From positions 1 through 64,000 of the forward strand of contig NZ_WOFO01000006.1 of the NCBI RefSeq assembly GCF_010993705.1: a DNA stretch of 64,000 nt, given 5' to 3'. Both the position numbers and the translations under genes were made by a program. The first letter of the stretch is position 1. Each line of letters begins with the position of its first letter. Shown here piece by piece: positions 1-64,000 of the stretch. The notes beneath the pieces were generated by a model. It was not told where the DNA came from, did not search any database, and worked only from the letters and a program-made list of their open reading frames with translations. This DNA is from Cyclobacterium sp. SYSU L10401 (lineage in GTDB: Bacteria > Bacteroidota > Bacteroidia > Cytophagales > Cyclobacteriaceae).

Positions 1-123
1 CCGGAGATGAAAAACTGATGCTTCTGGATAAGACTACTGACCAAAAGTCAATTTTAAAACACTTTAAGTGATTATGGGTGTCCCAATGATGAAGTCAGGT
101 GACCAGAAAAATTAGTTTTTATT

Positions 124-159
124 GTAAAAAAAAGCCATGAAACACTGTTTCATAGCTTT
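124..159 (-). terminator. Intrinsic terminator of tRNA-like RNA copy 1
   Basis: Read on the minus strand, a 13-bp stem (AAAGCTATGAAAC pairing with GTTTCATGGCTTT, one T-G wobble) with a 3-nt loop is followed by a run of at least eight T. It lies about 30 nt past the end of the tRNA-like cloverleaf. The same hairpin recurs after copy 2 at 3722-3750, so it belongs to the repeated RNA gene. Confidence 0.8.
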
Positions 160-190
160 AGTCAATTAACAATAAACCCAAAATAACCTG

Positions 191-314
191 CTGTAGGAGA
201 AGGAGTCGAACCTCCACGGAGCAGTTAGGCAAAATACGAGCTCGCTATTTGCTTTTTCCTTTGACCTCCACCCCCGAGACAGGAGGGCATGTCTGCCAGT
301 TTCATCATCCTACT
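191..314 (-). ncRNA. tRNA-like RNA, copy 1 (GTC in anticodon position, giant variable arm)
   Basis: The minus strand folds as a cloverleaf: acceptor (308-314 with 192-198, first pair A-A mismatched), a 3-bp D stem with a GG-containing D loop, a 5-bp anticodon stem with 7-nt loop CTGTCTC, and a canonical T arm (GGAGG, loop TTCGACT, CCTTC). The G at the discriminator position fits the tRNA-Asp reading of the anticodon. Three features are odd. Loop position 37 is a pyrimidine. No CCA is encoded. The region between anticodon and T arms is 55 nt, far longer than in known class II tRNAs. That region holds an inner hairpin (229-252) and an outer GGAG-CTCC pairing. A -7 box lies upstream and a terminator downstream, so it is probably transcribed. 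Whether it is a translating tRNA or a tRNA mimic cannot be told from sequence. Confidence 0.6.
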
Positions 315-392
315 GTATCTTGTCAAATATCCCGGTAGCCAGAAGTTTCTTTGCTTCACCAGGTCAAGACCAATTGTCTTTAATCGATGTTT

Positions 393-400
393 CAAAGTTA
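393..400 (-). promoter_or_regulatory. -7 box of tRNA-like RNA copy 1
   Basis: The minus strand reads TAACTTTG, a full match to the Bacteroidota -7 consensus TAnnTTTG. The matching position upstream of copy 2 (4074-4081) reads TACCTTTG. No clear TTTG -33 box is seen at the usual spacing. The implied transcript would carry a leader of about 70 nt before the cloverleaf. Confidence 0.5.
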
Positions 401-551
401 ATAAAGAAGTAGGTTTAATAAAAATGATTAAATTTTACATTTATTTTATTTTTTGTGTATTTTAATTAAATAAAATGTAATTGAGAAGCTGTATAAAACG
501 CTGTTGATTGCAATTTTTTTAATAAAATAAAATATGGGTTATCTCGAGGGT

Positions 552-1589
552 TTAATATCCTTCAGTATTCGAATCCACCCTGCCCCAAAATGTCCTGTAG
601 ACAAAATAACTGTACAAGAGTACCAGCGGACCTCCAACGGCTACAAAACCCATCATGATTTTTAAGGTTTTGGTGGAAGCTGCAGCATTGTATATGGTAA
701 TACTATTTTCCTCAATGGAATTGGACCACAATAATCTTGGATAAAGTTCAAAAGCAACAATTACCAGCAATAATGCAATGGTAAGACTTGTGAAAATAAA
801 TGCCCAGCCATATTGTTGCTTACTCGCAAGTCTTGGTACGTTGGCAATACTCAAAAACACAAGAAGTGGCACGACAAACAAGATTCTATTTTCTAAAAAA
901 ACAACCAATAAGTGCTCCAGATTATAAAAACCGTATGCAGTAGTAATAAGGTAAGAAACGATAAAAAAGGCCATTCCTTTTTTCAAGAAACCCTCAATCC
1001 TTTGATAGAGTCGTCCCTGAGTTTTCAACAATAAATATATGGCACCGTGCATCATAAAAAGAGCCAGGCTGCTTACCCCCACCAGTATAGCAAATGGATT
1101 AAGAAATTCGAAGAAACCACGACCCGTATATTCGAAATTTTCATCAAGCGGCATGCCATTAAGGATATTGCCTAACACCACACCCAGTAAAAAAGCCAGC
1201 ATGATGCTGGATATGGAATATCCCCAATCCCACATTTTTCTCCACCAGGGCATCTCCTCCATATTTCTGAATTTGATAGAAATTCCCCTGAAAATAATGA
1301 ACAATAAGAAAAGTATAAATGGGGTATACATGGCAGAAAAAAGCGTTCCATAAAATACAGGAAAACCAGCAAATAAAGTGCCGCCACCTATTACCAACCA
1401 CACCTCATTGCCATGCCATGTAGGGTCAATGGCTTTCAAAGCGGTTTCTCTGCTACTGTTTTTTTTAAAAAACAAATGCCATGCCCCCGCTCCGAAGTCA
1501 AAACCATCTAATATGGCATATCCGGAAAAAAGTCCTCCAACTACTAAAAACCACCAGGTGGGATAATCTAATCCAAGTAAGGTTTCCAT
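552..1589 (-). CDS. cydB: Cytochrome bd ubiquinol oxidase subunit II
   Basis: 345-residue multi-pass inner-membrane protein of the CydB family. It opens with the typical 'W(F)xxxGxxxxGYAxLDGFDFGAG' region and keeps the conserved 'GNEVWLV' segment near residues 60-66. With CydA it forms the bd-type quinol oxidase, which reduces O2 to water with high affinity and generates proton motive force without proton pumping. It starts 7 nt after the cydA stop, so the two are surely cotranscribed. Length is normal for the Bacteroidota form. No cydX-like small ORF was recognised downstream; the next feature is the tRNA-like RNA gene. Confidence 0.95.
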   Translation of the reverse strand: METLLGLDYPTWWFLVVGGLFSGYAILDGFDFGAGAWHLFFKKNSSRETALKAIDPTWHGNEVWLVIGGGTLFAGFPVFYGTLFSAMYTPFILFLLFIIFRGISIKFRNMEEMPWWRKMWDWGYSISSIMLAFLLGVVLGNILNGMPLDENFEYTGRGFFEFLNPFAILVGVSSLALFMMHGAIYLLLKTQGRLYQRIEGFLKKGMAFFIVSYLITTAYGFYNLEHLLVVFLENRILFVVPLLVFLSIANVPRLASKQQYGWAFIFTSLTIALLLVIVAFELYPRLLWSNSIEENSITIYNAAASTKTLKIMMGFVAVGGPLVLLYSYFVYRTFWGRVDSNTEGY

Positions 1590-1596
1590 TCGACTA

Positions 1597-2973
1597 TTAT
1601 TTTGAAATTACATTTGAAATTTCATTATTTAAACTGCCCTCATTATAATCAATATCGCTTGTCGGTCCTTTTTTTATGGCTTTGTTCATCAAATAGACAA
1701 AGAGTAAGAAGAGTACTGTGTAAACGATAAAGAATAAGATCAAAGAAAACAAAACCTGGTTGGCCTGCACACTTTTTGAAAGAGCATCTGATGTCCTTAA
1801 CAGACCATAAACTACCCAGGGCTGCCGTCCCATCTCAGCAGCAAACCAACCAAACTGATTGGCCAATTGAGGTAATATAGCAGTGAACACAAAGGTCCAC
1901 ATCAACCATTTATTGTCAAATAGTTTTCCACGGCTCCACTGCCATAAAGCAAACATGCTCAAGGCAATCAAAAACATTCCTATGGCTACCATCAGATGGT
2001 AAAATTGGAAAACAGCATTGACCTGAGAAGGCCTGTCTTCTTCGGGAAAAGCATTGAGGCCCTTTACTGGGGTCTCAAAATCCTGATGCAGCATAAAGGT
2101 CAGCCCTGCCGGAAGTCTAAGACCGGTTACTTCTTGCTTTTCCTTATCTACCCATCCAAATAAATAGAGGTCGGCTGGTGCTGCTTCCTTAAAATGACCC
2201 TCCATGGCGGCCAGCTTAGCCGGTTGGTTTACGGCAACGCCTTCTGCAGAACGATGCCCGGTAAATAATTGAGCCAGGGATGCAACCGCGGCAACTACCA
2301 GGGTGATTTTAAAAGCTTTTTCAGACATATTAACAAACCGGCCTTTGATAATGTAATAAGCATGAACGCTTAGGATCAAAAAAGCTCCTGCCAGGAAGGC
2401 ACCAAGCCAGACATGGGTAAGGCGATCTACGGCGGAAGGGTTAAAAACCATGGCCCAAAAATCCACAATTTCTGCTCTTGCCCGCATGCCTTCACCTACA
2501 ATATGGTAACCAGCCGGAGTTTGTTGCCAGGAATTTGCCACTACTATCCATACCGCAGAAAACATGGACCCTAAAAACACAGCCCATGTCGCTAAAAGAT
2601 GCACCCATGGTTTGACCCGGTTCCAACCAAACAACAATACCCCCAGGGCACTGCTTTCCAAAGCAAAGGCAAAAATACCTTCCGCAGCCAGTGCACTACC
2701 AAAGATGTCTCCCACATAACGGGAATAGGTAGCCCAATTGGTGCCAAATTCGAATTCCATGACAATTCCCGTGACCACCCCTATGCCAAAGGTGATGGCA
2801 AAAATCTTGGTCCAAAACCTGGCCAATACTTCATACTCCTTTTTTCTTGTGCGCAAATAGATACTTTCAAAAACAACCATTAAAAGTCCTATACCAATAC
2901 TTAAAGGGGGATAGATATAATGGAAGGCTATAGTAAAGGCAAATTGAATACGAGATAAAATTTCAACATCCAT
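1597..2973 (-). CDS. cydA: Cytochrome bd ubiquinol oxidase subunit I
   Basis: 458-residue CydA, the haem-bearing subunit of cytochrome bd oxidase. The N-terminal His18 (in 'FAFTIAFHYIYPP') corresponds to the haem b595 ligand of the family, and the quinol-binding region around 'GHRSAEGVAVNQPAKLAAMEG' is present. The periplasmic Q-loop looks like the short type. It has about nine membrane spans. The ATG at 2973 is preceded by an AT-rich leader with a -7 box and a CRP-like palindrome at 3064-3097, suggesting oxygen- or energy-linked control by a Crp/Fnr-family protein (inference). It is the first gene of the cydAB operon. Confidence 0.96.
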   Translation of the reverse strand: MDVEILSRIQFAFTIAFHYIYPPLSIGIGLLMVVFESIYLRTRKKEYEVLARFWTKIFAITFGIGVVTGIVMEFEFGTNWATYSRYVGDIFGSALAAEGIFAFALESSALGVLLFGWNRVKPWVHLLATWAVFLGSMFSAVWIVVANSWQQTPAGYHIVGEGMRARAEIVDFWAMVFNPSAVDRLTHVWLGAFLAGAFLILSVHAYYIIKGRFVNMSEKAFKITLVVAAVASLAQLFTGHRSAEGVAVNQPAKLAAMEGHFKEAAPADLYLFGWVDKEKQEVTGLRLPAGLTFMLHQDFETPVKGLNAFPEEDRPSQVNAVFQFYHLMVAIGMFLIALSMFALWQWSRGKLFDNKWLMWTFVFTAILPQLANQFGWFAAEMGRQPWVVYGLLRTSDALSKSVQANQVLFSLILFFIVYTVLFLLFVYLMNKAIKKGPTSDIDYNEGSLNNEISNVISK

Positions 2974-3063
2974 GATACTTTTATAATTGGGTATGATATT
3001 TTCAACCCTGGACTTTGAAAAGAAAGCATTTCAAAAAGATCCAGGCTACTTTCAAAACTAGCT

Positions 3064-3071
3064 CAAATATA
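3064..3071 (-). promoter_or_regulatory. Putative cydA -7 promoter box
   Basis: The minus strand reads TATATTTG, matching the Bacteroidota -7 consensus TAnnTTTG. It lies about 90 nt upstream of the cydA ATG and directly downstream (in transcription sense) of the palindrome at 3082-3097. No good TTTG -33 box is present, which is common for activator-dependent promoters. Confidence 0.45.
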
Positions 3072-3081
3072 AGAAGTTACA

Positions 3082-3097
3082 GGTGACCTAACTCACA
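3082..3097 (-). promoter_or_regulatory. CRP/FNR-like palindrome upstream of cydA
   Basis: The minus strand reads TGTGAGTTAGGTCACC, that is TGTGA-N6-TCAC, very close to the E. coli CRP consensus TGTGA-N6-TCACA. It sits 10 nt upstream of the TATATTTG box of cydA, a position suited to an activator. Crp/Fnr regulators are abundant in Bacteroidota and one is encoded at 12126-12689, but no link between that protein and this site can be shown here. Confidence 0.4.
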
Positions 3098-3109
3098 TAA
3101 AAGTTGCTT

Positions 3110-3690
3110 TTTATTATTTGTGCTTTTTCGCTTTATTTCTGCTATTCTATTGATCTGGTTGTATGATGGAACTGGCAACTTTCCCCATAAAAAATCACAA
3201 TTTCCATAAATTCATTACCCAAAAATAATTTTTATCTAAAAATCAGTATATTTTTTTTAGCCCATTCCATGAGCATTTCTGACCAACGCAGGGAGAACAA
3301 AGTACCCTGGATTACATAATGGATGTCCAATGGAAGAATGGATGCTGGCCTCAACACTATTCTATCAGAAAAGGTTATTATGAACACCTCACATTTAATG
3401 AGGGAGTGAACTAAGAGACTAAGATACGTTGGGAGGGGGAGAGGGGGTGATTTGGAGATGGGATGATTTGTACAATTGATTAACCATTAACGACAACGGT
3501 TGTTTCCAAAGTTAAGGGTGGATGCCAGACAGCCACCATGAATACCTCAGAAGGTATCTTGCCGCTTTAACCCTTAACCGACACGGATGAACCCAAATTA
3601 AGACAGGGAATCAGAGGGACAGGTGACGGAGGGAGGTCCAATGTCAAAAAAAATGCTCAGTGACCTCTGAGCCTCCTTGGTGATCTCTGT
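3110..3690. other. Intergenic stretch without recognised genes
   Basis: About 580 nt between the cydA promoter and RNA copy 2. No credible ORF was found. It contains a short hairpin (ATACCT-CAGA-AGGTAT near 3541-3556) and purine-rich sequence near 3430-3460. Nothing else was recognised. Confidence 0.5.
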
Positions 3691-3721
3691 GACCAAAAAA
3701 TTAGTTTTTCGATGCAAGAAA

Positions 3722-3750
3722 AAAGCCATGAAACACTGTTTCATAGCTTT
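3722..3750 (-). terminator. Intrinsic terminator of tRNA-like RNA copy 2
   Basis: The same 13-bp stem and 3-nt loop as at 131-159 is found here, followed on the minus strand by a T-rich tract. It lies about 32 nt downstream of the cloverleaf of copy 2. The sequence between cloverleaf and terminator is almost identical in both copies. Confidence 0.75.
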
Positions 3751-3781
3751 AGTCAATTAACAATAAACCCAAAATAACCTG

Positions 3782-3905
3782 CTGTAGGAGAAGGATTCGA
3801 ACCTCCACGGGGCAGTTAGGCAAAACACGAGCTCGATATTTGCTTTATACTGTGCTCCCCACCCCCGAGACAGGAGGGCATGTCTGCCAGTTTCATCATC
3901 CTACA
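3782..3905 (-). ncRNA. tRNA-like RNA, copy 2 (GTC in anticodon position, giant variable arm)
   Basis: Second 124-nt copy of the RNA at 191-314, in the same orientation. Here the 7-bp acceptor stem pairs perfectly (TGTAGGA with TCCTACA). The D, anticodon (loop CTGTCTC, 3867-3873) and T arms match copy 1. The long variable region differs in sequence but keeps its outer pairing: GGGG-CCCC here against GGAG-CTCC in copy 1, a compensatory change that supports a selected structure. The inner self-complementary block also persists. No CCA is encoded. Candidate readings are an unusual tRNA with an Asp-type anticodon or a non-translating tRNA mimic. Confidence 0.6.
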
Positions 3906-3965
3906 GTATATGAATGACTTTAGATGCAGGAGTGAGAAGTTAAAGGAAATTACCCCTTTTTAATT

Positions 3966-4000
3966 GCCTGCCGTAGGCAGGTTTCATCACCCTACAGTAT
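3966..4000 (-). repeat. Truncated 5' fragment of the tRNA-like RNA
   Basis: The minus strand shows the acceptor and D-stem start of the element (CTGTAGGGTGATGAAAC) and then runs into a palindrome, CTGCCTACGGCAGG, instead of the rest of the RNA. It lies between the -7 box at 4074 and full copy 2. The bases upstream of it align with the leader of copy 1, so the locus seems to have gone through a partial tandem duplication. Confidence 0.55.
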
Positions 4001-4073
4001 TGTTTCAAAACTTCTGGACTTCAGCAGCATGCTTTCTGACCAGATCAAGACCGTTTGTCTTTGTTTGATATGT

Positions 4074-4081
4074 CAAAGGTA
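4074..4081 (-). promoter_or_regulatory. -7 box of tRNA-like RNA copy 2
   Basis: The minus strand reads TACCTTTG, a full TAnnTTTG match at the position homologous to 393-400 of copy 1. The adjacent leader sequence ('gtcttgatctggtc') is conserved between the copies. The leader here is longer, about 160 nt, because it includes the truncated fragment. Confidence 0.5.
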
Positions 4082-4367
4082 AATAAAAGGACCTAAAATT
4101 AAAAATAAATCAACAAAAAGGTTTAAAAAATACATATTAATTAATTTTATTGATAAATTAATGTAAATTCCTTAAATTAAATTGTAAAAATAACTTTGTT
4201 TTTGTCATATTTTCAGTGATATAAATTAAGCTAATGCTGGTTTTAAGGTTGGGTTACCACAAGAAATGGGGAGCCAGAGAATTTTAGATTCATGCTCGAA
4301 AAAATTTACTTTTAAAATGCTAGCCTTCATGGAAAGTTATCGAAATTAAAAGAAGCATTTTCAGCCG

Positions 4368-5099
4368 TTAATCAAAGGTTTTGGAAGAGTCCGCCACCAG
4401 GGCATTTAATTCGTCCAGTTCTTTAGGACTTAGGTCCCTCCATTTGCCTACCGGAACGTCAAGTTGGATATGCATGATCCGGGTCCTTTTCAGGGCAACC
4501 ACCTCATAGCCCAGAAAATCACACATCCTTCGGATCTGTCGGTTGAGGCCCTGCGTAAGGATGATTCTGAAAGTAAATTTCCCGGTTTGCACCACCTTGC
4601 ATTTCTTAGTTACCGTATCCAAAATGGGAACCCCCTCCCGCATTTGCCGGATAAAATCCGCCGTAATGGGCTGCCGAACTTTTACCTGGTACTCTTTCTC
4701 ATGGTTGTTTTTGGACCTTAGAATCTTATTCACAATATCCCCATCACTGGTGAGCAGGATCAGCCCCTCACTGGGTTTATCCAGTCGCCCAATGTGAAAA
4801 ATCCTTTTCGGATGATTGATATAATCAATGATATTGTCCTTTTCCCCTTCCGTATCTGTGGTGCACACGATGCCCACCGGTTTGTTAAAAGCAATGTACA
4901 CATGCGTTTCTTTTGGTGCGGCTATCAAGGCACCATCCACCCGTACCTCATCCCCGGAACTGATTTTGGTTCCCATCTCCGGAACCTTCCCATTGATGGT
5001 GACCCGACCGGCATCGATGAGTTTATCTGCCGCCCGCCGGGAACAGTAGCCCACCTCGCTCAAATACTTGTTGATCCGTACCTGGTTTTTATCCTCCAT
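4368..5099 (-). CDS. rluF: 23S rRNA pseudouridine synthase, RluF type
   Basis: 243-residue pseudouridine synthase. An N-terminal S4 RNA-binding domain ('[20 protein letters not shown]', residues 8-27) is followed by the RsuA/RluB/E/F catalytic domain with motif [10 protein letters not shown]; Asp107 is the expected catalytic residue. The segment '[22 protein letters not shown]' is typical of RluF, which modifies U2604 in 23S rRNA in E. coli. RluB/RluE specificity is less likely but not excluded. Its ATG directly abuts the ddl stop codon (TAA then ATG, no spacer), so the two are translationally coupled. Confidence 0.85.
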
Positions 5100-6089
5100 T
5101 TAGGTCCACATTTCCTCTATCAACTCGGTATAAAATTCCTTTAGTGTTTTTCCCGTTGCCCGAACCTGCTGGGAAATCAGGCTGGTTTCCGTCTGTCCGG
5201 GTACGGTATTGATCTCGATAAAGAAAAACTTGCCGGTATCCTTTTCCAAAAAATAATCCATACGCACCGATCCCTTGCAATTGAGTTTGAGGTATACCTT
5301 TTCTGCTATTTGTTTTACCCTTTCCACTTCCCGTTCCTCCATCCGTCCCGGAGTGATCTCCTCCGATACACCCGGGCTGTATTTGGCTTCAAAGTCAAAA
5401 AACTCTTTGGAACTGATGATTTCTGTAGCAGGCAATACATTCACCTGGCCTGCGGTTTTATATATTCCTATGGAAAACTCCCTGCCTGTCACAAATTCCT
5501 CTACCAAGACCTGTTTGTCCTCCTGAAAGGCCTTGCTCAAAGCATCTTCCAGCTCCTCTGTCGTTTTCACCTTGCTCATGCCAATGCTGCTGCCTCCATT
5601 ATTGGGTTTTACAAAATATGGCAGGTTCAACTGTGCCAGCACTTCCGAGGCGGCTTCCGCGCCATTGGCAAAAAGCTGCAGAGAGCGGGCCATGTACAGA
5701 TCGGGTATACCCTCCAGGATCGCTTTGGTATAGCCCTTGTTCATGGTAATGGAAGAAGTCAGCGCATCGCAGGTGGTATAGGGGATGCCCAGCATGTCAA
5801 AATATCCCGCCAGTTTCCCATCCTCCCCTGGTGAGCCATGGATGATATTAAAAATGCCATCAAAGGCAACTTTCTCCCCTTTAATCTCTACGGTAAACGC
5901 ATTTTTGTCCACCGGCCATTGGGTTCCATCTTCTGCTTCCAGGTACCAATTTCCCGGATAGATGTGCAGGGGATACACCTCATAGCGGTCACGGTCCAGG
6001 TGTTGGGCCACCACGGCAGCACTTTTTTCGGAGACCACCGCCTCCCCCGTATAGCCGCCCATGATCAGGGCGATTTTTTTCTTAGTCAT
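5100..6089 (-). CDS. ddl: D-alanine--D-alanine ligase
   Basis: 329-residue ATP-grasp ligase that joins two D-Ala for the peptidoglycan stem peptide. The N-terminal 'IALIMGGYTGEAVVSEKSA' corresponds to the Ddl 'GGxSxEhxvSl' loop. The central 'PYFVKPNNGGSSIGMSKV' and the C-terminal 'FFFIEINTVPGQTETSLISQQ' are the ATP- and Mg-binding motifs. A complete protein of usual length. Upstream gene of the ddl-rluF pair. Confidence 0.93.
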   Translation of the reverse strand: MTKKKIALIMGGYTGEAVVSEKSAAVVAQHLDRDRYEVYPLHIYPGNWYLEAEDGTQWPVDKNAFTVEIKGEKVAFDGIFNIIHGSPGEDGKLAGYFDMLGIPYTTCDALTSSITMNKGYTKAILEGIPDLYMARSLQLFANGAEAASEVLAQLNLPYFVKPNNGGSSIGMSKVKTTEELEDALSKAFQEDKQVLVEEFVTGREFSIGIYKTAGQVNVLPATEIISSKEFFDFEAKYSPGVSEEITPGRMEEREVERVKQIAEKVYLKLNCKGSVRMDYFLEKDTGKFFFIEINTVPGQTETSLISQQVRATGKTLKEFYTELIEEMWT

Positions 6090-6448
6090 GGATAAAGATT
6101 TACTGGTACGAATTACAGGAATTTTAATTTAAAATAGAAAAGTTAATTAACGGGAAAGGAAATTAATAGCTGTTGAGGGTGTTGGAATCCCTTTAAATAG
6201 GTAAACGAGGCTTTGGCTGTCCGAGATTTGTAATGTCGGACCAAAGATAATCAGGATTTGTAATCCTGGTTTTTTTCGCTTTAAAAAATTGAAAAATTCA
6301 CCTCACAGGAAGCCTGGACTTTGCCCAACCTACTCAGACATTTAGTGGTTCCTGAACTTGACAAAGGAACTGCTATATTCACTTTATATTACTTATAACC
6401 TTTACATCGTTTGGTATTTTTTATAGCAAGGGTAACAGGATGGCTTAA
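6090..6448. other. Intergenic region carrying a palindromic dimer
   Basis: Apart from the repeat element at 6219-6268, no gene or RNA was recognised in this AT-rich spacer upstream of ddl. Confidence 0.5.
6219..6268 (+). repeat. Palindromic dimer repeat (ATTTGYAAT core), element 1
   Basis: Two palindromes with core ATTTGTAAT are separated by a linker containing AGATAA. The first has arms GTCCGA/TCGGAC; the second reads CAGGATTTGTAATCCTG. A run of seven T follows, so it could also stop plus-strand transcription. The same organisation recurs at 9070-9116 and three times at 22389-22560, with different but still complementary arms. Confidence 0.7.
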
Positions 6449-6673
6449 TTATGGAAGTGTTGGAATTTTTTCCACATTTATGGCATGACTGTTCTTGATA
6501 TTCCGGATTTGAAAATTGGGACCAAATAGAAAAGCAATGGCGGCAATAGGGTCTCTCAAAATCCAAAGGTATGTCTGACTTGCACCTAATACAAAATCCA
6601 GTAAGGGGTTTTTGATAGTTGTATTTACTTTGGCTATAGTCGTTAAATTTCTGAGACGCTCGTTTGAATCCAT
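6449..6673 (-). CDS. Small hypothetical protein, doubtful
   Basis: 74-residue ORF, not recognised. It has one hydrophobic stretch ('FVLGASQTYLWILRDPIAAIAFLFG', about residues 27-51) and no clear signal peptide or family motif. It is isolated between repeat-bearing spacer and the CPBP gene, without an evident ribosome-binding site. It may be the remnant of a longer gene or a chance ORF. Confidence 0.2.
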   Translation of the reverse strand: MDSNERLRNLTTIAKVNTTIKNPLLDFVLGASQTYLWILRDPIAAIAFLFGPNFQIRNIKNSHAINVEKIPTLP

Positions 6674-6770
6674 ACCTTGACCAAAAACTGTCTTATTTGA
6701 ACAAAAAAATTATTTAATGTTTCCGTCTACTTTTCAGAATCTCCAAGTACTCAAAATTTATCTGAATCCA

Positions 6771-7523
6771 TCAAAATATTTTTTCTGTTAGCACCATGAC
6801 GACATGAGCAAAAATATGTGCGAGAAACGCACTTTCCAATCCTTTTTTCCAATAGAGCCATCCGAAAACAAGCCCTCCAATAGTGTTGCCCAAAAGCACG
6901 TAGGTTATCATAATGATGCTGGGATTTCCTACAGTTTGAAAGACTACGGGGAAATGGCCTATAGCAAAAATAAGGGAGGAAATGATTATACCCATCCAAT
7001 ATATTTGGGACTTGATTCCCTTTGAAAGTTTGGCTCCCAACCAAACCAACAGCGTCATCAAACCAAAACGCATGAAGATTTCTTCCGTTATGCCACCATA
7101 TAAAAACCTTGCCGGAAGTGTAAGTTGCAGTTGACCGCTGAGGAGTTCAAATTCCGAAGGAGAGAGTAACCTGAAAAGTCCGAGTAGGCTCAATATAATT
7201 CCTGTGAGAATTCCCCCTGAGATCCCAAATAAAAGTATTTCCCTAAGTTGGATGGAATCTTGTTTGATGCCCAAAAACTTCTCAATTATTGGAACGCTTA
7301 GGTTTACTTTTTGGTAAAGTAAAGTTCCCACAAGTACGGCCAATATCAAAATAATGGTAGGGTTAATCAATATCAACAGCTTAATCTGGGATGGCGTAAA
7401 CTGATCCTCCAATACAGATAATATCTCCCCCGGCAATGGGATATCCATGGTCAAAATGGACAACATGCCCAACATGCCAAGGACAAATAGGATAAGGGCG
7501 AGGTAAAACTTCTTTTTTTTCAT
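6771..7523 (-). CDS. CPBP family intramembrane metalloprotease
   Basis: 250-residue integral membrane protein with about seven or eight hydrophobic spans. It has the CPBP (CAAX protease / bacteriocin-processing) signature EEIFMR at residues 147-152 (E-E-x-x-x-R). A second motif follows with Phe and His in 'FAIGHFP', and a third with His in 'LESAFLAHIFAH'. These Glu and His residues bind the catalytic metal in the family. The substrate is unknown; such proteins process prenylated proteins, bacteriocin precursors or signalling proteins. It appears monocistronic. Confidence 0.85.
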   Translation of the reverse strand: MKKKKFYLALILFVLGMLGMLSILTMDIPLPGEILSVLEDQFTPSQIKLLILINPTIILILAVLVGTLLYQKVNLSVPIIEKFLGIKQDSIQLREILLFGISGGILTGIILSLLGLFRLLSPSEFELLSGQLQLTLPARFLYGGITEEIFMRFGLMTLLVWLGAKLSKGIKSQIYWMGIIISSLIFAIGHFPVVFQTVGNPSIIMITYVLLGNTIGGLVFGWLYWKKGLESAFLAHIFAHVVMVLTEKIF

Positions 7524-7656
7524 TGCTATCCATTTTTGTTACTCAATATATCATTTGAGAAAATGGTAAAACTCCTGCTGCCCCTGTCATGCAGGCACCT
7601 TTTCTGGGCTATATATTCTGCTTTACCGCAAAAAGCTGCTGAAGAAATATCATTCT

Positions 7657-8796
7657 TTAAATGGTCAACTCTAACCTAATAAACCCCAATTCATCTGCTA
7701 TATTGGCAAAAATCCCAATATCGCCCTCCCGGACAAAGTAACGCACCGGATTAGTTACCAGTTGGGGTACAGGGGCTTCGGCCACCAAGTCAAAGTCTTT
7801 GTTGTAAACTGAAAGATATATGTTCCTATCGATAGCTTCAGGAAACAGATCACCGGCTTCTTTTTCTTCCGCAAACTCAATCTTATAGGAAAAGCGGTAA
7901 TACCGCTCATTTTCATCATCCCAAACCGGTGGTGAAAAACTAACTTGTTCCAATACTTTTTGATAATCCACCATCAGTTCATCCATCGAGGCATATTCTC
8001 CCCGGTAATTCCCCGTCTTTTCATTGGCCGTCAATTGGAGTTGGTTCTTTTTGGAAATCAGTGAATCCCCAATGGGGTCGTAAAGATGGATTTCATTGGT
8101 GATATTAGTGGAAATAATCAGCTTGCCGTTTTCCGAAGATAAGAAAACATACGGTCTAAAAATAGGGTCATTGGAAAGGGCAGGCACCTTAAAAGAGAAC
8201 GTTGGAAGTTTACCCTCTGCATCAATCTCAAATTTAGTAATCCGGTTTTGCCCGAAATCCATTTTTCTCAAATTATACGTCTTGTCTTTCCAGTTGGAAA
8301 CCAGGACAAACACGGTTTCAGGTTGCCCGGGAATAATGATATTGCTGTGCAAATGTTCGAATTCGGTAAGTACATCCCCTTCCAGACCATTGTTTAGCAA
8401 GTCATAGGTAGCTGTTCTGATCCCATTTAAATTAAATTTTCCCAGGTTCCATTTATCTGAGAGGTAGACATGGTTTTTGTCCAGCATATTCAAATGATAG
8501 ATAGGACTTACGGTTCCGTTTGGGCCCTCCTTTTCAAAGGGCAGCTTTTCCAGTAGCCGAAGTTCCTCCAGGTCTATTTTTTCCAGCGTATGGTTATACT
8601 TGTTGAAGTTATACAGGTATTTACCATCTGGGTCAAGGGCAAAATCGCCTCCTTCCAGATACAGTATTTCCTCTCCTGCATCCACCATCAGGGTGTCCAC
8701 TTCAAATTTCAAACTATCGGTAGTGCTGGTTTCCGGCTTGTTTCCACAGGAAAAGCCGATCATTGTCAAAATGAGCAGCGGTAATTGTTTCATCAT
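7657..8796 (-). CDS. DUF4221 family lipoprotein
   Basis: 379-residue lipoprotein: signal peptide ending in a lipobox with Cys17 ('IGFSCGNKPE'). The mature part resembles DUF4221 proteins, which are common in Cytophagales and probably fold as a beta-propeller ('DFALDPDGKYLYNFNKYNHTLEKIDL' looks like a blade repeat). Molecular function is unknown. Its own promoter was not identified. DUF4221 is assigned from general resemblance, not from a search. Confidence 0.65.
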   Translation of the reverse strand: MMKQLPLLILTMIGFSCGNKPETSTTDSLKFEVDTLMVDAGEEILYLEGGDFALDPDGKYLYNFNKYNHTLEKIDLEELRLLEKLPFEKEGPNGTVSPIYHLNMLDKNHVYLSDKWNLGKFNLNGIRTATYDLLNNGLEGDVLTEFEHLHSNIIIPGQPETVFVLVSNWKDKTYNLRKMDFGQNRITKFEIDAEGKLPTFSFKVPALSNDPIFRPYVFLSSENGKLIISTNITNEIHLYDPIGDSLISKKNQLQLTANEKTGNYRGEYASMDELMVDYQKVLEQVSFSPPVWDDENERYYRFSYKIEFAEEKEAGDLFPEAIDRNIYLSVYNKDFDLVAEAPVPQLVTNPVRYFVREGDIGIFANIADELGFIRLELTI

Positions 8797-9177
8797 ATCA
8801 AATTTAGGACAGTGTAAATTAAAAATACTTTATGGGAAAGCGAGGTTAAAAAAGGTTAAGATCAGGAGAATAACAGGAACCCGAATCCCTGGCAGAACAG
8901 GTAAAAAAAGCGCATCAGGAGGGATTTAATAGGTATATGGTTTGAGGATGTGCCAATGGAAGAATATGCTGATTGTGATGGTAAGATGACATTTATCGTT
9001 ATTAATGCCTGGCCTTTGCAAATGACCTGATGCCATATGGTCTCCCGATTTATATTTTTGAAGGCATCCGGGGATTACAAATCCCCTTTTATCTGTCCAC
9101 GGAATTACAAATTCCGAGGAGCGGGTATCAGGGATGAAATGGCAAATTTCACCCAGCACCTAATTTTCACTCCCCCA
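8797..9177. other. Intergenic region carrying palindromic dimer 2
   Basis: It holds the repeat at 9070-9116 and a weaker palindrome near 9137-9152 (GAAATGGCAAATTTC). No credible gene; a 77-codon minus-strand ORF here runs through the repeats and was rejected. Confidence 0.5.
9070..9116 (-). repeat. Palindromic dimer repeat, element 2
   Basis: Two perfect palindromes, GGGGATTACAAATCCCC (9070-9086) and CGGAATTACAAATTCCG (9100-9116), are separated by a linker that reads AGATAA on the minus strand. This is the same architecture as element 1 in the opposite orientation. Confidence 0.75.
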
Positions 9178-11076
9178 CTAATCCCCTCTTAAAATTAGAT
9201 CGGCATGAACCGCCTGATATCCGGTGGTATCTTGCCTAACGGCCGGTCCAATCCTTCGGATATGCACGTAATTGGCCCTGTAGTTTTTGTCTCCGGTAAA
9301 CCATGCCTTTAGAGCGGTTTCACCTGGTTTTAAATGCACCAGAAAGCCGGCAGCTCTCATATCAGGATTCACTTCCGCCTGCCGCTCCTGATTGCCAATG
9401 ATCAAATGGGCGGTATTGATAGCTGCTGTACCAGGATCAGCGTTGGTTTCAATACGAAAGCGATCGTCCTCCAAAGTGGATGTGGGGGAAAGGTTGTGCC
9501 GAAAAGTGGCTCCTTCATTTTCTACGATTCTCCTGCCGGATTCGATGGGCCAGCGATAAAGCTGGAACTCATACAGCCCTTCCTGATCCACATCGACCGC
9601 CCAGACCAATCCTTCCTCAGACCGGAGGGCATCATGGGCATAGATGGTGGAGGGGTTTTCATGCTCATTTCCGATAATTATGTGATTGTACCGGTCAAAA
9701 TCAGTGGATATGTGCCGCCACCAGGCTTCATATTCTTTGGTCAGGGAATCCACCACATCTTTGTTTCGGCCCGCTATATCCTGTCTTTGTCCCGGATCCG
9801 ATTGGATGTCATACAGTTCCTTTTTATCGCGTCCTTCCAATCTCCATTTCTCGGTCAACACCTGGAAATCCTTGTATTTTTCCGGGTATTGCAACCGTTG
9901 GTTGTGAACAAAGAGCATGCGATCTTCCCATTCTTCCTGCGAACCAGTCAACAAAGGTCGCAGGCTCCGCCCATCATGTTCCAATTCTTCAGGTGCATCC
10001 AGGCCGGCCAGGTCAATGAGGGTTGGCAGTATATCAATGTGCCCGGTAAGTTGATCCACATCCCTGCCGCCGCCAATCCCTCCCGAAGGCCAGCGAATAA
10101 AGAATGGCACCCGGTGCGCCCCTTCGTATCCCCTTATTTTTCCTCCCCGCATGCCGGCATTAAAGCCCTCCTCTACAAATAGGTCCTCATCGAGGATAAT
10201 CCCTCCAAACCAGGGGCCAGGACCATTATCCGTCATAAATATCACAATGGTATTTTCCCGCAACTTCATCTGGTCTATCTCTTCTAGAAACCTACCCAGA
10301 TCCTCATCGAACTTCGCGAGCATGCCGTAATAATTGGCAATCCGGTCTGACAAATCCGATTTATAAGGAGCAGAATAGGCTTCATCTACCAGTAAAGGGG
10401 CATGGGGAATATTGGAAGAGATGTAGGTAAAAAAGGGCTTGTCCTGGTTTTTTTCAATAAAGGTCAGGGCTTCCTCAAACCAAACGGTATTTGCATAGCC
10501 TTCATATTGTTTAAATACGCCGTTATGCCGGTACACATCATCAAAATAATCATTCCCCCAATAATCGGGATGGATGGCAGATGCCCCACCCCCGTGGACC
10601 AGCGTTTCCTGGAAGCCCCTGTCCATCGGGCGAAAAGGGTAATTTTCACCCAAGTGCCATTTGCCAAAATACCCGGTTTGATAGCCGGCGTTTCGGAATA
10701 GGCCAGCGATCGTCACTTTATCCTGCTGCAGCAGTGACCTGCCACCGATGGTATGCCATACGCCTGACCGGGATGAATATTGCCCCGTAATGATGGCCGC
10801 CCGGGTAGGCGAACAACTTGGGTCCACATGAAAATCCGTAAGGCGTACACTTTCCTGATAAAGCTGATCCAGATGGGGGGTTTTCAGGTAAGGGTTGCCA
10901 TGCGCCCCGATATCTCCATAACCCTGATCATCATTCATTATCAAAATCACATTTGGACGCTCCTGCGCCGGGGTACTATCCGCATTATTATCCGTGCACC
11001 CGTATAAAAGCGCAGATAGCAGTCCAACATGCATAAGAAAATACAGTTTATTTACGCCAGGTTTCGTAGGCTGCAT
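9178..11076 (-). CDS. Secreted sulfatase (formylglycine-dependent, S1 family)
   Basis: 632-residue lipoprotein (lipobox Cys27, 'LLYGCTDNN'). The sulfatase domain starts at 'RPNVILIMNDDQGYGD' (metal-binding Asp49/Asp50). The activation motif CSPTRAAIITG is at residues 88-98; Cys88 would be converted to formylglycine by the oxygen-dependent FGE. A further metal site lies at 'FMTDNGPG'. The C-terminal ~170 residues form a separate, probably beta-sandwich domain starting near 'YNHIIIGNEHENP'. It probably hydrolyses sulfate esters of marine polysaccharide or another arylsulfate; the exact substrate cannot be told. No FGE gene is in the window. The gene stands alone. Confidence 0.88.
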   Translation of the reverse strand: MQPTKPGVNKLYFLMHVGLLSALLYGCTDNNADSTPAQERPNVILIMNDDQGYGDIGAHGNPYLKTPHLDQLYQESVRLTDFHVDPSCSPTRAAIITGQYSSRSGVWHTIGGRSLLQQDKVTIAGLFRNAGYQTGYFGKWHLGENYPFRPMDRGFQETLVHGGGASAIHPDYWGNDYFDDVYRHNGVFKQYEGYANTVWFEEALTFIEKNQDKPFFTYISSNIPHAPLLVDEAYSAPYKSDLSDRIANYYGMLAKFDEDLGRFLEEIDQMKLRENTIVIFMTDNGPGPWFGGIILDEDLFVEEGFNAGMRGGKIRGYEGAHRVPFFIRWPSGGIGGGRDVDQLTGHIDILPTLIDLAGLDAPEELEHDGRSLRPLLTGSQEEWEDRMLFVHNQRLQYPEKYKDFQVLTEKWRLEGRDKKELYDIQSDPGQRQDIAGRNKDVVDSLTKEYEAWWRHISTDFDRYNHIIIGNEHENPSTIYAHDALRSEEGLVWAVDVDQEGLYEFQLYRWPIESGRRIVENEGATFRHNLSPTSTLEDDRFRIETNADPGTAAINTAHLIIGNQERQAEVNPDMRAAGFLVHLKPGETALKAWFTGDKNYRANYVHIRRIGPAVRQDTTGYQAVHADLILRGD

Positions 11077-11475
11077 AAAATTTCTGGTTATTTAGGTTGG
11101 AAAGAAAATTCAACCATCAAGATCCCGATCAATCGTGAAAGTAGCAGTTTAAAGGTACAGCTATGCCTTTCCAACTGCCAACCAATTTGTTAACCAAATC
11201 ATGTACTATGTTAGCTCCATTACAAGGCGTTTAATGTTGGTATTATATCCCGTGATGGCTTTGTGATGAGATCATGTGAAGATGTAAGTAAAGACCAGGG
11301 GATTACAAGCAATAAGAATTGAGCCAATTAGTAAGCCTTTCTCATGAATTTTTATACCTTTATCTGATAGAAGTATACATATAATGCAATTTTTAGACAG
11401 GCTATTTGTTCTATTACGAATTATAACTATAAATTAAAATATTTTCCAATATTTCATATTATAAAAATAAACAAC
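11077..11475. other. Divergent intergenic region
   Basis: A 399-nt AT-rich spacer between the divergent sulfatase and lipoprotein genes. A candidate promoter for the lipoprotein is noted at 11405-11435. Nothing else was recognised. Confidence 0.5.
11405..11435 (+). promoter_or_regulatory. Candidate promoter of the 11476 lipoprotein gene
   Basis: TTTG at 11405-11408 is followed after exactly 19 nt by TATAAATT, which matches only the TA of the -7 consensus and part of the rest. The spacing fits TTTG-N19-TAnnTTTG, but the region is so AT-rich that chance is possible. Confidence 0.3.
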
Positions 11476-12045
11476 ATGAAAATATTTATAAAACATGTAG
11501 GATTACTTTTTCTCTTTGCCATAATACTCTCTTGTTCTAGTGACGATGATAACGGAAGAAACCCGCAAGATCCCACAGATGAATATTTTATAAAAGCCAA
11601 TATTGATGGTGAGGAAAAGGTTTTAAATTTCGAAAATTTTATGACAGCTGAATTGGGAACGTTACCAATAAATGATCTGTATAAATTGGTTTTGAGTGCT
11701 TCAAGACCAGGAGGTTCCGGGGAGGGAATTCAGGAAAGTATAAGTATCGATTTTAGTTTGGATAATCCTATAACAGTCGGTGTTTATAATCAACCAGAAG
11801 ATTTACCGGTAGGTTTTTTACACGCACTTATTAGTTATCAAAATGTTAATTTAAGTGATGAGATTGGGGAAACAATTTTTGTAACCGATATCAATAATCC
11901 CGTTTCCTCTCTTGAAATCACAGAGCTTACCGAAAATACTGTTAAAGGCACATTTTCCGGCATCGTACAAAACCCTTTAGTGGAAGGTAACATCAATATA
12001 ACTAATGGTGAGTTTTTTCTAAACCTTGTCGTAATAAATGAGTAA
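11476..12045 (+). CDS. Hypothetical lipoprotein, probably surface-exposed
   Basis: 189 residues. The signal peptide ends at lipobox Cys20 ('IILSCSSDDDNGR'). Acidic residues just after the Cys resemble the Bacteroidota lipoprotein export signal, which sends lipoproteins to the outer face of the outer membrane (inference). The mature part is rich in beta-strand-like alternation and in Asn/Thr, with no recognised domain. The gene is notably AT-rich compared with the sulfatase and efflux genes nearby. Function unknown. Confidence 0.65.
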   Translation: MKIFIKHVGLLFLFAIILSCSSDDDNGRNPQDPTDEYFIKANIDGEEKVLNFENFMTAELGTLPINDLYKLVLSASRPGGSGEGIQESISIDFSLDNPITVGVYNQPEDLPVGFLHALISYQNVNLSDEIGETIFVTDINNPVSSLEITELTENTVKGTFSGIVQNPLVEGNINITNGEFFLNLVVINE

Positions 12046-12097
12046 AAAGAATTTAATCTCGGACAACTTTGATTTGAAATGATTACCGGGGCTGGAT

Positions 12098-12105
12098 TAT
12101 ATTTT
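12098..12105 (+). promoter_or_regulatory. Candidate -7 box of the Crp/Fnr regulator gene
   Basis: TATATTTT matches the -7 consensus TAnnTTTG in all but the last base. A TTTG lies 21 nt upstream (12073-12076), near the usual 19-nt spacing. The coding start is at 12126. Confidence 0.4.
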
Positions 12106-12125
12106 ACACGGTAAGTTGGTCTGGC

Positions 12126-12689
12126 ATGCAGCATATCATTGATTTTTTCGATACCATTTACAAAGTCTCTGCCGATGCAAAACAGACATTGCAGGAAATA
12201 ATCAGGGAAAAGACCTATTCCAAAAAAGAAATCATTCAGGAAATTGGAAGCCGCTGCCGGACAGTATATATAGTAAAAACAGGAGGTGCTCGTATTTTCT
12301 ACTACAAAGATGGCAATGACATTACCGAACACTTTGCCTTTGAAAATGACCTCATTGTGAGGGCTGAGAGCCTTTTTACCGGAAATCCTACCTCAAAAGG
12401 CATCCAGGCCATTGATGAAACCAGGATGGTGGCCATTGATTCGGAAAAGCTCTTTCACCTTTACGACCAACACAACGATCTGGAAAGGCTCTTTCGTCTC
12501 ATTTTTGAGCGGGAATACGTGAATACCGTCAAGCGGCTGGAAAGCTTGCAATTTAAATCCGCAAAGGAACGGTACCTGGAACTGCTGGACACCACCGATT
12601 TTGTTCAAAAGATCCCCCTGAAGTACATCGCCTCTTACCTGGGAATCACCCAGGTGTCCCTCAGCCGCATCCGTTCCGGTCTGGGTTGA
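12126..12689 (+). CDS. Crp/Fnr family transcriptional regulator
   Basis: 187-residue regulator. The N-terminal cyclic-nucleotide-binding-like beta-barrel (about residues 20-125) includes 'GSRCRTVYIVKTGGARIFYYKDG'. A short C-terminal helix-turn-helix follows ('IPLKYIASYLGITQVSLSRIRSGL'). No Fe-S Cys cluster is seen, so it is not a classical FNR. The family acts as activators or repressors; the ligand is unknown. It lies upstream of the TetR/efflux operon, 150 nt away, and may be independent. Confidence 0.88.
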   Translation: MQHIIDFFDTIYKVSADAKQTLQEIIREKTYSKKEIIQEIGSRCRTVYIVKTGGARIFYYKDGNDITEHFAFENDLIVRAESLFTGNPTSKGIQAIDETRMVAIDSEKLFHLYDQHNDLERLFRLIFEREYVNTVKRLESLQFKSAKERYLELLDTTDFVQKIPLKYIASYLGITQVSLSRIRSGLG

Positions 12690-12812
12690 TCTGTGCCGAC
12701 CAAACCAATCGTTTGGGATGGGGCTATGCCTGCCAAGATGCCGCAAAGCTGTCTGCCACCGGTAAGACTGAAAAAAATCAAACCAATGATTCGGATTTAT
12801 GAAAAACGTTTG

Positions 12813-12820
12813 TATCTTTG
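12813..12820 (+). promoter_or_regulatory. -7 box of the TetR-efflux operon
   Basis: TATCTTTG matches TAnnTTTG fully. It overlaps the left end of the palindrome at 12819-12840, so a repressor bound there would block the promoter. A TTCG at 12790, 19 nt upstream, could be a degenerate -33 box. Any upstream TTG start within this box is therefore excluded for the tetR gene. Confidence 0.55.
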
Positions 12821-12840
12821 TTAGTGATTATTCACTTACA
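12819..12840 (+). promoter_or_regulatory. Operator-like palindrome 1 (TetR autoregulation)
   Basis: A 22-bp palindrome with half-sites TGTTAGTGA and TCACTTACA (8 of 9 positions symmetric) around a 4-bp centre. It lies between the -7 box and the tetR ATG. A close copy is found at 13441-13462 over the start of the tolC-like gene. Two copies ahead of the first two genes of one operon point to the TetR protein as the binder (inference). Confidence 0.55.
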
Positions 12841-12841
12841 T

Positions 12842-13423
12842 ATGGAATTATCTGACAGACAACTGGAAATCATCGAAACGGCGGGTAAAATTCTGGCTAG
12901 TTCCGGATTGAGTGGGTTAACCACCAAAAATCTGGCCAGGGAAATCGGTTTCTCGGAAGCCGCATTGTACCGGCACTTCGCCAGTAAGGAAGAGATCATT
13001 CTGGCCCTGCTCCGTTTCTTACATGCCGATATGGATCAGCGCCTGAGAAACGTCTACCGAGCCGATCAAGACCCTGTGGCCAACTTCAGGGCGCTCTTTG
13101 AAAGCCAATTCCATTTCTTTTCCCAAAACCCCCATTTTGTGGTGGCCGTTTTTTCGGATGGCCTATTGGAAGAAAGCGAAAGCATCAATCAGGCCATTCT
13201 GAAGCTCATGCAGGTTAAAATGAACTACCTCATGCCTATCATAACCCAGGGCCAACAACAGGGAATATTTACCCAAGCACTCGGCAGCGAGGAACTCATC
13301 CATATCATCATGGGCTCCTTTCGCTTGCAAATGTACAAGTGGCGAATCGCCAACTTCAAATTTGATATACTCCGGCAGGGAAAATACATGCTCGAAGCCT
13401 TACTAACCCTCTTGAAACCATAA
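12842..13423 (+). CDS. TetR/AcrR family regulator of the efflux operon
   Basis: 193 residues from the ATG at 12842; a TTG 24 nt upstream lies inside the -7 box and is rejected. The N-terminal helix-turn-helix ('LTTKNLAREIGFSEAALYRHFASKEEII', about residues 25-52) is typical of TetR. The C-terminal ligand-binding domain is helical. It is followed within 20 nt by tolC-, mfp- and RND-type genes, so it is most likely their local repressor, relieved by a toxic ligand. The matching palindromes at 12819 and 13441 support self-regulation and operon control. Confidence 0.88.
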   Translation: MELSDRQLEIIETAGKILASSGLSGLTTKNLAREIGFSEAALYRHFASKEEIILALLRFLHADMDQRLRNVYRADQDPVANFRALFESQFHFFSQNPHFVVAVFSDGLLEESESINQAILKLMQVKMNYLMPIITQGQQQGIFTQALGSEELIHIIMGSFRLQMYKWRIANFKFDILRQGKYMLEALLTLLKP

Positions 13424-13439
13424 AAAAATTTATCCTATT

Positions 13440-14762
13440 ATGTTAGTAAACATTCACCTACATTATCTGACTTGGATTATTTTATTCCTGCTTAGCATTC
13501 AGGTCCAGGCACAGGCTCCCGTCTGGTCACTGGAAGACTGTATCGACACGGCTTTGTCGCACAACAAAACCATACAGATCGCTCAAAACCAGGGGAAAAT
13601 TGCCCGGCTTAAAAACCAGGAAGCCAACGCACAACTTCTCCCCAAGCTTTTCTTTCAGGGGGACTACCGGTATTTTACTGAATTGCCTTATCAACTGATG
13701 CCCCAATCGGCATTCGGGGGTCCGGAGGGGGTCTTTCGGGAGGTGCAGTTTGGGGTACCGCATAACGTCAGTGCCAACCTAAGCCTTAAAATGCCTTTAT
13801 ACGACCCTCAGGTCATGGGCAGCATCAAGGCTTCCCAAACCTTCCAGGAGCTCAGCCTGCTTCAGGAAGCCAAAACCAAGGAACAGGTGTACCTGGAAGT
13901 AGCCAACTTGTATTACAATGCCCAGATTTTGAAAAACCAGTTGGCCTTTATCCGTGAAAACCTTGTCAACAGCCGAAAACTGGAGAAAAATACCCGACTC
14001 CTTTACGAACAAACCCTGGCGCAGCGTACAGATTGGGACAAGGTGCTGCTGCAAAACCAACAACTGGAAAGCAGCGTGACGCAGGTCGAAAGTCGGTATG
14101 AAACAGTCCTGAATGCCTTGAAATTTGTGATGGGGCTACCCCTGCATTCCCCAATAGACGTTGCACTTGATATTAGCCAGACCGAGAAGGAAGCGGGTTC
14201 CACCCGGAGCACCCTGGATGAACGGGTGCAGGAGAAAAAACAGCAACTAGCCCTGCAGGAACTTTCCACCCTTAGACACAGCAAGATTCCGTCCCTGTCC
14301 CTTATTGGAAATTACGGTCGCACGGGATTTGGCTATACCGGTAATCCGGAATCCTTCCTGAATTTCTATCCGGTAAGTTTTGTAGGAGTCCAATTGAGTG
14401 TCCCGCTCTTCAACGGGACTGTAACCAATAAAAAGGTCAATCAAAAGAAAATTGAAGTGCAAAATAGCCAGTTGCAACAGGAGCTAATCACGGAACAAGC
14501 GCACATGGCATACCAAAATGCCTCGCTGCAAAGCCAGGTAGCTGAAAACCTGCTACACACCAGTCAACAACAAATCGACCTGGCCGTTTCCGTTTACCAA
14601 AAAACCCTAATCCAACAACAAGAAGGTATGGTAAGTCTGACCGAGGTACTTTTGGCAGACAATGCCTTGCGGGACGCCCAGCAACAGTACCTGAATGTTT
14701 TGGTAGACTACCTCAAAGCAAATCTCGAACGCAAAAAAAACAGTGGAAACCTCTTGAATTGA
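13440..14762 (+). CDS. TolC-family outer membrane efflux protein
   Basis: 440 residues with an N-terminal signal peptide (to about residue 26, 'IQVQAQA'). It contains two outer-membrane efflux (OEP) repeats: 'WSLEDCIDTALSHNKTIQIA' begins the first. Long coiled-coil helices are interrupted by strand segments ('FFQGDYRYF', 'SLIGNYGRTGFGYTGN'). It forms the outer-membrane channel of the tripartite pump with the next two genes. The start is ambiguous: the first eight codons coincide with the operator-like palindrome at 13441-13462. The ATG at 13440 still gives a plausible signal peptide and no better start was found. Confidence 0.9.
   Translation: MLVNIHLHYLTWIILFLLSIQVQAQAPVWSLEDCIDTALSHNKTIQIAQNQGKIARLKNQEANAQLLPKLFFQGDYRYFTELPYQLMPQSAFGGPEGVFREVQFGVPHNVSANLSLKMPLYDPQVMGSIKASQTFQELSLLQEAKTKEQVYLEVANLYYNAQILKNQLAFIRENLVNSRKLEKNTRLLYEQTLAQRTDWDKVLLQNQQLESSVTQVESRYETVLNALKFVMGLPLHSPIDVALDISQTEKEAGSTRSTLDERVQEKKQQLALQELSTLRHSKIPSLSLIGNYGRTGFGYTGNPESFLNFYPVSFVGVQLSVPLFNGTVTNKKVNQKKIEVQNSQLQQELITEQAHMAYQNASLQSQVAENLLHTSQQQIDLAVSVYQKTLIQQQEGMVSLTEVLLADNALRDAQQQYLNVLVDYLKANLERKKNSGNLLN
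13441..13462 (+). promoter_or_regulatory. Operator-like palindrome 2 at the tolC-like gene start
   Basis: TGTTAGTAA, a 4-bp centre, then TCACCTACA: 6 of 9 positions symmetric and 18 of 22 bases identical to the palindrome at 12819-12840. It overlaps the first codons of the TolC-family gene. It may serve as a second TetR operator or a remnant of a duplicated promoter region. Confidence 0.45.
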
Positions 14763-14768
14763 TACCCC

Positions 14769-15818
14769 ATGAAAAAAATCCTATATATCCTGATTCCATT
14801 AGTCCTGCTGGGCCTGGTAGTGGCCAAACTACTTTCCAACAAGCAAATCGCTGAAGCGCAGGTTTACCAGTATGACCGGGAGCAACCTATACCAGTCAGT
14901 ATCCTGCAGGTCGAAATGGCAAAGATCCAATCTGAATACGCTTTTACGGGCACCTTTGCCCCGGATAAAGAAAGCCGACTCAGTGCCGAAATGCAGGGCA
15001 AAGTCAACCGCATACTGGTAGACGCAGGGGCAACGGTCAAAAAAGGACAGGTGTTGATTATGCTGGATGATGCCTTATTGCAATGGCAGCTTAAAGCTGC
15101 AGAGGTACAGGTAAAAGGCCTGGAAGCGGACCTCAACCGGTACACCATTTTGGTAGAAAACGAAGCCATACAGGGTATACAGCTCGAAAAAACGGCATTG
15201 GCTTTGGAAACGGCCCGGGTACAGGCAGGTACCCTCCGGGAACAAATCAACAAGACCCAGATCCGGGCTCCCTTCGATGGCATCGTCACGGCCCAACTTA
15301 CCGAGGAAGGGGATTTTGCGGCACCAGGAAAACCCCTGTTACAGCTTACCGACATTGGCCGCATCAAATTGGAGATTCAGGTAACGGAACAGGACCTGAA
15401 ACTTTTCGAAGTGGGCAAAAAATACCTCGTCAGTATTCCTTCCCTTCCAGCTGAACTTACCGGTACAGTCCACATGATCGGTAGTCGGGGCAATGCCGCC
15501 AATAGCTTTCCGGTGGAAATCGTCGTTGCGAATATGCCAGAAAAGGAAATTAAAGCAGGCATGTTTGGTCAACTGAACCTCCACACGAATACCGAAATAG
15601 AAGGAATAATGATTCCTTCCTCAGCCATACTTGGCTCTGACCTGGCACCACAGGTCTATGTGATCAAAGCCGGAAAAGCAATCATCCGGGACATTCACAT
15701 CGAAAAAAGAATGCAGGACAAAGTGCTTGTCCGATCCGGCCTCGGGGAAAAAGATACCCTCATCGTAGGAGGCCTGATCAATGTCTTTGACGGTGCCTCT
15801 GTAATTGCCAACCACTAA
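14769..15818 (+). CDS. Efflux RND transporter periplasmic adaptor (MFP)
   Basis: 349 residues: one N-terminal membrane anchor, then a biotinyl-lipoyl-like half-motif ('GKVNRILVDAGATVKKGQVLIMLDD', about residues 76-100). A helical hairpin, the second lipoyl half ('IRAPFDGIVTAQLTEEGDFAAPGKPLLQLTD'), a beta-barrel and a membrane-proximal domain follow. It bridges the inner-membrane RND pump and the TolC-like channel. It lies 6 nt after the channel gene. Confidence 0.92.
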   Translation: MKKILYILIPLVLLGLVVAKLLSNKQIAEAQVYQYDREQPIPVSILQVEMAKIQSEYAFTGTFAPDKESRLSAEMQGKVNRILVDAGATVKKGQVLIMLDDALLQWQLKAAEVQVKGLEADLNRYTILVENEAIQGIQLEKTALALETARVQAGTLREQINKTQIRAPFDGIVTAQLTEEGDFAAPGKPLLQLTDIGRIKLEIQVTEQDLKLFEVGKKYLVSIPSLPAELTGTVHMIGSRGNAANSFPVEIVVANMPEKEIKAGMFGQLNLHTNTEIEGIMIPSSAILGSDLAPQVYVIKAGKAIIRDIHIEKRMQDKVLVRSGLGEKDTLIVGGLINVFDGASVIANH

Positions 15819-15828
15819 ACCAAAAGTC

Positions 15829-18800
15829 ATGAACATTACCTCCATATCCATCAACAGGCCTTCGCTGATCATTGTCCTTTTCAGCCTGTTCATCCTTCTG
15901 GGCTACATTGGCTTCACCAATTTATCCTATGAATTGATGCCTGATTTCAACCAACCGGTGGTGGTAATCAAAACGGTTTATCCTGGGGCCGAACCGGAAG
16001 AAGTGGAAAGTTCTGTTTCCCAAAAGATTGAAGATGCACTTTCCAACCTGGAAGGCGTGGATTACCTGGTTACCAAGTCCCTTCCCAATGCTTCAGTAGT
16101 GATTGCCAACATGAAATACGGTGTGGATTTGGATCAGACCATGCTGGATGCCCAGCGATACATCGACAACATCCGAAAAGATTTACCCGAGCAGGTGTTG
16201 TCGCCCGAAATGAGCAAGGTTTCTCCAAACGACCTGCCTATCCTGTCCATCACAGCGACCAGTAGCCTGAGCAGTGCGGCCTTTTACCAAAACCTGACCG
16301 ATGACTACCTTCCCCAGATCCAACAGCTCAAAGGAGTCGCTGAAATCTCCGTATTGGGCGGTGAGCAACGAGAGATCCAGGTAAAGGTGGATCAGGAAAA
16401 ACTGCGGCACTACCAGCTATCCCTACAGCAGGTGGTAGAAGCCATCAACCGCTCCGGTTTGGACATTCCCGCCGGTTTGGTTCAGACGGAAAAGAATCAA
16501 CAAGCAGTACGGCTGACTGGAAAATTCACCAAACTGGAAGATATTCAACAGGTTCAGGTGGCCATGCCGGTACCGGGAAGTCCGGTCTATGTGCGGGACC
16601 TGGCCATCGTAAAAGACGGTATCCGGGAAATCACTTCTGTAAGCCGCTATAACGGGCAGGAAGGAATTGGCCTGATGCTTAAAAAACAAGGCGATGCCAA
16701 CGCAGTGGATGTGTCCCGGGCCGTTCGGGAAAAATTAGCGCAAATCGAAGAACTGCATGCTGCCGATGGGATTCAATTTATCATTGCCGATGACAGCACA
16801 GACAACACGATTGCTGCCGTTAACTCGGTGGTGTTTGATTTGATTCTTGCGGTAGTATTGGTTTCACTGGTGATGTTGTTGTTTTTGCGAAGTTTCAGGA
16901 ATTCCCTGATCGTTCTGGTCGCCATTCCTACCTCTCTGGTAACAGCATTTGCCGTGATGTGGATTTTGGGTTATACGTTAAACCTGATGACCTTGCTGGC
17001 CATGTCGCTGATCATTGGGATCCTGGTGGACGATGCCACCGTGGTATTGGAAAACATCCAGCGACACCTGGACATGGGCAAAGAAAGACGCAAAGCCGCC
17101 ATGGACGGCAGGATGGAAATCGGATTTTCCGCCCTTTCCATCACCCTGGTCGACGTGGTAGTATTCCTGCCCATACTCTTCCTGCAGGTATTTGTGGCAG
17201 ACATGCTCAAGCAATTTTCCGTGGTGGTCATCACCTCCACCCTGACCAGTTTGTTGGTTGGTTTTACCCTGACCCCCTGGATGGCTTCGCGAATAGGTAA
17301 ATCCGAAGACCTGCAACCCAGTACCGCATTCAACCGTTTTTTGATCTGGTTTGAACACCAATTGGATCGCTTTATCGCCTGGTACGGCAGGCAACTGGCA
17401 TGGGTGCTGGATCACAAACTGGCCTTTGCCGGCATCATTCTGGGGCTTTTTGCCCTTACAGGCGTCATTATGCGACAAGGAATCATCGGAAAGGAACTGA
17501 TTGCCACGGGTGATCAGGGAAAGTTCCGGATGTACCTGGAATACGACAAGTCCACCAGTATCAAAGAAAACAACATCCGTACCCTGGAAGTAGAAAATTT
17601 CCTGCTTCAGCAGCCCGAAGTAGCTACCGTTTTCAGCAATGTGGGCGGACCATCCACGGGTATAGGAAGCTTGGGGGTCGGTTCAGCCTATAAGTCAGAA
17701 TTGACAATTCAGCTAAAAGCGTCCAACGAACGAAATACGGTACCGACTGAAACGTACATGAAAAATGTACGGGAAGCACTTAAAAAAGAGTTTCCCGGGT
17801 CCAGTTATTCCATGGCGGCTTTGGGTCTTGTTCCCCGGTCTGCACCTATAGAACTGACCCTCAGCGGTCCGGACCAGGACAGGGTACTGACCGAAGCAAA
17901 AAGTTTAAAAACAACCATTGAAAACATTCCGGGTGCAGACCATGTCAAATTATCTGTAGAAGAAGGAAGCCCTGAATTTCAGATCATTCCTGATCAGGAT
18001 AAATTACAACGTCTGGGATTGACCAATGCCTACCTGGGACTAAACGTCCGCAATGCCCTGACCGGAAACGACGATGCTACCCTCACCCAGGCCGGGACGG
18101 AATACCCGATACGCATTCAATTGGATAATTTTAACCGGCAAAATTACGATGATGTCAATCGATTGATCCTGGTAAATCCCATCGGCATGCCCATCACGCT
18201 GTCCCAGGTGGCAAAGGTCGTACAGGACAAATCCCCCTCCTTGCTAGAGCGAAAGGACAGGCAGCCTGCAGTCACGATCACGGCCGATGCGCTGGGACGA
18301 CCTTCCGGAACCGTAGCCGATGATGTGCTGGCCTATTTCAAGGAAAATCCGCTTCCCGAAGATATCAGCTATGTTTGGGGCTCGGATATCAAAAGGCAAA
18401 ACGACAGTTTTGGCGCACTCGGTTCCGTTTTATTGATTTCCTTCCTTTTGATCTACCTGATCATGGTGGCCTTGTATGACAGCTTCATCTATCCTTTTGT
18501 GGTTTTATTTTCCATTCCAGTAGCCGTTATTGGCTCCTTTCTCGCACTGAATCTATCCATGAACCACCTCAGTTTATTTGCACTATTAGGGCTGATTATG
18601 CTAATGGGATTGGTCACTAAAAACGCCATTCTGATTGTGGATTTCACCAATCAGCTGAAAGAAAAAGGTCTTCCGGTAAGAGAGGCCCTTATGGAAGCAG
18701 GAAAAGGCAGGATGCGGCCTATTCTGATGACTACTTTATCCATGGTATTTGGCATGCTTCCCATAGCCCTGGCCGCTGGAACGGCATCGGAATGGAAAAA

Positions 18801-18960
18801 CGGACTGGCATGGGTAATTATCGGAGGGCTACTTTCTTCGCTGATATTGACGGTTTATTTGGTGCCGGTAGTATATGAAGCAATGGAACAACTCAAACAG
18901 TGGATCCAGGGAAAACCAAAACCAGCTATCAGGGCAAAATTTCCATTAACAGACTCCTAA
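15829..18960 (+). CDS. RND-family efflux permease
   Basis: 1043 residues from the ATG at 15829; an upstream in-frame TTG at 15805 overlaps the adaptor gene and lacks support. It has the standard RND layout: TM1, a large periplasmic loop, TM2-6, a second loop, and TM7-12. 'MSLIIGILVDDATVVLENI' carries the Asp-Asp proton-relay pair of TM4, and 'GLIMLMGLVTKNAILIVDF' carries the TM10 Lys. It exports small hydrophobic or toxic compounds by proton antiport, probably hydrophobe/amphiphile exporter (HAE-1)-like. Last gene of the tetR-tolC-mfp-RND operon. Confidence 0.93.
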   Translation: MNITSISINRPSLIIVLFSLFILLGYIGFTNLSYELMPDFNQPVVVIKTVYPGAEPEEVESSVSQKIEDALSNLEGVDYLVTKSLPNASVVIANMKYGVDLDQTMLDAQRYIDNIRKDLPEQVLSPEMSKVSPNDLPILSITATSSLSSAAFYQNLTDDYLPQIQQLKGVAEISVLGGEQREIQVKVDQEKLRHYQLSLQQVVEAINRSGLDIPAGLVQTEKNQQAVRLTGKFTKLEDIQQVQVAMPVPGSPVYVRDLAIVKDGIREITSVSRYNGQEGIGLMLKKQGDANAVDVSRAVREKLAQIEELHAADGIQFIIADDSTDNTIAAVNSVVFDLILAVVLVSLVMLLFLRSFRNSLIVLVAIPTSLVTAFAVMWILGYTLNLMTLLAMSLIIGILVDDATVVLENIQRHLDMGKERRKAAMDGRMEIGFSALSITLVDVVVFLPILFLQVFVADMLKQFSVVVITSTLTSLLVGFTLTPWMASRIGKSEDLQPSTAFNRFLIWFEHQLDRFIAWYGRQLAWVLDHKLAFAGIILGLFALTGVIMRQGIIGKELIATGDQGKFRMYLEYDKSTSIKENNIRTLEVENFLLQQPEVATVFSNVGGPSTGIGSLGVGSAYKSELTIQLKASNERNTVPTETYMKNVREALKKEFPGSSYSMAALGLVPRSAPIELTLSGPDQDRVLTEAKSLKTTIENIPGADHVKLSVEEGSPEFQIIPDQDKLQRLGLTNAYLGLNVRNALTGNDDATLTQAGTEYPIRIQLDNFNRQNYDDVNRLILVNPIGMPITLSQVAKVVQDKSPSLLERKDRQPAVTITADALGRPSGTVADDVLAYFKENPLPEDISYVWGSDIKRQNDSFGALGSVLLISFLLIYLIMVALYDSFIYPFVVLFSIPVAVIGSFLALNLSMNHLSLFALLGLIMLMGLVTKNAILIVDFTNQLKEKGLPVREALMEAGKGRMRPILMTTLSMVFGMLPIALAAGTASEWKNGLAWVIIGGLLSSLILTVYLVPVVYEAMEQLKQWIQGKPKPAIRAKFPLTDS

Positions 18961-19143
18961 ATTATCTCCAGGCAAATAAATCTATCTTTCTGAGCCCCTG
19001 TGATTGGATTAATTCTGCGCCTGAGCCTGTGGAGATCTAACCCTACCTTTACCAGCTACGGACTTAAACTTTAGCCGTATTCGATTTTTTAACATTTGTA
19101 AAAGGTATTGTCTCCCCATCGCCTGACCTTTGTCAGACTAATT

Positions 19144-20373
19144 ATGCGCGAGATGAATACAGATAGCATACAACTTGGATTAAAAGAAAACTGGAAACAG
19201 TTTACCATTCTGGTCATTGTAAACGCCTTTGTGGGTGGGATGATCGGCATGGAAAGAACCATCATTCCCCAATTTGCGGAGATGGAATTTGGTATTGCTT
19301 CAAAAACAGCCATTCTTTCCTTTATCACGGCCTTTGGTATCACCAAAGCCATTGCCAATTATTATACAGGACGACTTGCCAACCGATTCGGGAGAAAAAA
19401 TCTGCTTTTGTTTGGTTGGTTCCTGGCCATGCCCATACCGTTTATGCTGATTTATGCAGGCAGCTGGAACTGGGTGATTTTTGCCAACGTACTGTTGGGG
19501 GTAAGTCAGGGACTCACCTGGAGCAGTACGGTGGTCATGAAAATTGACCTGGTGGGTGAAAAGGACAGGGGCCTTGCCATGGGCTTAAACGAATTTGCCG
19601 GCTACTTTGCCGTAGGGCTGGTAGCCTTTCTGACAGGCTATGTAGCCAATAAATACGGCATTACGCCCTATCCCTTTTACATTGGAATCTTTATCTCCGT
19701 GATCGGATTTGTGTTGACGGCCCTCTGGCTGAAGGACACCCGGGCATTTGTGCACAAAGAGACTGCTATCGATACTACCGAACAGCTGAAAAATGTTTTT
19801 GTGGAAACCACCTTCAAAAACAAAACCTTAAGTTCCGTGACCCAGGCGGGGCTGATAAACAACCTGAACGATGGCATGATCTGGGGCTTGCTTCCGATCA
19901 TTCTGGTTTCACTGAATTACAACAATGAAAACATAGGCATCATTACCGCCATTTACCCAACCGTTTGGGGTATAGGGCAACTTTTTACCGGTAAAATGTC
20001 CGACCATTATTCCAAAAAGGCCATGCTCTTTTGGGGCATGCTGGCGCAGGGCCTGGCCATTTTACTGATTCCCTACAGCAGTGAATTTTACGTGTTGGCT
20101 TCCCTTTCAGCCATTTTAGGATTGGGAACGGCACTGGTATATCCCACCTTCCTCTCCACCATTGCCCAGGCGAGCAGTCCCAAACAGCGGGCTGAAAGCA
20201 TCGGAACGTTCCGGCTATGGCGGGACCTGGGTTATGCCTTCGGAGCGGTAATTTCAGGAATCACAGCGGACCTATTTGGCATTGACTACGCCATATTACT
20301 TATTGGGGTACTGACCATTGGTTCATCCCTTGTTATTAAATTCCGTATGCCGGAGAAAATTTCTAACAACTAA
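19144..20373 (+). CDS. MFS transporter
   Basis: 409 residues from ATG 19144 (ATG 19153 is an alternative; the longer TTG start at 19108 is less likely). Twelve predicted spans. The MFS loop 2-3 motif appears as 'GRLANRFGRKNLLLFG' and is partly repeated at 'GKMSDHYSKKAMLFWG'. The substrate is not predictable. It is separated from the RND operon by about 180 nt, so it may have its own promoter. Confidence 0.85.
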   Translation: MREMNTDSIQLGLKENWKQFTILVIVNAFVGGMIGMERTIIPQFAEMEFGIASKTAILSFITAFGITKAIANYYTGRLANRFGRKNLLLFGWFLAMPIPFMLIYAGSWNWVIFANVLLGVSQGLTWSSTVVMKIDLVGEKDRGLAMGLNEFAGYFAVGLVAFLTGYVANKYGITPYPFYIGIFISVIGFVLTALWLKDTRAFVHKETAIDTTEQLKNVFVETTFKNKTLSSVTQAGLINNLNDGMIWGLLPIILVSLNYNNENIGIITAIYPTVWGIGQLFTGKMSDHYSKKAMLFWGMLAQGLAILLIPYSSEFYVLASLSAILGLGTALVYPTFLSTIAQASSPKQRAESIGTFRLWRDLGYAFGAVISGITADLFGIDYAILLIGVLTIGSSLVIKFRMPEKISNN

Positions 20374-20538
20374 GGACCTTAACGGGTGCCTTAGCAGAGC
20401 CGAAGGCATGGTTTAATGGAAGGATGTGCTACTATTTTGAGGTGTTGATATGACTTTTTTTATTGCACGGAGAACGACGCAGGCTTTGATAAACTTTCAA
20501 ATGGCATATGATTGATAAAATCATTATATTTAGAGGCA

Positions 20539-21864
20539 ATGATTAACTCCTTTACCATTGAAAATTTTAAAAGCTACAAAAAAGCAGCGTTAAAGTTAGC
20601 TCCGCTGACCGTAATGGTTGGTGCCAACGCTTCTGGAAAAAGCAATGCCTTAGAAGCCATCCGATTTTTAACTTGGATGGCTCAGGGACAGAAACTATCG
20701 TCATTACAGTTTGAAGTGAATCAAAACAATGCTGCCATCCGTGGGCAAATCAAAGATATTTTTTTTAAGGGGAATAGCGAGCTCAAATTAGGTTGTCTCA
20801 TGCAGGATTCAGGTTTAGGTCATTCCTGGGAACTCCAGATTACACTAGACCATAGGCTGGGAAAGGAAATTCACATATCTAAGGAGTCGATGATAAAAAC
20901 CAATTCCGAAGAGATCCTTTACGAAACCACAAAACCTACATCTGGCCTGGCCACGGATATTTCTGTTGCTTTTAACAATTTTGCCAGGGGAGGGAAAAAA
21001 CCACAGGTCACCTGTTCAGACCAACTGGGTATTTTTACCCAAATGAGCGCCCCGGGAAAAATTAACCCCAACTACAAAAAATCAATCCAACATGTTGGAG
21101 AGCTATCGCGTTATACAGAATCCCTTCTTTCCAGAATATTATTCCTGGATCCCTCACCACAATCCATGAGGAACTATAGCTTTATCTCAGAGTCAGCACT
21201 TCTAGGAAATGGATCTAATATTTCAGCCGTCCTATATAACTTAGTGAACGTCGATGACAATCCATTCGATGATGAGCCTGGAAGGCTAAAGAAAGAAATC
21301 CTACAATTTATTGAAAGCCTGCCTGAACAAGACATTACAGATATCGACTTTTTGGAAGGTCCAAGAGGAGAAGTGATGGTCGTTTTGACCGAGACCTTTG
21401 GAAATGAAAACCGAAAGATGGATGCGGGAGTCCTCTCAGATGGAACACTCAGGGTATTGGCAATTGCCGCAGCATTACTTTCCGCTCCGGAGGAAAGTAT
21501 CGTCATTATTGAAGAGATTGATAATGGTGTTCATCCAAGCCGAGCAAAACAATTGCTTAACCAAATTAACAAAATCGCTGTGAAAAGAAGGCTACAGATC
21601 GTATTAAGTACACACAACCCGGCATTAATGGATGCGCTTCCTGATGAAGTTATTCCAGATGTAGTATTCTGCTACCGGGATAAAAAAGATGGTAGTTCTA
21701 AATTGATATCACTAAAAGATGTTCCTGATTACCCCGAATTGATTTCCCAAGGAAGTTTGGGTGACTTAGTCACAGAGGGGGCACTTTCCAATTTTGTGAA
21801 AAATTACGAAGGTCCGGATGCAAAAAAAGAAAAAGCTTTGCAATGGCTGGAATCAATAAAGTAG
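20539..21864 (+). CDS. AAA ATPase (SMC/RecF/OLD-like), partner of a PIN nuclease
   Basis: 441 residues from ATG 20539, which has a GAGG just upstream. The N-terminus 'SFTIENFKSYKKAALKLAPLTVMVGANASGKSN' holds Walker A (residues 28-35). ABC-type signature LSDGT lies at 299-303, Walker B with 'IVIIEEIDNG' at 321-330 and the H-loop 'STHNP' at 357-361. This is an AAA_21/AAA_15-type ATPase as in OLD, PtuA and AriA-like proteins, but no TOPRIM domain is attached. The PIN gene follows after 10 nt. Such ATPases often act as sensors or clamps in anti-phage systems, so a defence role is inferred, not shown. Base composition is more AT-rich than the flanking efflux genes. Confidence 0.85.
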   Translation: MINSFTIENFKSYKKAALKLAPLTVMVGANASGKSNALEAIRFLTWMAQGQKLSSLQFEVNQNNAAIRGQIKDIFFKGNSELKLGCLMQDSGLGHSWELQITLDHRLGKEIHISKESMIKTNSEEILYETTKPTSGLATDISVAFNNFARGGKKPQVTCSDQLGIFTQMSAPGKINPNYKKSIQHVGELSRYTESLLSRILFLDPSPQSMRNYSFISESALLGNGSNISAVLYNLVNVDDNPFDDEPGRLKKEILQFIESLPEQDITDIDFLEGPRGEVMVVLTETFGNENRKMDAGVLSDGTLRVLAIAAALLSAPEESIVIIEEIDNGVHPSRAKQLLNQINKIAVKRRLQIVLSTHNPALMDALPDEVIPDVVFCYRDKKDGSSKLISLKDVPDYPELISQGSLGDLVTEGALSNFVKNYEGPDAKKEKALQWLESIK

Positions 21865-21874
21865 TTTTTAGGCG

Positions 21875-22327
21875 ATGTCTAAACACACTATTTGGATCAT
21901 TGACACTTCTGTATTTTTAAATATTCTTGATATTCCTGGTTACAATCAAAAACGAAAATCCATTATTTCAGATTTTAAAATATATATAAAAAATGGGGAT
22001 ACCTTCTTTCTTCCTTATTCGGCTCTTTTAGAAACAGGCAATCACATCGCCCAGTTAAATGGGAATATTAAATTTGTAAAAGCGAAGGAATACGTAAAGC
22101 AAGTTAAATTAGCTTTGGAGGACAAAGCCCCCTTTAAGCCACTTAAATTTCCTGAAAAGGAGGATCTTTTCAAGTGGATTGATGGTTTCCCAGAGAAAGC
22201 AGGCAAGGGCATAGGCTTTGGCGATTTTTCAATAATAAAAGACTGGGAAGAGCAGGTGAAAAAGTATCAGGGTTGGTCAGTTAAAATTTGGTCTTTGGAC
22301 CGCCACCTACAAGGATATCACAAGTAG
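21875..22327 (+). CDS. PIN-domain nuclease
   Basis: 150-residue PIN-like protein. Candidate metal-binding acids are in the expected order: Asp10 ('WIIDTSVFLN'), Glu53 ('ALLETGNH'), Asp117 ('GIGFGDFSII') and Asp142 ('WSLDRHL'). PIN domains are usually RNases, e.g. VapC toxins. No VapB-like antitoxin gene is next to it; the neighbour is instead the SMC-like ATPase ending 10 nt upstream. A two-gene ATPase-effector unit is therefore likely. It could be an abortive-infection type system (inference). Confidence 0.75.
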   Translation: MSKHTIWIIDTSVFLNILDIPGYNQKRKSIISDFKIYIKNGDTFFLPYSALLETGNHIAQLNGNIKFVKAKEYVKQVKLALEDKAPFKPLKFPEKEDLFKWIDGFPEKAGKGIGFGDFSIIKDWEEQVKKYQGWSVKIWSLDRHLQGYHK

Positions 22328-22388
22328 CATTTGCTTTATTTACGGTAGGGAAATGTTCCACTAAAGACATTTCATTACCCTGCTATTC

Positions 22389-22560
22389 GACATTTGTAAT
22401 GTCTAACGAAAGATAAACAGTATTTGCAATCCTATTGTCGTTCACTCCCGGTGATTATAAATCCCCTATATCTGGGCCACGAAATTGCAAATTTCGCGGA
22501 GCTGTGCTGTTCGACATTTGTAATGTCGAATCACAGATAAGCTGGATTTGCAATCCCGAT
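22389..22560. repeat. Cluster of three palindromic dimer repeats
   Basis: Three elements of the 6219/9070 family lie head to tail in alternating orientation. Element a: GACATTTGTAATGTC (22389-22403) plus a TATTTGCAATCC half. Element b: 22450-22496, ending in CGAAATTGCAAATTTCG. Element c: 22510-22560, a 21-bp palindrome followed by a GGATTTGCAATCC half. Each linker contains AGATAA or AGATAT. The cluster separates the ATPase-PIN pair from the convergent beta-helix gene. Confidence 0.75.
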
Positions 22561-22592
22561 TTCGAGAACTTCCGGACAATGAACCTTCCTAC

Positions 22593-24248
22593 CTATTCCT
22601 TGTGTATCTCTACGTTTCGGAACGGATAGGGATTGTCGCTGAGACGTAATTCCTTGCCACTTTCCGTGGTCACATTTTTCAGGATCACTTCTTTGGGCCG
22701 CACATGGGGGTACTTTTCCACATACGTATCGTCCGTCATTTCGGGATTGAAATTGCCGAAAATCGCCGGCCCCTGGTAATCTTCCGGATGGTTGGAATCT
22801 TTTATGTGCAGGTTTTCAATGACAATCCTTTCCGGCATATAGGTGGTGTAGCCAAAATCATGCTGCCCCGAATTGGAGCCGCCGATAAGACTGGCACTGG
22901 TGGTCCTGCCTCCTGCAGGAATGAACACGCAATCCCGGATAATGAATTCTCCCTCCCAGGTACTGCCGTAATCAGAACGTAAATTGATTAGCGTCCTGCC
23001 GTTCAGGGTGGAGTTTTCCACCAGAAAGGTGCCTGTACCGATGGCATTGATGCCCATGTGACCCAAGGTAGAATGGCGCACAGTGGCATTGGCCACGCCC
23101 ATGTGGGCGTCGAAACGGGAAAAGGTGCAATGATCCAGAATCAGATTTTTGCAAAAATTAGACCCCATAATGCCCCAATAGGTGCGGTCATTGATGTCAT
23201 TAGTCTGGCTGCAGTGCTCAAAGGAAACATTCAGCGAACGGCTCAAGGAGATGTCGTAGCTGCCCATAGAAACTGGTACACCAGCCGAACCGATGGTCCG
23301 GTAGGTTTTGTGTCCTGTCAATACCGTATTGCGAACCGTTACATACGCACAGTCCCGGAAATTAAGAAAGCCTCCGTAGGGAGCACCCTGTTCTCCTTCA
23401 CCTGTAACCCGGTGCTCCAGGCCATCCAGCAGCACATTTGATCGCCGGATAGCAATGCCACGGCTATAATAGGTGTATTTCGATTCGTCCTGGTTGGCAA
23501 TGGTCATAAAACGCCCTCCCGTAATGCTGAGCTGCTTTTCGTCCATAGGAAGGGCTGTAATTTCCGTTATCTGATCAAAATCCCAGATTATGGGGGCATC
23601 CGCATCCACCTTTCCATTCTTATCAACGATAAAAATATCGGTCTGCGGGGAACCGTCGTTTTGGTTGGGCCCATACCGAATATACCGTCGCACATTGGCA
23701 TCGGTGACGGTTACCAGGCAGGAGCCAGGCAAATCGGCCTCAATTTTGTCCTGGTTCCTCTTGAGGGAAGTTACTCCTTGCAAGTCAAATGAACGCAGGG
23801 TGGAACTGACCAAAAACACATGTTTGGTTCGGTCTTCCACATTGGTATCGTCTATGATAAATTCAGCTTTTCCAAAATCGGTGTCGGTCTGGATTACTGC
23901 GGTACGCAGTTTCCCGCTAATGTAGTAAGTGTATCCATCATCTGCCTTTACTGGCAGGCCTTCCTGATTGGCCAGCGCATGGGTAGCGGCGATGGCATCC
24001 ATATCGTCCGATTTGCCATCTCCTTTGGCACCCAAATCACTGTAGCGAACATGTCCCTGATTTTTTATGGCACGCAAATCCTCAGAAGAAACGTTGACCA
24101 CTAATTCACCCTTTTCATTGGCATTTACCTGGGTTTGACCCGTGTTATTGGTAATCAAAACACTTTCGTGGGGGCTTGTTTCCTGGGCTTTGGCGGGCAG
24201 CAAGCCTTGAAGGGTGCATAAGAAGAGGATGATCAACAGGTTTTTCAT
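22593..24248 (-). CDS. Secreted right-handed beta-helix (pectate-lyase-fold) protein
   Basis: 551 residues from the ATG at 24248, which begins a clear signal peptide ('MKNLLIILFLCTLQGLLPAKAQ'). An upstream extension runs into the terminator hairpin at 24376 and is rejected. A conserved 'DLGAKGDGKSDDMDAIAATHALA' motif near residue 60 is typical of pectate-lyase-3-like/polysaccharide-active beta-helix proteins. The repeated V/I-x-N/D-C-x-F strands ('LILDHCTFSRFDAHMG', 'VRHSTLGHMG') fit parallel beta-helix coils. It is probably a periplasmic or surface polysaccharide lyase/hydrolase or a catalytically inactive binder; the substrate is unknown. Confidence 0.72.
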   Translation of the reverse strand: MKNLLIILFLCTLQGLLPAKAQETSPHESVLITNNTGQTQVNANEKGELVVNVSSEDLRAIKNQGHVRYSDLGAKGDGKSDDMDAIAATHALANQEGLPVKADDGYTYYISGKLRTAVIQTDTDFGKAEFIIDDTNVEDRTKHVFLVSSTLRSFDLQGVTSLKRNQDKIEADLPGSCLVTVTDANVRRYIRYGPNQNDGSPQTDIFIVDKNGKVDADAPIIWDFDQITEITALPMDEKQLSITGGRFMTIANQDESKYTYYSRGIAIRRSNVLLDGLEHRVTGEGEQGAPYGGFLNFRDCAYVTVRNTVLTGHKTYRTIGSAGVPVSMGSYDISLSRSLNVSFEHCSQTNDINDRTYWGIMGSNFCKNLILDHCTFSRFDAHMGVANATVRHSTLGHMGINAIGTGTFLVENSTLNGRTLINLRSDYGSTWEGEFIIRDCVFIPAGGRTTSASLIGGSNSGQHDFGYTTYMPERIVIENLHIKDSNHPEDYQGPAIFGNFNPEMTDDTYVEKYPHVRPKEVILKNVTTESGKELRLSDNPYPFRNVEIHKE

Positions 24249-24375
24249 GGCAATTGGGTTTAATGAAAATAGCAAAACGGGACTCCATTCGCTTTTGACT
24301 ATAAGCTGTTCAAAATCTAAAGATTTTACGGCGTAAACCCAAAGAAATTTCGACCAGCGGAAGAAAATCCAATAC

Positions 24376-24407
24376 AAAGGCCTATTTCACCATTGAAATA
24401 GGCCTTT
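24376..24407. terminator. Perfect 14-bp hairpin, likely terminator
   Basis: AAAGGCCTATTTCA pairs with TGAAATAGGCCTTT around loop CCAT. It lies downstream of the minus-strand lipoprotein gene at 24471-24995 and upstream of the beta-helix gene. The stem ends in TTT on either strand but lacks a longer U-tract. Confidence 0.6.
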
Positions 24408-24470
24408 ACCTAAATTACTACATTTACCGAAAGTCCCCGGTTTCTCTTTTTTTATGACAATAGCTAATTT

Positions 24471-24995
24471 TCAAAGGGCTTCAATACGATCTATTTTTAT
24501 TCCCCTAAAACAATCATCGACACAATTATTTTCCACATAGCCGCAAGTGGAGATCATCCCGTTGTTCTCTCTCTCAAAATAGGTTTCGGCGTTTTCTCTT
24601 GCCACCACCCATTCTTGTTGGGCTTTTGTATATACTTCGTCCAAGGTCATCGGTTCGGCACCTTTTTGATGGCTGCCCAGTTCGCTTTCGTTTTCCGTCC
24701 ATTCCAATTCCTCTGCTGGAATCTCCTCTGACAGGTCTTCTGGTAATGTCGTATATTTAAAATGTCTTTTAGTAATGGACCCATCGATTACAGTTAGCGT
24801 GGTTTCCCAAGAAAAACCCACCCAACTTCCAAAAACGACGGTGTAGGTATAGGAATTGCCCGACGATTCCTTAAAATCCAACCAGGCTGTTTGACTTGCT
24901 TCGAATTCGTTTTGGTGTTCCAGATCATCTGATATACAAGATGAAAGCAAGTTTCCGATTAACAAAAGGGCTATAAAGTAAAAGGTGTTTTTCAT
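24471..24995 (-). CDS. Hypothetical lipoprotein (DUF6174-like)
   Basis: 174 residues with a signal peptide and lipobox Cys20 ('NLLSSCISDDLEHQ'), again with acidic residues after the Cys. The mature region ('WLDFKESSGNSYTYTVVFGSWVGFSWETTLTV.DG.I') resembles DUF6174-type proteins by general pattern only. Four Cys near the C-terminus ('STCGYVENNCVDDCFRG' includes three of them) could form disulfides. Function unknown. Two lipoprotein genes lie side by side here; the next is at 25062. Confidence 0.6.
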   Translation of the reverse strand: MKNTFYFIALLLIGNLLSSCISDDLEHQNEFEASQTAWLDFKESSGNSYTYTVVFGSWVGFSWETTLTVIDGSITKRHFKYTTLPEDLSEEIPAEELEWTENESELGSHQKGAEPMTLDEVYTKAQQEWVVARENAETYFERENNGMISTCGYVENNCVDDCFRGIKIDRIEAL

Positions 24996-25061
24996 TTTTT
25001 TTACACGTTTTTATAAATGATCGTTTATTCAACATTGACTGCGGTATCCGTTATTCCGGGC

Positions 25062-25592
25062 TTAAGTGGTTACGCGGGAATATACCGGAGTAGGGGCACA
25101 CATAGACAATAACACATCATTGCATTCCGTAATAACGGCCAATTTTGATCCGTTTTCCCTGTATTCAAGGCTGGAGATTACTGGCTGGGAATCGGCATTG
25201 ATTTCCATTTCAATAAGATCATCCATGGTTCCCCACGCCGCATCGTTACCGATAAAAAGATCTTGTTCAGCCTCAAAAGCAATCGTTTCTCCCTCAAGTG
25301 AAAAGCTTCCCTCCTGAAAATGGTAATAGCCAACCATGTCGCCTGTTTCAGGATCTCGATAGGTAATGGATCTTTGATAACTCCCATCCCTGTTTAGTAC
25401 CAGGGAATTGACCAGGTCCAATTCATGGTCCTCATGGAAATGAATCATTTCCCAGGATCCGTATAAACCTCCATGATTGAAGTCATCCCCTGAGTCGGTA
25501 CATCCCAGAGTAAGCACCGAAACAAGTAGCATAAAAAGGATAGCAATTGGTTTTTGTTTTAAAATTGGAATGAAGTTTGGTTTTTTAACCAT
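25062..25592 (-). CDS. Lipocalin-like lipoprotein, copy A
   Basis: 176 residues with lipobox Cys31 ('VSVLTLGCTDSGDD'). The motif 'LYGSWEMIHF' followed by beta-strands ('SLVLNRDGSYQRSITY') resembles lipocalin-like small lipoproteins (inference). It is a close paralogue (about 80% identity by eye) of the protein at 33005-33532, including the rare start 'MVKKPNF'. The duplication extends beyond the gene to a terminator and to the end of a beta-propeller gene. Function unknown. Confidence 0.65.
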   Translation of the reverse strand: MVKKPNFIPILKQKPIAILFMLLVSVLTLGCTDSGDDFNHGGLYGSWEMIHFHEDHELDLVNSLVLNRDGSYQRSITYRDPETGDMVGYYHFQEGSFSLEGETIAFEAEQDLFIGNDAAWGTMDDLIEMEINADSQPVISSLEYRENGSKLAVITECNDVLLSMCAPTPVYSRVTT

Positions 25593-25757
25593 ACGTGATC
25601 AACGGTCCTTTTGTCCTGATCTGGAACTAAAAAGTTGATTATTTATAACTATTGTGGAAATATCACTGATTCCTTCCCATAAAGGTTAGCGAAAACCCAA
25701 CCAATAGATACCGGCCCTTGGAATATCCGGTAGCTGGTTTCCTATAGATACCAAGAA

Positions 25758-25792
25758 AAAGGGTCAGACGGTTCTAAACCGTCAGACCCTTT
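25758..25792 (-). terminator. Intrinsic terminator next to the propeller pseudogene
   Basis: 16-bp perfect stem (AAAGGGTCAGACGGTT with its complement, loop CTA), downstream of the minus-strand remnant at 25826-26016. A homologous hairpin with stem AAAGGGTCAG lies at 33680-33714 after the intact propeller gene, so it is part of the duplicated block. Confidence 0.7.
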
Positions 25793-25825
25793 GTTTTACA
25801 TTACCAGACCCCTTCTTACAAGTTT

Positions 25826-26016
25826 TTACACTCGCTCCAACTTCACCGGATAGGTTTTTTGGGAAGCCCACTGGGGTACGTAGATGTTTTCATCCCGGTC
25901 CACCCAGTCCTGATTATACAAAACGGTAATGTATCCCGAATTAGAAAAGGTTTGCGAGGTGCTACGGTAAATAGCCGCATACATGTTATCACCTCGCAAC
26001 ACTGGTCGGATACAAG
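25826..26016 (-). pseudogene. Remnant of the beta-propeller gene (copy of the 33749-34816 3' end)
   Basis: The minus strand encodes about 60 residues matching the C-terminal third of the protein at 33749-34816. It reads 'RPVLRGDNMYAAIYRSTSQ' (intact gene: 'RPVLRGQHVYAAVYRSTSQ'), then 'NSGYITVL', then an in-frame loss of about 40 residues. It resumes at 'VDRDENIYVPQWASQKTYP' and ends with the same LERV plus TAA. No start codon or N-terminal 240 residues remain. It marks the left edge of the six-gene cluster. Confidence 0.8.
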
Positions 26017-26117
26017 ATAACGCCAGATTCGGTTAGTATTCTTTGCGGACGTGTGACTAATGTCATAAAAATCACCCAAAACATTATGTACTTTTCGGCA
26101 ACACCTTGGTTCATTTA

Positions 26118-26387
26118 ATGCCGAATACCATGCCAAAAATCAGAAAAAATATCGCCATAAGTGAATCGGGATTCGTCTTTGATCCGCTTTCGGGAGAGTC
26201 CTATTCTTTAAATCCTCTTGGATTAGAAATTATTCATTTGATCAAAAATGGGCAATCCTATGAAGATTTGTCGGAGGTACTGCTAGCGAAATATGAGGTG
26301 GACCAGGAAACGTTCGACAGGTATTTCTATGATTTTGTAGCTACACTCAAGCAATTTAACCTATTAGAAGTGGAAACAGATGCCTAA
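26118..26387 (+). CDS. PqqD-like small protein
   Basis: 89 residues from ATG 26118 (26130 is equally possible; a TTG at 26106 is less likely). The sequence 'FVFDPLSGESYSLNPLGLEIIHLIKNGQSYEDLSEVLLAKYEVDQETFDRYFYDFVATLKQFNLLE' has the winged-helix pattern of PqqD / RiPP recognition element proteins. In PQQ and other RiPP pathways, PqqD binds a precursor peptide and delivers it to a modifying enzyme. It overlaps the ATP-grasp gene by 8 nt, so the pair is coupled. No precursor-peptide ORF was found nearby. It is probably a chaperone or recognition partner of the ATP-grasp enzyme (inference). Confidence 0.7.
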   Translation: MPNTMPKIRKNIAISESGFVFDPLSGESYSLNPLGLEIIHLIKNGQSYEDLSEVLLAKYEVDQETFDRYFYDFVATLKQFNLLEVETDA

Positions 26388-27420
26388 GCTCACAATAGCC
26401 CTTTCCGGGCTCAACAATATCGACAGCCCTGGCCCGGGTATTCCTGTCATCCGAGGCATCCGGGACTCCAAAATCCTTGATGCCAGAATAATTGGCCTGG
26501 CCTATGAAAATTTGGAACCTGGCGCTTACATGCATGATTTAGTGGATAAAACCTACAAAGTCCCTTATCCTTCCGACGGAGTAGAACCTTTGCTTGAGCG
26601 CTTGAAGTACATCCACGAAAAAGAACAAATAGACGTATTGATCCCCAATTTTGATTCGGAACTTTTCACCTTTATGAAGTCTGAAAAAACACTTCGGGAA
26701 ATCGGAATCACTACCTTTCTACCCACGCTCAACCAATTTGAAGAAAGACATAAATCCAACCTTCCGGAGTATGGGAAAAAGTACGAGGTCAACGTACCGT
26801 ACAGTGAGCCCATCAGCAGTGTGCAGGATTTTTTGCAGCATAAGGAAAAATTCGAATTTCCTGTAGTCGTAAAAGGAAAGTTCTACGATGCATACATGGC
26901 GTATGATCTGGATCAGCTCGGAATGTATTTCAACAAAATCGCCTCCAAATGGGGACTTCCCATCGTTATTCAGGAATTTGTCAAAGGCACTGAAGTCAAC
27001 GTCGTGGCGTTGGGAGATGGCAACGGAAACACCATTGGGGCCGTACCCATGCGTAAAACGTATATCACGGACAAGGGGAAAGCATGGGGAGGAATTACCT
27101 TGGAGGACCCTTCAATGCTGGATCTGACCGATAAAATTATCTCCCAGACCCATTGGAGGGGAGGCATGGAATTGGAACTGATTCGCACGGCCAAAAATGA
27201 ATTATACCTGATCGAAATCAATCCCAGATTGCCTGCATGGGTTTACCTGGCTGTTGCGGCCGGACAGAATCTACCCGAAGCTTTGGTTCGGCTGGCGTTG
27301 GGAGAAGAGGTAAAACCTTTTCAGGGGTATGCTTCCGGAAAAATGTTTATCCGGTATTCCTTTGACATGATTACAGACTTAGACGAATTTGAAAAACTGT
27401 CCACCAAAGGTGAACTGTAA
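26380..27420 (+). CDS. ATP-grasp ligase
   Basis: 346-residue ATP-grasp enzyme related to carbamoyl-phosphate-synthase-type ligases. Visible motifs: 'PVVVKGKFYDA' (ATP-binding Lys, residues 161-171), 'QEFVKGTEVNV' (198-208), 'GMELEL' (262-267) and 'LIEINPRLPAWV' (Mg-binding Glu279 and Asn281). Such enzymes form amide or peptide bonds through an acyl-phosphate. The substrates are unknown. The coupling with a PqqD-like protein and a LysA-like decarboxylase suggests assembly or tailoring of an amino-acid-derived product or a peptide. Confidence 0.82.
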   Translation: MPKLTIALSGLNNIDSPGPGIPVIRGIRDSKILDARIIGLAYENLEPGAYMHDLVDKTYKVPYPSDGVEPLLERLKYIHEKEQIDVLIPNFDSELFTFMKSEKTLREIGITTFLPTLNQFEERHKSNLPEYGKKYEVNVPYSEPISSVQDFLQHKEKFEFPVVVKGKFYDAYMAYDLDQLGMYFNKIASKWGLPIVIQEFVKGTEVNVVALGDGNGNTIGAVPMRKTYITDKGKAWGGITLEDPSMLDLTDKIISQTHWRGGMELELIRTAKNELYLIEINPRLPAWVYLAVAAGQNLPEALVRLALGEEVKPFQGYASGKMFIRYSFDMITDLDEFEKLSTKGEL

Positions 27421-27441
27421 CCCCTAAAAAACCAAACCGCC

Positions 27442-28800
27442 ATGGAAAAGCTACCATTTGAAAGACCCACAATTCAAAAAATCAGCGCTGGTATACCCAG
27501 CAAACACGGTATTTCAAGAAAGCTGGAACCGCTATCTCATATAGACGGCCTGTCCATCAAATCCCTGATTAATGATTATGGCTCACCCTTATTCATCTTA
27601 TCAGAATCCAGCATCAGAAAAACCTACAAGGAAGCTTACAGGGCCTTTAGTTCCCGGTATCCCAATGTGCAATTTGCCTGGTCGTACAAGACCAATTACC
27701 TAAATGCCGTTTGCAATGTGTTCCATCAGGAAGGAGCCTGGGCAGAGGTGGTTTCTGGTTTCGAATATGACAAGGCGGCGGCCAACGGCGTTCCCGGCGA
27801 ATCGATTATTTTTAATGGCCCGGATAAAAGCAAAGAAAACCTGAGAAAAGCCATTCAAAACAGTTCCCTGATCCATATCGATCACTTTGACGAACTCTAT
27901 GAGATCATCCACCTATCCAGGGAGATGGACGAGAGGCCAAAAGTTGCCATTCGAATCAATATGGATGTAGGCATTTATCCAAAGTGGGATCGGTTCGGTT
28001 TCAATTTTGAAAATGGAGAGGCCTGGGATGCGCTGAACAGGATCAAGGCCAGCAAAAATCTGGATCTGATCGGGCTGCATACCCATATCGGTACCTATAT
28101 GATGACGACCCAAGCCTATAAAATTGCAGCGTCAAAACTTGCCCAACTGGCTGTTAGCCTGGAAAAAAAACACGGGCACGTCATCCAGTATATAGATATA
28201 GGCGGGGGTTTTGCTTCTAAAAATACACTCCGTGGAGCCTATTATCCTGGCACAGATACTACGCCTTCTTTTGATGATTTTGCAGAGGCCATCACTTCTG
28301 CTTTGATGAGTTCTGAAATCAAACCAGATCACCTACCCATGCTCATACTGGAAACTGGTCGGGCGTTGATAGACGATGCCGGTTACCTGGCAGGCACTGT
28401 ATTGGCTAACAAAAGACTATCTGACGGACGAAGAGCAACCATCATTGATACAGGGGTTAACCTGCTCTTTACGGCATTCTGGTACGAACACGATATCCGC
28501 CCCATCGAACCCATTTCAGACCAAATGGAGGATACGACCATTTATGGGCCTCTTTGTATGAATATCGATGTCATCCGGGGAAACGTCATGTTTCCCTTGC
28601 TCAAAAAAGGCGATCACTATGTGGTAAGGCGTGTAGGCGCCTACAATACCACCCAGTGGATGCAATTCATCAACCTTCGTCCCCAAATTGTGATGCTGGA
28701 CATGAAAGGCAAAGCTCATCTGGTTAGAAAAGGCGAAACCCTGGATACTATTAACTCACAGGAAATAACACCGGAACATCTCCAGAATTTTAACCTCTAA
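27442..28800 (+). CDS. LysA-like PLP-dependent decarboxylase
   Basis: 452 residues, fold type III PLP enzyme of the diaminopimelate/ornithine decarboxylase group. The PLP Lys is K83 ('FAWSYKTNYL'). Other motifs are 'GLHTHIGTYM' (211-220), 'DIGGGFASK' (252-260, phosphate binding), 'LETGRALI' (303-310), 'YGPLCMNIDV' with catalytic Cys372, and Tyr401 ('GAYNTTQW'). All key residues are present. The 25-residue N-terminal extension and the setting in a non-lysine operon argue that it is not the housekeeping LysA. Likely substrate: a basic or carboxylated amino acid, possibly when bound to the ATP-grasp product. Confidence 0.83.
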   Translation: MEKLPFERPTIQKISAGIPSKHGISRKLEPLSHIDGLSIKSLINDYGSPLFILSESSIRKTYKEAYRAFSSRYPNVQFAWSYKTNYLNAVCNVFHQEGAWAEVVSGFEYDKAAANGVPGESIIFNGPDKSKENLRKAIQNSSLIHIDHFDELYEIIHLSREMDERPKVAIRINMDVGIYPKWDRFGFNFENGEAWDALNRIKASKNLDLIGLHTHIGTYMMTTQAYKIAASKLAQLAVSLEKKHGHVIQYIDIGGGFASKNTLRGAYYPGTDTTPSFDDFAEAITSALMSSEIKPDHLPMLILETGRALIDDAGYLAGTVLANKRLSDGRRATIIDTGVNLLFTAFWYEHDIRPIEPISDQMEDTTIYGPLCMNIDVIRGNVMFPLLKKGDHYVVRRVGAYNTTQWMQFINLRPQIVMLDMKGKAHLVRKGETLDTINSQEITPEHLQNFNL

Positions 28801-28813
28801 AAGGCCCGGATCC

Positions 28814-31000
28814 ATGAAGAAGCTGGAATGGTTTCCACATGCCCTGTTCAACAGTTATGCTCAGGTGTTTTTTTCGAACAACAAATGGTTTGGAATCATC
28901 TTGTTGCTGCTCACATTCGTGGACTTTTATGTGGGAATCTATGGCTTGCTATCCGTATCCACAGCCCTCCTTACCGGCTATTTCATTGGGCTAAGTGAGT
29001 ACCCGATACGTCAGGGGTACTATGGATTCAATTCGCTGCTGGTAGGAGTCGGTCTGGCAATTTATTTCCAGCCAGGTCCTCTGCTTTTGTTCCTAATATT
29101 GATTTCCGGGGTATTAACGCTCTTTATTTCACTGGCCTTTGAGGGCATCTTAGGAAAATACGGTCTTCCATTTCTTAGTATGCCTTTCATACTGGTGTTT
29201 TGGCTGCTCCGCCTGGCTTCCAGACAGTTTGAAGCCCTCGGGCTAAATGAAAGAGGCATTTATGTGCTGAATGAACTTTATCTTCTGGGAGGCAATCAAT
29301 TGGTGAGTCTTTATGAATGGTGGAACCAATTTCCTTTTCCTTCTTCCCTAAAAACCTATTTCCTCTCTTTAGGAGCCATATTCTTTCAGCAAAATGTGTT
29401 TGCCGGGGTATTTGCGGCAATCGGCCTGCTGATATATTCCAGAATAGGTTTCACGCTTTCCCTATTAGGATTTTACATAGCCTATGCCTTTTATTTGGTG
29501 TTAGGGGTTCCTTTTACGGGAATCTCCTACAGCTTTATAGGCTTCAATTATATCCTTACCGCAATCGCTCTGGGGGGATTTTTCATTATTCCCAACAAAA
29601 GCTCTTTTGCCAGTCTATTGATCATTATCCCGATAGTTGCTGTCCTGAGTATTTCCCTACAGGAAATCTTCAACCTGTTTTACCTACCTGTACATTCCTT
29701 CCCTTTCAATCTGGCCGTATTGACTTTCCTGTATGGGTTAAAGTTTCGGATGGACAACCGCATAGGCCTAAGCACCATTTTCTGGCAACAGAATTCCCCT
29801 GAGAAAAATCTATACAACTATCGCAACTTTATGGACAGGTTTGGTAAGGACAGTCCTATTCCTATCTACCTCCCCTTTTTCGGGGAATGGGCAATTACCC
29901 AAGGCCATAAGGGATCCTACACCCACAAAGATGAGTGGAAGCATGCCTGGGATTTTGAAATCAAAGACGAAGAAGGAAAAACCTTTAAAGATGAAGGAGA
30001 CTATCCTGCTGATTATTACTGCTTTGACAAAAACGTTCTTGCACCTGCCTACGGCACGGTAGAAAACGTGGTGAACGATGTGGATGAAAACCCTATCGGG
30101 AAAAGAAACCTGGAAAAAAACTGGGGCAATACCATCGTCATCAGGCATTCGGATTTTTTATTCAGCCAATTAAGTCATTTACGAAAAGGAAGTATTGTCC
30201 CGCAAATAGGAGATAAAGTCAAAAAGGGGGACATCATTGCCCGATTGGGCAATTCTGGAAACTCTCCCTATCCACACTTGCATTTTCAGCTACAGTCTAC
30301 TCCCCATATCGGTTCCAAAACAATAGATTACCCGATTTCGGATGTTTGGATGCGTTATCAGAATAAAGACTCCTTGTTGTCGGTAGCCACTCCACCTGTG
30401 GGAGCGATGGTGTCCTCATTGAATCCGCATTCAGCACTGAAAAACGCATTTTCATTTGTTACCGGTGAGCAATTAATATTTAAAAGTAAGGATGAACAGG
30501 AAATTACCTGGAATGTAAAAAAGGATTATTCACTAAACCGGTATCTGGAGTGCGAGCCGAGTGGATCCAAGGCCTATTTCAAACTGGATGAGGCCATGCT
30601 GCATTTTACTCATTTTGAAGGAGACCGAAGATCGACCCTATACCGATTTTATTTGGCTGCATACAAAATCAGTTTCGGTTTTACCAATGGCTTAGAGTTG
30701 AGGGATAGCTTTCCGATAAATATGGTCTTCCATCCCAAGAAAATCTTCTTGCAAGATTTTATCGCTCCCTTTCTCAGATATCTGAGGGGGGAATACAGAC
30801 TTCGCTATCCTGAAAAAGGAAAAGGACTTTCCCTCAAGCCTATTGAATTAAAAGGAGAAATCATCAAAAGTTCTTTCGGCAGAAAACTGGACACGTATTA
30901 CTTTGAATTCCTTATCGACAATACTGGAATCAGAAGTTTTCATTTTCAATCCGGAAATTCAAACTTAGAAACGACATGGATAGAATCATTATCAGCATAA
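28814..31000 (+). CDS. Urea-transporter-like / M23 metallopeptidase fusion
   Basis: 728 residues. Residues 20-310 form a multi-pass membrane region with the two-repeat urea-transporter pattern ('GFNSLLVGVGLAIYF' at 71-85 and 'GFNYILTAIALGGFF' at 243-257). Residues 345-520 form an M23/LytM-like peptidase domain: 'HAWDF' (His377, Asp380), 'SHLRKGSIVPQIGDKVKKGD', and 'HLHFQ' (488-492). Spacing in the first zinc motif is H-x2-D rather than the usual H-x3-D. The C-terminal ~200 residues are unrecognised. Topology would place the peptidase in the periplasm. It may export a product and act on peptidoglycan. Confidence 0.75.
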   Translation: MKKLEWFPHALFNSYAQVFFSNNKWFGIILLLLTFVDFYVGIYGLLSVSTALLTGYFIGLSEYPIRQGYYGFNSLLVGVGLAIYFQPGPLLLFLILISGVLTLFISLAFEGILGKYGLPFLSMPFILVFWLLRLASRQFEALGLNERGIYVLNELYLLGGNQLVSLYEWWNQFPFPSSLKTYFLSLGAIFFQQNVFAGVFAAIGLLIYSRIGFTLSLLGFYIAYAFYLVLGVPFTGISYSFIGFNYILTAIALGGFFIIPNKSSFASLLIIIPIVAVLSISLQEIFNLFYLPVHSFPFNLAVLTFLYGLKFRMDNRIGLSTIFWQQNSPEKNLYNYRNFMDRFGKDSPIPIYLPFFGEWAITQGHKGSYTHKDEWKHAWDFEIKDEEGKTFKDEGDYPADYYCFDKNVLAPAYGTVENVVNDVDENPIGKRNLEKNWGNTIVIRHSDFLFSQLSHLRKGSIVPQIGDKVKKGDIIARLGNSGNSPYPHLHFQLQSTPHIGSKTIDYPISDVWMRYQNKDSLLSVATPPVGAMVSSLNPHSALKNAFSFVTGEQLIFKSKDEQEITWNVKKDYSLNRYLECEPSGSKAYFKLDEAMLHFTHFEGDRRSTLYRFYLAAYKISFGFTNGLELRDSFPINMVFHPKKIFLQDFIAPFLRYLRGEYRLRYPEKGKGLSLKPIELKGEIIKSSFGRKLDTYYFEFLIDNTGIRSFHFQSGNSNLETTWIESLSA

Positions 31001-32331
31001 GCATTATTTTGGTGCTATTCGGGTCCAATTTTGTAAATGCCCAGGAACAAAAAAGTCTACCTGAAACTGACAGGCTCACCTATGTATTATTCCAACAAAA
31101 AAATTGGGATGGATTGATCTCTGAAGGTCGAAAGGCCTTGAAATCTGGTATAGACTATTATTACCTGAGGGTCAGATTGGGCTTGGCTTATTACGAAAAA
31201 CAAAATTTCCATCTGGCGGCCAGGCATTTTGAAAAAGCGTTAAAAATGAACGATTCCGAAGCTTACGTCGGCGAATACCTGTATTATTCGTATTTGATGG
31301 CGGGCAGACAGGCTGAAGCCAGTTTGTTGGCTGCTGGGTTCTCGCTAGAACTCAAGAGAAAAACAAAAACGGAAAAACGAAACTTCATTTCTGGTTTGGA
31401 TCTGGCTTACAACTACACGGGAATCACTGAGACGGGTGTTTTGGACAATTTTACTACCAATATCCCCTTGGATAAAGACGGTACTCAATTCATTCCAAAA
31501 CAGCATCATTATTTTTTCCTGGGCCTTCAGCATCAAATATCCTCACGTTGGTCTTTCTACCACGGATATTCCAACCTTCAAGTTAATCAACTTCGGTACA
31601 CCCAGGCTTCCAATGAGTCCAAGTTGGAGAATGATTTCCAATCGGAACTGCATCAATATTACAGCCAAATGAGTTTTTTGGTTACTAAAGGACTTACCTT
31701 GTCCGGAGGCTTACATTATGTCAATTCAAAGTACCAGACATTGACTGAGGTATTGACCGGATCTCCTGGCCGGCCTTTCGTTCGCAAAGTTGCTACTACC
31801 GTCAACAATAATAATTGGGTTGGTTTTGTCTCGGTTTACAAGCGATTTGAATACATCAGCCTCGGAGCTAGCTATTATAGAGGAAACATTTCCGATTTCA
31901 TTCAAAATCAAACTGACTTTAAACTGATCACCTATCCCTTGGGCAACCTCCATTTATACACCATTACAACAGCCTCTTTTCAAAACCAGGACTTCATAGA
32001 CGGAAGCAATAATAACAGGCTGGTCATTGATCAACAATTGGGATTGAAGGCGACTGAATGGCTTTGGTTGGAAGCCTATGGCACCTTTGGGGAAATCGAA
32101 AACTACTTTATGAAAGACGGGTTGGTCATCTTTAACCGCATGGATTTGGTCAAGCAAAGGTTTGGTGGACGCTTAATCTTTCAAGCCACGCCTAAATGGT
32201 CCTTTACAGTGGATTATACCTACTTGAAGAACCAAAGCCAGTTTATTCAGACCCCCTTAACAGGAGAAACTTTCAATCAAAAAAACTATCAATTACATTC
32301 CCTAACTGCAATTACATCATGGAGATTTTAA
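30976..32331 (+). CDS. TPR plus outer-membrane beta-barrel protein (YaiO-like)
   Basis: 451 residues with a signal peptide (to about 22, 'NFVNAQ'). Residues 35-125 look like TPR helices ('YLRVRLGLAYYEKQNFHLAARHFEKALKMND'). From about 140 to the C-terminal Phe it shows alternating beta-strands ending 'LTAITSWRF', a typical outer-membrane barrel end. It overlaps the fusion gene by 25 nt. It may be the outer-membrane pore for the operon's product (inference). YaiO-like is a resemblance only. Confidence 0.65.
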   Translation: MDRIIISISIILVLFGSNFVNAQEQKSLPETDRLTYVLFQQKNWDGLISEGRKALKSGIDYYYLRVRLGLAYYEKQNFHLAARHFEKALKMNDSEAYVGEYLYYSYLMAGRQAEASLLAAGFSLELKRKTKTEKRNFISGLDLAYNYTGITETGVLDNFTTNIPLDKDGTQFIPKQHHYFFLGLQHQISSRWSFYHGYSNLQVNQLRYTQASNESKLENDFQSELHQYYSQMSFLVTKGLTLSGGLHYVNSKYQTLTEVLTGSPGRPFVRKVATTVNNNNWVGFVSVYKRFEYISLGASYYRGNISDFIQNQTDFKLITYPLGNLHLYTITTASFQNQDFIDGSNNNRLVIDQQLGLKATEWLWLEAYGTFGEIENYFMKDGLVIFNRMDLVKQRFGGRLIFQATPKWSFTVDYTYLKNQSQFIQTPLTGETFNQKNYQLHSLTAITSWRF

Positions 32332-32978
32332 CATTCCCCCGCAAGAAAGGCGTCCTGGCAGCTTCAAGGCCCTTAATCAAAAGCTACTTACTGGCTTTTA
32401 TGCTTTTGCTATCTTTACAAGTGCATGCGCAGGATAATGTCATCAATGCTTTCAAGCAAAGTTATGCGCTTGAAAAAACTGGGAATTACAAGGCAGCGGC
32501 AGAAGCGTTACAAGCTATCTACCAATCAGACGGCTATGAGATCAATTTGAGACTGGGTTGGCTCCAATTCCAGGCAGGGCAACTCGAAGAATCCGTGAAT
32601 TATTACCAAAAGGCAGTCAACTTGAAGCCTTATGCCATTGAACCAAAGTTGGGTTTGGTTTTACCCTTATCCATGCAAGGAGACTGGAATCAGATCATAG
32701 GGATATATCAGAAAATCCTGCAATCAGATCCGCAAAATTCCCTGGTAAACTACAGGTTGGGGCTAATAAATTACAATCAGGGAAATTTTGACAAAGCGGA
32801 TCCTTATTTGGAAAAGGTAGTCAATCTTTACCCCTTTGATTACGATGGTTTGATTCTTTTGGCTTGGAACAAATTAAATCTCCAAAAGACAAGAGAGGCT
32901 TCAGTACTTTTTCAAAAGGTACTGATGAACAATCCTGACGACAAATCAGCCCTGGAAGGGTTGAAATTGATTAAATAG
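32319..32978 (+). CDS. TPR-repeat periplasmic protein
   Basis: 219 residues from ATG 32319, which overlaps the barrel gene by 13 nt and gives a signal peptide ending near 'SLQVHAQ'. The longer in-frame ORF upstream would run through the barrel gene in another frame and is rejected. It contains four to five TPR units ('ALEKTGNYKAAAEALQAIYQSD', 'GQLEESVNYYQKAVNLKPYA', 'LVNYRLGLINYNQGNFDKADPYLEKVVNLYP'). It probably scaffolds the secretion or assembly machinery of the operon. Last gene before the right-hand duplicated block. Confidence 0.7.
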   Translation: MEILTFPRKKGVLAASRPLIKSYLLAFMLLLSLQVHAQDNVINAFKQSYALEKTGNYKAAAEALQAIYQSDGYEINLRLGWLQFQAGQLEESVNYYQKAVNLKPYAIEPKLGLVLPLSMQGDWNQIIGIYQKILQSDPQNSLVNYRLGLINYNQGNFDKADPYLEKVVNLYPFDYDGLILLAWNKLNLQKTREASVLFQKVLMNNPDDKSALEGLKLIK

Positions 32979-33004
32979 CTTTTTAAAAGTTCAGTTGATA
33001 CATT

Positions 33005-33532
33005 TCAGCTTATTTTCGAATAAACCGGATCGGGTACACACATAGCTGACATTACATCATTGCATTCCGTAATAATGGCCAATTTTGATCCCTCTTCCCG
33101 ATATTCGAGTGTCGAGCTTAAAGGCTGGCCCCCGGAATTGATTTCCATTTCAATAAGGTCATCCATGTTGCCCCATGCCGCCTCATTACCGATATATAGG
33201 TCCTTTTCAGCTTCAAAAGCGATCGTTTCTCCCTCAAGTGTGAAGCTTCCCTCCTGAAAATGGGAATAGCCAACCAGGTCCCCGGATTCGGGATCACGAT
33301 AGGTAATGGATCTTTGATAACTCCCATCCTGGTTTAGCACCAGGGAATGGACCAGGTCCAATTCGTGATCCTCATGGAAATTAATCATTCCCCAGGATCC
33401 GTAAAGACCTGCATGATTGAAGTCATCCCCAGAGTCGGTACATCCCAGAGTAAGCACCGAAACAAGCAGCATAAAAAAGATAGCAATTGGTTTTTGTTTT
33501 GACATTGGATTGAAGTTTGGTTTTTTAACCAT
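33005..33532 (-). CDS. Lipocalin-like lipoprotein, copy B
   Basis: 175 residues, paralogous to the protein at 25062-25592 (about 80% identity by eye, same length). Lipobox Cys31 ('VSVLTLGCTDSGDD'). It lies on the minus strand, convergent with the six-gene operon. Differences between the copies are spread over the whole gene, so the duplication is not very recent. Function unknown. Confidence 0.65.
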   Translation of the reverse strand: MVKKPNFNPMSKQKPIAIFFMLLVSVLTLGCTDSGDDFNHAGLYGSWGMINFHEDHELDLVHSLVLNQDGSYQRSITYRDPESGDLVGYSHFQEGSFTLEGETIAFEAEKDLYIGNEAAWGNMDDLIEMEINSGGQPLSSTLEYREEGSKLAIITECNDVMSAMCVPDPVYSKIS

Positions 33533-33679
33533 ACGTGATCAACGGTAATTTTGTACTGATCAGGAACTAAAAACTTGAATATTTTGATCCACTATTAAAT
33601 TGACAGGCATTTCAGACAGGGGCCTGATTCGAAAAAGGAAAGCGGTTTGCCGGGAAGGGCAGCCTGCAGGAAAATAGAA

Positions 33680-33714
33680 AAAGGGTCAGCATATCGTAAC
33701 CATACTGACCCTTT
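33680..33714 (-). terminator. Terminator of the PSD1-DUF1501-propeller operon
   Basis: Stem AAAGGGTCAG with CTGACCCTTT, with a further short stem inside the loop. It lies 35 nt past the propeller stop on the minus strand. Homologous to the hairpin at 25758-25792. Confidence 0.65.
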
Positions 33715-33748
33715 GATGCGGTGATTTTTGCAACTCTTGACTAATACA

Positions 33749-34816
33749 TTACACCCGCTCCAGCTTCACCGGATAGGTTTTTTGGGAAGCCCACTGGGGG
33801 ACGTAGATGTTTTCATCACGGTCCACGCAGACATCATGCGGATGCATAAAGCCCTGGAAGCTCAGGTCTTTTCGCTGTTCCTGCAGCTTGCCTCCGACAT
33901 ATTCGGGTGCCGTACCTCCGGGGGTGGATACTACCTTGTCATTGGCATCCAATACGGTAATGTAGCCGGAGTTGGGATAGGATTGTGAGGTACTGCGGTA
34001 TACAGCGGCATAGACATGCTGTCCTCTCAGTACAGGCCTGCAAACAAATGAGCCGGGCATGGGAATGGTTTTGATGTATTTTCCATCCAGGGTAAACCGC
34101 TTATATTGCATATGGCCCCGGTCTGTAATCAGCAAGGTGGGATTGGCTTTGTCCCGGGTATCTACCAGGATACCATGACAGCAGTTGAAGGTTTCGTCTG
34201 TTTCCCCGGAACCGCCAAATTGCCGGATCAGTTTTCCTTTGGCATCATACTGGGTAACATAATTTCTGCCATAACCATCAACGATATAAATGTCTCCATT
34301 GTCCGGATTGATGGCCGTTTCGGTAGGCACAAACTGGCGCGGATAGTCGTAGTTCCCGGTTTCTTTGGGATAATCCAGCACCATGATTTCCTTTCCTTTC
34401 AAGTCGGTTTTGATGACCTGATTGCGGGTATTGTCTGCAATGTACAAGAACTCTTCTCCACCTTCATCACTGATGGTAAGCCCATGCGCACCGGGATAGC
34501 TGTTTCCCCAGGTTTCGATCAATTTGCCTGATTTATCATAAATAATGACATTATTCTTGGTCTCATTGGTCAAAAGTATCAGCCTTCCTTTGGCATCTTC
34601 TACCATTTCGTGGCAATCGTTGACAGGATTTTTTGAAGGATCCAGGTCTCCCCAGCCTTCAATGACCTTATACCGATGAGTTCCGTGTCCTAAAATGGTT
34701 TCTTTTTTCATGCCGTAGGTTTTATTGATAATGATGTTGGGAACCACAGCTCCCGCCAGGACAGAGAGGCCGGTTTTCCTGATAAATTCCCTTCTTGGGT
34801 TTAATTTGTTTTCCAT
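33749..34816 (-). CDS. Tat-exported six-bladed beta-propeller (NHL-repeat) protein
   Basis: 355 residues. Twin-arginine signal 'PRREFIRKTGLSVLAGAVVP'. The mature part shows NHL/6-bladed propeller blades ('GLTISDEGGEEFLYIADNTRNQVIKTD', 'INPDNGDIYIVDGYGRNYVTQYDAKGK'), each with a D/N-x-Y-V/I-x-D pattern. It is the last gene of the minus-strand operon with DUF1501 (9 nt gap) and PSD1. A binding or sensing role in the periplasm is likely; the ligand is unknown. A decayed partial copy of its 3' end is at 25826-26016. Confidence 0.75.
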   Translation of the reverse strand: MENKLNPRREFIRKTGLSVLAGAVVPNIIINKTYGMKKETILGHGTHRYKVIEGWGDLDPSKNPVNDCHEMVEDAKGRLILLTNETKNNVIIYDKSGKLIETWGNSYPGAHGLTISDEGGEEFLYIADNTRNQVIKTDLKGKEIMVLDYPKETGNYDYPRQFVPTETAINPDNGDIYIVDGYGRNYVTQYDAKGKLIRQFGGSGETDETFNCCHGILVDTRDKANPTLLITDRGHMQYKRFTLDGKYIKTIPMPGSFVCRPVLRGQHVYAAVYRSTSQSYPNSGYITVLDANDKVVSTPGGTAPEYVGGKLQEQRKDLSFQGFMHPHDVCVDRDENIYVPQWASQKTYPVKLERV

Positions 34817-34825
34817 TTTTTTTTA

Positions 34826-36253
34826 TTAAGCCAGTAAATCCATTTCTGCCACTCCATCACCGTCCGGAGTGGTATAAAAAGGTCTCTTTTCGATCTCATA
34901 ATTGGTCTCGGGATCTATGCCCAGTGCATGGTAGATGGTCTGGTGAAGGGCAGCAATTTTGATGGGCTTTTCTATGCTTTTACAAGGCCGCTCGTCTGCA
35001 GTTTTACCATACACATGACCCCTTTTGATACCTCCACCAAACATCAATACAGAACAACCATCCGTAAAATGCCGGTGCATGCCGTAATTTTTCATGTCCT
35101 GAATGATATCGGGTACTTCCACCTGATCTTTCACTTTGGCTCCTGGCCTGCCTTCTGTAAGCATATCGCGGCTGAATTCACTGGCCACAATCACCATGGT
35201 CCGGTCCAATTTACCACTTTCATCCAGGTCTTTGATCAATTGCGCTATGGGAGCATCAATGAGCTTTTTCATGTCCTTGAGCCGGGTATGCCCATTTTCG
35301 TGGGTATCCCAGCCCATAAATGGCTCATATTCAGATGTTACACTGATAAAACGGGCACCCTGATCTACCAACCGTTTAGCCATCAGGCAACCCAGCCCAA
35401 ACTTTCCTGTATTGTAAGTGTCATATTTTTCTTTTGGCTCCTGACTGAGGTCAAAAGCCTTGGCTTCAGGAGAATTCAGCAGCATATAGGCTTGCTCCAT
35501 GGACCTTTTAAGGGATTCCTTCTGGTAATCTGATCCAAATTCACCCATGGCACTTTCCTGTACCAGGCGTTCGTACAACTGATTCCGGGCTTCAAATCGT
35601 TTATTGGACATGCCCACCGGGGGCCTCACACTGTCCAGGCCGGAGGTAGGGTCAGGGATCAGAAAGGGTCCGTATTCACTTCCCAAAAAGCCGGCACTGT
35701 GGAAAGCCTTCAACTCTTCTCCTTCTCCAACCGTGAATCGCTGCCCGATATTGATAAAAGGAGGGATTACAGGATTGACAGGGCCCAGCTCTTTGGCCAT
35801 CCAGGACCCCATATGTGGAACTGTCACAGATTGGGGTGGCTCATAGCAGGTATGCCAATGGTATTGGTGCCTGGTATGCAGGATATGCCCCAAATCCGCA
35901 GCTACATAGGAACGGATCAGGGTACCTTTGTCCATCACCTGACCGATATTTTCCAGGCCTTCAGAGAATGATATCCCATCCAATGCTGTCGGTACAGCAT
36001 CGAAAGTACTCAATACCTCTTTGGATTCCATTCCTTTACGGAAGGGCGTATATTTTTTTGGGTCGAAAGTCTCTGTGTGGGCCATGCCTCCAGCCATGTA
36101 TAACAGGATAACCGTATCGGCCGTGCTTTTGATCTTTTCCTTTGTAGAACAGGAAGAAAGCAGACCCGACATGGGTACTCCTGCAGCCATGGCGGCCATG
36201 GTCGCTGCACTTGTCTTTTTAAGAAATTCCCTTCTTCTCCAGTTATAATTCAT
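34826..36253 (-). CDS. DUF1501 protein (Tat-exported), module 1
   Basis: 475 residues with a Tat signal ('RRREFLKKTSAATMAAMAAG'). DUF1501 proteins have an alkaline-phosphatase/sulfatase-like fold. Visible conserved parts include 'TVILLYMAGGMAHTETFDPK' near the N-terminus, 'WDTHENGHTRL' and 'MVIVASEFSRD' (metal-site region of the family). The biochemical role is unknown. It lies 16 nt after the PSD1 gene and 9 nt before the propeller gene. Paralogue of 41798-43258. Confidence 0.8.
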   Translation of the reverse strand: MNYNWRRREFLKKTSAATMAAMAAGVPMSGLLSSCSTKEKIKSTADTVILLYMAGGMAHTETFDPKKYTPFRKGMESKEVLSTFDAVPTALDGISFSEGLENIGQVMDKGTLIRSYVAADLGHILHTRHQYHWHTCYEPPQSVTVPHMGSWMAKELGPVNPVIPPFINIGQRFTVGEGEELKAFHSAGFLGSEYGPFLIPDPTSGLDSVRPPVGMSNKRFEARNQLYERLVQESAMGEFGSDYQKESLKRSMEQAYMLLNSPEAKAFDLSQEPKEKYDTYNTGKFGLGCLMAKRLVDQGARFISVTSEYEPFMGWDTHENGHTRLKDMKKLIDAPIAQLIKDLDESGKLDRTMVIVASEFSRDMLTEGRPGAKVKDQVEVPDIIQDMKNYGMHRHFTDGCSVLMFGGGIKRGHVYGKTADERPCKSIEKPIKIAALHQTIYHALGIDPETNYEIEKRPFYTTPDGDGVAEMDLLA

Positions 36254-36269
36254 CGCTAATTGCTTTTGA

Positions 36270-38762
36270 TCAGTAAATTAATTGAAATTCAGGCAACAAC
36301 AAAACGGCCCAGAAAAAATCCTGAATAGCAGCAGGTTCCGGATCTTCTCCCAAAACCTCCATGGCTACATTGAATTCATTTTGGTGCGGCTCTCTGCCCA
36401 GTAGCTGCCGGTAGGTTTCATGAACAATAATGTCTCCATCACCGTACTTTTCCTTCCATCTCAGGGCCCCTTCCTGCAGTGCCTCGTTCAGGGTTTCTCC
36501 ATTGGTGAGCTCCAGGGCCTGAAGCAAACTGGCCTGGCTGTCCCTGTTGGTAGAAACCACTTCCCGGTTGGGTCTGCCCAGTGCTTTCAGGAAATCATTG
36601 TTGGCCACCAGGGATGCCCTGGCAAAAGTCATGGTGGACTGCTCGGAAACGGCCAGTTCATTGGGATTGTATTGGAGTTCCTCCATCTCAAATAGCGGAT
36701 GAATATTTTGGCTCACCCCATCTGCAAATTGCTCTGCCGTCAGCCTTTTGGTCACCACTCCCTCAAACACAAAATCATCATCTGTCAGGATCTGAGGATC
36801 TTCTATCGCCACCGCAGGCTGCTGATAGGCCTGGGAGGTGGCTATTTTATAAATCAGGTTTTTCAGGTCATAGCCATTGTCTTCAAAATCAGTGGCCATC
36901 CAGTCCAGCAAGTCCTGACTCCAGGGAACATTATCCATTTCATCAGCCGGTTCTACCAGCCCTCTTCCCATCAGCTGTTTCCAAACCCTGTTCACTATGG
37001 TTCTGTACATCCTGCCATTTGCCGGCTGAACAAGGTATTCTGCCAGTTGCTCCAGCTTTTTGTCCCTGTTGGCTGTGCTGTCAATTTCTCCCAATTCCTC
37101 CCATAGAATTTTCGTGCTTGCCTTCTTTCCTATGGGGGTTTCACACCTGCTTACTTCAAGGGTGGTATCTGCAAAGATATTCGCAAAGGCATAGGCCTCT
37201 TCCAGCTTCCAATCGCTGATAAAACTGTCATGGCAGGAAGCACATTTCAGATTCAGGCCCAGGATCACCTGCCCTACGTTTTGGGCGGCCTGCATTTCTG
37301 TGACCTGACTGGCATTGACATCCCCTCTCCAGCGAATCCCCTCTATAAATCCTTTGGATTTTTCATCCGGATTGAGCAATTGTTTGACAAACTGATCATA
37401 GGGTTTATTTTCTCTGAGTGAGGTATATAACCAGTCCGTAATGGCAAACCTTCCCTTGGTAATGTAACCGGTACCTGTATAGTCATTCCTAAGCGCATCG
37501 TTCCAAAATGTCATCCAATGGGTAGCATAATCATCGTTTCGATTTAACAATGCTTCCACCCAGGCAGCCCGCTTATCAGGACGGGTATCTTCCTCAAAAG
37601 CCTTGTAGGTTTCCGGATCTGGCTGAAGCCCGATGATGTCCAGGTAGATCCTTCTCAAATAGGTCCTATCGTCTACCGGGTCCTTCCAGCTCATGTCTTG
37701 TTCCTGAAAATATTCATCCACCCAAATATCTATGGGTTGATCCAATCCTTTCCTCGCAGCGGGAACATTGGGTCTTCTGGGTTCAAGAGCCGCCACTCGG
37801 TATTCACTCACCTCACTGGCGGCATCTGGCCAGGGTGCACCCCTATCGATCCAAAAAGAGATCAAAGCAATTTCATCCCCGGACAATACCTTGCCTTTGG
37901 AGGGCATGGCTTCTTCATGATCTTTGGGTAGATTGATCCTTCTAACCAATTCGCTTTTCCCCGAACTTCCCGGAACGATCACCGGGCCGGATTCTCCTCC
38001 TTCAAAAACATATTCCCTTTCATCCAGCCTCAATTCACCTTTGATCTTGGCATCACTGTGGCATTTGTAACAATTATGAGCCAACACAGCCCTTACTTTA
38101 CCTACCAGCTCCACCTGCTTTTGCTCACTGAGTTCTCCCTCCTCTCCGAATGCCACCAAATCTATGTTCAGATTTTCTGGAGAATAGCTGTCTTCGTTCC
38201 AGGGAAAGGTACTGGTAAGGTAATCTTCGCCATGCGTCAGGGAAGCTCCAAAATGACCGGCCACCGATACTCCTATGGCTGAGACAAATAGTACAGATCG
38301 AAAAGCCTTTACTGACTTTGGGTTACGACCCCCCTCTGTCTTTCTTAAAAAATATATCAGCAGCAGGCCAATGATAGCAGTAGCTATACCTGTCCATTGG
38401 TGCACATCCAGGGTGCTGCCTCCATAATCTTCCACCGTTGCCAGTATCCATCCGAGACTCGCAGCCAGAACTGCCCCGGCCACCCCAGCCCAAACCAGCA
38501 AGTCAATGCCCGGTCTCAGCTTATGGTTGAAATTTTTTAAGGTAAACAATTCCAACAGGGCTGCAAACAGCAATAAACTCACGGGAAAGTGAACAGCCAG
38601 GGGATGCAGGCGTCCCAAAAACTTCCATAGCCAGAAGGGTTCAGTACCCTCCGCTTGTTCCTGAAGTCCTGCAGCCAATAATCCATCTCCCAGACCGACA
38701 CAGAGCAAAAGAACTGCGGTCACCCAAAAAATGGCCGTGCTTTTATATTTCATTTTGTTCAT
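36270..38762 (-). CDS. PSD1 (planctomycete-type cytochrome c, DUF1549/DUF1553) protein with DUF2231-like membrane domain
   Basis: 830 residues. The N-terminal part (1-180) is a multi-pass membrane domain resembling DUF2231 ('FLGRLHPLAVHFPVSLLLFAALLELFTL'). A c-type haem motif CYKCH follows (231-235), within 'VLAHNCYKCHSDAKIKGELRLD', which is typical of PSCyt1. DUF1549 and DUF1553 regions follow, with a second CxxCH ('LKCASCHDSF'). Function of the family is unknown; two haem sites suggest electron transfer or oxidation of a periplasmic substrate. First gene of the minus-strand operon with DUF1501 and the propeller. Confidence 0.82.
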   Translation of the reverse strand: MNKMKYKSTAIFWVTAVLLLCVGLGDGLLAAGLQEQAEGTEPFWLWKFLGRLHPLAVHFPVSLLLFAALLELFTLKNFNHKLRPGIDLLVWAGVAGAVLAASLGWILATVEDYGGSTLDVHQWTGIATAIIGLLLIYFLRKTEGGRNPKSVKAFRSVLFVSAIGVSVAGHFGASLTHGEDYLTSTFPWNEDSYSPENLNIDLVAFGEEGELSEQKQVELVGKVRAVLAHNCYKCHSDAKIKGELRLDEREYVFEGGESGPVIVPGSSGKSELVRRINLPKDHEEAMPSKGKVLSGDEIALISFWIDRGAPWPDAASEVSEYRVAALEPRRPNVPAARKGLDQPIDIWVDEYFQEQDMSWKDPVDDRTYLRRIYLDIIGLQPDPETYKAFEEDTRPDKRAAWVEALLNRNDDYATHWMTFWNDALRNDYTGTGYITKGRFAITDWLYTSLRENKPYDQFVKQLLNPDEKSKGFIEGIRWRGDVNASQVTEMQAAQNVGQVILGLNLKCASCHDSFISDWKLEEAYAFANIFADTTLEVSRCETPIGKKASTKILWEELGEIDSTANRDKKLEQLAEYLVQPANGRMYRTIVNRVWKQLMGRGLVEPADEMDNVPWSQDLLDWMATDFEDNGYDLKNLIYKIATSQAYQQPAVAIEDPQILTDDDFVFEGVVTKRLTAEQFADGVSQNIHPLFEMEELQYNPNELAVSEQSTMTFARASLVANNDFLKALGRPNREVVSTNRDSQASLLQALELTNGETLNEALQEGALRWKEKYGDGDIIVHETYRQLLGREPHQNEFNVAMEVLGEDPEPAAIQDFFWAVLLLPEFQLIY

Positions 38763-38996
38763 ATCTTTTTACAATATCAATTGTTTTCAATCCGCCTACA
38801 GGCAACATCCCAAATCATGGGGAACGGAAAAGACGCTTCACCACTTCCGAAATCGGGATCCATGCCTCACAATAATAAATAAATTCATTAAAATTACTAG
38901 CCTGTACTATCCTGCCTATAACTCAAAATATAAATAAAGTAACATAGAATAGCAAACTGTTTTACACCTGGACTACAGTACAGTACAGGATTGGGC

Positions 38997-39028
38997 TTTG
39001 AAAATGATGGTATAAATTACTACTTTTA
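38997..39028 (+). promoter_or_regulatory. Candidate promoter of the plus-strand PSD1 operon
   Basis: TTTG at 38997-39000 and TACTTTTA at 39021-39028 are spaced by 20 nt, close to the Bacteroidota TTTG-N19-TAnnTTTG promoter. The implied start of transcription is about 20 nt before the ATG at 39052. The 289-nt divergent spacer (38763-39051) holds nothing else recognised. Confidence 0.45.
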
Positions 39029-39051
39029 AAATCTGTGCAGAAACAAATTAG

Positions 39052-41796
39052 ATGAAGAGCCGTAATCTGTTATTTGTATTACCCATTTTAGCGTTGGCTA
39101 TTTATTGGTCATGGCCCAAGGATGACCTGGTAAGTTACAACCGTGACATACGCCCCATAGTCAATAATAAATGTATATCCTGCCATGGCGGGGTAAAGCA
39201 ATCCGGAGGTTTTTCGCTGCTGTTTGAATCTGAAGCAAAAATGGCTACCGAATCCGGCAAACCTGCCATTGTTCCGGGAGATGCAGGAGCCTCTGAAATG
39301 GTAAAGCGGCTCAGCCACCATGATCCGGAGATGCGCATGCCACTGGGCAAGGAGCCCTTATCCGATCAGGAGATTGAGCTGATAAAAAAATGGATCAACC
39401 AGGGCGCCATCTGGGAGAAACATTGGGCCTATATCCCTCCAGATGGCGACATTGTCCCTCCCAGCCTTCCTGAAGAAGTTGACGCCAATAACAAGATTGA
39501 CCATTTTATTTTCAGTAAACTGAAAGAAATGGAGCTCCGGCCCAATCCGGAAGCTTCCAGAGAAATCCTCCTGAGGAGATTGGCACTGGATATCACGGGC
39601 ATTCCTCCGAGCCTGGAGGATTATGCTTCATTTAAGGAGGACGACTCTCCCGATGCATATGAAAAGGTGGTGGACCAATTACTCGACTCCCCCCATTTCG
39701 GTGAAAAATGGGCAGCCTTTTGGATGGACCTGGCCCGGTATGCTGACTCCAAAGGATATGAAAAAGACCTGCACCGGGAAATCTGGAAATACCGGGATTG
39801 GCTGATTGAGGCTTTCAACGATGACATGCCGTATGATGCCTTTTCCATTGCCCAAATCGCCGGGGACTTGTTGCCCAATGCCGGTGAAAAAGACCTGCTG
39901 GCTACTGCATTTCACAGAAACACCATGGCCAATGATGAAGGAGGAACCAACGATGAGGAATTCAGGGTTGCCGCTGTTATGGAAAGGGTAGGCACCACCT
40001 TTGAAGTATGGCAGGGCACCACCATGGCCTGTGTACAATGTCACAGCCATCCATACGACCCCATCCGACACGAGGATTTTTATAAATCCATGGCTTTTTT
40101 CAACAATACCCGCGACAAGGATCTGTACAACGAACAACCCAAGGTATTTACTTATGAACCCGCCGAAAAGGAAAAAGTCAAAAAACTCCTGAGCTGGGTA
40201 AATGATCGGCTGCAGCCTGAAAATAAGTTAAATGCTGTCTCTGATGAATTTCTACACCAACAGAAAGAAGAGCTGCTTTATCGGCTGGGTCACCGCAGGG
40301 TAGAAGCAGAAGAGTTTCAGGACAAGAGCCGCTTCATTGAACTGGTGGCTCATGATCAGGCCTCTATTTGGCAGGTGCAGGACAGTTCCTGGATCATGTT
40401 TGAGCAGGTAGACCTGGCAGAGGTGGAAGCCATTTCCCTGAAGTATGCTTCTCTTACTGGAGCCAGGGTAGAAATCAGACTGGACTCCATGCTGGGTGAA
40501 AAAATAGGCGCAGGCGTTTTTGAAGTAACTGGTAAAGGCTTTCCCGGCAACCGTCCGGAGCAATGGAAAACTTTACATATACCCATCAAACCGGTAAACG
40601 GGAAGCGTGATGTTTTTTACTATTTTAAAAAAGACAGGATTTTTGCTCAGGATCTGGTAAGGGTAGACTGGCTCTATTACCATGAAAAGTCAGCCGCAAA
40701 AGACCGGTATCCAGTAGCCGTGCAGCAAAAACTGGATGAATTATTGACTGTAAATCCAATCCAAACACCAATTTTACGCGATCTGCCGGCAAATAAATCC
40801 AGGCAAACCCGCATTTTTGAGCGTGGAGACTGGAGATCCACTGGTAAGGAGGTCGAGGCAGGTATACCAGAAATCATGGGCAGTATCAGCGAACCAGACC
40901 CGGACAGGATGGATTTGGCCAGATGGCTGGTCAGTGAGGAAAACCCCCTGACAGCCCGGGTAATGGTAAACCGGATCTGGGAACAGTTATTTGGCTTTGG
41001 CATTGTAGAAAGTATGGAAGACTTTGGCAGCCAGGGAATACCACCTACCCATCCCGAACTTCTGGATTACCTGGCAGTGACCTTCAGAGAGGACCTGAAC
41101 TGGTCCATGAAGTCCCTCATCAAAATGATCGTGATGTCGTCAAGTTACCGTCAAAGTTCCCTCTCCAGCGATGAAAAACTAAACAAAGACCCCTATAACA
41201 AATACCTTTCCCGGGGATCCCGTACACGGCTACCTGCGGAAACCATCAGGGATCAGGCATTGGCGCTTAGCGGTCTGTTAAACAAGAAGCTTTATGGCCC
41301 CAGTGTCATGCCCTACCAGCCGGAAAATATCATCAGCTTTGGGGGCCGGTTTTGGTTTGAAAGCGAAGGACCGGACAAGTACCGGAGAGCAGTTTATACC
41401 TACTGGAAAAGAACCCACCCCTATCCCTCCATGGTGACCTTCGACAGCCCTTCCAGGGAAGTTTGTACTTCCAGAAGGGTGAGAACAAACACTCCCCTGC
41501 AATCTTTGGTTTTGCTGAATGACCCGGTATATGTAGAAGCAGCCAGTGCCTGGGCACAGAGGATATTGGAGGAATCAGGAAAGGATATCAAGGGAGGGAT
41601 TCAGAAAAACCTGCAACTGGTCACTGCCAAACCTCCTGAACAGGAAAAAGTGGATGTTTTACACCAGCTTTACGAGGAATCTCTGGCCTATTACAAAAAG
41701 GAGGGGAAAGATTTGGATTCCAATCCTCAACTCGCTGCCATGCGCTTGGTGAGTAATGCCATGTTGAATTTAGATGAATTTATAACCAGGAGATAA
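39052..41796 (+). CDS. PSD1 (planctomycete-type cytochrome c, DUF1549/DUF1553) protein
   Basis: 914 residues with one N-terminal anchor or signal and no DUF2231 part, unlike its divergent neighbour. CxxCH motifs: CISCH (41-45) and 'MACVQCHSHPYDPI' further on. The order is PSCyt1, DUF1549, a middle insertion ('YASLTGARVEIRLDSMLGEKIG', possibly a carbohydrate-binding-like beta domain), then DUF1553 ('PLTARVMVNRIWEQLFGFGIVE'). The next gene, DUF1501, starts 1 nt after its stop. Function unknown. Confidence 0.83.
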   Translation: MKSRNLLFVLPILALAIYWSWPKDDLVSYNRDIRPIVNNKCISCHGGVKQSGGFSLLFESEAKMATESGKPAIVPGDAGASEMVKRLSHHDPEMRMPLGKEPLSDQEIELIKKWINQGAIWEKHWAYIPPDGDIVPPSLPEEVDANNKIDHFIFSKLKEMELRPNPEASREILLRRLALDITGIPPSLEDYASFKEDDSPDAYEKVVDQLLDSPHFGEKWAAFWMDLARYADSKGYEKDLHREIWKYRDWLIEAFNDDMPYDAFSIAQIAGDLLPNAGEKDLLATAFHRNTMANDEGGTNDEEFRVAAVMERVGTTFEVWQGTTMACVQCHSHPYDPIRHEDFYKSMAFFNNTRDKDLYNEQPKVFTYEPAEKEKVKKLLSWVNDRLQPENKLNAVSDEFLHQQKEELLYRLGHRRVEAEEFQDKSRFIELVAHDQASIWQVQDSSWIMFEQVDLAEVEAISLKYASLTGARVEIRLDSMLGEKIGAGVFEVTGKGFPGNRPEQWKTLHIPIKPVNGKRDVFYYFKKDRIFAQDLVRVDWLYYHEKSAAKDRYPVAVQQKLDELLTVNPIQTPILRDLPANKSRQTRIFERGDWRSTGKEVEAGIPEIMGSISEPDPDRMDLARWLVSEENPLTARVMVNRIWEQLFGFGIVESMEDFGSQGIPPTHPELLDYLAVTFREDLNWSMKSLIKMIVMSSSYRQSSLSSDEKLNKDPYNKYLSRGSRTRLPAETIRDQALALSGLLNKKLYGPSVMPYQPENIISFGGRFWFESEGPDKYRRAVYTYWKRTHPYPSMVTFDSPSREVCTSRRVRTNTPLQSLVLLNDPVYVEAASAWAQRILEESGKDIKGGIQKNLQLVTAKPPEQEKVDVLHQLYEESLAYYKKEGKDLDSNPQLAAMRLVSNAMLNLDEFITRR

Positions 41797-41797
41797 G

Positions 41798-43258
41798 ATG
41801 AACATTTGGGAAGAAGCTTTTATCCGCAAGGCACAATACAACAGCAGGAGGCATTTTTTAAAAAAATGTACCTCTGGTTTGGGGGCTTTGGCTCTGAGCT
41901 CGCTGATGGGATGTGGAGAACAGCCTACTGGGGCTAAGGTGTCACCAGGACTGGCAGGAAAAGGGCCGCATTTTGCGCCAAAAGCCAAAAGTGTGATCTT
42001 CCTCCACATGGCCGGTGGGCCCTCCCACCTGGAACTTTTTGACTTTAAGCCTACCCTACAAGAGCTGCATGGCAAAGCTACGCCCAAATCCCTTATGGAA
42101 GGGAAGGAATTTGCCTTTTTAAAAGGAACTCCAAAACTACTGGGACCCCAGGCTCGTTTTGCCAGACATGGACAGTCAGGGGCTTATGTCTCCGATTACA
42201 TGCCGGAATTTGCGCAGATGGTGGATGAGGTAAGTTTGCTGAAGGCCATGCATACCAATGAATTTAACCATGCCCCTGCCCAGCTATTCATGCATACCGG
42301 CAGCCCCAGGTTAGGCAAACCGAGCATTGGTGCCTGGTCAGTTTATGGCCTGGGATCTGAAAACAAAGACCTGCCGGGCTATGTGGTGTTGACTTCAGGG
42401 GGAGGGGCCATCAGTGCCGGTAAAAGTGCCTGGGGAAGTGGGTTTTTACCGACCGTTTACCAGGGCGTGCAATGCCGCTCAGAAGGAGACCCGGTACTCT
42501 TTTTGTCCAACCCGAAATCAATAGATGCCCCCCTGCGGAAAAAATCGATTGAAGCCATCAACCGGATCAATCAAATGGAATATGAGCAATCCATGGATCC
42601 AGAAATACTCACCCGGATATCCCAATATGAATTGGCCTTTCGCATGCAGAGCTCCGTTCCGGAAACCATGAATATCAATGACGAGCCGGAATATATCCAT
42701 CAGATGTATGGCACCTCACCGGGCAAAGCTTCCTTTGCCAACAATTGTCTGTTGGCCAGAAGATTGGTAGAAAAAGGGGTACGGTTCATCCAGCTGTTTG
42801 ACAACCGCTGGGACACCCATGGGGTGGGGGCCGGAAACGGTGTAGGAGAGGGGATGCGCCGATCCTGCAAGGCCATAGACCAGCCCATCGCTGCCTTACT
42901 CAAAGACCTGAAGCAAAGAGGCCTTCTGGAAGAAACACTGGTAGTCTGGGGAGGTGAATTTGGCCGTACACCCATGATGGAAGCGAGAACCGGCGAAGGC
43001 TTTGACGGAAGAGACCATCACCTGGAAGCTTTTACCATGTGGATGGCCGGCGCTGGTGTCCAGAAAGGAAAGGTGCATGGGGTGACGGATGAAATCGGCT
43101 ATTATGGAATAGAGGGGCGCACCCACGTACACGACTTGCAGGCCACCATTCTGGAAAGGCTTGGATTCGACCATGAACAACTGACTTATGAATTTCAAGG
43201 CAGAAATTTCAGATTAACCGATGTGCATGGAAAAGTAATCAGGGAAATCCTATCCTGA
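41798..43258 (+). CDS. DUF1501 protein (Tat-exported), module 2
   Basis: 486 residues with a Tat-type signal ('SRRHFLKKCTSGLGALALSSL') that also contains a lipobox-like 'SSLMGC'. Conserved motifs are 'SVIFLHMAGGPSHLELFDFKP', 'NRWDTHGVGAGNG' and 'LVVWGGEFGRTPM', the DUF1501 signature. It forms a pair with PSD1 (1-nt spacing). Role unknown; the same pairing occurs in Planctomycetes and marine Bacteroidota. Confidence 0.85.
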   Translation: MNIWEEAFIRKAQYNSRRHFLKKCTSGLGALALSSLMGCGEQPTGAKVSPGLAGKGPHFAPKAKSVIFLHMAGGPSHLELFDFKPTLQELHGKATPKSLMEGKEFAFLKGTPKLLGPQARFARHGQSGAYVSDYMPEFAQMVDEVSLLKAMHTNEFNHAPAQLFMHTGSPRLGKPSIGAWSVYGLGSENKDLPGYVVLTSGGGAISAGKSAWGSGFLPTVYQGVQCRSEGDPVLFLSNPKSIDAPLRKKSIEAINRINQMEYEQSMDPEILTRISQYELAFRMQSSVPETMNINDEPEYIHQMYGTSPGKASFANNCLLARRLVEKGVRFIQLFDNRWDTHGVGAGNGVGEGMRRSCKAIDQPIAALLKDLKQRGLLEETLVVWGGEFGRTPMMEARTGEGFDGRDHHLEAFTMWMAGAGVQKGKVHGVTDEIGYYGIEGRTHVHDLQATILERLGFDHEQLTYEFQGRNFRLTDVHGKVIREILS

Positions 43259-43305
43259 ACCTACACCTTAATTATCAGCCGGGAGCTGACTTCCAAAAAT
43301 CAACT

Positions 43306-44676
43306 TCAGAAAGCAAGAATGGAGCTGTTGGGCGCCTGTGCTTGTTCTCTCCCTGGTTTTGCAGGGCTTGCCACTGTCCGGAAAAGGCCTTGCTCATCAG
43401 CGGGAAGTGATTCAGCCCTCTGAGTCAACACTTTCCCCTGACCGCTAAGCATCATCCCGTTGATCGCCATTAATTCGCCTTCTTTATCATCCATCAAAAA
43501 GCTGAAATGGTTACCTCCTACCCGGATAACATAATTGACTTCCTTACTGGCTTTCTGCAGTTCAATGGCGGATTGTTTCTGCACAGGGCGGTGTCTTTTC
43601 CTGAAATCACTTTCGGAGATAATTTTCCCATCCGCTACATGTCCGGATTCCCAGAGCAACTCTCCCTCTGCATTGAATTTGCTCAGGTAAAAACCGTTGT
43701 ATTTTTGTGCTTTGAAATGAAAAGGGTTCTTTCCAAAAGAATCCTCTCCGGAAAGCCCGCTGAGATAAAAAGCGCCCGTCTGTTCATCAAGGGTAAAACC
43801 AAAATAGGCACCTATCCTATAGGCATTTCCTGATGGAGCCGGGCCAAAGGAAGCATAGCCAGGGTAATTATAGTCGGTTGCCAGGAGAAAGTTTCGGTCA
43901 TTTTCGTCTACATGAAAAGAGGGGCGTATGGCTTGCGCTTCAGGTGTATAATCCAACTCAAAATTCCGGATCAACTGACCATCCGGATCAAAGCTCGCCA
44001 CCTTGCAATAAAGGCTATTGGAGACCAGGTCCGCATCTTTCAGTACCATGTATTTTTCCTGACCCACCTGCCCGGCAAAGGTCCATTGTGGATTCCACTT
44101 AGTTTCGGCAATTTCAGGCAATTCAACCTCCACCTGGTCAAAGAAAAGGTCTCTTATCCGGAAGCGATTAAGCAAAAAGTTCATTTTGGGCGACTTGCCC
44201 AACCTGAATTTATCCGGGTTTTGATCCGCCGTCAAAAAATACAGGAAGGATTCATCTGCAAACACCGCATGCAGAGATTCCCCCATCAGTTTTTGCTGGT
44301 CCTCAAAAGCCAGGCTTCGGATTAGTTTTCCATTTTGGACCTGTTGAATGCGTGCTGTGCCCGGGCCTTTGAAGGAAGGGCTAAAGCCTAACACAAAAAC
44401 ATTTTGCCCATTCGGTGAGGCAATCAAATCAAACCTTGTATTGGCAGATCCAGCCGGGAGATGAAGCTCCCAAAGTTTGTCTCCCAGTTGGTCGTAATGA
44501 ATCAGGGTAAACTGCCCCTTTTCCGCTGTAAAACCCTCCAGGATACCTTTTTGGCCCAGATCTACTGCCTTTCGCTGAGCAGCCATTGGATTTACGCTGC
44601 AGGCCATCTGCCTGGCACTCAACCAGGAATTGCTTACCAAAAGAAAAATCAAAGTAAAAATTACCACCGCCCTCAT
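43306..44676 (-). CDS. Hypothetical secreted beta-rich protein
   Basis: 456 residues from the ATG at 44676, which begins a signal peptide ('MRAVVIFTLIFLLVSNSWLSA'). A TTG 39 nt upstream is less plausible. The mature protein shows repeated beta-propeller-like segments ('RFDLIASPNGQNVFVLGFSPSFK', 'DENDRNFLLATDYNYPG', 'LDEQTGAFYLSGLSG'). No family was recognised. It is convergent with the PSD1-DUF1501 operon and may have no functional tie to it. Confidence 0.6.
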   Translation of the reverse strand: MRAVVIFTLIFLLVSNSWLSARQMACSVNPMAAQRKAVDLGQKGILEGFTAEKGQFTLIHYDQLGDKLWELHLPAGSANTRFDLIASPNGQNVFVLGFSPSFKGPGTARIQQVQNGKLIRSLAFEDQQKLMGESLHAVFADESFLYFLTADQNPDKFRLGKSPKMNFLLNRFRIRDLFFDQVEVELPEIAETKWNPQWTFAGQVGQEKYMVLKDADLVSNSLYCKVASFDPDGQLIRNFELDYTPEAQAIRPSFHVDENDRNFLLATDYNYPGYASFGPAPSGNAYRIGAYFGFTLDEQTGAFYLSGLSGEDSFGKNPFHFKAQKYNGFYLSKFNAEGELLWESGHVADGKIISESDFRKRHRPVQKQSAIELQKASKEVNYVIRVGGNHFSFLMDDKEGELMAINGMMLSGQGKVLTQRAESLPADEQGLFRTVASPAKPGREQAQAPNSSILAF

Positions 44677-44963
44677 ATGCTGTCTATTGCTGTCTAATAA
44701 AATACCATGGTTCAAATTACATAATAATTTATTTGAAATACAAATTTTTATGCATAAAAATGCTTTTTACGGTTTGAAAAATGCACTAGTACCATTGGCT
44801 CTTCCTTTTCTAAAGCAACAAATGAAAACAAAGCGGGGTATACTCAGGTTTAAAAAAAAGTGGGTTTGAAATGAAAATATGACTTTTTTTATTTATTTTT
44901 ATTCAATACCATAACCATAATCGATTCACAGTTCATTCAATTATCTCTAAATAACCAGGTTTA

Positions 44964-47117
44964 ATGTCTGAAAAGCGATTAAAAAAAACCTTACGGCTTT
45001 TTGATGTGTATGCCATCAGCACGGGAGCCATGTTCAGTTCGGGATTTTTCTTATTGCCCGGGCTCGCAGCAGCCATGACTGGCCCATCTGTGGTGCTGGC
45101 CTATCTGGTAGCCGGTTTCATGATGTACCCCACCATGCTGAGTGTAGCAGAATTGGCCACGGCAATGCCAAGGGCAGGAGGGGCGTACTATTTTATAGAC
45201 CGGAGTCTGGGTCCCTTATTCGGAACCATTGGGGGCATAGGATCCTGGTTTGCACTGATCTTCAAAAGTGCCTTTGCACTCATCGGTATGGGAGCATACA
45301 TTGCCATATTCATTGATGTGCCCATCACACCGGTAGCCATAGGATTAACCCTCACTTTCGGGTTTACCAATATCATCGGTTCTAAAGAAGCAGGATGGCT
45401 CCAAAAGGTTTTGGTGGCTACCCTGGTATTGATCTTAACTTTTTATGCCATTCAGGGATTGGCAAGTGTATTTCAATATGACTTTTTTACCCATTTGAGG
45501 GAGGAATATGATGTATTTTTCCTGAATGGAACGACCGGTTTTTTTGGTTCCATTGGCCTGGTCTTTGTTTCCTATGCAGGCCTGACCAAGGTTGCCAGTG
45601 TCGCTGAAGAAGTAACAGACCCGGATAGAAATATTCCCCTTGCCATGATGTACTCACTGGCAACAGCCACTATCATTTATGTGATCGGTGTGTTTATCAT
45701 GGTTTCTTTATTGGATAAAGACGTTTTCTTTTCTGATTTGACTCCTGTGGCCACAGCAGGAGAGGTATTCATGAATTGGCTTCCCGGGAAAATGGGGCTG
45801 ATTCTGGTGGTCATTGCGGCCATAGCGGCCTTTGCCTCCACTGCCAATGCAGGAATCATGTCTGCGGCCAGGTACCCGCTGGGCATGGCAAGGGACAAAT
45901 TGATTCCTGCCTATTTTGGAAAACTGGGCAAATTCCAAACTCCATTTTATGCCACAGTTGCCACTACGGGCTTGATGGTCTTTTTACTACTGGTTTTTAA
46001 CGTCGAGTCGGTAGCCAAAATCGCTAGTACCTTTCAGCTCATGCTGTTTGGATTATTAAACATCTGTGTGATCGTCATGCGGGAAAGTGAATTGAAAGGA
46101 TACGACCCTGGATTCAGGTCGCCGTATTATCCCTGGGTACAGATCACCGGCCTGTTATTCTCCTTATTTCTAATTATAGAAATGGGTTTCCTATCGCTGT
46201 TTTTCACTTTTTTAATCATCGGGGTAAGTATCTTCTGGTATTTTAGTTATGCCAAGGATAAGGTTAAAAGGGAAGGGGCCATGTTTCACGTTTATAGCAA
46301 ACTGGGGCAGAGAAGGTATGATGGTTTGGAAATGGAACTCTGGAACATGATGAAGGAGAGGGGACTGAGAGCGGAGGATCCCTACGAAAGGGTGATCAGC
46401 AGGGCCCTGATCCTGGATGCCGGAGCGGATGAATACAACTATGAGCAATTGTTGGACAGGGTATCTGATCATTTTACCAGGAAGACGGGTTTGAAAAGAA
46501 AAGCCCTGATAAAGGCCTTACAGGATGAAAAAGAAGAGGGATTGATTGCTATCGGAAAAACCACCGCTTTAAAGCATGTCAGATTTGAAGAAGACATTGA
46601 TTCAGAGGTCGCCATTGCCCGCTTCAAAGATGGGATTCCGGTTAAGTTCGGGTATTTTGAATTATTCAGGGCAAAGAAAAGAAATTGGCACAAGAAATTG
46701 CATGCCGTGATTTTTCTGATCAGTTCCAAAAAACATTCCGGTCAGCACTTGCGAATGCTGGCCCACCTGGCAGAAATTCTGGACAATGAAAACTTCCCTG
46801 AGAGATGGCTGGCGGCTAAAGATGAAAACGAGCTGCGACAGATTTTGCTCAGAGATGAACGCTTCATTAACATCCTGCTGGAAGAAGGTAAGCCCTCTGG
46901 CATACTTATCGGTAAGATGATTCAGGAATTGCGATTACCGGAGAAATCCCTGATCACGGTTATCAAAAGAGGAGGAAAAATAATCTTTCCCCATGGAAAT
47001 TCAGTATTGAAAGCAAAAGATGAATTGTCAATCATAGGAGAAAAGCAGGAAATTGACGAAATTCGCAGCCAATATGAGGCCAATCCCCTGACTACCGAGG
47101 AAAAAGCTTCAGGATAG
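44964..47117 (+). CDS. APC-family amino acid permease with C-terminal EIIA-like and TrkA-C domains
   Basis: 717 residues. Residues 1-430 are a 12-span APC transporter ('DVYAISTGAMFSSGFFLLPGLAAAMTGPS' is the TM1 substrate-site region). The C-terminal ~280 residues are cytosolic. They contain a segment resembling a PTS EIIA type-2 domain ('LHAVIFLISSKKHSGQHLRMLAHLAEIL') without an obvious active-site His motif. A TrkA_C-like domain follows ('KSLITVIKRGGKIIFPHGNSVLKAKDELSIIGE', about 655-700). The added domains suggest ligand-controlled transport. Cotranscribed with the MFS gene 31 nt downstream. Confidence 0.78.
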   Translation: MSEKRLKKTLRLFDVYAISTGAMFSSGFFLLPGLAAAMTGPSVVLAYLVAGFMMYPTMLSVAELATAMPRAGGAYYFIDRSLGPLFGTIGGIGSWFALIFKSAFALIGMGAYIAIFIDVPITPVAIGLTLTFGFTNIIGSKEAGWLQKVLVATLVLILTFYAIQGLASVFQYDFFTHLREEYDVFFLNGTTGFFGSIGLVFVSYAGLTKVASVAEEVTDPDRNIPLAMMYSLATATIIYVIGVFIMVSLLDKDVFFSDLTPVATAGEVFMNWLPGKMGLILVVIAAIAAFASTANAGIMSAARYPLGMARDKLIPAYFGKLGKFQTPFYATVATTGLMVFLLLVFNVESVAKIASTFQLMLFGLLNICVIVMRESELKGYDPGFRSPYYPWVQITGLLFSLFLIIEMGFLSLFFTFLIIGVSIFWYFSYAKDKVKREGAMFHVYSKLGQRRYDGLEMELWNMMKERGLRAEDPYERVISRALILDAGADEYNYEQLLDRVSDHFTRKTGLKRKALIKALQDEKEEGLIAIGKTTALKHVRFEEDIDSEVAIARFKDGIPVKFGYFELFRAKKRNWHKKLHAVIFLISSKKHSGQHLRMLAHLAEILDNENFPERWLAAKDENELRQILLRDERFINILLEEGKPSGILIGKMIQELRLPEKSLITVIKRGGKIIFPHGNSVLKAKDELSIIGEKQEIDEIRSQYEANPLTTEEKASG

Positions 47118-47148
47118 GGGTCTTTTTTCCATTTGCAGTTCAGCTTTT

Positions 47149-48315
47149 ATGATTCAATTGAAGGACAAATCCAGCAATAGCTGGCTCATTGTAGGCATTT
47201 TGCTGGTGTCTTTTAACCTACGCCCCTCCATTTCTGCTGTGGGGCCTCTGATTCCCTTCATCCGGGAAGACATGAACCTCTCCAACGGACTCGCAGGTTT
47301 TCTCACTACCCTTCCTTTACTTACATTCGCCACTTTTTCCTTGTTTTCCGCTGCCATCGGCAGGCGTCTGGGCAAAGCAAAAGCAGTTTTTCTGGGATTG
47401 TTGATTTTAGGCTCCGGATCAATAATGCGGGTATCTGCAGGACCTGTTACGCTTTACCTGGGAACAGCCCTGACCGGTATTGGGATTGTTATCTGCAATG
47501 TACTGATCATCCCATTGATAAAATCCAGGATGCCCTCCAAAACCGGAAAGGTAATGGGCATGTTCAGCGCAGGTATGACCCTGATGGCCGCCATTGCTAC
47601 AGCCGTCAGCGTCCCCCTGGCCACAAATTTTGGTTGGAGAGGATCCTTATTGTTTTGGACCCTATTCCTTTTTCTGGCACTGTTGGTCTGGTGGCCACAA
47701 TTAACCCTATCCCCCAAACCTGACAATCAAAAACAAGAAGCTGGAAAATCCGTTTGGCGCTCACTACTCGGCTGGCAGGTAAGTCTGTTTATGGGCGTGC
47801 AATCCCTGCTTTTCTTTACCCTGATCACCTGGTTACCAGACATGATGATAGCACGGGGCCTGAGTGCCACACAGGCAGGGTTGCTGGCATCACTGATGCA
47901 AGTGGTAGGTCTTATAGGCACCCTCTTCTCTCCGGTCATCGCTACCAGGTTCAGCCAGCAATCAGGAATGGCCCTGGCCATTGGACTGATATATATACTG
48001 GGCTTCAGTAGCCTTTTCTCCCATGAAATCTGGTTGAATGTACTGGGAATAGGAATGGTGGGATTGGGCATGGGTGCCAGCCTGAGCCTGGCCTACACCC
48101 TGATTGCCCTGCGAACAAAAAATGACCTGTATACTTCAGGACTTTCGGGAATGGCACAATCCGCTGGTTATTTTCTGGCTGCGCTTGGTCCCATGCTTTT
48201 TGGAATTGCCTTTGACCTATGGCAGGATTGGAACCTGCTCATTTACCTGATGCTGGGGGCATCGTTTGTTTTCATGTATTTTGGTTATTTTGCCGGTAAA
48301 AACCGAACCATATAA
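47149..48315 (+). CDS. MFS transporter, CynX/NimT-like
   Basis: 388 residues, 12 spans. The 'FNLRPSISAVGPLIPFIREDMNLSNGLAGFLTTLPLLTFA' N-terminus is characteristic of the CynX/NimT (cyanate / 2-nitroimidazole) transporter group. The substrate is unknown. It lies 31 nt after the APC permease gene. Confidence 0.82.
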   Translation: MIQLKDKSSNSWLIVGILLVSFNLRPSISAVGPLIPFIREDMNLSNGLAGFLTTLPLLTFATFSLFSAAIGRRLGKAKAVFLGLLILGSGSIMRVSAGPVTLYLGTALTGIGIVICNVLIIPLIKSRMPSKTGKVMGMFSAGMTLMAAIATAVSVPLATNFGWRGSLLFWTLFLFLALLVWWPQLTLSPKPDNQKQEAGKSVWRSLLGWQVSLFMGVQSLLFFTLITWLPDMMIARGLSATQAGLLASLMQVVGLIGTLFSPVIATRFSQQSGMALAIGLIYILGFSSLFSHEIWLNVLGIGMVGLGMGASLSLAYTLIALRTKNDLYTSGLSGMAQSAGYFLAALGPMLFGIAFDLWQDWNLLIYLMLGASFVFMYFGYFAGKNRTI

Positions 48316-48395
48316 TCTGATACAAGAATTTTCATAAAATTGCCGTAAATCACAAGGTTTACTTAATTTTGTATCGGATAAAACTATTTCATTTT

Positions 48396-48998
48396 ATGCA
48401 GGAATTCTTTGCGTCTTTTGGCATTACGCAGCCCATTTTTGATTATCTGCTCATGCCCTTGTTTATTTTTCTGGCCAGGGTAGTGGATGTTTCCATCAAT
48501 ACCCTGAGAATCATGTTCGTACTGAATGGTAAAAAGACCGTTGCTCCGGTACTGGGATTCTTTGAGGCACTGATCTGGCTCCTGGCCATCGGCCAGATTT
48601 TTCAGAATATCAATAACCCCATGTCCTACGTTGCCTACGCAGGGGGATATGCCATGGGAACCTATGTAGGGATGGTGATTGAGGAGAGACTTGCTTTGGG
48701 CAGGGTCCTGGTAAGGATTATCACTCCGGAACCTTTACCAGAGTTGGTAGAGTACATGAAAGATAAGGAATACCGTTTTACATCTGTAGGGGCGGAAGGC
48801 AGGTATGGCAAAGTAATTTTAATGTTTACCGTGATCAAAAGAGAATATTTGCCGGGATTTATCGGTAAGCTGAAGGAGAGCAACGAAAAGGCTTTTTACA
48901 CCATTGAGAGTGTCAAAAGGATTTCTGAAGATGACCTGAACGTCATGGAAGACCGTCCCAGGTTCACTACCCGACTCCGGAATCTCATCAGAAAGTAA
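48396..48998 (+). CDS. UPF0316/DUF2179 family membrane protein
   Basis: 200 residues from the ATG at 48396 (an in-frame TTG at 48369 is unsupported). Three N-terminal spans ('LLMPLFIFLARVVDVSINTLRIMFVLNGKK', DUF5698-like) and a C-terminal cytosolic DUF2179 domain ('RYGKVILMFTVIKREYLPGFIGKLKE'). DUF2179 occurs as a probable ligand-binding module. Function unknown. It is convergent with mtgA; the gap between stops is 2 nt. Confidence 0.82.
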   Translation: MQEFFASFGITQPIFDYLLMPLFIFLARVVDVSINTLRIMFVLNGKKTVAPVLGFFEALIWLLAIGQIFQNINNPMSYVAYAGGYAMGTYVGMVIEERLALGRVLVRIITPEPLPELVEYMKDKEYRFTSVGAEGRYGKVILMFTVIKREYLPGFIGKLKESNEKAFYTIESVKRISEDDLNVMEDRPRFTTRLRNLIRK

Positions 48999-49000
48999 AT

Positions 49001-49699
49001 TTATTTGCTGAGCTCCAACTCACCCAGATTATTCATGTTTCTCAAGATCCAGTTTTGCCTCCCTCTTATATAATTTGTGGGTTGGTCTGGCCGCCACCTC
49101 AAAGGATTAGGTAAAACGGCTGCTATCAGGGCGGCTTCCCTTTTGCTCAGGTCCGCAGCTGACTTACCAAAATACAGCTGTGCTGCGGCCTCAGCTCCGT
49201 AGATACCATCTCCCATTTCTATCACATTCAGGTAAACTTCCATGATCCTTTCCTTAGACCAGAAAAATTCTATCAGAAAAGTAAAATATGCTTCCAGACC
49301 TTTCCTAATCCAATTTCTTTGGGGCCATAAAAAGACATTTTTTGCCGTTTGATTGCTGATGGTACTTCCCCCTTTCAGGCTTTTACCAGTACGATTTCCT
49401 TCAAATGCCTTTTGTATGGCCTCCCAGTCAAAACCATGATGCTCCAAGAATTTCTGGTCTTCAGCGGCAATCACTGCCAGATATAAGTGTGGCGATACCT
49501 CATTGATAGTTACCCAATCCTTTTTCAAACGGAAATCCCTGCTTTCATCAAAGGCTTGCTCAAATGTGCGGACCGCCATTAATGGGGTAAAAAAAACAGG
49601 GATGCTGCGATAAAGGATTACCGTGAATATAGAAAGCAGGAAAAGCCCAATCAGGATATAGGCGATCCAATGAAATACTTTTTTTGCCTTTTTTTTCAC
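49001..49699 (-). CDS. mtgA: Monofunctional peptidoglycan glycosyltransferase
   Basis: 232 residues: one N-terminal membrane anchor (about 10-33) and a GT51 domain. The catalytic Glu region is 'AVIAAEDQKFLEHHGFDW'. 'GGSTISNQTAKNVFLWPQRNWIRKGLEAYFTFLIEFFWSKERIMEVYLNVIEMG' covers the further conserved motifs of the family. It polymerises lipid II glycan strands. No transpeptidase domain. Length is typical for MtgA. Confidence 0.93.
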   Translation of the reverse strand: MKKKAKKVFHWIAYILIGLFLLSIFTVILYRSIPVFFTPLMAVRTFEQAFDESRDFRLKKDWVTINEVSPHLYLAVIAAEDQKFLEHHGFDWEAIQKAFEGNRTGKSLKGGSTISNQTAKNVFLWPQRNWIRKGLEAYFTFLIEFFWSKERIMEVYLNVIEMGDGIYGAEAAAQLYFGKSAADLSKREAALIAAVLPNPLRWRPDQPTNYIRGRQNWILRNMNNLGELELSK

Positions 49700-49975
49700 A
49701 TCACAAAGGGAAGATTCGTTTTAGTAAAGTCCAATTGGTTACAAGACCTGTTGTATTCCCGGTAAATTTACGGATAAGCCGGGTCGAAAAACCAACATTT
49801 GTTAAAAAATTAGGTTGAACCCCGCACTTTGCCAGCAGGCCCCTGAAACCCCGGGCAGGTATTCTTCCTGCTTCCTTTATTTGAATTTTTAAACCGGAGA
49901 ATGCCGATAATGTGGCCCAGAAATCCTTCCCTCCTTTTTTTTAATCCAAGGTAATCCTTAATTTTCCAACCGCAA

Positions 49976-51385
49976 ATGGAACATTCTACAGAGTCCCAGA
50001 TCAAAAACCGCCTGCCAGAAACATTTCTGGATCAAATGAAACAGCAGCTTGGCCAACGGGAGCTGGAGCAATTTTTACAAGCGCTGGAACAAAAAACGCC
50101 AGTAAGTCTGCGGCTTAATCCAAAAAAATGCCAGACAAGCCCTTTTGAGGGCAGTCCCCTTCCCTGGTGCCCGCAAGCATATTACCTTGAAGAACGACCC
50201 ATTTTTACCATTGATCCCTTGTTCCATTTAGGCGCTTACTATGTTCAGGAAGCCTCGTCCAACTTCCTATGGCAGGCATTACATCAGTTGGATTTACCTC
50301 ATTCTCCTCTGGCATTGGACCTATGTGCTGCCCCCGGTGGAAAATCTACCCTGATCAGCAGCTTTTTGGGTGAAGAGGGTCTATTGGTGGCCAATGAAGT
50401 CATCAAAAGTAGAAATCAGGTTTTGAGAGAAAACCTGATCAAATGGGGCCTGGGCAATGCCATCGTAAGCCAAAATGATCCCTCCCATTTCTCAAACCTG
50501 GAGAATTCATTTGATTTTGTACTGGTAGACGCTCCCTGTTCCGGTGAAGGCCTATTCAGAAAGGATCCTCAGGCCATAGCGGAATGGTCCCAGGAAAATG
50601 TGCATGTCTGTAAAGGGAGGCAGCTGAGAATCCTTCAGCAGGCAGCCGGCCTGCCCAAACCGGGGGGATACCTGATATATTCCACCTGCACCTATAATTG
50701 GCAGGAGAATGAAGAAAATGTTCGCTACCTGGTAGAAAACTTTGGATACGAAAAAGTAATCGTACCGATCAAAAACAGTTGGCATATCACACAAAGCGAA
50801 ATAACCGTTTCTTCACAAACCATTCCCTGCTATCGCTTTTATCCGCACAAAGTAAAGGGGGAAGGCCTTTTCATGGCCATCTTGCGAAAACCGGCTTCCG
50901 GAGAACCGCACAAACCTTTGCGGGAGGGCAGGGATTTCAATCATCCCCACCTCAAAAGGTTTTCCATTAAAAATTCTAAACGATCAAAATTCCCTGAGCT
51001 GAACTTCCCTCTTGAAGTAAAACTTTACCAATATGACAAACATGTTTTTGCTTTACCAGAAAAATGGAGCCCTGTGTTCGAAAAAGTAGCCACACAATTG
51101 AATGTACAGTACTTTGGTGTTGAACTGGGAGATTGGACAAAAGAGCAATTTTTCCCGGCTCATGCCTGGGCCATGGGCATTTATCCCATTTCCGACTATC
51201 CCTCGGTAGCATTGTCCCGGGAAGAGGCGATTCAGTACTTAAAAAAAGAACCCATCACCCTCTCTATTAAAGAAAGGGGATGGGTGTTGGTCAAATACAA
51301 GGGTTTGAATCTCGGTTGGATCAAAAACCTGGGTAACCGATCAAACAATTACTACCCTAAAGAGTGGCGCATAAGGATGAAATGA
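49976..51385 (+). CDS. rsmF: RNA m5C methyltransferase, RsmF-like (NOL1/NOP2/Sun family)
   Basis: 469 residues. SAM-binding 'ALDLCAAPGGKSTLISSF' near residue 110, then 'DAPCSGEGLFRKDPQ' and 'STCTYNWQENE' with the two catalytic Cys of the m5C methyltransferases. A C-terminal PUA-like region extends to the end. RsmF modifies C1407 of 16S rRNA in E. coli; this protein has similar length. Its stop directly abuts the last base of hflX on the other strand. Confidence 0.85.
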   Translation: MEHSTESQIKNRLPETFLDQMKQQLGQRELEQFLQALEQKTPVSLRLNPKKCQTSPFEGSPLPWCPQAYYLEERPIFTIDPLFHLGAYYVQEASSNFLWQALHQLDLPHSPLALDLCAAPGGKSTLISSFLGEEGLLVANEVIKSRNQVLRENLIKWGLGNAIVSQNDPSHFSNLENSFDFVLVDAPCSGEGLFRKDPQAIAEWSQENVHVCKGRQLRILQQAAGLPKPGGYLIYSTCTYNWQENEENVRYLVENFGYEKVIVPIKNSWHITQSEITVSSQTIPCYRFYPHKVKGEGLFMAILRKPASGEPHKPLREGRDFNHPHLKRFSIKNSKRSKFPELNFPLEVKLYQYDKHVFALPEKWSPVFEKVATQLNVQYFGVELGDWTKEQFFPAHAWAMGIYPISDYPSVALSREEAIQYLKKEPITLSIKERGWVLVKYKGLNLGWIKNLGNRSNNYYPKEWRIRMK

Positions 51386-52651
51386 TCATTCTTCCATCCC
51401 AAAGCCGGATAGATCGAAAACCTCATCTTCCAGATAATGGGGATAAATTTTTTGATGAATCTTTTTCACCTCAGAGGTAATTACTTTCCTGAATCCAGCA
51501 ATATTAGTGCCGTTGCCAGCTGCCATAAACACTGGTTTGATCTCAGATTTCTTGGTATAACTTAGCTCCAGCTTTTCAAAATCAATAAAGTTGGCACTTT
51601 CTACCTCATGTTCAGACATCAGCATCCTTTCGGCCTCCGAGGGCATTTTAGGTGCAATGTCAATTTTATTAAATACCATGATCACTGGTTTATCTCCAGC
51701 CCCCATTTCATTTAAGGTCTGATTCACTACTGAGATCTGATCCTGGTAACCGGGGTGGGATAAATCCACTACATGAACCAATAGATCTGCTTCTTTAATC
51801 TCGGCAAGGGTGGATTTAAATGATTCGATCAGGTGGGTGGGCAGTTTGCGGATAAAACCTACCGTATCGGAAATCAGGAAGGGAATGTTTTCCAGAACAA
51901 CTTTCCTGACGGTAGCGTCTACGGTAGCAAATAGTTTATTCTCAGCAAGTATATCTGCTTTTGTCAAGAGGTTCATGAGGGTACTTTTGCCGACATTGGT
52001 ATATCCTACCAGGGCTACCCTGACTATGCCTTTTCTTCCTTTCCGCTGTGTATTTCCCTGTTTTTCTATTTTTTTCAGCTTCTCCTTGAGCAAGTCAATT
52101 TTTTGCCGGATATCCCTTTTATCTGTTTCGATTTCCTTCTCACCGGCACCACCACGGGTTGCCGTCCCGCCCCTTTGCCTTTCCAGGTGCGTCCACATCC
52201 GGGTAAGTCTGGGCAACAGGTACTGGTACCGGGCCAACTCTACCTGGGTTTTGGCCTGGGCGGTTTTTGCCCGGCTCAAAAAGATATCAAGGATCAGCAT
52301 GGACCTGTCGTACACCTTTATTTTAAGCTCATTTTCCAATATTTTAACCTGAGACGGACTCAAATCTTCGTCAAAGATCGCCATATCCACCCCAAAATAT
52401 TCTATATAAGATTTTATCTCTTCCAGTTTTCCTGAGCCTACGAAAGTACGGGCATCCGGCTTTTCCATTTTCTGTGTAAAGCGATGGATGGCCTTTGCTC
52501 CGAGTGTCTCTGTCAGGAAAGCCAGTTCATCCAGGTGCTCCTGCACCACCACATCTGACTCATGCTGGTGAATCAGTGCCACCAAAACAGCTGTTTCCTG
52601 CTTGGGCTCCGTGTCTGTTAATTTTGCCAGTTTTCTGCTGTATTTACTCAT
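51386..52651 (-). CDS. hflX: GTPase HflX
   Basis: 421 residues. The N-terminal HflX domain ('AKAIHRFTQKMEKPDARTFVGSGKLEEIKSYIEYFGVDMAIFDEDLSPSQ') is followed by a coiled coil. The G domain follows: G1 'GYTNVGKSTL', G3 'DTVGF', G4 'NKID'. HflX is a ribosome-associated GTPase that splits stalled 70S ribosomes under stress. Its C-terminus includes an extra acidic tail. Confidence 0.93.
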   Translation of the reverse strand: MSKYSRKLAKLTDTEPKQETAVLVALIHQHESDVVVQEHLDELAFLTETLGAKAIHRFTQKMEKPDARTFVGSGKLEEIKSYIEYFGVDMAIFDEDLSPSQVKILENELKIKVYDRSMLILDIFLSRAKTAQAKTQVELARYQYLLPRLTRMWTHLERQRGGTATRGGAGEKEIETDKRDIRQKIDLLKEKLKKIEKQGNTQRKGRKGIVRVALVGYTNVGKSTLMNLLTKADILAENKLFATVDATVRKVVLENIPFLISDTVGFIRKLPTHLIESFKSTLAEIKEADLLVHVVDLSHPGYQDQISVVNQTLNEMGAGDKPVIMVFNKIDIAPKMPSEAERMLMSEHEVESANFIDFEKLELSYTKKSEIKPVFMAAGNGTNIAGFRKVITSEVKKIHQKIYPHYLEDEVFDLSGFGMEE

Positions 52652-52825
52652 TCAATGGGATTAATCTAACTTCAACTCCTTTTCCGGAAGATTATTAACG
52701 TAAAGGGCCAAAAATAGATTCATTATCAAAATGAATAATCAGACCCAAAGTGCAGTAATTATTCCTTTGGCAGGTCTTCCCTATCCTACTGGCTACAGAA
52801 CTTGTTAAAATTCGTTTAAAATTGG

Positions 52826-52833
52826 TATATTTT
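52826..52833 (+). promoter_or_regulatory. Candidate -7 box upstream of rfbC
   Basis: TATATTTT matches TAnnTTTG except at the last base, about 50 nt before the ATG at 52885. A TTG-like -33 element lies near 52802-52805. It makes the upstream TTG start at 52822 unlikely, since that codon would be at or before the -7 box. Confidence 0.35.
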
Positions 52834-52884
52834 CAGTTCTTATTTGCCAAATTGCAGCGTTTTCAGACACCAAAGACAGCAAAC

Positions 52885-53436
52885 ATGGAAATCAGGAGCA
52901 CGCCTATCAAAGACGTTTATGAAATCTACCCAAAAATTTTTAAAGATGCAAGGGGATATTTTTTGGAAAGTTACCGGGAAGACTTGTTTGAATCGCATGG
53001 CATGAACACCAGATGGGTGCAGGACAACCAGTCTTATTCCACCGCTGGAATCGTGAGGGGCCTGCATTTTCAAACAGGCCAGCATGCCCAGGCCAAATTG
53101 GTGCGCGTCATATCCGGAAAAGTCCTGGATGTATGTGTAGACCTTCGCAAGGGTTCCCCTACCTTCGGAAAGTACCATGCAGTGGTTTTGGATGAATCCC
53201 TGCAAAACATGCTCTATGTTCCTACGGGTTTTGCGCATGGCTTTGCGGTTTGGGAAGATGCCGTTTTCACATACAAATGCTCCAGCCTCTACCATAAAGA
53301 AAGTGAAGGTGGAATCATTTGGAATGATAAACAGTTAAACATTGATTGGGGGGTGGATGATCCGCTCCTATCCGAAAAGGACCAGGATTGGCCTGATCTG
53401 ACAAAATTTGAAAATACAAGCAGAGGAGGACTTTAA
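52885..53436 (+). CDS. rfbC: dTDP-4-dehydrorhamnose 3,5-epimerase
   Basis: 183 residues from ATG 52885, the usual RfbC length; the longer form from TTG 52822 would be unusual. Motifs include 'GYFLESYREDLFE', 'VQDNQSYSTAGIVRGLHFQ' (catalytic His), 'VRVISGKVLDVCVDLRKGSPTFG', 'YVPTGFAHGFAVWED' and 'GGIIWND'. It converts dTDP-4-keto-6-deoxyglucose in L-rhamnose synthesis for surface polysaccharide. Other rfb genes are not in the window. It overlaps the next gene by one base (TAATG). Confidence 0.9.
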   Translation: MEIRSTPIKDVYEIYPKIFKDARGYFLESYREDLFESHGMNTRWVQDNQSYSTAGIVRGLHFQTGQHAQAKLVRVISGKVLDVCVDLRKGSPTFGKYHAVVLDESLQNMLYVPTGFAHGFAVWEDAVFTYKCSSLYHKESEGGIIWNDKQLNIDWGVDDPLLSEKDQDWPDLTKFENTSRGGL

Positions 53437-54191
53437 TGTCTCTATTCAATATATTCAATAAATTACAAAAATCTGACGATAGCCAAAAGCTGGACCTGGA
53501 GTGGATGCATGCTGACATGCACAGTCACCTGATTCCTGGTATTGATGATGGCGCACAAACAACCGAAGAATCGCTGGTCCTGATTGAGAGGCTGGCTTCC
53601 TACGGGCTAAAAAAGCTGATCACCACTCCACATATCATGAGTGAATTTTTCAGAAATACCCCCGAAACCATTTCAAGCGGGTTAATGGAACTTAAAAAAG
53701 CCACGGAGGCTGCGGGAATAAACATTGAACTGGAAGCTGCAGCGGAATATTACCTGGACGAGATCTTTTTTGAAAAGGTGGAAAAAAACGAGCAGCTACT
53801 TACCTTCGGCAGTAATAAAATGCTGCTTTTGGAAACCGGATTCATGAGTAAGCCTCACATTCTTCTGGAGACCTTTTTCCAACTGGAAATGTCGGGGTAC
53901 CAACCGGTGTTTGCACACCCTGAAAGGTATATTTATTTGCACCAGGAAAGCCATACGTTGGAAGCCCTGGCAGATCGGAACATCCCTTTTCAATTAAATT
54001 TGCTTTCCCTTACCGGATACTACTCCAAAGGCGTGAAGAAATTTGCTGAAAAAATCATCGATATGGGCCTGGTTAAGCTGGTCGGGACAGATTGTCACAA
54101 TGAAAAATACCTGGATGCACTGGAAAGATTGCCCAGGGAAAAATATTATGAGAAACTAAAGGAATTGGACCTTTGGAACAAAAACCTATAA
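53436..54191 (+). CDS. PHP-type tyrosine phosphatase (CpsB/CapC/YwqE family)
   Basis: 251 residues. PHP metal motifs: 'WMHADMHSHLIPGIDDGAQT' (HxH and DDG), 'LITTPHIMSEFF', 'FAHPERY' and 'GTDCHNEKYL'. This family dephosphorylates bacterial tyrosine kinases of the Wzc/CpsD type and so regulates polysaccharide export. The 1-nt overlap with rfbC supports a role in polysaccharide production. No tyrosine kinase gene is in the window. Confidence 0.88.
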   Translation: MSLFNIFNKLQKSDDSQKLDLEWMHADMHSHLIPGIDDGAQTTEESLVLIERLASYGLKKLITTPHIMSEFFRNTPETISSGLMELKKATEAAGINIELEAAAEYYLDEIFFEKVEKNEQLLTFGSNKMLLLETGFMSKPHILLETFFQLEMSGYQPVFAHPERYIYLHQESHTLEALADRNIPFQLNLLSLTGYYSKGVKKFAEKIIDMGLVKLVGTDCHNEKYLDALERLPREKYYEKLKELDLWNKNL

Positions 54192-54224
54192 TCCTATAAT
54201 TCAACCCATTAGCCTATTGTACCT

Positions 54225-55190
54225 GTGAAAAAAATAATGATCACCGGCATTACCGGACTTTTGGGAAGCTACCTGGCCAAAAAGTTGGCCAGTGAAGCGC
54301 AACTATCGGGAATAAAAAGGCCGGGTAGTTCTAAGCGCTTACTGGGTGGATTGGCGGAAGACATTCATTGGAAGGAAGGGGAAATCACCGATGTGGAATT
54401 CTTGGCGGAGGCCTGCAGGGATCAGGATATAGTGATTCATGCTGCTGGTTTGGTTTCTTTTGACGATTCTAAAAAAGAAGCTTTGTTGCAAACAAATACC
54501 TATGCTACAGCCTGCCTGGTAAATGCCTTGATTTCTCTGAAAAAACCCAAATTGGTCTTCATCAGCTCTGTGGCTGCACTAGGGAGAGAGGGCAATGAAT
54601 TGCCGATCAATGAAGAAAAAAAATGGGTCAATTCTGAATTGAATACACCCTATGCCATATCCAAACACCTGGCTGAACTCGAGGTATGGAGAGGCGCACA
54701 GGAAGGATTGCAGGTAATGGTATTTAATCCATCCGTCCTGTTGGGGAAGATTTCTGATGCAAGAAGCAGCAGTCAGATCTACCGCTACGTATTGGATGAA
54801 AACAAGTATTATCCGAAAGGAAATGTGAATTATATCGACATCAGGGATGCAGTAGACGTAATGATCCATCTGATAGATAAAGGGGAATGGAATGAGCGTT
54901 ATATCATCAACAAGGAAAGCCTTTCTTATGAGATTTTTTTCTCTGAAATGGCTGCCATATTCGGAAAAAAAGCACCTGAAAAACCACTTAACGGCTGGCT
55001 TTCGGGTTTAGTGCTAAGTTGGGCCAGCTTGCAGAATAAGTTCAGCAAGAACAAGATCCCTATCAGTAGACAGACCATACGAGCTGCTCAATCCAAGGTC
55101 GTTTATGACAATTCAAAAATAAAGAATATTACTGGTTTTCCCTTTACCCCATTAAAGGACACCTTACAATGGGCGATGGACAAAACCTGA
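54225..55190 (+). CDS. NAD(P)-dependent epimerase/dehydratase (extended SDR)
   Basis: 321 residues from GTG 54225. Rossmann start 'MITGITGLLGSYLAKKLA' (GxxGxxG), 'VIHAAGLVSFDD', 'ISSVAALG', and the catalytic 'YAISKHLAELEVWR' (YxxxK). It belongs to the extended SDR group acting on nucleotide sugars or flavonoid-like substrates; exact substrate not predicted. It lies 33 nt after the phosphatase. Confidence 0.82.
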   Translation: MKKIMITGITGLLGSYLAKKLASEAQLSGIKRPGSSKRLLGGLAEDIHWKEGEITDVEFLAEACRDQDIVIHAAGLVSFDDSKKEALLQTNTYATACLVNALISLKKPKLVFISSVAALGREGNELPINEEKKWVNSELNTPYAISKHLAELEVWRGAQEGLQVMVFNPSVLLGKISDARSSSQIYRYVLDENKYYPKGNVNYIDIRDAVDVMIHLIDKGEWNERYIINKESLSYEIFFSEMAAIFGKKAPEKPLNGWLSGLVLSWASLQNKFSKNKIPISRQTIRAAQSKVVYDNSKIKNITGFPFTPLKDTLQWAMDKT

Positions 55191-55286
55191 ACAAAAATTT
55201 TTATCAATGGATTGTAAATTAAACCGGAGAATAATACCGGCATTGAAAATAATTGGTATCTTAAGCGTAAAATTTATATCAAACCT

Positions 55287-56699
55287 ATGACAGGAGATTT
55301 TGACAATCATTCGGATCAGGAAAAGGAATTGGTACAAAGGTTTGAAAATTCCCTTAAATCAAACCTTGATATTTTTTTTGGGGAGGAGGAATTGGAAGAT
55401 ATTGTCAGGTATTACCATGACCATTTACTTTATAAGAAGGCTTTCAAGACCTGTGAATGGGCACTTCAGAAGTTTCCGTTTTCTATGGAAATCAAATTAT
55501 TGATGGCCCAATCGCTCCTGTTCATGGATGAGATAGAAGAAAGTTTGGATATACTTGAAAACCTGAATAATCTTTCCCCAAACAATGAGGAAATTATTTT
55601 GACCATGGCCAATGCCCTTTCTCTTCTGGACCAAAGTGCAGAGGCCATTCAACTACTCAATGGGTTTCTGCCATTGGCTGAGGACAAGGCGGAAGTATAT
55701 TATCTCCTGGGTAACTTTTACCGCATAGAGAAAAAGGACAAAGAGGCCATTGCCTGCTTTAAAGAAGCGGTGAAATGCAAAATCAATCATGAAGATGCCT
55801 TGTTTCAACTGGCCATGATGACAGAGGAAGAAGGTTCTTTTGATGAAATTTTGAAATTTTACCAGGAATTTATTGATCAGGACCCCTATAACGCCAATGC
55901 CTGGTACAATTTGGGAGTGGTTTACAACAGGCTGGGAAAATTTGAAGCAGCCATTGAAGCTTATGACTATGCCCTTTTGATAGATGATGCCTTTGCCTCT
56001 GCCTATTTCAATCTGGGTAATGCCCTGATGAATACCCATCAATACGAGAAGGCATTGGAGGCTTATCAAAACACCATCAATTGTGAGGGAAGCAATGCTG
56101 AAAATTGCTGCTACCTGGCAGCTTCCTATGAAAAGCTGGACCAAATTGATATGGCATTCAAGTATTTCAAAAAATCTGCCAAATTAGATCCGGAATATGA
56201 TGATGCCTGGTTTGGCCTGGGCATGTGCATGATCAAGAAGAAAAAATATTTTGAAGCGATTCACTATTTTAAAAAAGCCCTGAAATTGACCTCCGAAAAC
56301 GCCAACTACTGGGTAGGGCTGGCTGGTGCAGAGTACCAGTTGGGCAATCTTCAGGCCAGTTCGGAAGCCTATGAAGAGGCCATCAACCTGGAACCGGGGA
56401 TCATAGAAACCTATATCAATCTCTCCTTGATCTATTTTGATCAGAATCGTTTTGAAGAAGCGGAGGACGTGATCAAGGAAGGTATGGAAGAGCTACCTGA
56501 AGAAGCAGAGCTGTATTATCGCCTGGTGGTTTACCTGATTAAAACAGGGAAATACAAAGAAGCCTTTTCAATTTTGGAAAATGCATTAACTTTGGACTTT
56601 GAAAAACACGTATTGCTTTTCGATCTGATGCCTGAACTGGAACAACAGAAAGCAATTTACAAAATAATTAATCAGTATAAAGAGGATTTAAAAGGATAA
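55287..56699 (+). CDS. TPR-repeat protein
   Basis: 470 residues, almost entirely tetratricopeptide repeats: about eleven units, e.g. 'ANAWYNLGVVYNRLGKFEAAIEAYDYALLID' and 'DDAWFGLGMCMIKKKKYFEAIHYFKKALKLT'. No signal peptide, so cytosolic. Probably a protein-protein interaction scaffold. Function unknown. Confidence 0.85.
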   Translation: MTGDFDNHSDQEKELVQRFENSLKSNLDIFFGEEELEDIVRYYHDHLLYKKAFKTCEWALQKFPFSMEIKLLMAQSLLFMDEIEESLDILENLNNLSPNNEEIILTMANALSLLDQSAEAIQLLNGFLPLAEDKAEVYYLLGNFYRIEKKDKEAIACFKEAVKCKINHEDALFQLAMMTEEEGSFDEILKFYQEFIDQDPYNANAWYNLGVVYNRLGKFEAAIEAYDYALLIDDAFASAYFNLGNALMNTHQYEKALEAYQNTINCEGSNAENCCYLAASYEKLDQIDMAFKYFKKSAKLDPEYDDAWFGLGMCMIKKKKYFEAIHYFKKALKLTSENANYWVGLAGAEYQLGNLQASSEAYEEAINLEPGIIETYINLSLIYFDQNRFEEAEDVIKEGMEELPEEAELYYRLVVYLIKTGKYKEAFSILENALTLDFEKHVLLFDLMPELEQQKAIYKIINQYKEDLKG

Positions 56700-56735
56700 A
56701 ATCCTTGTTTATCTATTTTACCAAAATTTTGTTGA

Positions 56736-57497
56736 ATGAATTACATGCTTAAAAGCATCCCTTCGCGGACAGTCAAACCCAGAAATTCAGGATTTACAAT
56801 GGCCATGGATAAAGGTTTGAGCCTGCGTGAAGTGGAAGATTTTATTGATGCCAGCGGAGATTTTATTGATATTGTAAAATTGGGATGGGCTACTTCTTTT
56901 GTCACCAAAAAGCTCAAAGAGAAAATAGAGATCTATCGATCTGCTGGAATTCCGGTTTACTTTGGCGGGACGCTATTCGAAGCATTTGTCATCAGAGACC
57001 AATTTGAGGATTACGTTAACCTATTGAATAAATATCAACTTACTTTTGCGGAGGTTTCTGATGGATCCATTACACTTGATCATGATATAAAATGCAAGTA
57101 CATCGAAACTTTAGCCAAGGAAGTTACCGTCCTTTCTGAGGTGGGATCAAAAGATGCCGCTAAGATCATTCCTCCCTATAAATGGATAGATCAAATGCAG
57201 AAAGAACTCAATGCTGGTGCCTGGAAAGTGATCGGAGAGTCCAGGGAGGGCGGAACTGTCGGCCTTTTCAGGGATTCGGGCGAAGTAAGACAGGGACTTG
57301 TAGAAGAAATTCTTACCCAGGTACCGGAAGAAAAAATCATTTGGGAAGCGCCACAAAAGGAACAACAGGTTTGGTTTATCAAGTTGCTGGGATCAAATGT
57401 CAATCTCGGAAATATCGCCCCGAATGAAATCATACCACTTGAAACCCTGAGGCTGGGGCTTCGGGGGGATACTTTTGATTTCTTTCTGAACAAATAA
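56736..57497 (+). CDS. Phosphosulfolactate synthase (ComA family)
   Basis: 253 residues, TIM-barrel. Diagnostic segments: 'FTMAMDKGLSLREVEDFIDASGDFIDIVKLGWATSFV', 'PVYFGGTLFEAF', 'VLSEVGSKDA' and 'WKVIGESREGGTVGLF'. The family adds sulfite to phosphoenolpyruvate to give phosphosulfolactate, first step to coenzyme M in methanogens. In Bacteroidota it may feed sulfolactate or cysteate into sulfonolipids (inference); no other such gene is in the window. A short operon with DUF368 and aroE may follow (39-nt gap). Confidence 0.88.
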   Translation: MNYMLKSIPSRTVKPRNSGFTMAMDKGLSLREVEDFIDASGDFIDIVKLGWATSFVTKKLKEKIEIYRSAGIPVYFGGTLFEAFVIRDQFEDYVNLLNKYQLTFAEVSDGSITLDHDIKCKYIETLAKEVTVLSEVGSKDAAKIIPPYKWIDQMQKELNAGAWKVIGESREGGTVGLFRDSGEVRQGLVEEILTQVPEEKIIWEAPQKEQQVWFIKLLGSNVNLGNIAPNEIIPLETLRLGLRGDTFDFFLNK

Positions 57498-57536
57498 ATA
57501 AAGCTGATTTTTATCCTGTAAACAATAGGCCAGGTA

Positions 57537-58472
57537 ATGAAAAGGATAGGTGAGAGGATTATTTTATTCCTTAAGGGAATGGGCATGGGTAGTGCAGATA
57601 TTGTGCCGGGGGTTTCAGGAGGTTCTATTGCACTGGTAACCAAAATTTATGAAGAATTATTGGAAAGCATCAATTCCTTTGACCTTGATGCCCTGAAGTT
57701 ATTGCTACAGTTTAAAGTTATTGATTTCTGGAAAAAAATCAACGGCGGATTTCTACTTCCCCTGGTACTGGGAATTTTTACCAGCATATTTGCCTTTTCA
57801 AAAGGCATAACCTTTCTCATTGAACATTTTCCTATTCCACTCTGGTCCTTTTTCTGCGGATTGATTCTGATCAGCGCCATTATCATACTCAGGGACATCA
57901 AACGCTGGAACCTCATGGCCATTTTAATGTTTCCCCTGGGAGCCGTATTGGCCTATTTCGTTACTGAATTGCCTCTGATGGCGCTACCCAACAATATCTG
58001 GATTACCTTCCTATCGGGTGCCATCGCCATCTGCGCCATGATATTACCAGGAATTTCAGGTAGCTTTCTGCTACTTATATTGGGTAAGTACGAATTCATA
58101 TTGATGGCAGTAAATGACAGGAATATCCTGGTATTGGCCGTCTTTGCCCTGGGATGTATTACTGGCCTGTTGCTCTTCAGCCGGATAATTTCCTGGTTTT
58201 TAAAAAACTATCATGGGCTAACCCTCTCTTTACTGTCAGGTTTTATGATAGGCTCAATCAATAAAATCTGGCCCTGGAAAAAAGTCCTTACCTACAGAAT
58301 ATCCAGCAGCGGTATACAAAAGCCCCTATTGACTGAAAACATCCTTCCTCACGTTTACTTTACTGAGACCGGAGAAGAACCTGCTTTTTTGATCGCCATA
58401 CTTGCTTTTCTAATCGGCGTAGTCCTGGTAGTAGGAATTGAAAGGCTGGCCCAAAGCTTTAACAAAGAATGA
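57537..58472 (+). CDS. DUF368 membrane protein (candidate undecaprenyl-phosphate translocase)
   Basis: 311 residues, about eight spans. The N-terminal 'FLKGMGMGSADIVPGVSGGSIALV' and the internal repeat 'AICAMILPGISGSFLLLILGKYEFI' are the DUF368 signatures. DUF368 proteins have been proposed to recycle undecaprenyl phosphate across the inner membrane. Its end overlaps the aroE start by 4 nt (ATGA). Confidence 0.88.
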   Translation: MKRIGERIILFLKGMGMGSADIVPGVSGGSIALVTKIYEELLESINSFDLDALKLLLQFKVIDFWKKINGGFLLPLVLGIFTSIFAFSKGITFLIEHFPIPLWSFFCGLILISAIIILRDIKRWNLMAILMFPLGAVLAYFVTELPLMALPNNIWITFLSGAIAICAMILPGISGSFLLLILGKYEFILMAVNDRNILVLAVFALGCITGLLLFSRIISWFLKNYHGLTLSLLSGFMIGSINKIWPWKKVLTYRISSSGIQKPLLTENILPHVYFTETGEEPAFLIAILAFLIGVVLVVGIERLAQSFNKE

Positions 58473-59218
58473 AAAAATACGGTCTGATAGGGTATCCATT
58501 AACACATTCCTTTTCCAAAAAATATTTCACAGAAAAGTTTGAACGGGAAGGGAAAACAAGTTGCCAATATGATTTGTATGAAATTCCGGATATACAGTCA
58601 TTCCCTGCGATATTGGCAAAGGAGCCATCACTTATAGGGTTGAATGTCACCATCCCCTACAAAGAACAAGTCATACCCTTTCTGGACAGGTTGAATCCGG
58701 CTTGTAAGGCCATCGGAGCGGTAAACTGCGTCAAGATTACTCCTACAGAACTGATCGGTTTCAATACGGATTATTTCGGCTTTAAAACTTCTTTGATAAA
58801 CTGGCTGGGAAAGGAGAGGCCAGCAGCACTGATCCTGGGAACAGGTGGTGCCTCCAAAGCAGTAGCCCAGGCCCTGAAAGATCTCAATATGAGGTTTGTA
58901 AAAGTTTCCAGGCAAGCTAAGGCAGATCCCGCAAGCACCACCATTACCTACCAAACACTCGGTAAAAAACCGGAGCTGATGCATGATTTCCCATTGATCA
59001 TCAACACCAGTCCCCTGGGCACTTTTCCCAAAACTGAGGCCATGCCAGAAATACCGCTGGAACGCATCAACCAAAGTCATTGGGTGTATGACCTGGTCTA
59101 TAATCCTACCACTACTACCTTCATGCGTGAAGCTGCACTCCGTGGGGCAAAAACGAAAAATGGATTAGAAATGCTTCACTTGCAGGCTGAAGCTGCCTGG
59201 GAAATCTGGAATGAGTGA
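58469..59218 (+). CDS. aroE: Shikimate dehydrogenase
   Basis: 249 residues. N-terminal 'YGLIGYPLTHSFSKKYF', 'NVTIPYKEQVIPFLDR' with the catalytic Lys, 'AVNCVKI', 'GFNTDYFGF' with the catalytic Asp, 'ILGTGGASKAV' for NADP binding, 'NTSPLGTFP', and 'GLEMLHLQAEAAWEIW' at the C-terminus. It reduces 3-dehydroshikimate. Slightly short, as is usual in Bacteroidota. Confidence 0.93.
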   Translation: MKKYGLIGYPLTHSFSKKYFTEKFEREGKTSCQYDLYEIPDIQSFPAILAKEPSLIGLNVTIPYKEQVIPFLDRLNPACKAIGAVNCVKITPTELIGFNTDYFGFKTSLINWLGKERPAALILGTGGASKAVAQALKDLNMRFVKVSRQAKADPASTTITYQTLGKKPELMHDFPLIINTSPLGTFPKTEAMPEIPLERINQSHWVYDLVYNPTTTTFMREAALRGAKTKNGLEMLHLQAEAAWEIWNE

Positions 59219-59417
59219 ATCAGCCACTCCATTACGGTATGACTTTACTTCCAAAAAATCAAATGGTAGCATTATAAGATAAAATACAGCGGATTAACAG
59301 GTTAGCGTTTTATATCAATTTAGGATTATAATTCATTCCATTAATTAAGATGATTTCTTTAAGCAATTTGGATTAAAATAATTATTATTAAGCCTCATTC
59401 AACTTCAGTCAGATTTT

Positions 59418-60779
59418 ATGGTGAAGAAAGCAGCTAGTCCTTCCAGAAAAATTTTCGTACTTGACACCTCAGTCATCCTGTACGATCACCATTCCATCAT
59501 GAACTTTGCAGAGCATGATGTGGTCATCCCCATAACCGTCCTGGAAGAATTGGATCAATTTAAGAAGGGTAGTGACACTAAAAATTTTGAGGCCAGGGAA
59601 TTTATCAGGCTTTTGGACAAATTGTCAAAAGACCAAATGATCCAGCATTGGACGCCACTGAATGGGAAAAACAAGGGGGCCTTCAAGGTGATGATGAATC
59701 CCGATAACGCTTTGAATGCAAACGAGATATTTGGAGAAGAAAAAAATGACCACAAAATCCTGAATGCGGCTTTAAGTTTAAAGCAAACAGAAAAAAACAG
59801 GAAAGTGATTTTGGTCAGTAAGGATATCAATCTCCGCCTGAAAGCGAAATCACTGGACATTTTGGCGGAGGATTATGAAACCGGCAAGATCAAAAACATA
59901 TCGGAAATAGAGAATACAGGCAAGGAAACCCTGGAAAACGTTCAACCGGAAACGATCAATGACCTGTATGAACAAAACACACTGGACGCCAAGGCCATTT
60001 TTGGGCGAGGCAAAAAAAATATTCCTCCAAACAATACTTTTTTCATTCTGAAAGGTCTCTCTCATAATGCTTCCATACTGGCTTTCTTTCAGGCGGCAGA
60101 GAACTGTTTCCACAAAATATCAAAATCCAGGGCCTATAACATCAGCCCCAAAAATGCGGAGCAGGCTTTTGCTCTCCACGCCATTTTGAATCCGAATATC
60201 AAGCTGGTAAGCATACAGGGGGTAGCGGGAACGGGAAAAACCCTTTTGGCACTGGCCGGAGCTTTAGAGCAACGCAGCAATTTCAAACAGATATTTCTTG
60301 CCCGACCGATCGTCCCGCTCAGCAATAAAGATATCGGATACCTACCAGGTGACATTAAATCCAAGCTTAACCCCTATATGGAGCCATTATGGGATAACCT
60401 TAAATTCATTCAAAATCAGTACAAAGAAAGTGACAAGGAATATCAGCGGATTACTGACATGGTCAATCAGGAAAAATTGGTCATACAGCCTTTGGCCTAT
60501 ATACGTGGCCGTTCGCTATCCAATATTTTCTTTATCGTAGATGAAGCCCAGAACCTTACCCCGCATGAAGTAAAAACCATCATCAGCAGGGCAGGGGAGA
60601 ACACAAAAATAATTTTTACAGGTGACGTATTTCAAATAGACACTCCTTATCTGGACAGCCAAAGTAATGGGCTGTCCTACCTCATCGACCGGGTAAGAAA
60701 TCATCCCCTTTATGCCCATATCAAACTGGAAAAAGGGGAGCGTTCCGAGCTGGCCAATCTTGCGAATGATCTTTTGTAA
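59418..60779 (+). CDS. PhoH-family protein with N-terminal PIN domain (PhoH2-like)
   Basis: 453 residues. Residues 10-150 are a PIN domain ('FVLDTSVILYDHHSIMNF', 'ITVLEELDQFKKG', 'KNDHKILNAAL', 'VILVSKDINLRLKA'). Residues 210-453 are a PhoH ATPase with Walker A 'GVAGTGKTLLAL', Walker B 'FFIVDEAQNL', and 'NTKIIFTGDVFQID'. PIN-PhoH proteins are RNA helicase-RNases. The 200 nt upstream is AT-rich, with no other gene. Confidence 0.9.
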   Translation: MVKKAASPSRKIFVLDTSVILYDHHSIMNFAEHDVVIPITVLEELDQFKKGSDTKNFEAREFIRLLDKLSKDQMIQHWTPLNGKNKGAFKVMMNPDNALNANEIFGEEKNDHKILNAALSLKQTEKNRKVILVSKDINLRLKAKSLDILAEDYETGKIKNISEIENTGKETLENVQPETINDLYEQNTLDAKAIFGRGKKNIPPNNTFFILKGLSHNASILAFFQAAENCFHKISKSRAYNISPKNAEQAFALHAILNPNIKLVSIQGVAGTGKTLLALAGALEQRSNFKQIFLARPIVPLSNKDIGYLPGDIKSKLNPYMEPLWDNLKFIQNQYKESDKEYQRITDMVNQEKLVIQPLAYIRGRSLSNIFFIVDEAQNLTPHEVKTIISRAGENTKIIFTGDVFQIDTPYLDSQSNGLSYLIDRVRNHPLYAHIKLEKGERSELANLANDLL

Positions 60780-60791
60780 TTCCGGTGGATA

Positions 60792-61547
60792 TTAACTTTC
60801 TGTAATGGTATTGAGTTTGGCCAAAAAGCTGTTGTAGTATTGCCTTCCGACCTGTACCACATCCCCCGTTTTCAGGTTGATTTCCTTGGTATTGAAACTC
60901 TCTATCTGGCCCAGCTGTACGATGTATGATTTTTGCACCCTGAGAAAGAGATTGGCAGGCAGCTTCTCTTCCATGTCCTTCATGGATTTACGAATGGTGA
61001 AATTTCTGTTTTTGGTAAATATGGTCACCATGTTACCATTGGCCTCCACATAATAAATATCCCGATAATCCACCCGCTCAAAACTATTGTCAGCTTTGAT
61101 ATAAACTGCGTCTACGACCAGATAAGGACTTTCTACAATCTTGGTACTTACTCCCTCAGACAAAGCCGGCCTGGTTCTTTGGTTGTAAAGTACGATTTCC
61201 ACCATGGCATGGATATCGTTGCTGTTAAATGGTTTTACGATGAAACCGGCAGGATGGGTTCTTTTTGCCCTTTCGATAATGGCAGGGTCACTGTAAGATG
61301 TCACGTAGACAATAGGGGCATCTACCATCTGTTGAATGATCTCTCCCAATTCAATGCCATCTTTATCACCTTTTAATTTGATGTCCATAAACACCATGTC
61401 CGGCCGGTATTTCTTGACCACCTTGATGGCCTGATTAGCAGAATTGGCAATATCGATATTTACATAACCTAAAAGTTGTAAAATTTCCTCAATGTTTTCG
61501 GAAATATTGATGTCGTCTTCTACAATCAGTATCCTTTCTTCTTTCAT
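60792..61547 (-). CDS. LytTR-type response regulator
   Basis: 251 residues. Receiver domain with Asp56 ('MVFMDIKLKGDKDGIEL') and Lys near 'GFIVKPFNSNDI'. A LytTR DNA-binding domain is at about 150-250 ('YIKADNSFERVDYRDIYYVEANGNMVTIFTKNRNFTIRKSMKDMEEKLP'). It lies 130 nt downstream of the lytS/lytR-like pair on the same strand. The domain start is far from the receiver, with a short linker. Target genes are not known. Confidence 0.88.
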   Translation of the reverse strand: MKEERILIVEDDINISENIEEILQLLGYVNIDIANSANQAIKVVKKYRPDMVFMDIKLKGDKDGIELGEIIQQMVDAPIVYVTSYSDPAIIERAKRTHPAGFIVKPFNSNDIHAMVEIVLYNQRTRPALSEGVSTKIVESPYLVVDAVYIKADNSFERVDYRDIYYVEANGNMVTIFTKNRNFTIRKSMKDMEEKLPANLFLRVQKSYIVQLGQIESFNTKEINLKTGDVVQVGRQYYNSFLAKLNTITES

Positions 61548-61676
61548 GGTTTGATTATTTGATGGAAAAATTTAAATAAAAGCTGTTTTGACGAATTTAC
61601 AAATTAATATACAAACTAATGCAAAGAATCATGGGTAAACTGCACAAATTATTATTTGATTTTATAAATATTAGGC

Positions 61677-62411
61677 CTAAAGGCTCATCAAATCTTTGAA
61701 TCTGGCGGCCTGTCTTCTGCTGACCTCTATTCTCTCACCGCCTTTTAAAGTAACAACCAGGCCTCCATTAAACCAGGGTTCTATGGTCTCCACCCAGCTA
61801 AGGTTAATGATGTGCTTCCTGCTGGCCCTGAAAAATGACTTTTCGTCCAACCGTTCATCCAGGGCATTGAGGGATTTGTGAATCATCGGTTTGTTGTTTT
61901 CAAAATAAACTTTTATATAATTGCCGTCCGATTCAAAAAGCCTCACATTAGACAGTTTTACAAACCAGCACTTGTCACCATCTTTAACAAAGACCTGATC
62001 ATTCAATGAAAGTTTGGATTTAGGAGTATCATCAGTCGTCTCTTCTTCCTTTTTAAGGTCCTCCAGCTTTTTTTCCAGCTTTTTGAGTGTCTCTGTTAAC
62101 CTTTCAGGTTCTATGGGCTTTAGCAGATAATCCAGGGCATTGACTTGAAATGCCTGTAAAGCAAATTCATCATAGGCGGTGATGAAAACTACCAGCGGCA
62201 CGTGATCCAGTTCTTCCAGCAAATCAAATCCGGTTTTTTCAGGCATCTGAATATCCAGAAAAAGTACCTCAGGTTGCAAGGACTCTATTTTTTCCTTCGC
62301 TTCATCTACATTAGCGGCCTCTCCCAAAACTTCAATATTCTGATTTTGATTCAAGAGGTTAATGAGTTCTTTCCTGGCCAATCTTTCATCATCTACTACT
62401 AATACACGCAT
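61677..62411 (-). CDS. LytTR-type response regulator (LytR/AlgR family)
   Basis: 244 residues. Receiver 'MRVLVVDDERLARKELINLL' with phospho-acceptor Asp54 ('EVLFLDIQMPEKTGFDLL') and Lys ('LDYLLKPIEPERL'). A charged coiled linker ('LKKLEKKLEDLKKEEETTDD') is followed by a LytTR domain ending 'VSRRQAARFKDLMSL'. It starts 13 nt after the sensor kinase gene, so they form a two-component pair. Confidence 0.92.
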   Translation of the reverse strand: MRVLVVDDERLARKELINLLNQNQNIEVLGEAANVDEAKEKIESLQPEVLFLDIQMPEKTGFDLLEELDHVPLVVFITAYDEFALQAFQVNALDYLLKPIEPERLTETLKKLEKKLEDLKKEEETTDDTPKSKLSLNDQVFVKDGDKCWFVKLSNVRLFESDGNYIKVYFENNKPMIHKSLNALDERLDEKSFFRASRKHIINLSWVETIEPWFNGGLVVTLKGGERIEVSRRQAARFKDLMSL

Positions 62412-62424
62412 ATCTCTTTTAATT

Positions 62425-63474
62425 TTAATCTAAATTAAGGCTTTGTTTTGGTATTTTTATTTCTGTCACAACAAATTCGTCTCCATAATTGAATATTTTA
62501 AAACTGGCGCGGTTTCCGTAAATCAATTTTAACCGCTGTATGGTATTGGAAAGCCCATGTCCTTCTCCTTTTTTCCTGGAGGAACCATCCTGATTGAGGC
62601 GACCACTATTACGAACCCAAATATACAAATCATCGAGCAATCCGATCGTGCATTTAATTTCTATCAAACCACCTTTGATCAAATTGGAAATGCCATGTTT
62701 GATCCCATTTTCTACGATGGTCTGCAGCATCATGGGTGGAATTCTGAATTGATAGGCCTCTTTCTCTACATCATAAATCACCTTCAACCGCTCCTCAAAC
62801 CTTATCGATTCCAGGTTCAGGTAATCCCTAACTGTATTCATTTCCTCTGAAAGCGGTATGGTCTTGTGCTTGTCCATGATAAGGGAGTACCGCAGGATAT
62901 TGGACAGCTGGGTGATGGCAGATTTAGCCTTGATGGGGTTCTCATCCACCAGGGCCCGGACACTGTTTAAGGCATTAAATATAAAATGAGGGTTCAGTTG
63001 GTTTCTCAGGTGAATCAATTTAATTTCATTGATTCGGGCCTGATATTTCAGGCTGGAATTGTAATTGTCCAGGAAATAAAACAAGAAATACATCAATGAC
63101 CAAAGGGAATAGTAAAGAAAACTGGTGAACAGATTGGCAAGCAAGACCAATGGCCTGAAATCCTCCAGCACATGTAAGGTGCCAAAAATCCAGTTAATGA
63201 TGATCTGGGCAAATGTATTTAAAACACTCAGGAGCAATACAGCGATCAGCACATGACTGATCAATTTGGTCAGCGGATATTCCAACCAATTTCGGTTTTT
63301 GATCAAAAACCTGAAAAAATGGGTAGAAAGGAAATAAAAAATGGCCAATGAAAAATAAGCCCCAATTTGGATGGGGGTTATCCCCCTGGCCAGAGACACA
63401 AAAAACAGGTTGATCAGAGCAAAACTCAACCAACCAAAAATTTGTAGCAACCAATATAACTTATATTTCTCCAT
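62425..63474 (-). CDS. LytS-like sensor histidine kinase
   Basis: 349 residues. Four N-terminal spans (residues 1-140), then the His_kinase domain with 'LIHLRNQLNPHFIFNALNSVRALVD' (phospho-His). An HATPase_c-like C-terminus follows with 'MMLQTIVENGIKHGI' (N box) and 'GEGHGLSNTIQRLKLIYG' (G box). No extracellular sensor domain is evident. It pairs with the LytTR regulator at 61677-62411. Confidence 0.92.
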   Translation of the reverse strand: MEKYKLYWLLQIFGWLSFALINLFFVSLARGITPIQIGAYFSLAIFYFLSTHFFRFLIKNRNWLEYPLTKLISHVLIAVLLLSVLNTFAQIIINWIFGTLHVLEDFRPLVLLANLFTSFLYYSLWSLMYFLFYFLDNYNSSLKYQARINEIKLIHLRNQLNPHFIFNALNSVRALVDENPIKAKSAITQLSNILRYSLIMDKHKTIPLSEEMNTVRDYLNLESIRFEERLKVIYDVEKEAYQFRIPPMMLQTIVENGIKHGISNLIKGGLIEIKCTIGLLDDLYIWVRNSGRLNQDGSSRKKGEGHGLSNTIQRLKLIYGNRASFKIFNYGDEFVVTEIKIPKQSLNLD

Positions 63475-63498
63475 TCACTTCCCTTACAAGTCCAGACC

Positions 63499-64000
63499 CT
63501 ATCGGATACCTATGGTCTTATTCAGGGGTATTTTTTCCAGAATTTTGTGGATCAGATCCCTTGTGCTTACATTATCTGCTTCAGCTTCATAGTTGAGAAT
63601 AATCCGGTGGTTCAATACATCTTCTGCAACCGACTTGATATCTTCAGGAAGCACATAATCCCTGCCATCCAGAAATGCAATGGCCTTGGCCCCAAGGTTC
63701 AGGTTGATGGAAGCCCTTGGAGAGGCCCCAAACTGAATGTACTTTGCCTCTTCCTGCATGCCGTATTTTTCCGGAAATCTGGTAGAAAAAACCAATTCAA
63801 TGATATAATTTTCCAAGGCTTCAGCGATTTGAACCTCATTGATGGCATTCCGAATGGCAAAAATATCCTCCTTATCCAGAATGGGATTAACCTCTGAGGC
63901 AAAATGCGCATTGGTCATCCGGCGCATCACCTCCAGCTCATCAATCTTTGATGGGTAATCAATATTTACCTTCATCATAAACCGATCCACCTGTGCTTCT
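63499..64000 (-). CDS. MoxR-family AAA ATPase, 3' part (runs off the window)
   Basis: The last ~165 codons of a MoxR-type AAA+ gene; the frame stays open through base 64000 with 'EAQVDRFMMKV', the family's sensor-1/arginine-finger segment. The lid region 'ASPRASINLNLGAKAIAFLDGRDYVLPEDIKSVAEDVLNHRIIL' is typical. MoxR ATPases assist maturation of protein complexes with VWA-domain partners. The 5' part lies beyond the window. Confidence 0.9.
   Translation of the reverse strand, partial: EAQVDRFMMKVNIDYPSKIDELEVMRRMTNAHFASEVNPILDKEDIFAIRNAINEVQIAEALENYIIELVFSTRFPEKYGMQEEAKYIQFGASPRASINLNLGAKAIAFLDGRDYVLPEDIKSVAEDVLNHRIILNYEAEADNVSTRDLIHKILEKIPLNKTIGIR

What the first reader, a model, noticed from the sequence alone, without database searches (positions are those of the whole stretch)
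191..314. tRNA-like RNA with a 55-nt variable region and a GTC anticodon position
The minus strand folds into a full cloverleaf with canonical D and T loops. The region between the anticodon and T arms is 55 nt long, much longer than any class II variable arm I know of. The loop would give an Asp anticodon, yet Asp tRNAs are class I. It also has a pyrimidine at position 37 and no encoded CCA. It has its own -7 box and intrinsic terminator. This may be a tRNA mimic, a recoding tRNA or a regulatory RNA.
Basis: partly seen in the sequence, partly recalled or inferred. Interest (0 to 1): 0.85.

Follow-up and report, generated by a model that had tools for sequence, protein, structure and literature searches.

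The report
Conserved non-decoding tRNA-like RNA family
A tRNA-shaped RNA with an oversized extra arm turns out to belong to a widespread RNA family of Bacteroidota bacteria and their phages that the RNA catalogue searched here does not contain; it keeps the marks by which the aspartate-charging enzyme knows its tRNA but has lost features needed to read codons.

Summary
Window 190-315 (-) encodes a class-II-like cloverleaf with a 55-nt variable region and a GUC loop; a second copy lies at 3781-3906 (-), three more elsewhere in the genome. It is a family: strong model matches in 77 of 99 relatives, other Bacteroidota orders, an Ignavibacteriales-labelled MAG and 137 fetched viral contigs, often beside tRNA genes. 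Covariation recovers the cloverleaf. Rfam has no such family; ARAGORN calls none of 255 copies, though it short phage forms tRNA-Asp.
In those 255, U35, C36, G73 and G2:C71 are invariant, C38 254/255, G34 242/255: the bacterial AspRS determinants except G10 and G1-C72. Positions 33 and 37, needed for decoding, are free or pyrimidine. A divergent Lrp/AsnC-family gene flanks 111 of 195 loci.
My reading: a non-decoding tRNA mimic, probably bound or charged by AspRS, controlled by an AsnC-like regulator, perhaps dimerising through palindromic loops. Structure and conservation are shown; AspRS binding, regulation and dimers are inferred. Function needs experiment.

The parts
190..315 (-). tRNA-like RNA copy 1: tRNA positions -1 to 74, C74 encoded
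276..282 (-). anticodon-loop equivalent CUGUCUC (GUC at 280-278, pyrimidine at position 37)
216..270 (-). 55-nt variable domain: outer stem GGAG/CUCC, inner hairpin with palindromic GAGCUC loop (238-243)
393..400 (-). -7 promoter box TAACTTTG (TAnnTTTG type) of copy 1
   Evidence: sequence; TAnnTTTG within 130 nt upstream in 139 of 193 transcription units against 18.8 in shuffles and 38 on the reverse strand
159..189 (-). conserved 3' tail AGGTTATTTTGGGTTTATTGTTAATTGACTA, copy 1
126..158 (-). intrinsic terminator of copy 1
   Evidence: sequence; terminator-like in 128 of 193 units against 4.0 shuffled
3781..3906 (-). tRNA-like RNA copy 2
4074..4081 (-). -7 box TACCTTTG upstream of copy 2
   Evidence: sequence
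3961..3998 (-). truncated 5' half of a further copy ending in a CCTGCCTACGGCAGG hairpin, upstream of copy 2
   Evidence: sequence
3719..3780 (-). conserved tail and terminator of copy 2

Best explanation
The element is one copy of a conserved non-coding RNA family of Bacteroidota and their phages: a tRNA-shaped molecule with a leucine-tRNA-like body, an aspartate-tRNA anticodon loop and a large structured variable domain. It is transcribed from its own promoter (singly or in tandem), and is probably cut out and CCA-tailed like a tRNA. It most likely binds AspRS and may be aspartylated, but does not decode, because position 33 need not be U and position 37 is a pyrimidine. An AsnC-type regulator, often encoded divergently next to it, probably controls it, so the likeliest role is in sensing or setting aspartate/asparagine-tRNA status (AspRS titration, signalling, or an aspartyl donor). 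Palindromic apical loops suggest pairs of molecules. Shown: family, structure, conservation, gene linkage, phage carriage. Inferred: transcription, maturation, AspRS binding, regulation, dimerisation.
For: Structure. Determinants over 255 sequences: G73, U35, C36, G2:C71 255/255, C38 254/255, G34 242/255; a review names G73, G34, U35, C36, C38 as the strong Asp determinants and the G1-C72 and G2-C71 pairs as strictly conserved in bacterial tRNA-Asp (PMC9976931, passages). Of the 35 ordinary tRNAs examined in the genome only tRNA-Asp carries the combination, and its loop CUGUCAC differs only at position 37. In phage copies found without using the loop, all 45 distinct sequences have GUC (44 by script; L536, mis-assigned, read by eye). 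Seven short phage forms (94-97 nt) are called tRNA-Asp(gtc) by ARAGORN. C74 in 255/255 and in 35/35 ordinary tRNAs. An Lrp/AsnC-family gene is divergent and upstream in 111 of 195 loci (Pfam run on two of them); the best NCBIfam match of one is AsnC at 4e-50, below that model's cut-off. All 31 RNA-positive genomes of a 296-genome sample hold a close homologue of it, 35 holding one. In 41 of 138 viral loci another tRNA lies within 30 nt.
Against: Two Asp features are not kept: G1-C72 is U1-A72 and G10 occurs in only 53/255. Position 34 departs from G in 13 of 255, and 38 is A in 5 of 45 loop-agnostic phage copies. A long variable arm might hinder AspRS. The sequences were gathered with models or patterns trained on this family, so very different loops could be missed. 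Co-occurrence with the regulator shares phylogeny, its E-value cut was chosen after seeing the table, and four regulator-positive genomes show no RNA. The window's own copies are not next to that regulator. No transcript or biochemistry is available.
Confidence: 0.5

Rival explanations
1. The loop is a base-pairing site, not a synthetase determinant: the RNA is a trans-acting regulator whose GUCUC loop (and palindromic loops) pair with mRNAs or with other copies, on a tRNA-like scaffold that gives maturation and stability.
For: UCUC-rich conserved loop; palindromes of 8 nt or more in 102 of 113 phage copies against 21 in shuffles; some phage D-loops repeat GUCUC in an extra hairpin.
Against: In the 255-sequence set positions 32, 33 and 37 vary while 35, 36, 38 and G73 hardly do, which a pairing seed would not predict; G73 and G2:C71 lie far from the loop.
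Confidence: 0.2
2. A decoy or spare target for enzymes that attack or modify tRNA-Asp (anticodon nucleases, phage or host defence), carried by phages as counter-defence and by hosts as protection.
For: Carried by many phages, often beside tRNA genes; one to five matches per positive genome at E <= 1e-14 and tandem arrays.
Against: Linkage with an Lrp/AsnC-family gene in several orders suggests a housekeeping role. Most other neighbour clusters were not identified, so a linked nuclease or toxin gene is not excluded.
Confidence: 0.15
3. A real elongator tRNA for Asp codons with an eccentric variable arm.
For: Asp anticodon, G73, tRNA-like ends; seven short phage forms are called tRNA-Asp by ARAGORN.
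Against: Position 33 is G, C or A in 46 of 255; position 37 is never A and is a pyrimidine in 251 of 255; an ordinary tRNA-Asp is in the genome and in 16 of 138 viral loci beside this RNA.
Confidence: 0.06
4. A decayed tRNA-Leu or a mobile repeat without function.
For: Several similar copies, a truncated copy (3961-3998), two loci with the tail but little or no cloverleaf.
Against: Compensatory changes and invariant positions across a phylum and its phages.
Confidence: 0.02

Closest known systems
Bacillus cereus tRNA-Other (pseudo-tRNA; PMC3399842, abstract and section list seen)
   Same: tRNA-like element that does not function in translation and is proposed to act in regulation
   Different: Described there in B. 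cereus beside a pathogenicity island; here a phylum-wide family with conserved Asp determinants, a large variable domain, an AsnC-type neighbour and phage copies
Bacterial tRNA-Asp(GUC)
   Same: G34 U35 C36 C38, G73, G2-C71; loop identical in this genome except position 37
   Different: 55-nt or longer variable domain in most copies, Leu-like 3-bp D stem, U1-A72, no A37, U33 not required, G10 not conserved
Bacterial tRNA-Leu (class II)
   Same: Short D stem and similar D loop; an ordinary Leu tRNA gives a weak hit with the model (54.9 bits for L427 9754-9837, against 63-126 bits for the 80 fetched phage copies)
   Different: G73 instead of A73, Asp loop, variable domain usually several times longer
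tmRNA
   Same: tRNA-like RNA also carried by phages; tmRNA genes in 17 of the 138 viral loci
   Different: This RNA keeps the anticodon arm, and the Rfam tmRNA model gives no match above its gathering score
Allo-tRNAs and tRNA-Sec (recalled; no paper read)
   Same: Class II tRNAs with unusual cloverleaves
   Different: 7-bp acceptor stem and 5-bp T stem here, Asp rather than Ser/Sec loop, far larger variable domain

Membership tests
tRNA-Asp | Strong AspRS determinants G34, U35, C36, C38, G73 and the G2-C71 pair | tested here: met
   242, 255, 255, 254, 255 and 255 of 255
tRNA-Asp | G1-C72 and G10 | tested here: not met
   U1 in 254/255 with A72 255/255; G10 in 53/255
tRNA-Asp | Class I variable loop | tested here: not met
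   55 nt in copy 1, longer in many relatives; seven phage forms of 94-97 nt are shorter but still class II-like
Decoding tRNA (any) | U33 and purine 37 | tested here: not met
   U33 209/255, purine-37 4/255, against 35/35 and 35/35 in ordinary tRNAs
Decoding tRNA (any) | Cloverleaf with T loop UUCGA, G18G19 and C74 | tested here: met
Decoding tRNA (any) | Recognised by a tRNA finder or the Rfam tRNA model | tested here: not met
   ARAGORN of 255 collected copies, but 7 of 138 viral loci (short forms) as tRNA-Asp; 0 genes in the window and 0 in 40 relative loci; no Rfam tRNA match on the RNA
tmRNA | tRNA domain without anticodon arm plus mRNA-like domain | tested here: not met
   anticodon arm pairs covary; Rfam tmRNA match only 6.6 bits over 11 nt; no search for a tag reading frame was made
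Non-decoding tRNA-like regulator (tRNA-Other kind) | Expressed and changes physiology when deleted | not testable with these tools
   no expression or deletion data

The most novel reading that the evidence does not exclude
A phylum-wide class of aspartylated, non-decoding and dimerising tRNAs in Bacteroidota, controlled by an AsnC-type regulator, that links Asp/Asn-tRNA charging to cell physiology, and that phages carry to take over that control during infection.
Probability: 0.3. Interest if true: 0.93.

Novelty: new variant of a known kind. Interest (0 to 1): 0.84.

Why it matters
A structured RNA this widespread, multi-copy in many genomes and carried by phages beside tRNAs and tmRNA, that Rfam lacks and the tRNA finder used here passes over in bacteria, points to an unexamined function around tRNA charging in Bacteroidota. 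It offers a natural test of how a synthetase's recognition set can be kept while decoding is lost, gives phage genomics a new marker gene, and gives annotation a family to add.

Tried and rejected
Thermodynamic folding of single copies: no clear excess stability (three of the five stretches were cut off-register), so covariation was used. Plasmid records: no match to copy 2. Annotated phage records: no match to copy 2 nor to three phage-type queries; a fourth matched one unannotated 636-kb uncultured phage record. A loose viral pattern gave chance matches: of its 80 fetched loci only L349 reached E <= 0.01, at 28 bits. I looked for the RNA beside the regulator homologue in three of the four regulator-positive, RNA-negative genomes and found none within the 1.5 kb held on each side (the fourth, G277, was not scanned). 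Pairing of the loop with the GGRAUAAA motif, or of the tail with it, was considered by eye and not supported in all members. Literature searches for a prior description found none in their listings of the open-access library; subscription papers and preprints were not covered, so prior description elsewhere is possible. Dropped before the 255-sequence counts: duplicates and sequences under 105 nt, then 4 aberrant sequences of 259; one of the 255 is from a viral contig, L256. Palindrome counts used 197 of 259 sequences of the mainly cellular set (81 with 8 nt or more against 35.5 shuffled) and 113 of 120 from phages; the rest were dropped because the script could not place a region of 25 nt or more, and shuffles were mononucleotide. 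Loci of 2.5 kb or less were left out of the neighbour count, which holds two viral contigs and was not de-duplicated. A first tally of tRNAs near viral copies counted seven copies of the RNA itself as tRNA; the numbers given are from the repeat that leaves overlaps out.

Full report
WHAT IS THERE. On the minus strand at 315-190 the window encodes a tRNA-like RNA: 7-bp acceptor (A1:A72 mismatched in this copy) with G73 and one encoded C, 3-bp D stem with a leucine-type D loop, 5-bp anticodon stem with loop CUGUCUC, a 55-nt variable region and a 5-bp T stem with loop UUCGACU. A second copy is at 3906-3781 (-). The window's genome (5.9 Mb, 22 contigs) holds three more full copies (one on C1, two on C9), plus two loci that share the tail but have little or no recognisable cloverleaf. 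ARAGORN calls none of these and Rfam gives no match in the window at gathering scores. An ordinary tRNA-Asp(GUC) and five leucine tRNAs are present.

IS IT MORE THAN CHANCE. A single copy folds no better than shuffled sequence. Five copies already show five pairs with two-sided changes. A model built from them (R1) was run on 99 genomes (the window's own and its relatives): by my reading of the table 77 have a best match at E <= 1.2e-20, and the other 22 lie at 2.4e-14 or weaker, near what ordinary leucine tRNAs reach with the later model, so I do not count them. The relatives are unnamed; one of the same family, G018, has a contig of the same length (180,581) as a Marinoscillum furvescens contig, which is Cytophagales. 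A 66-sequence alignment has 97.6% of cells paired and 238 cells with two-sided changes (shuffle mean 46; 0 of 500 as high); that alignment was fitted to the model, so I also aligned 255 distinct sequences with MAFFT. There the strongest covarying columns are pairs of the acceptor, D, anticodon, outer and inner variable, and T stems. The variable domain is an outer 4-bp stem, a conserved internal motif GGRAUAAA...CUAAC, a short inner stem and a hairpin of variable length.

HOW WIDE. A second model (R2) matches 31 of 296 genomes drawn across the phylum at E <= 1e-14, one to five matches each: own family and order, other families of the class, and two genomes outside the class (stricter filters may lose weak matches). 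A pattern from the 3' half only returned 118 stretches from the named genome collection before stopping at its limit; the 80 shown include Cyclobacterium, Algoriphagus, Hymenobacter, Pontibacter, Chitinophaga, Niabella, Pedobacter, Mucilaginibacter, Saprospiraceae MAGs, two Flavobacteriales-labelled MAGs and an Ignavibacteriales-labelled MAG (lineages). Copies come singly or in tandem: 50 of 197 transcription units in the collected loci are tandem. A TAnnTTTG box lies within 130 nt upstream in 139 of 193 units (18.8 in shuffles; 38 on the reverse strand), and terminator-like hairpins downstream in 128 of 193 (4.0 in shuffles).

PHAGES. A D-arm/anticodon-arm pattern hit at least 120 viral contigs; all 80 that were fetched carry an R2 match at E <= 2.8e-14. 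A second pattern without the anticodon loop gave 60 further contigs, of which 57 match. With L256 this makes 138 viral loci. In the stretches held, 75 have other tRNA genes, 41 have one within 30 nt of this RNA, 16 have an ordinary tRNA-Asp and 17 a tmRNA; the other loci show no tRNA in the stretch held. Seven short forms (94-97 nt) are themselves called tRNA-Asp(gtc) by ARAGORN, whereas 0 of the 255 longer copies are called. Neighbouring genes tested are phage genes, e.g. portal, terminase and PhoH in L543 and DNA polymerase and helicases in L450. Phage copies differ widely in stem sequence yet keep pairing, and many carry larger variable domains with a GGGUWGACCAC hairpin (that motif was part of the second pattern). 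One provirus (L255) has a phage-integrase gene beside the 3' end of the RNA gene, so the gene appears to serve as an attachment site as tRNA genes do.

WHAT IS CONSERVED IN THE LOOP. Over the 255 sequences (254 from bacterial genomes, 1 viral): position 32 C 143/U 112; 33 U 209, G 27, C 13, A 6; 34 G 242, C 7, A 5, U 1; 35 U 255; 36 C 255; 37 U 237, C 14, G 4; 38 C 254, A 1; 73 G 255; 74 C 255; 2:71 G:C 255; 1 U 254, A 1; 72 A 255; 10 A 152, G 53, U 50. Of these, 152 come from loci found by the 3'-half pattern, which does not touch the loop; the rest come from model searches. The review PMC9976931 (passages seen) names G73, G34, U35, C36 and C38 as the strong aspartate determinants, lists G10 for Bacteria, and calls the G1-C72 and G2-C71 pairs strictly conserved in bacterial tRNA-Asp. 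So the main determinants that AspRS reads are kept, two features are not, and the residues that the ribosome needs are free or excluded. The 35 ordinary tRNAs examined have U33 in 35/35, purine-37 in 35/35 and C74 in 35/35, and only tRNA-Asp carries the determinant combination. In phage copies found without using the loop, 44 of 45 distinct sequences have GUC by the script; the other is the truncated L536, whose letters read CUGUCUC; position 38 is A in 5 of 45.

NEIGHBOUR. In 111 of 195 loci the nearest upstream gene belongs to one similarity cluster (median 157 aa), in every case on the opposite strand; the two members tested are Lrp/AsnC-family regulators. The best NCBIfam model of one, and of its homologue in the window's genome, is AsnC (4e-50, 169.5 bits, below the 227-bit cut-off, so it is AsnC-like rather than proven AsnC). 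It is followed by suf genes in several loci. In the 296-genome sample 66 have a homologue at E <= 1e-38; at E <= 1.2e-52, a cut I chose after seeing the table, 35 have it and these include all 31 RNA-positive genomes; G072, G100, G219 and G277 have the gene without an RNA match, and scanning around the gene in the first three found none. Shared ancestry inflates this association. In the window's genome the gene exists (71% identity) but no copy lies beside it. Most other neighbour clusters were not identified.

POSSIBLE DIMER. Palindromes of 8 nt or more occur in the variable domain of 102 of 113 phage copies (21.0 in mononucleotide shuffles) and 81 of 197 of the mainly cellular set (35.5); their sequences differ (GCUUGCAAGC, GCCGGCCGGC, GCUAGCUAGC, UUGUGCACAA; CGAGCUCG in the window's relatives), so self-complementarity rather than sequence seems kept. 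At 6 nt or more the cellular set shows no clear excess (112 against 104.7). Near-identical copies are not independent. Loop-loop dimers are a natural reading but untested.

READING. The family is a non-decoding tRNA mimic. The most economical mechanism is recognition, and perhaps charging, by AspRS, under an AsnC-type regulator, acting on Asp/Asn-tRNA status; phages would carry it to secure or alter that control. The first part rests on conservation of determinants; the second on gene linkage; neither is proof. Rivals are a base-pairing regulator and a decoy for tRNA-attacking enzymes. I put about 0.97 on a real conserved structured RNA family, about 0.55 on AspRS recognition, and about 0.35 on a regulatory role of the kind described.

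NOVELTY. No family of Rfam 15 covers it: nothing relevant matched the window, the copy 1 region or the RNA in six other loci. Six literature searches in the open-access library listed no description; paywalled work was not covered. The nearest functional analogue seen is B. cereus tRNA-Other (abstract). I therefore class it as a new variant of a known kind (non-decoding tRNA-like RNA), and not a member of tRNA-Asp, tRNA-Leu or tmRNA.

Noticed in passing
L006 1400-1660 (-) (G000:C12:449343-449407): A shorter tRNA-like body (acceptor UGUAAAG/CUUUUACA, T arm GGAAGGUUCGAAUCCUUC) that shares the tail and terminator of this family; could be another subfamily or a degraded copy.
   Followed up: no
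L007 1450-1600 (-) (G000:C9:890825-890863): The same tail and terminator with no recognisable cloverleaf in front.
   Followed up: no
L255 1-1434: Provirus with a phage-integrase gene whose end coincides with the 3' end of a tRNA-like gene, suggesting use as an attachment site.
   Followed up: partly
L256 44-203 (-): Short viral contig (DNA polymerase B fragment, Sir2, DNA methylase) with its own full-length, diverged copy.
   Followed up: partly
L440, L453, L451, L429, L423, L418, L466: Short phage forms (94-97 nt) that ARAGORN calls tRNA-Asp(gtc); possibly reduced members of the family or an intermediate to a class II Asp tRNA.
   Followed up: partly
L528-L587, e.g. L548 2867-3038 (+): Some phage copies have an extra D-loop hairpin that repeats GUCUC (GGUUGUCUCAGUUAUGACC), like the anticodon loop.
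   Followed up: partly
window 159-189 and 3751-3780 (-): Tail GGTTATTTTGGGTTTATTGTTAATTGACTA between the RNA and its terminator; its first 20 bases occur exactly at six loci of the genome; a related GGGTTWAT/GGTTAAT motif lies in 56 of 193 downstream regions (4.0 in shuffles). Role unknown.
   Followed up: partly
window 552-2973 (-): The two copies flank two genes that look like cytochrome bd oxidase subunits (recalled from their sequence, no family search run).
   Followed up: no
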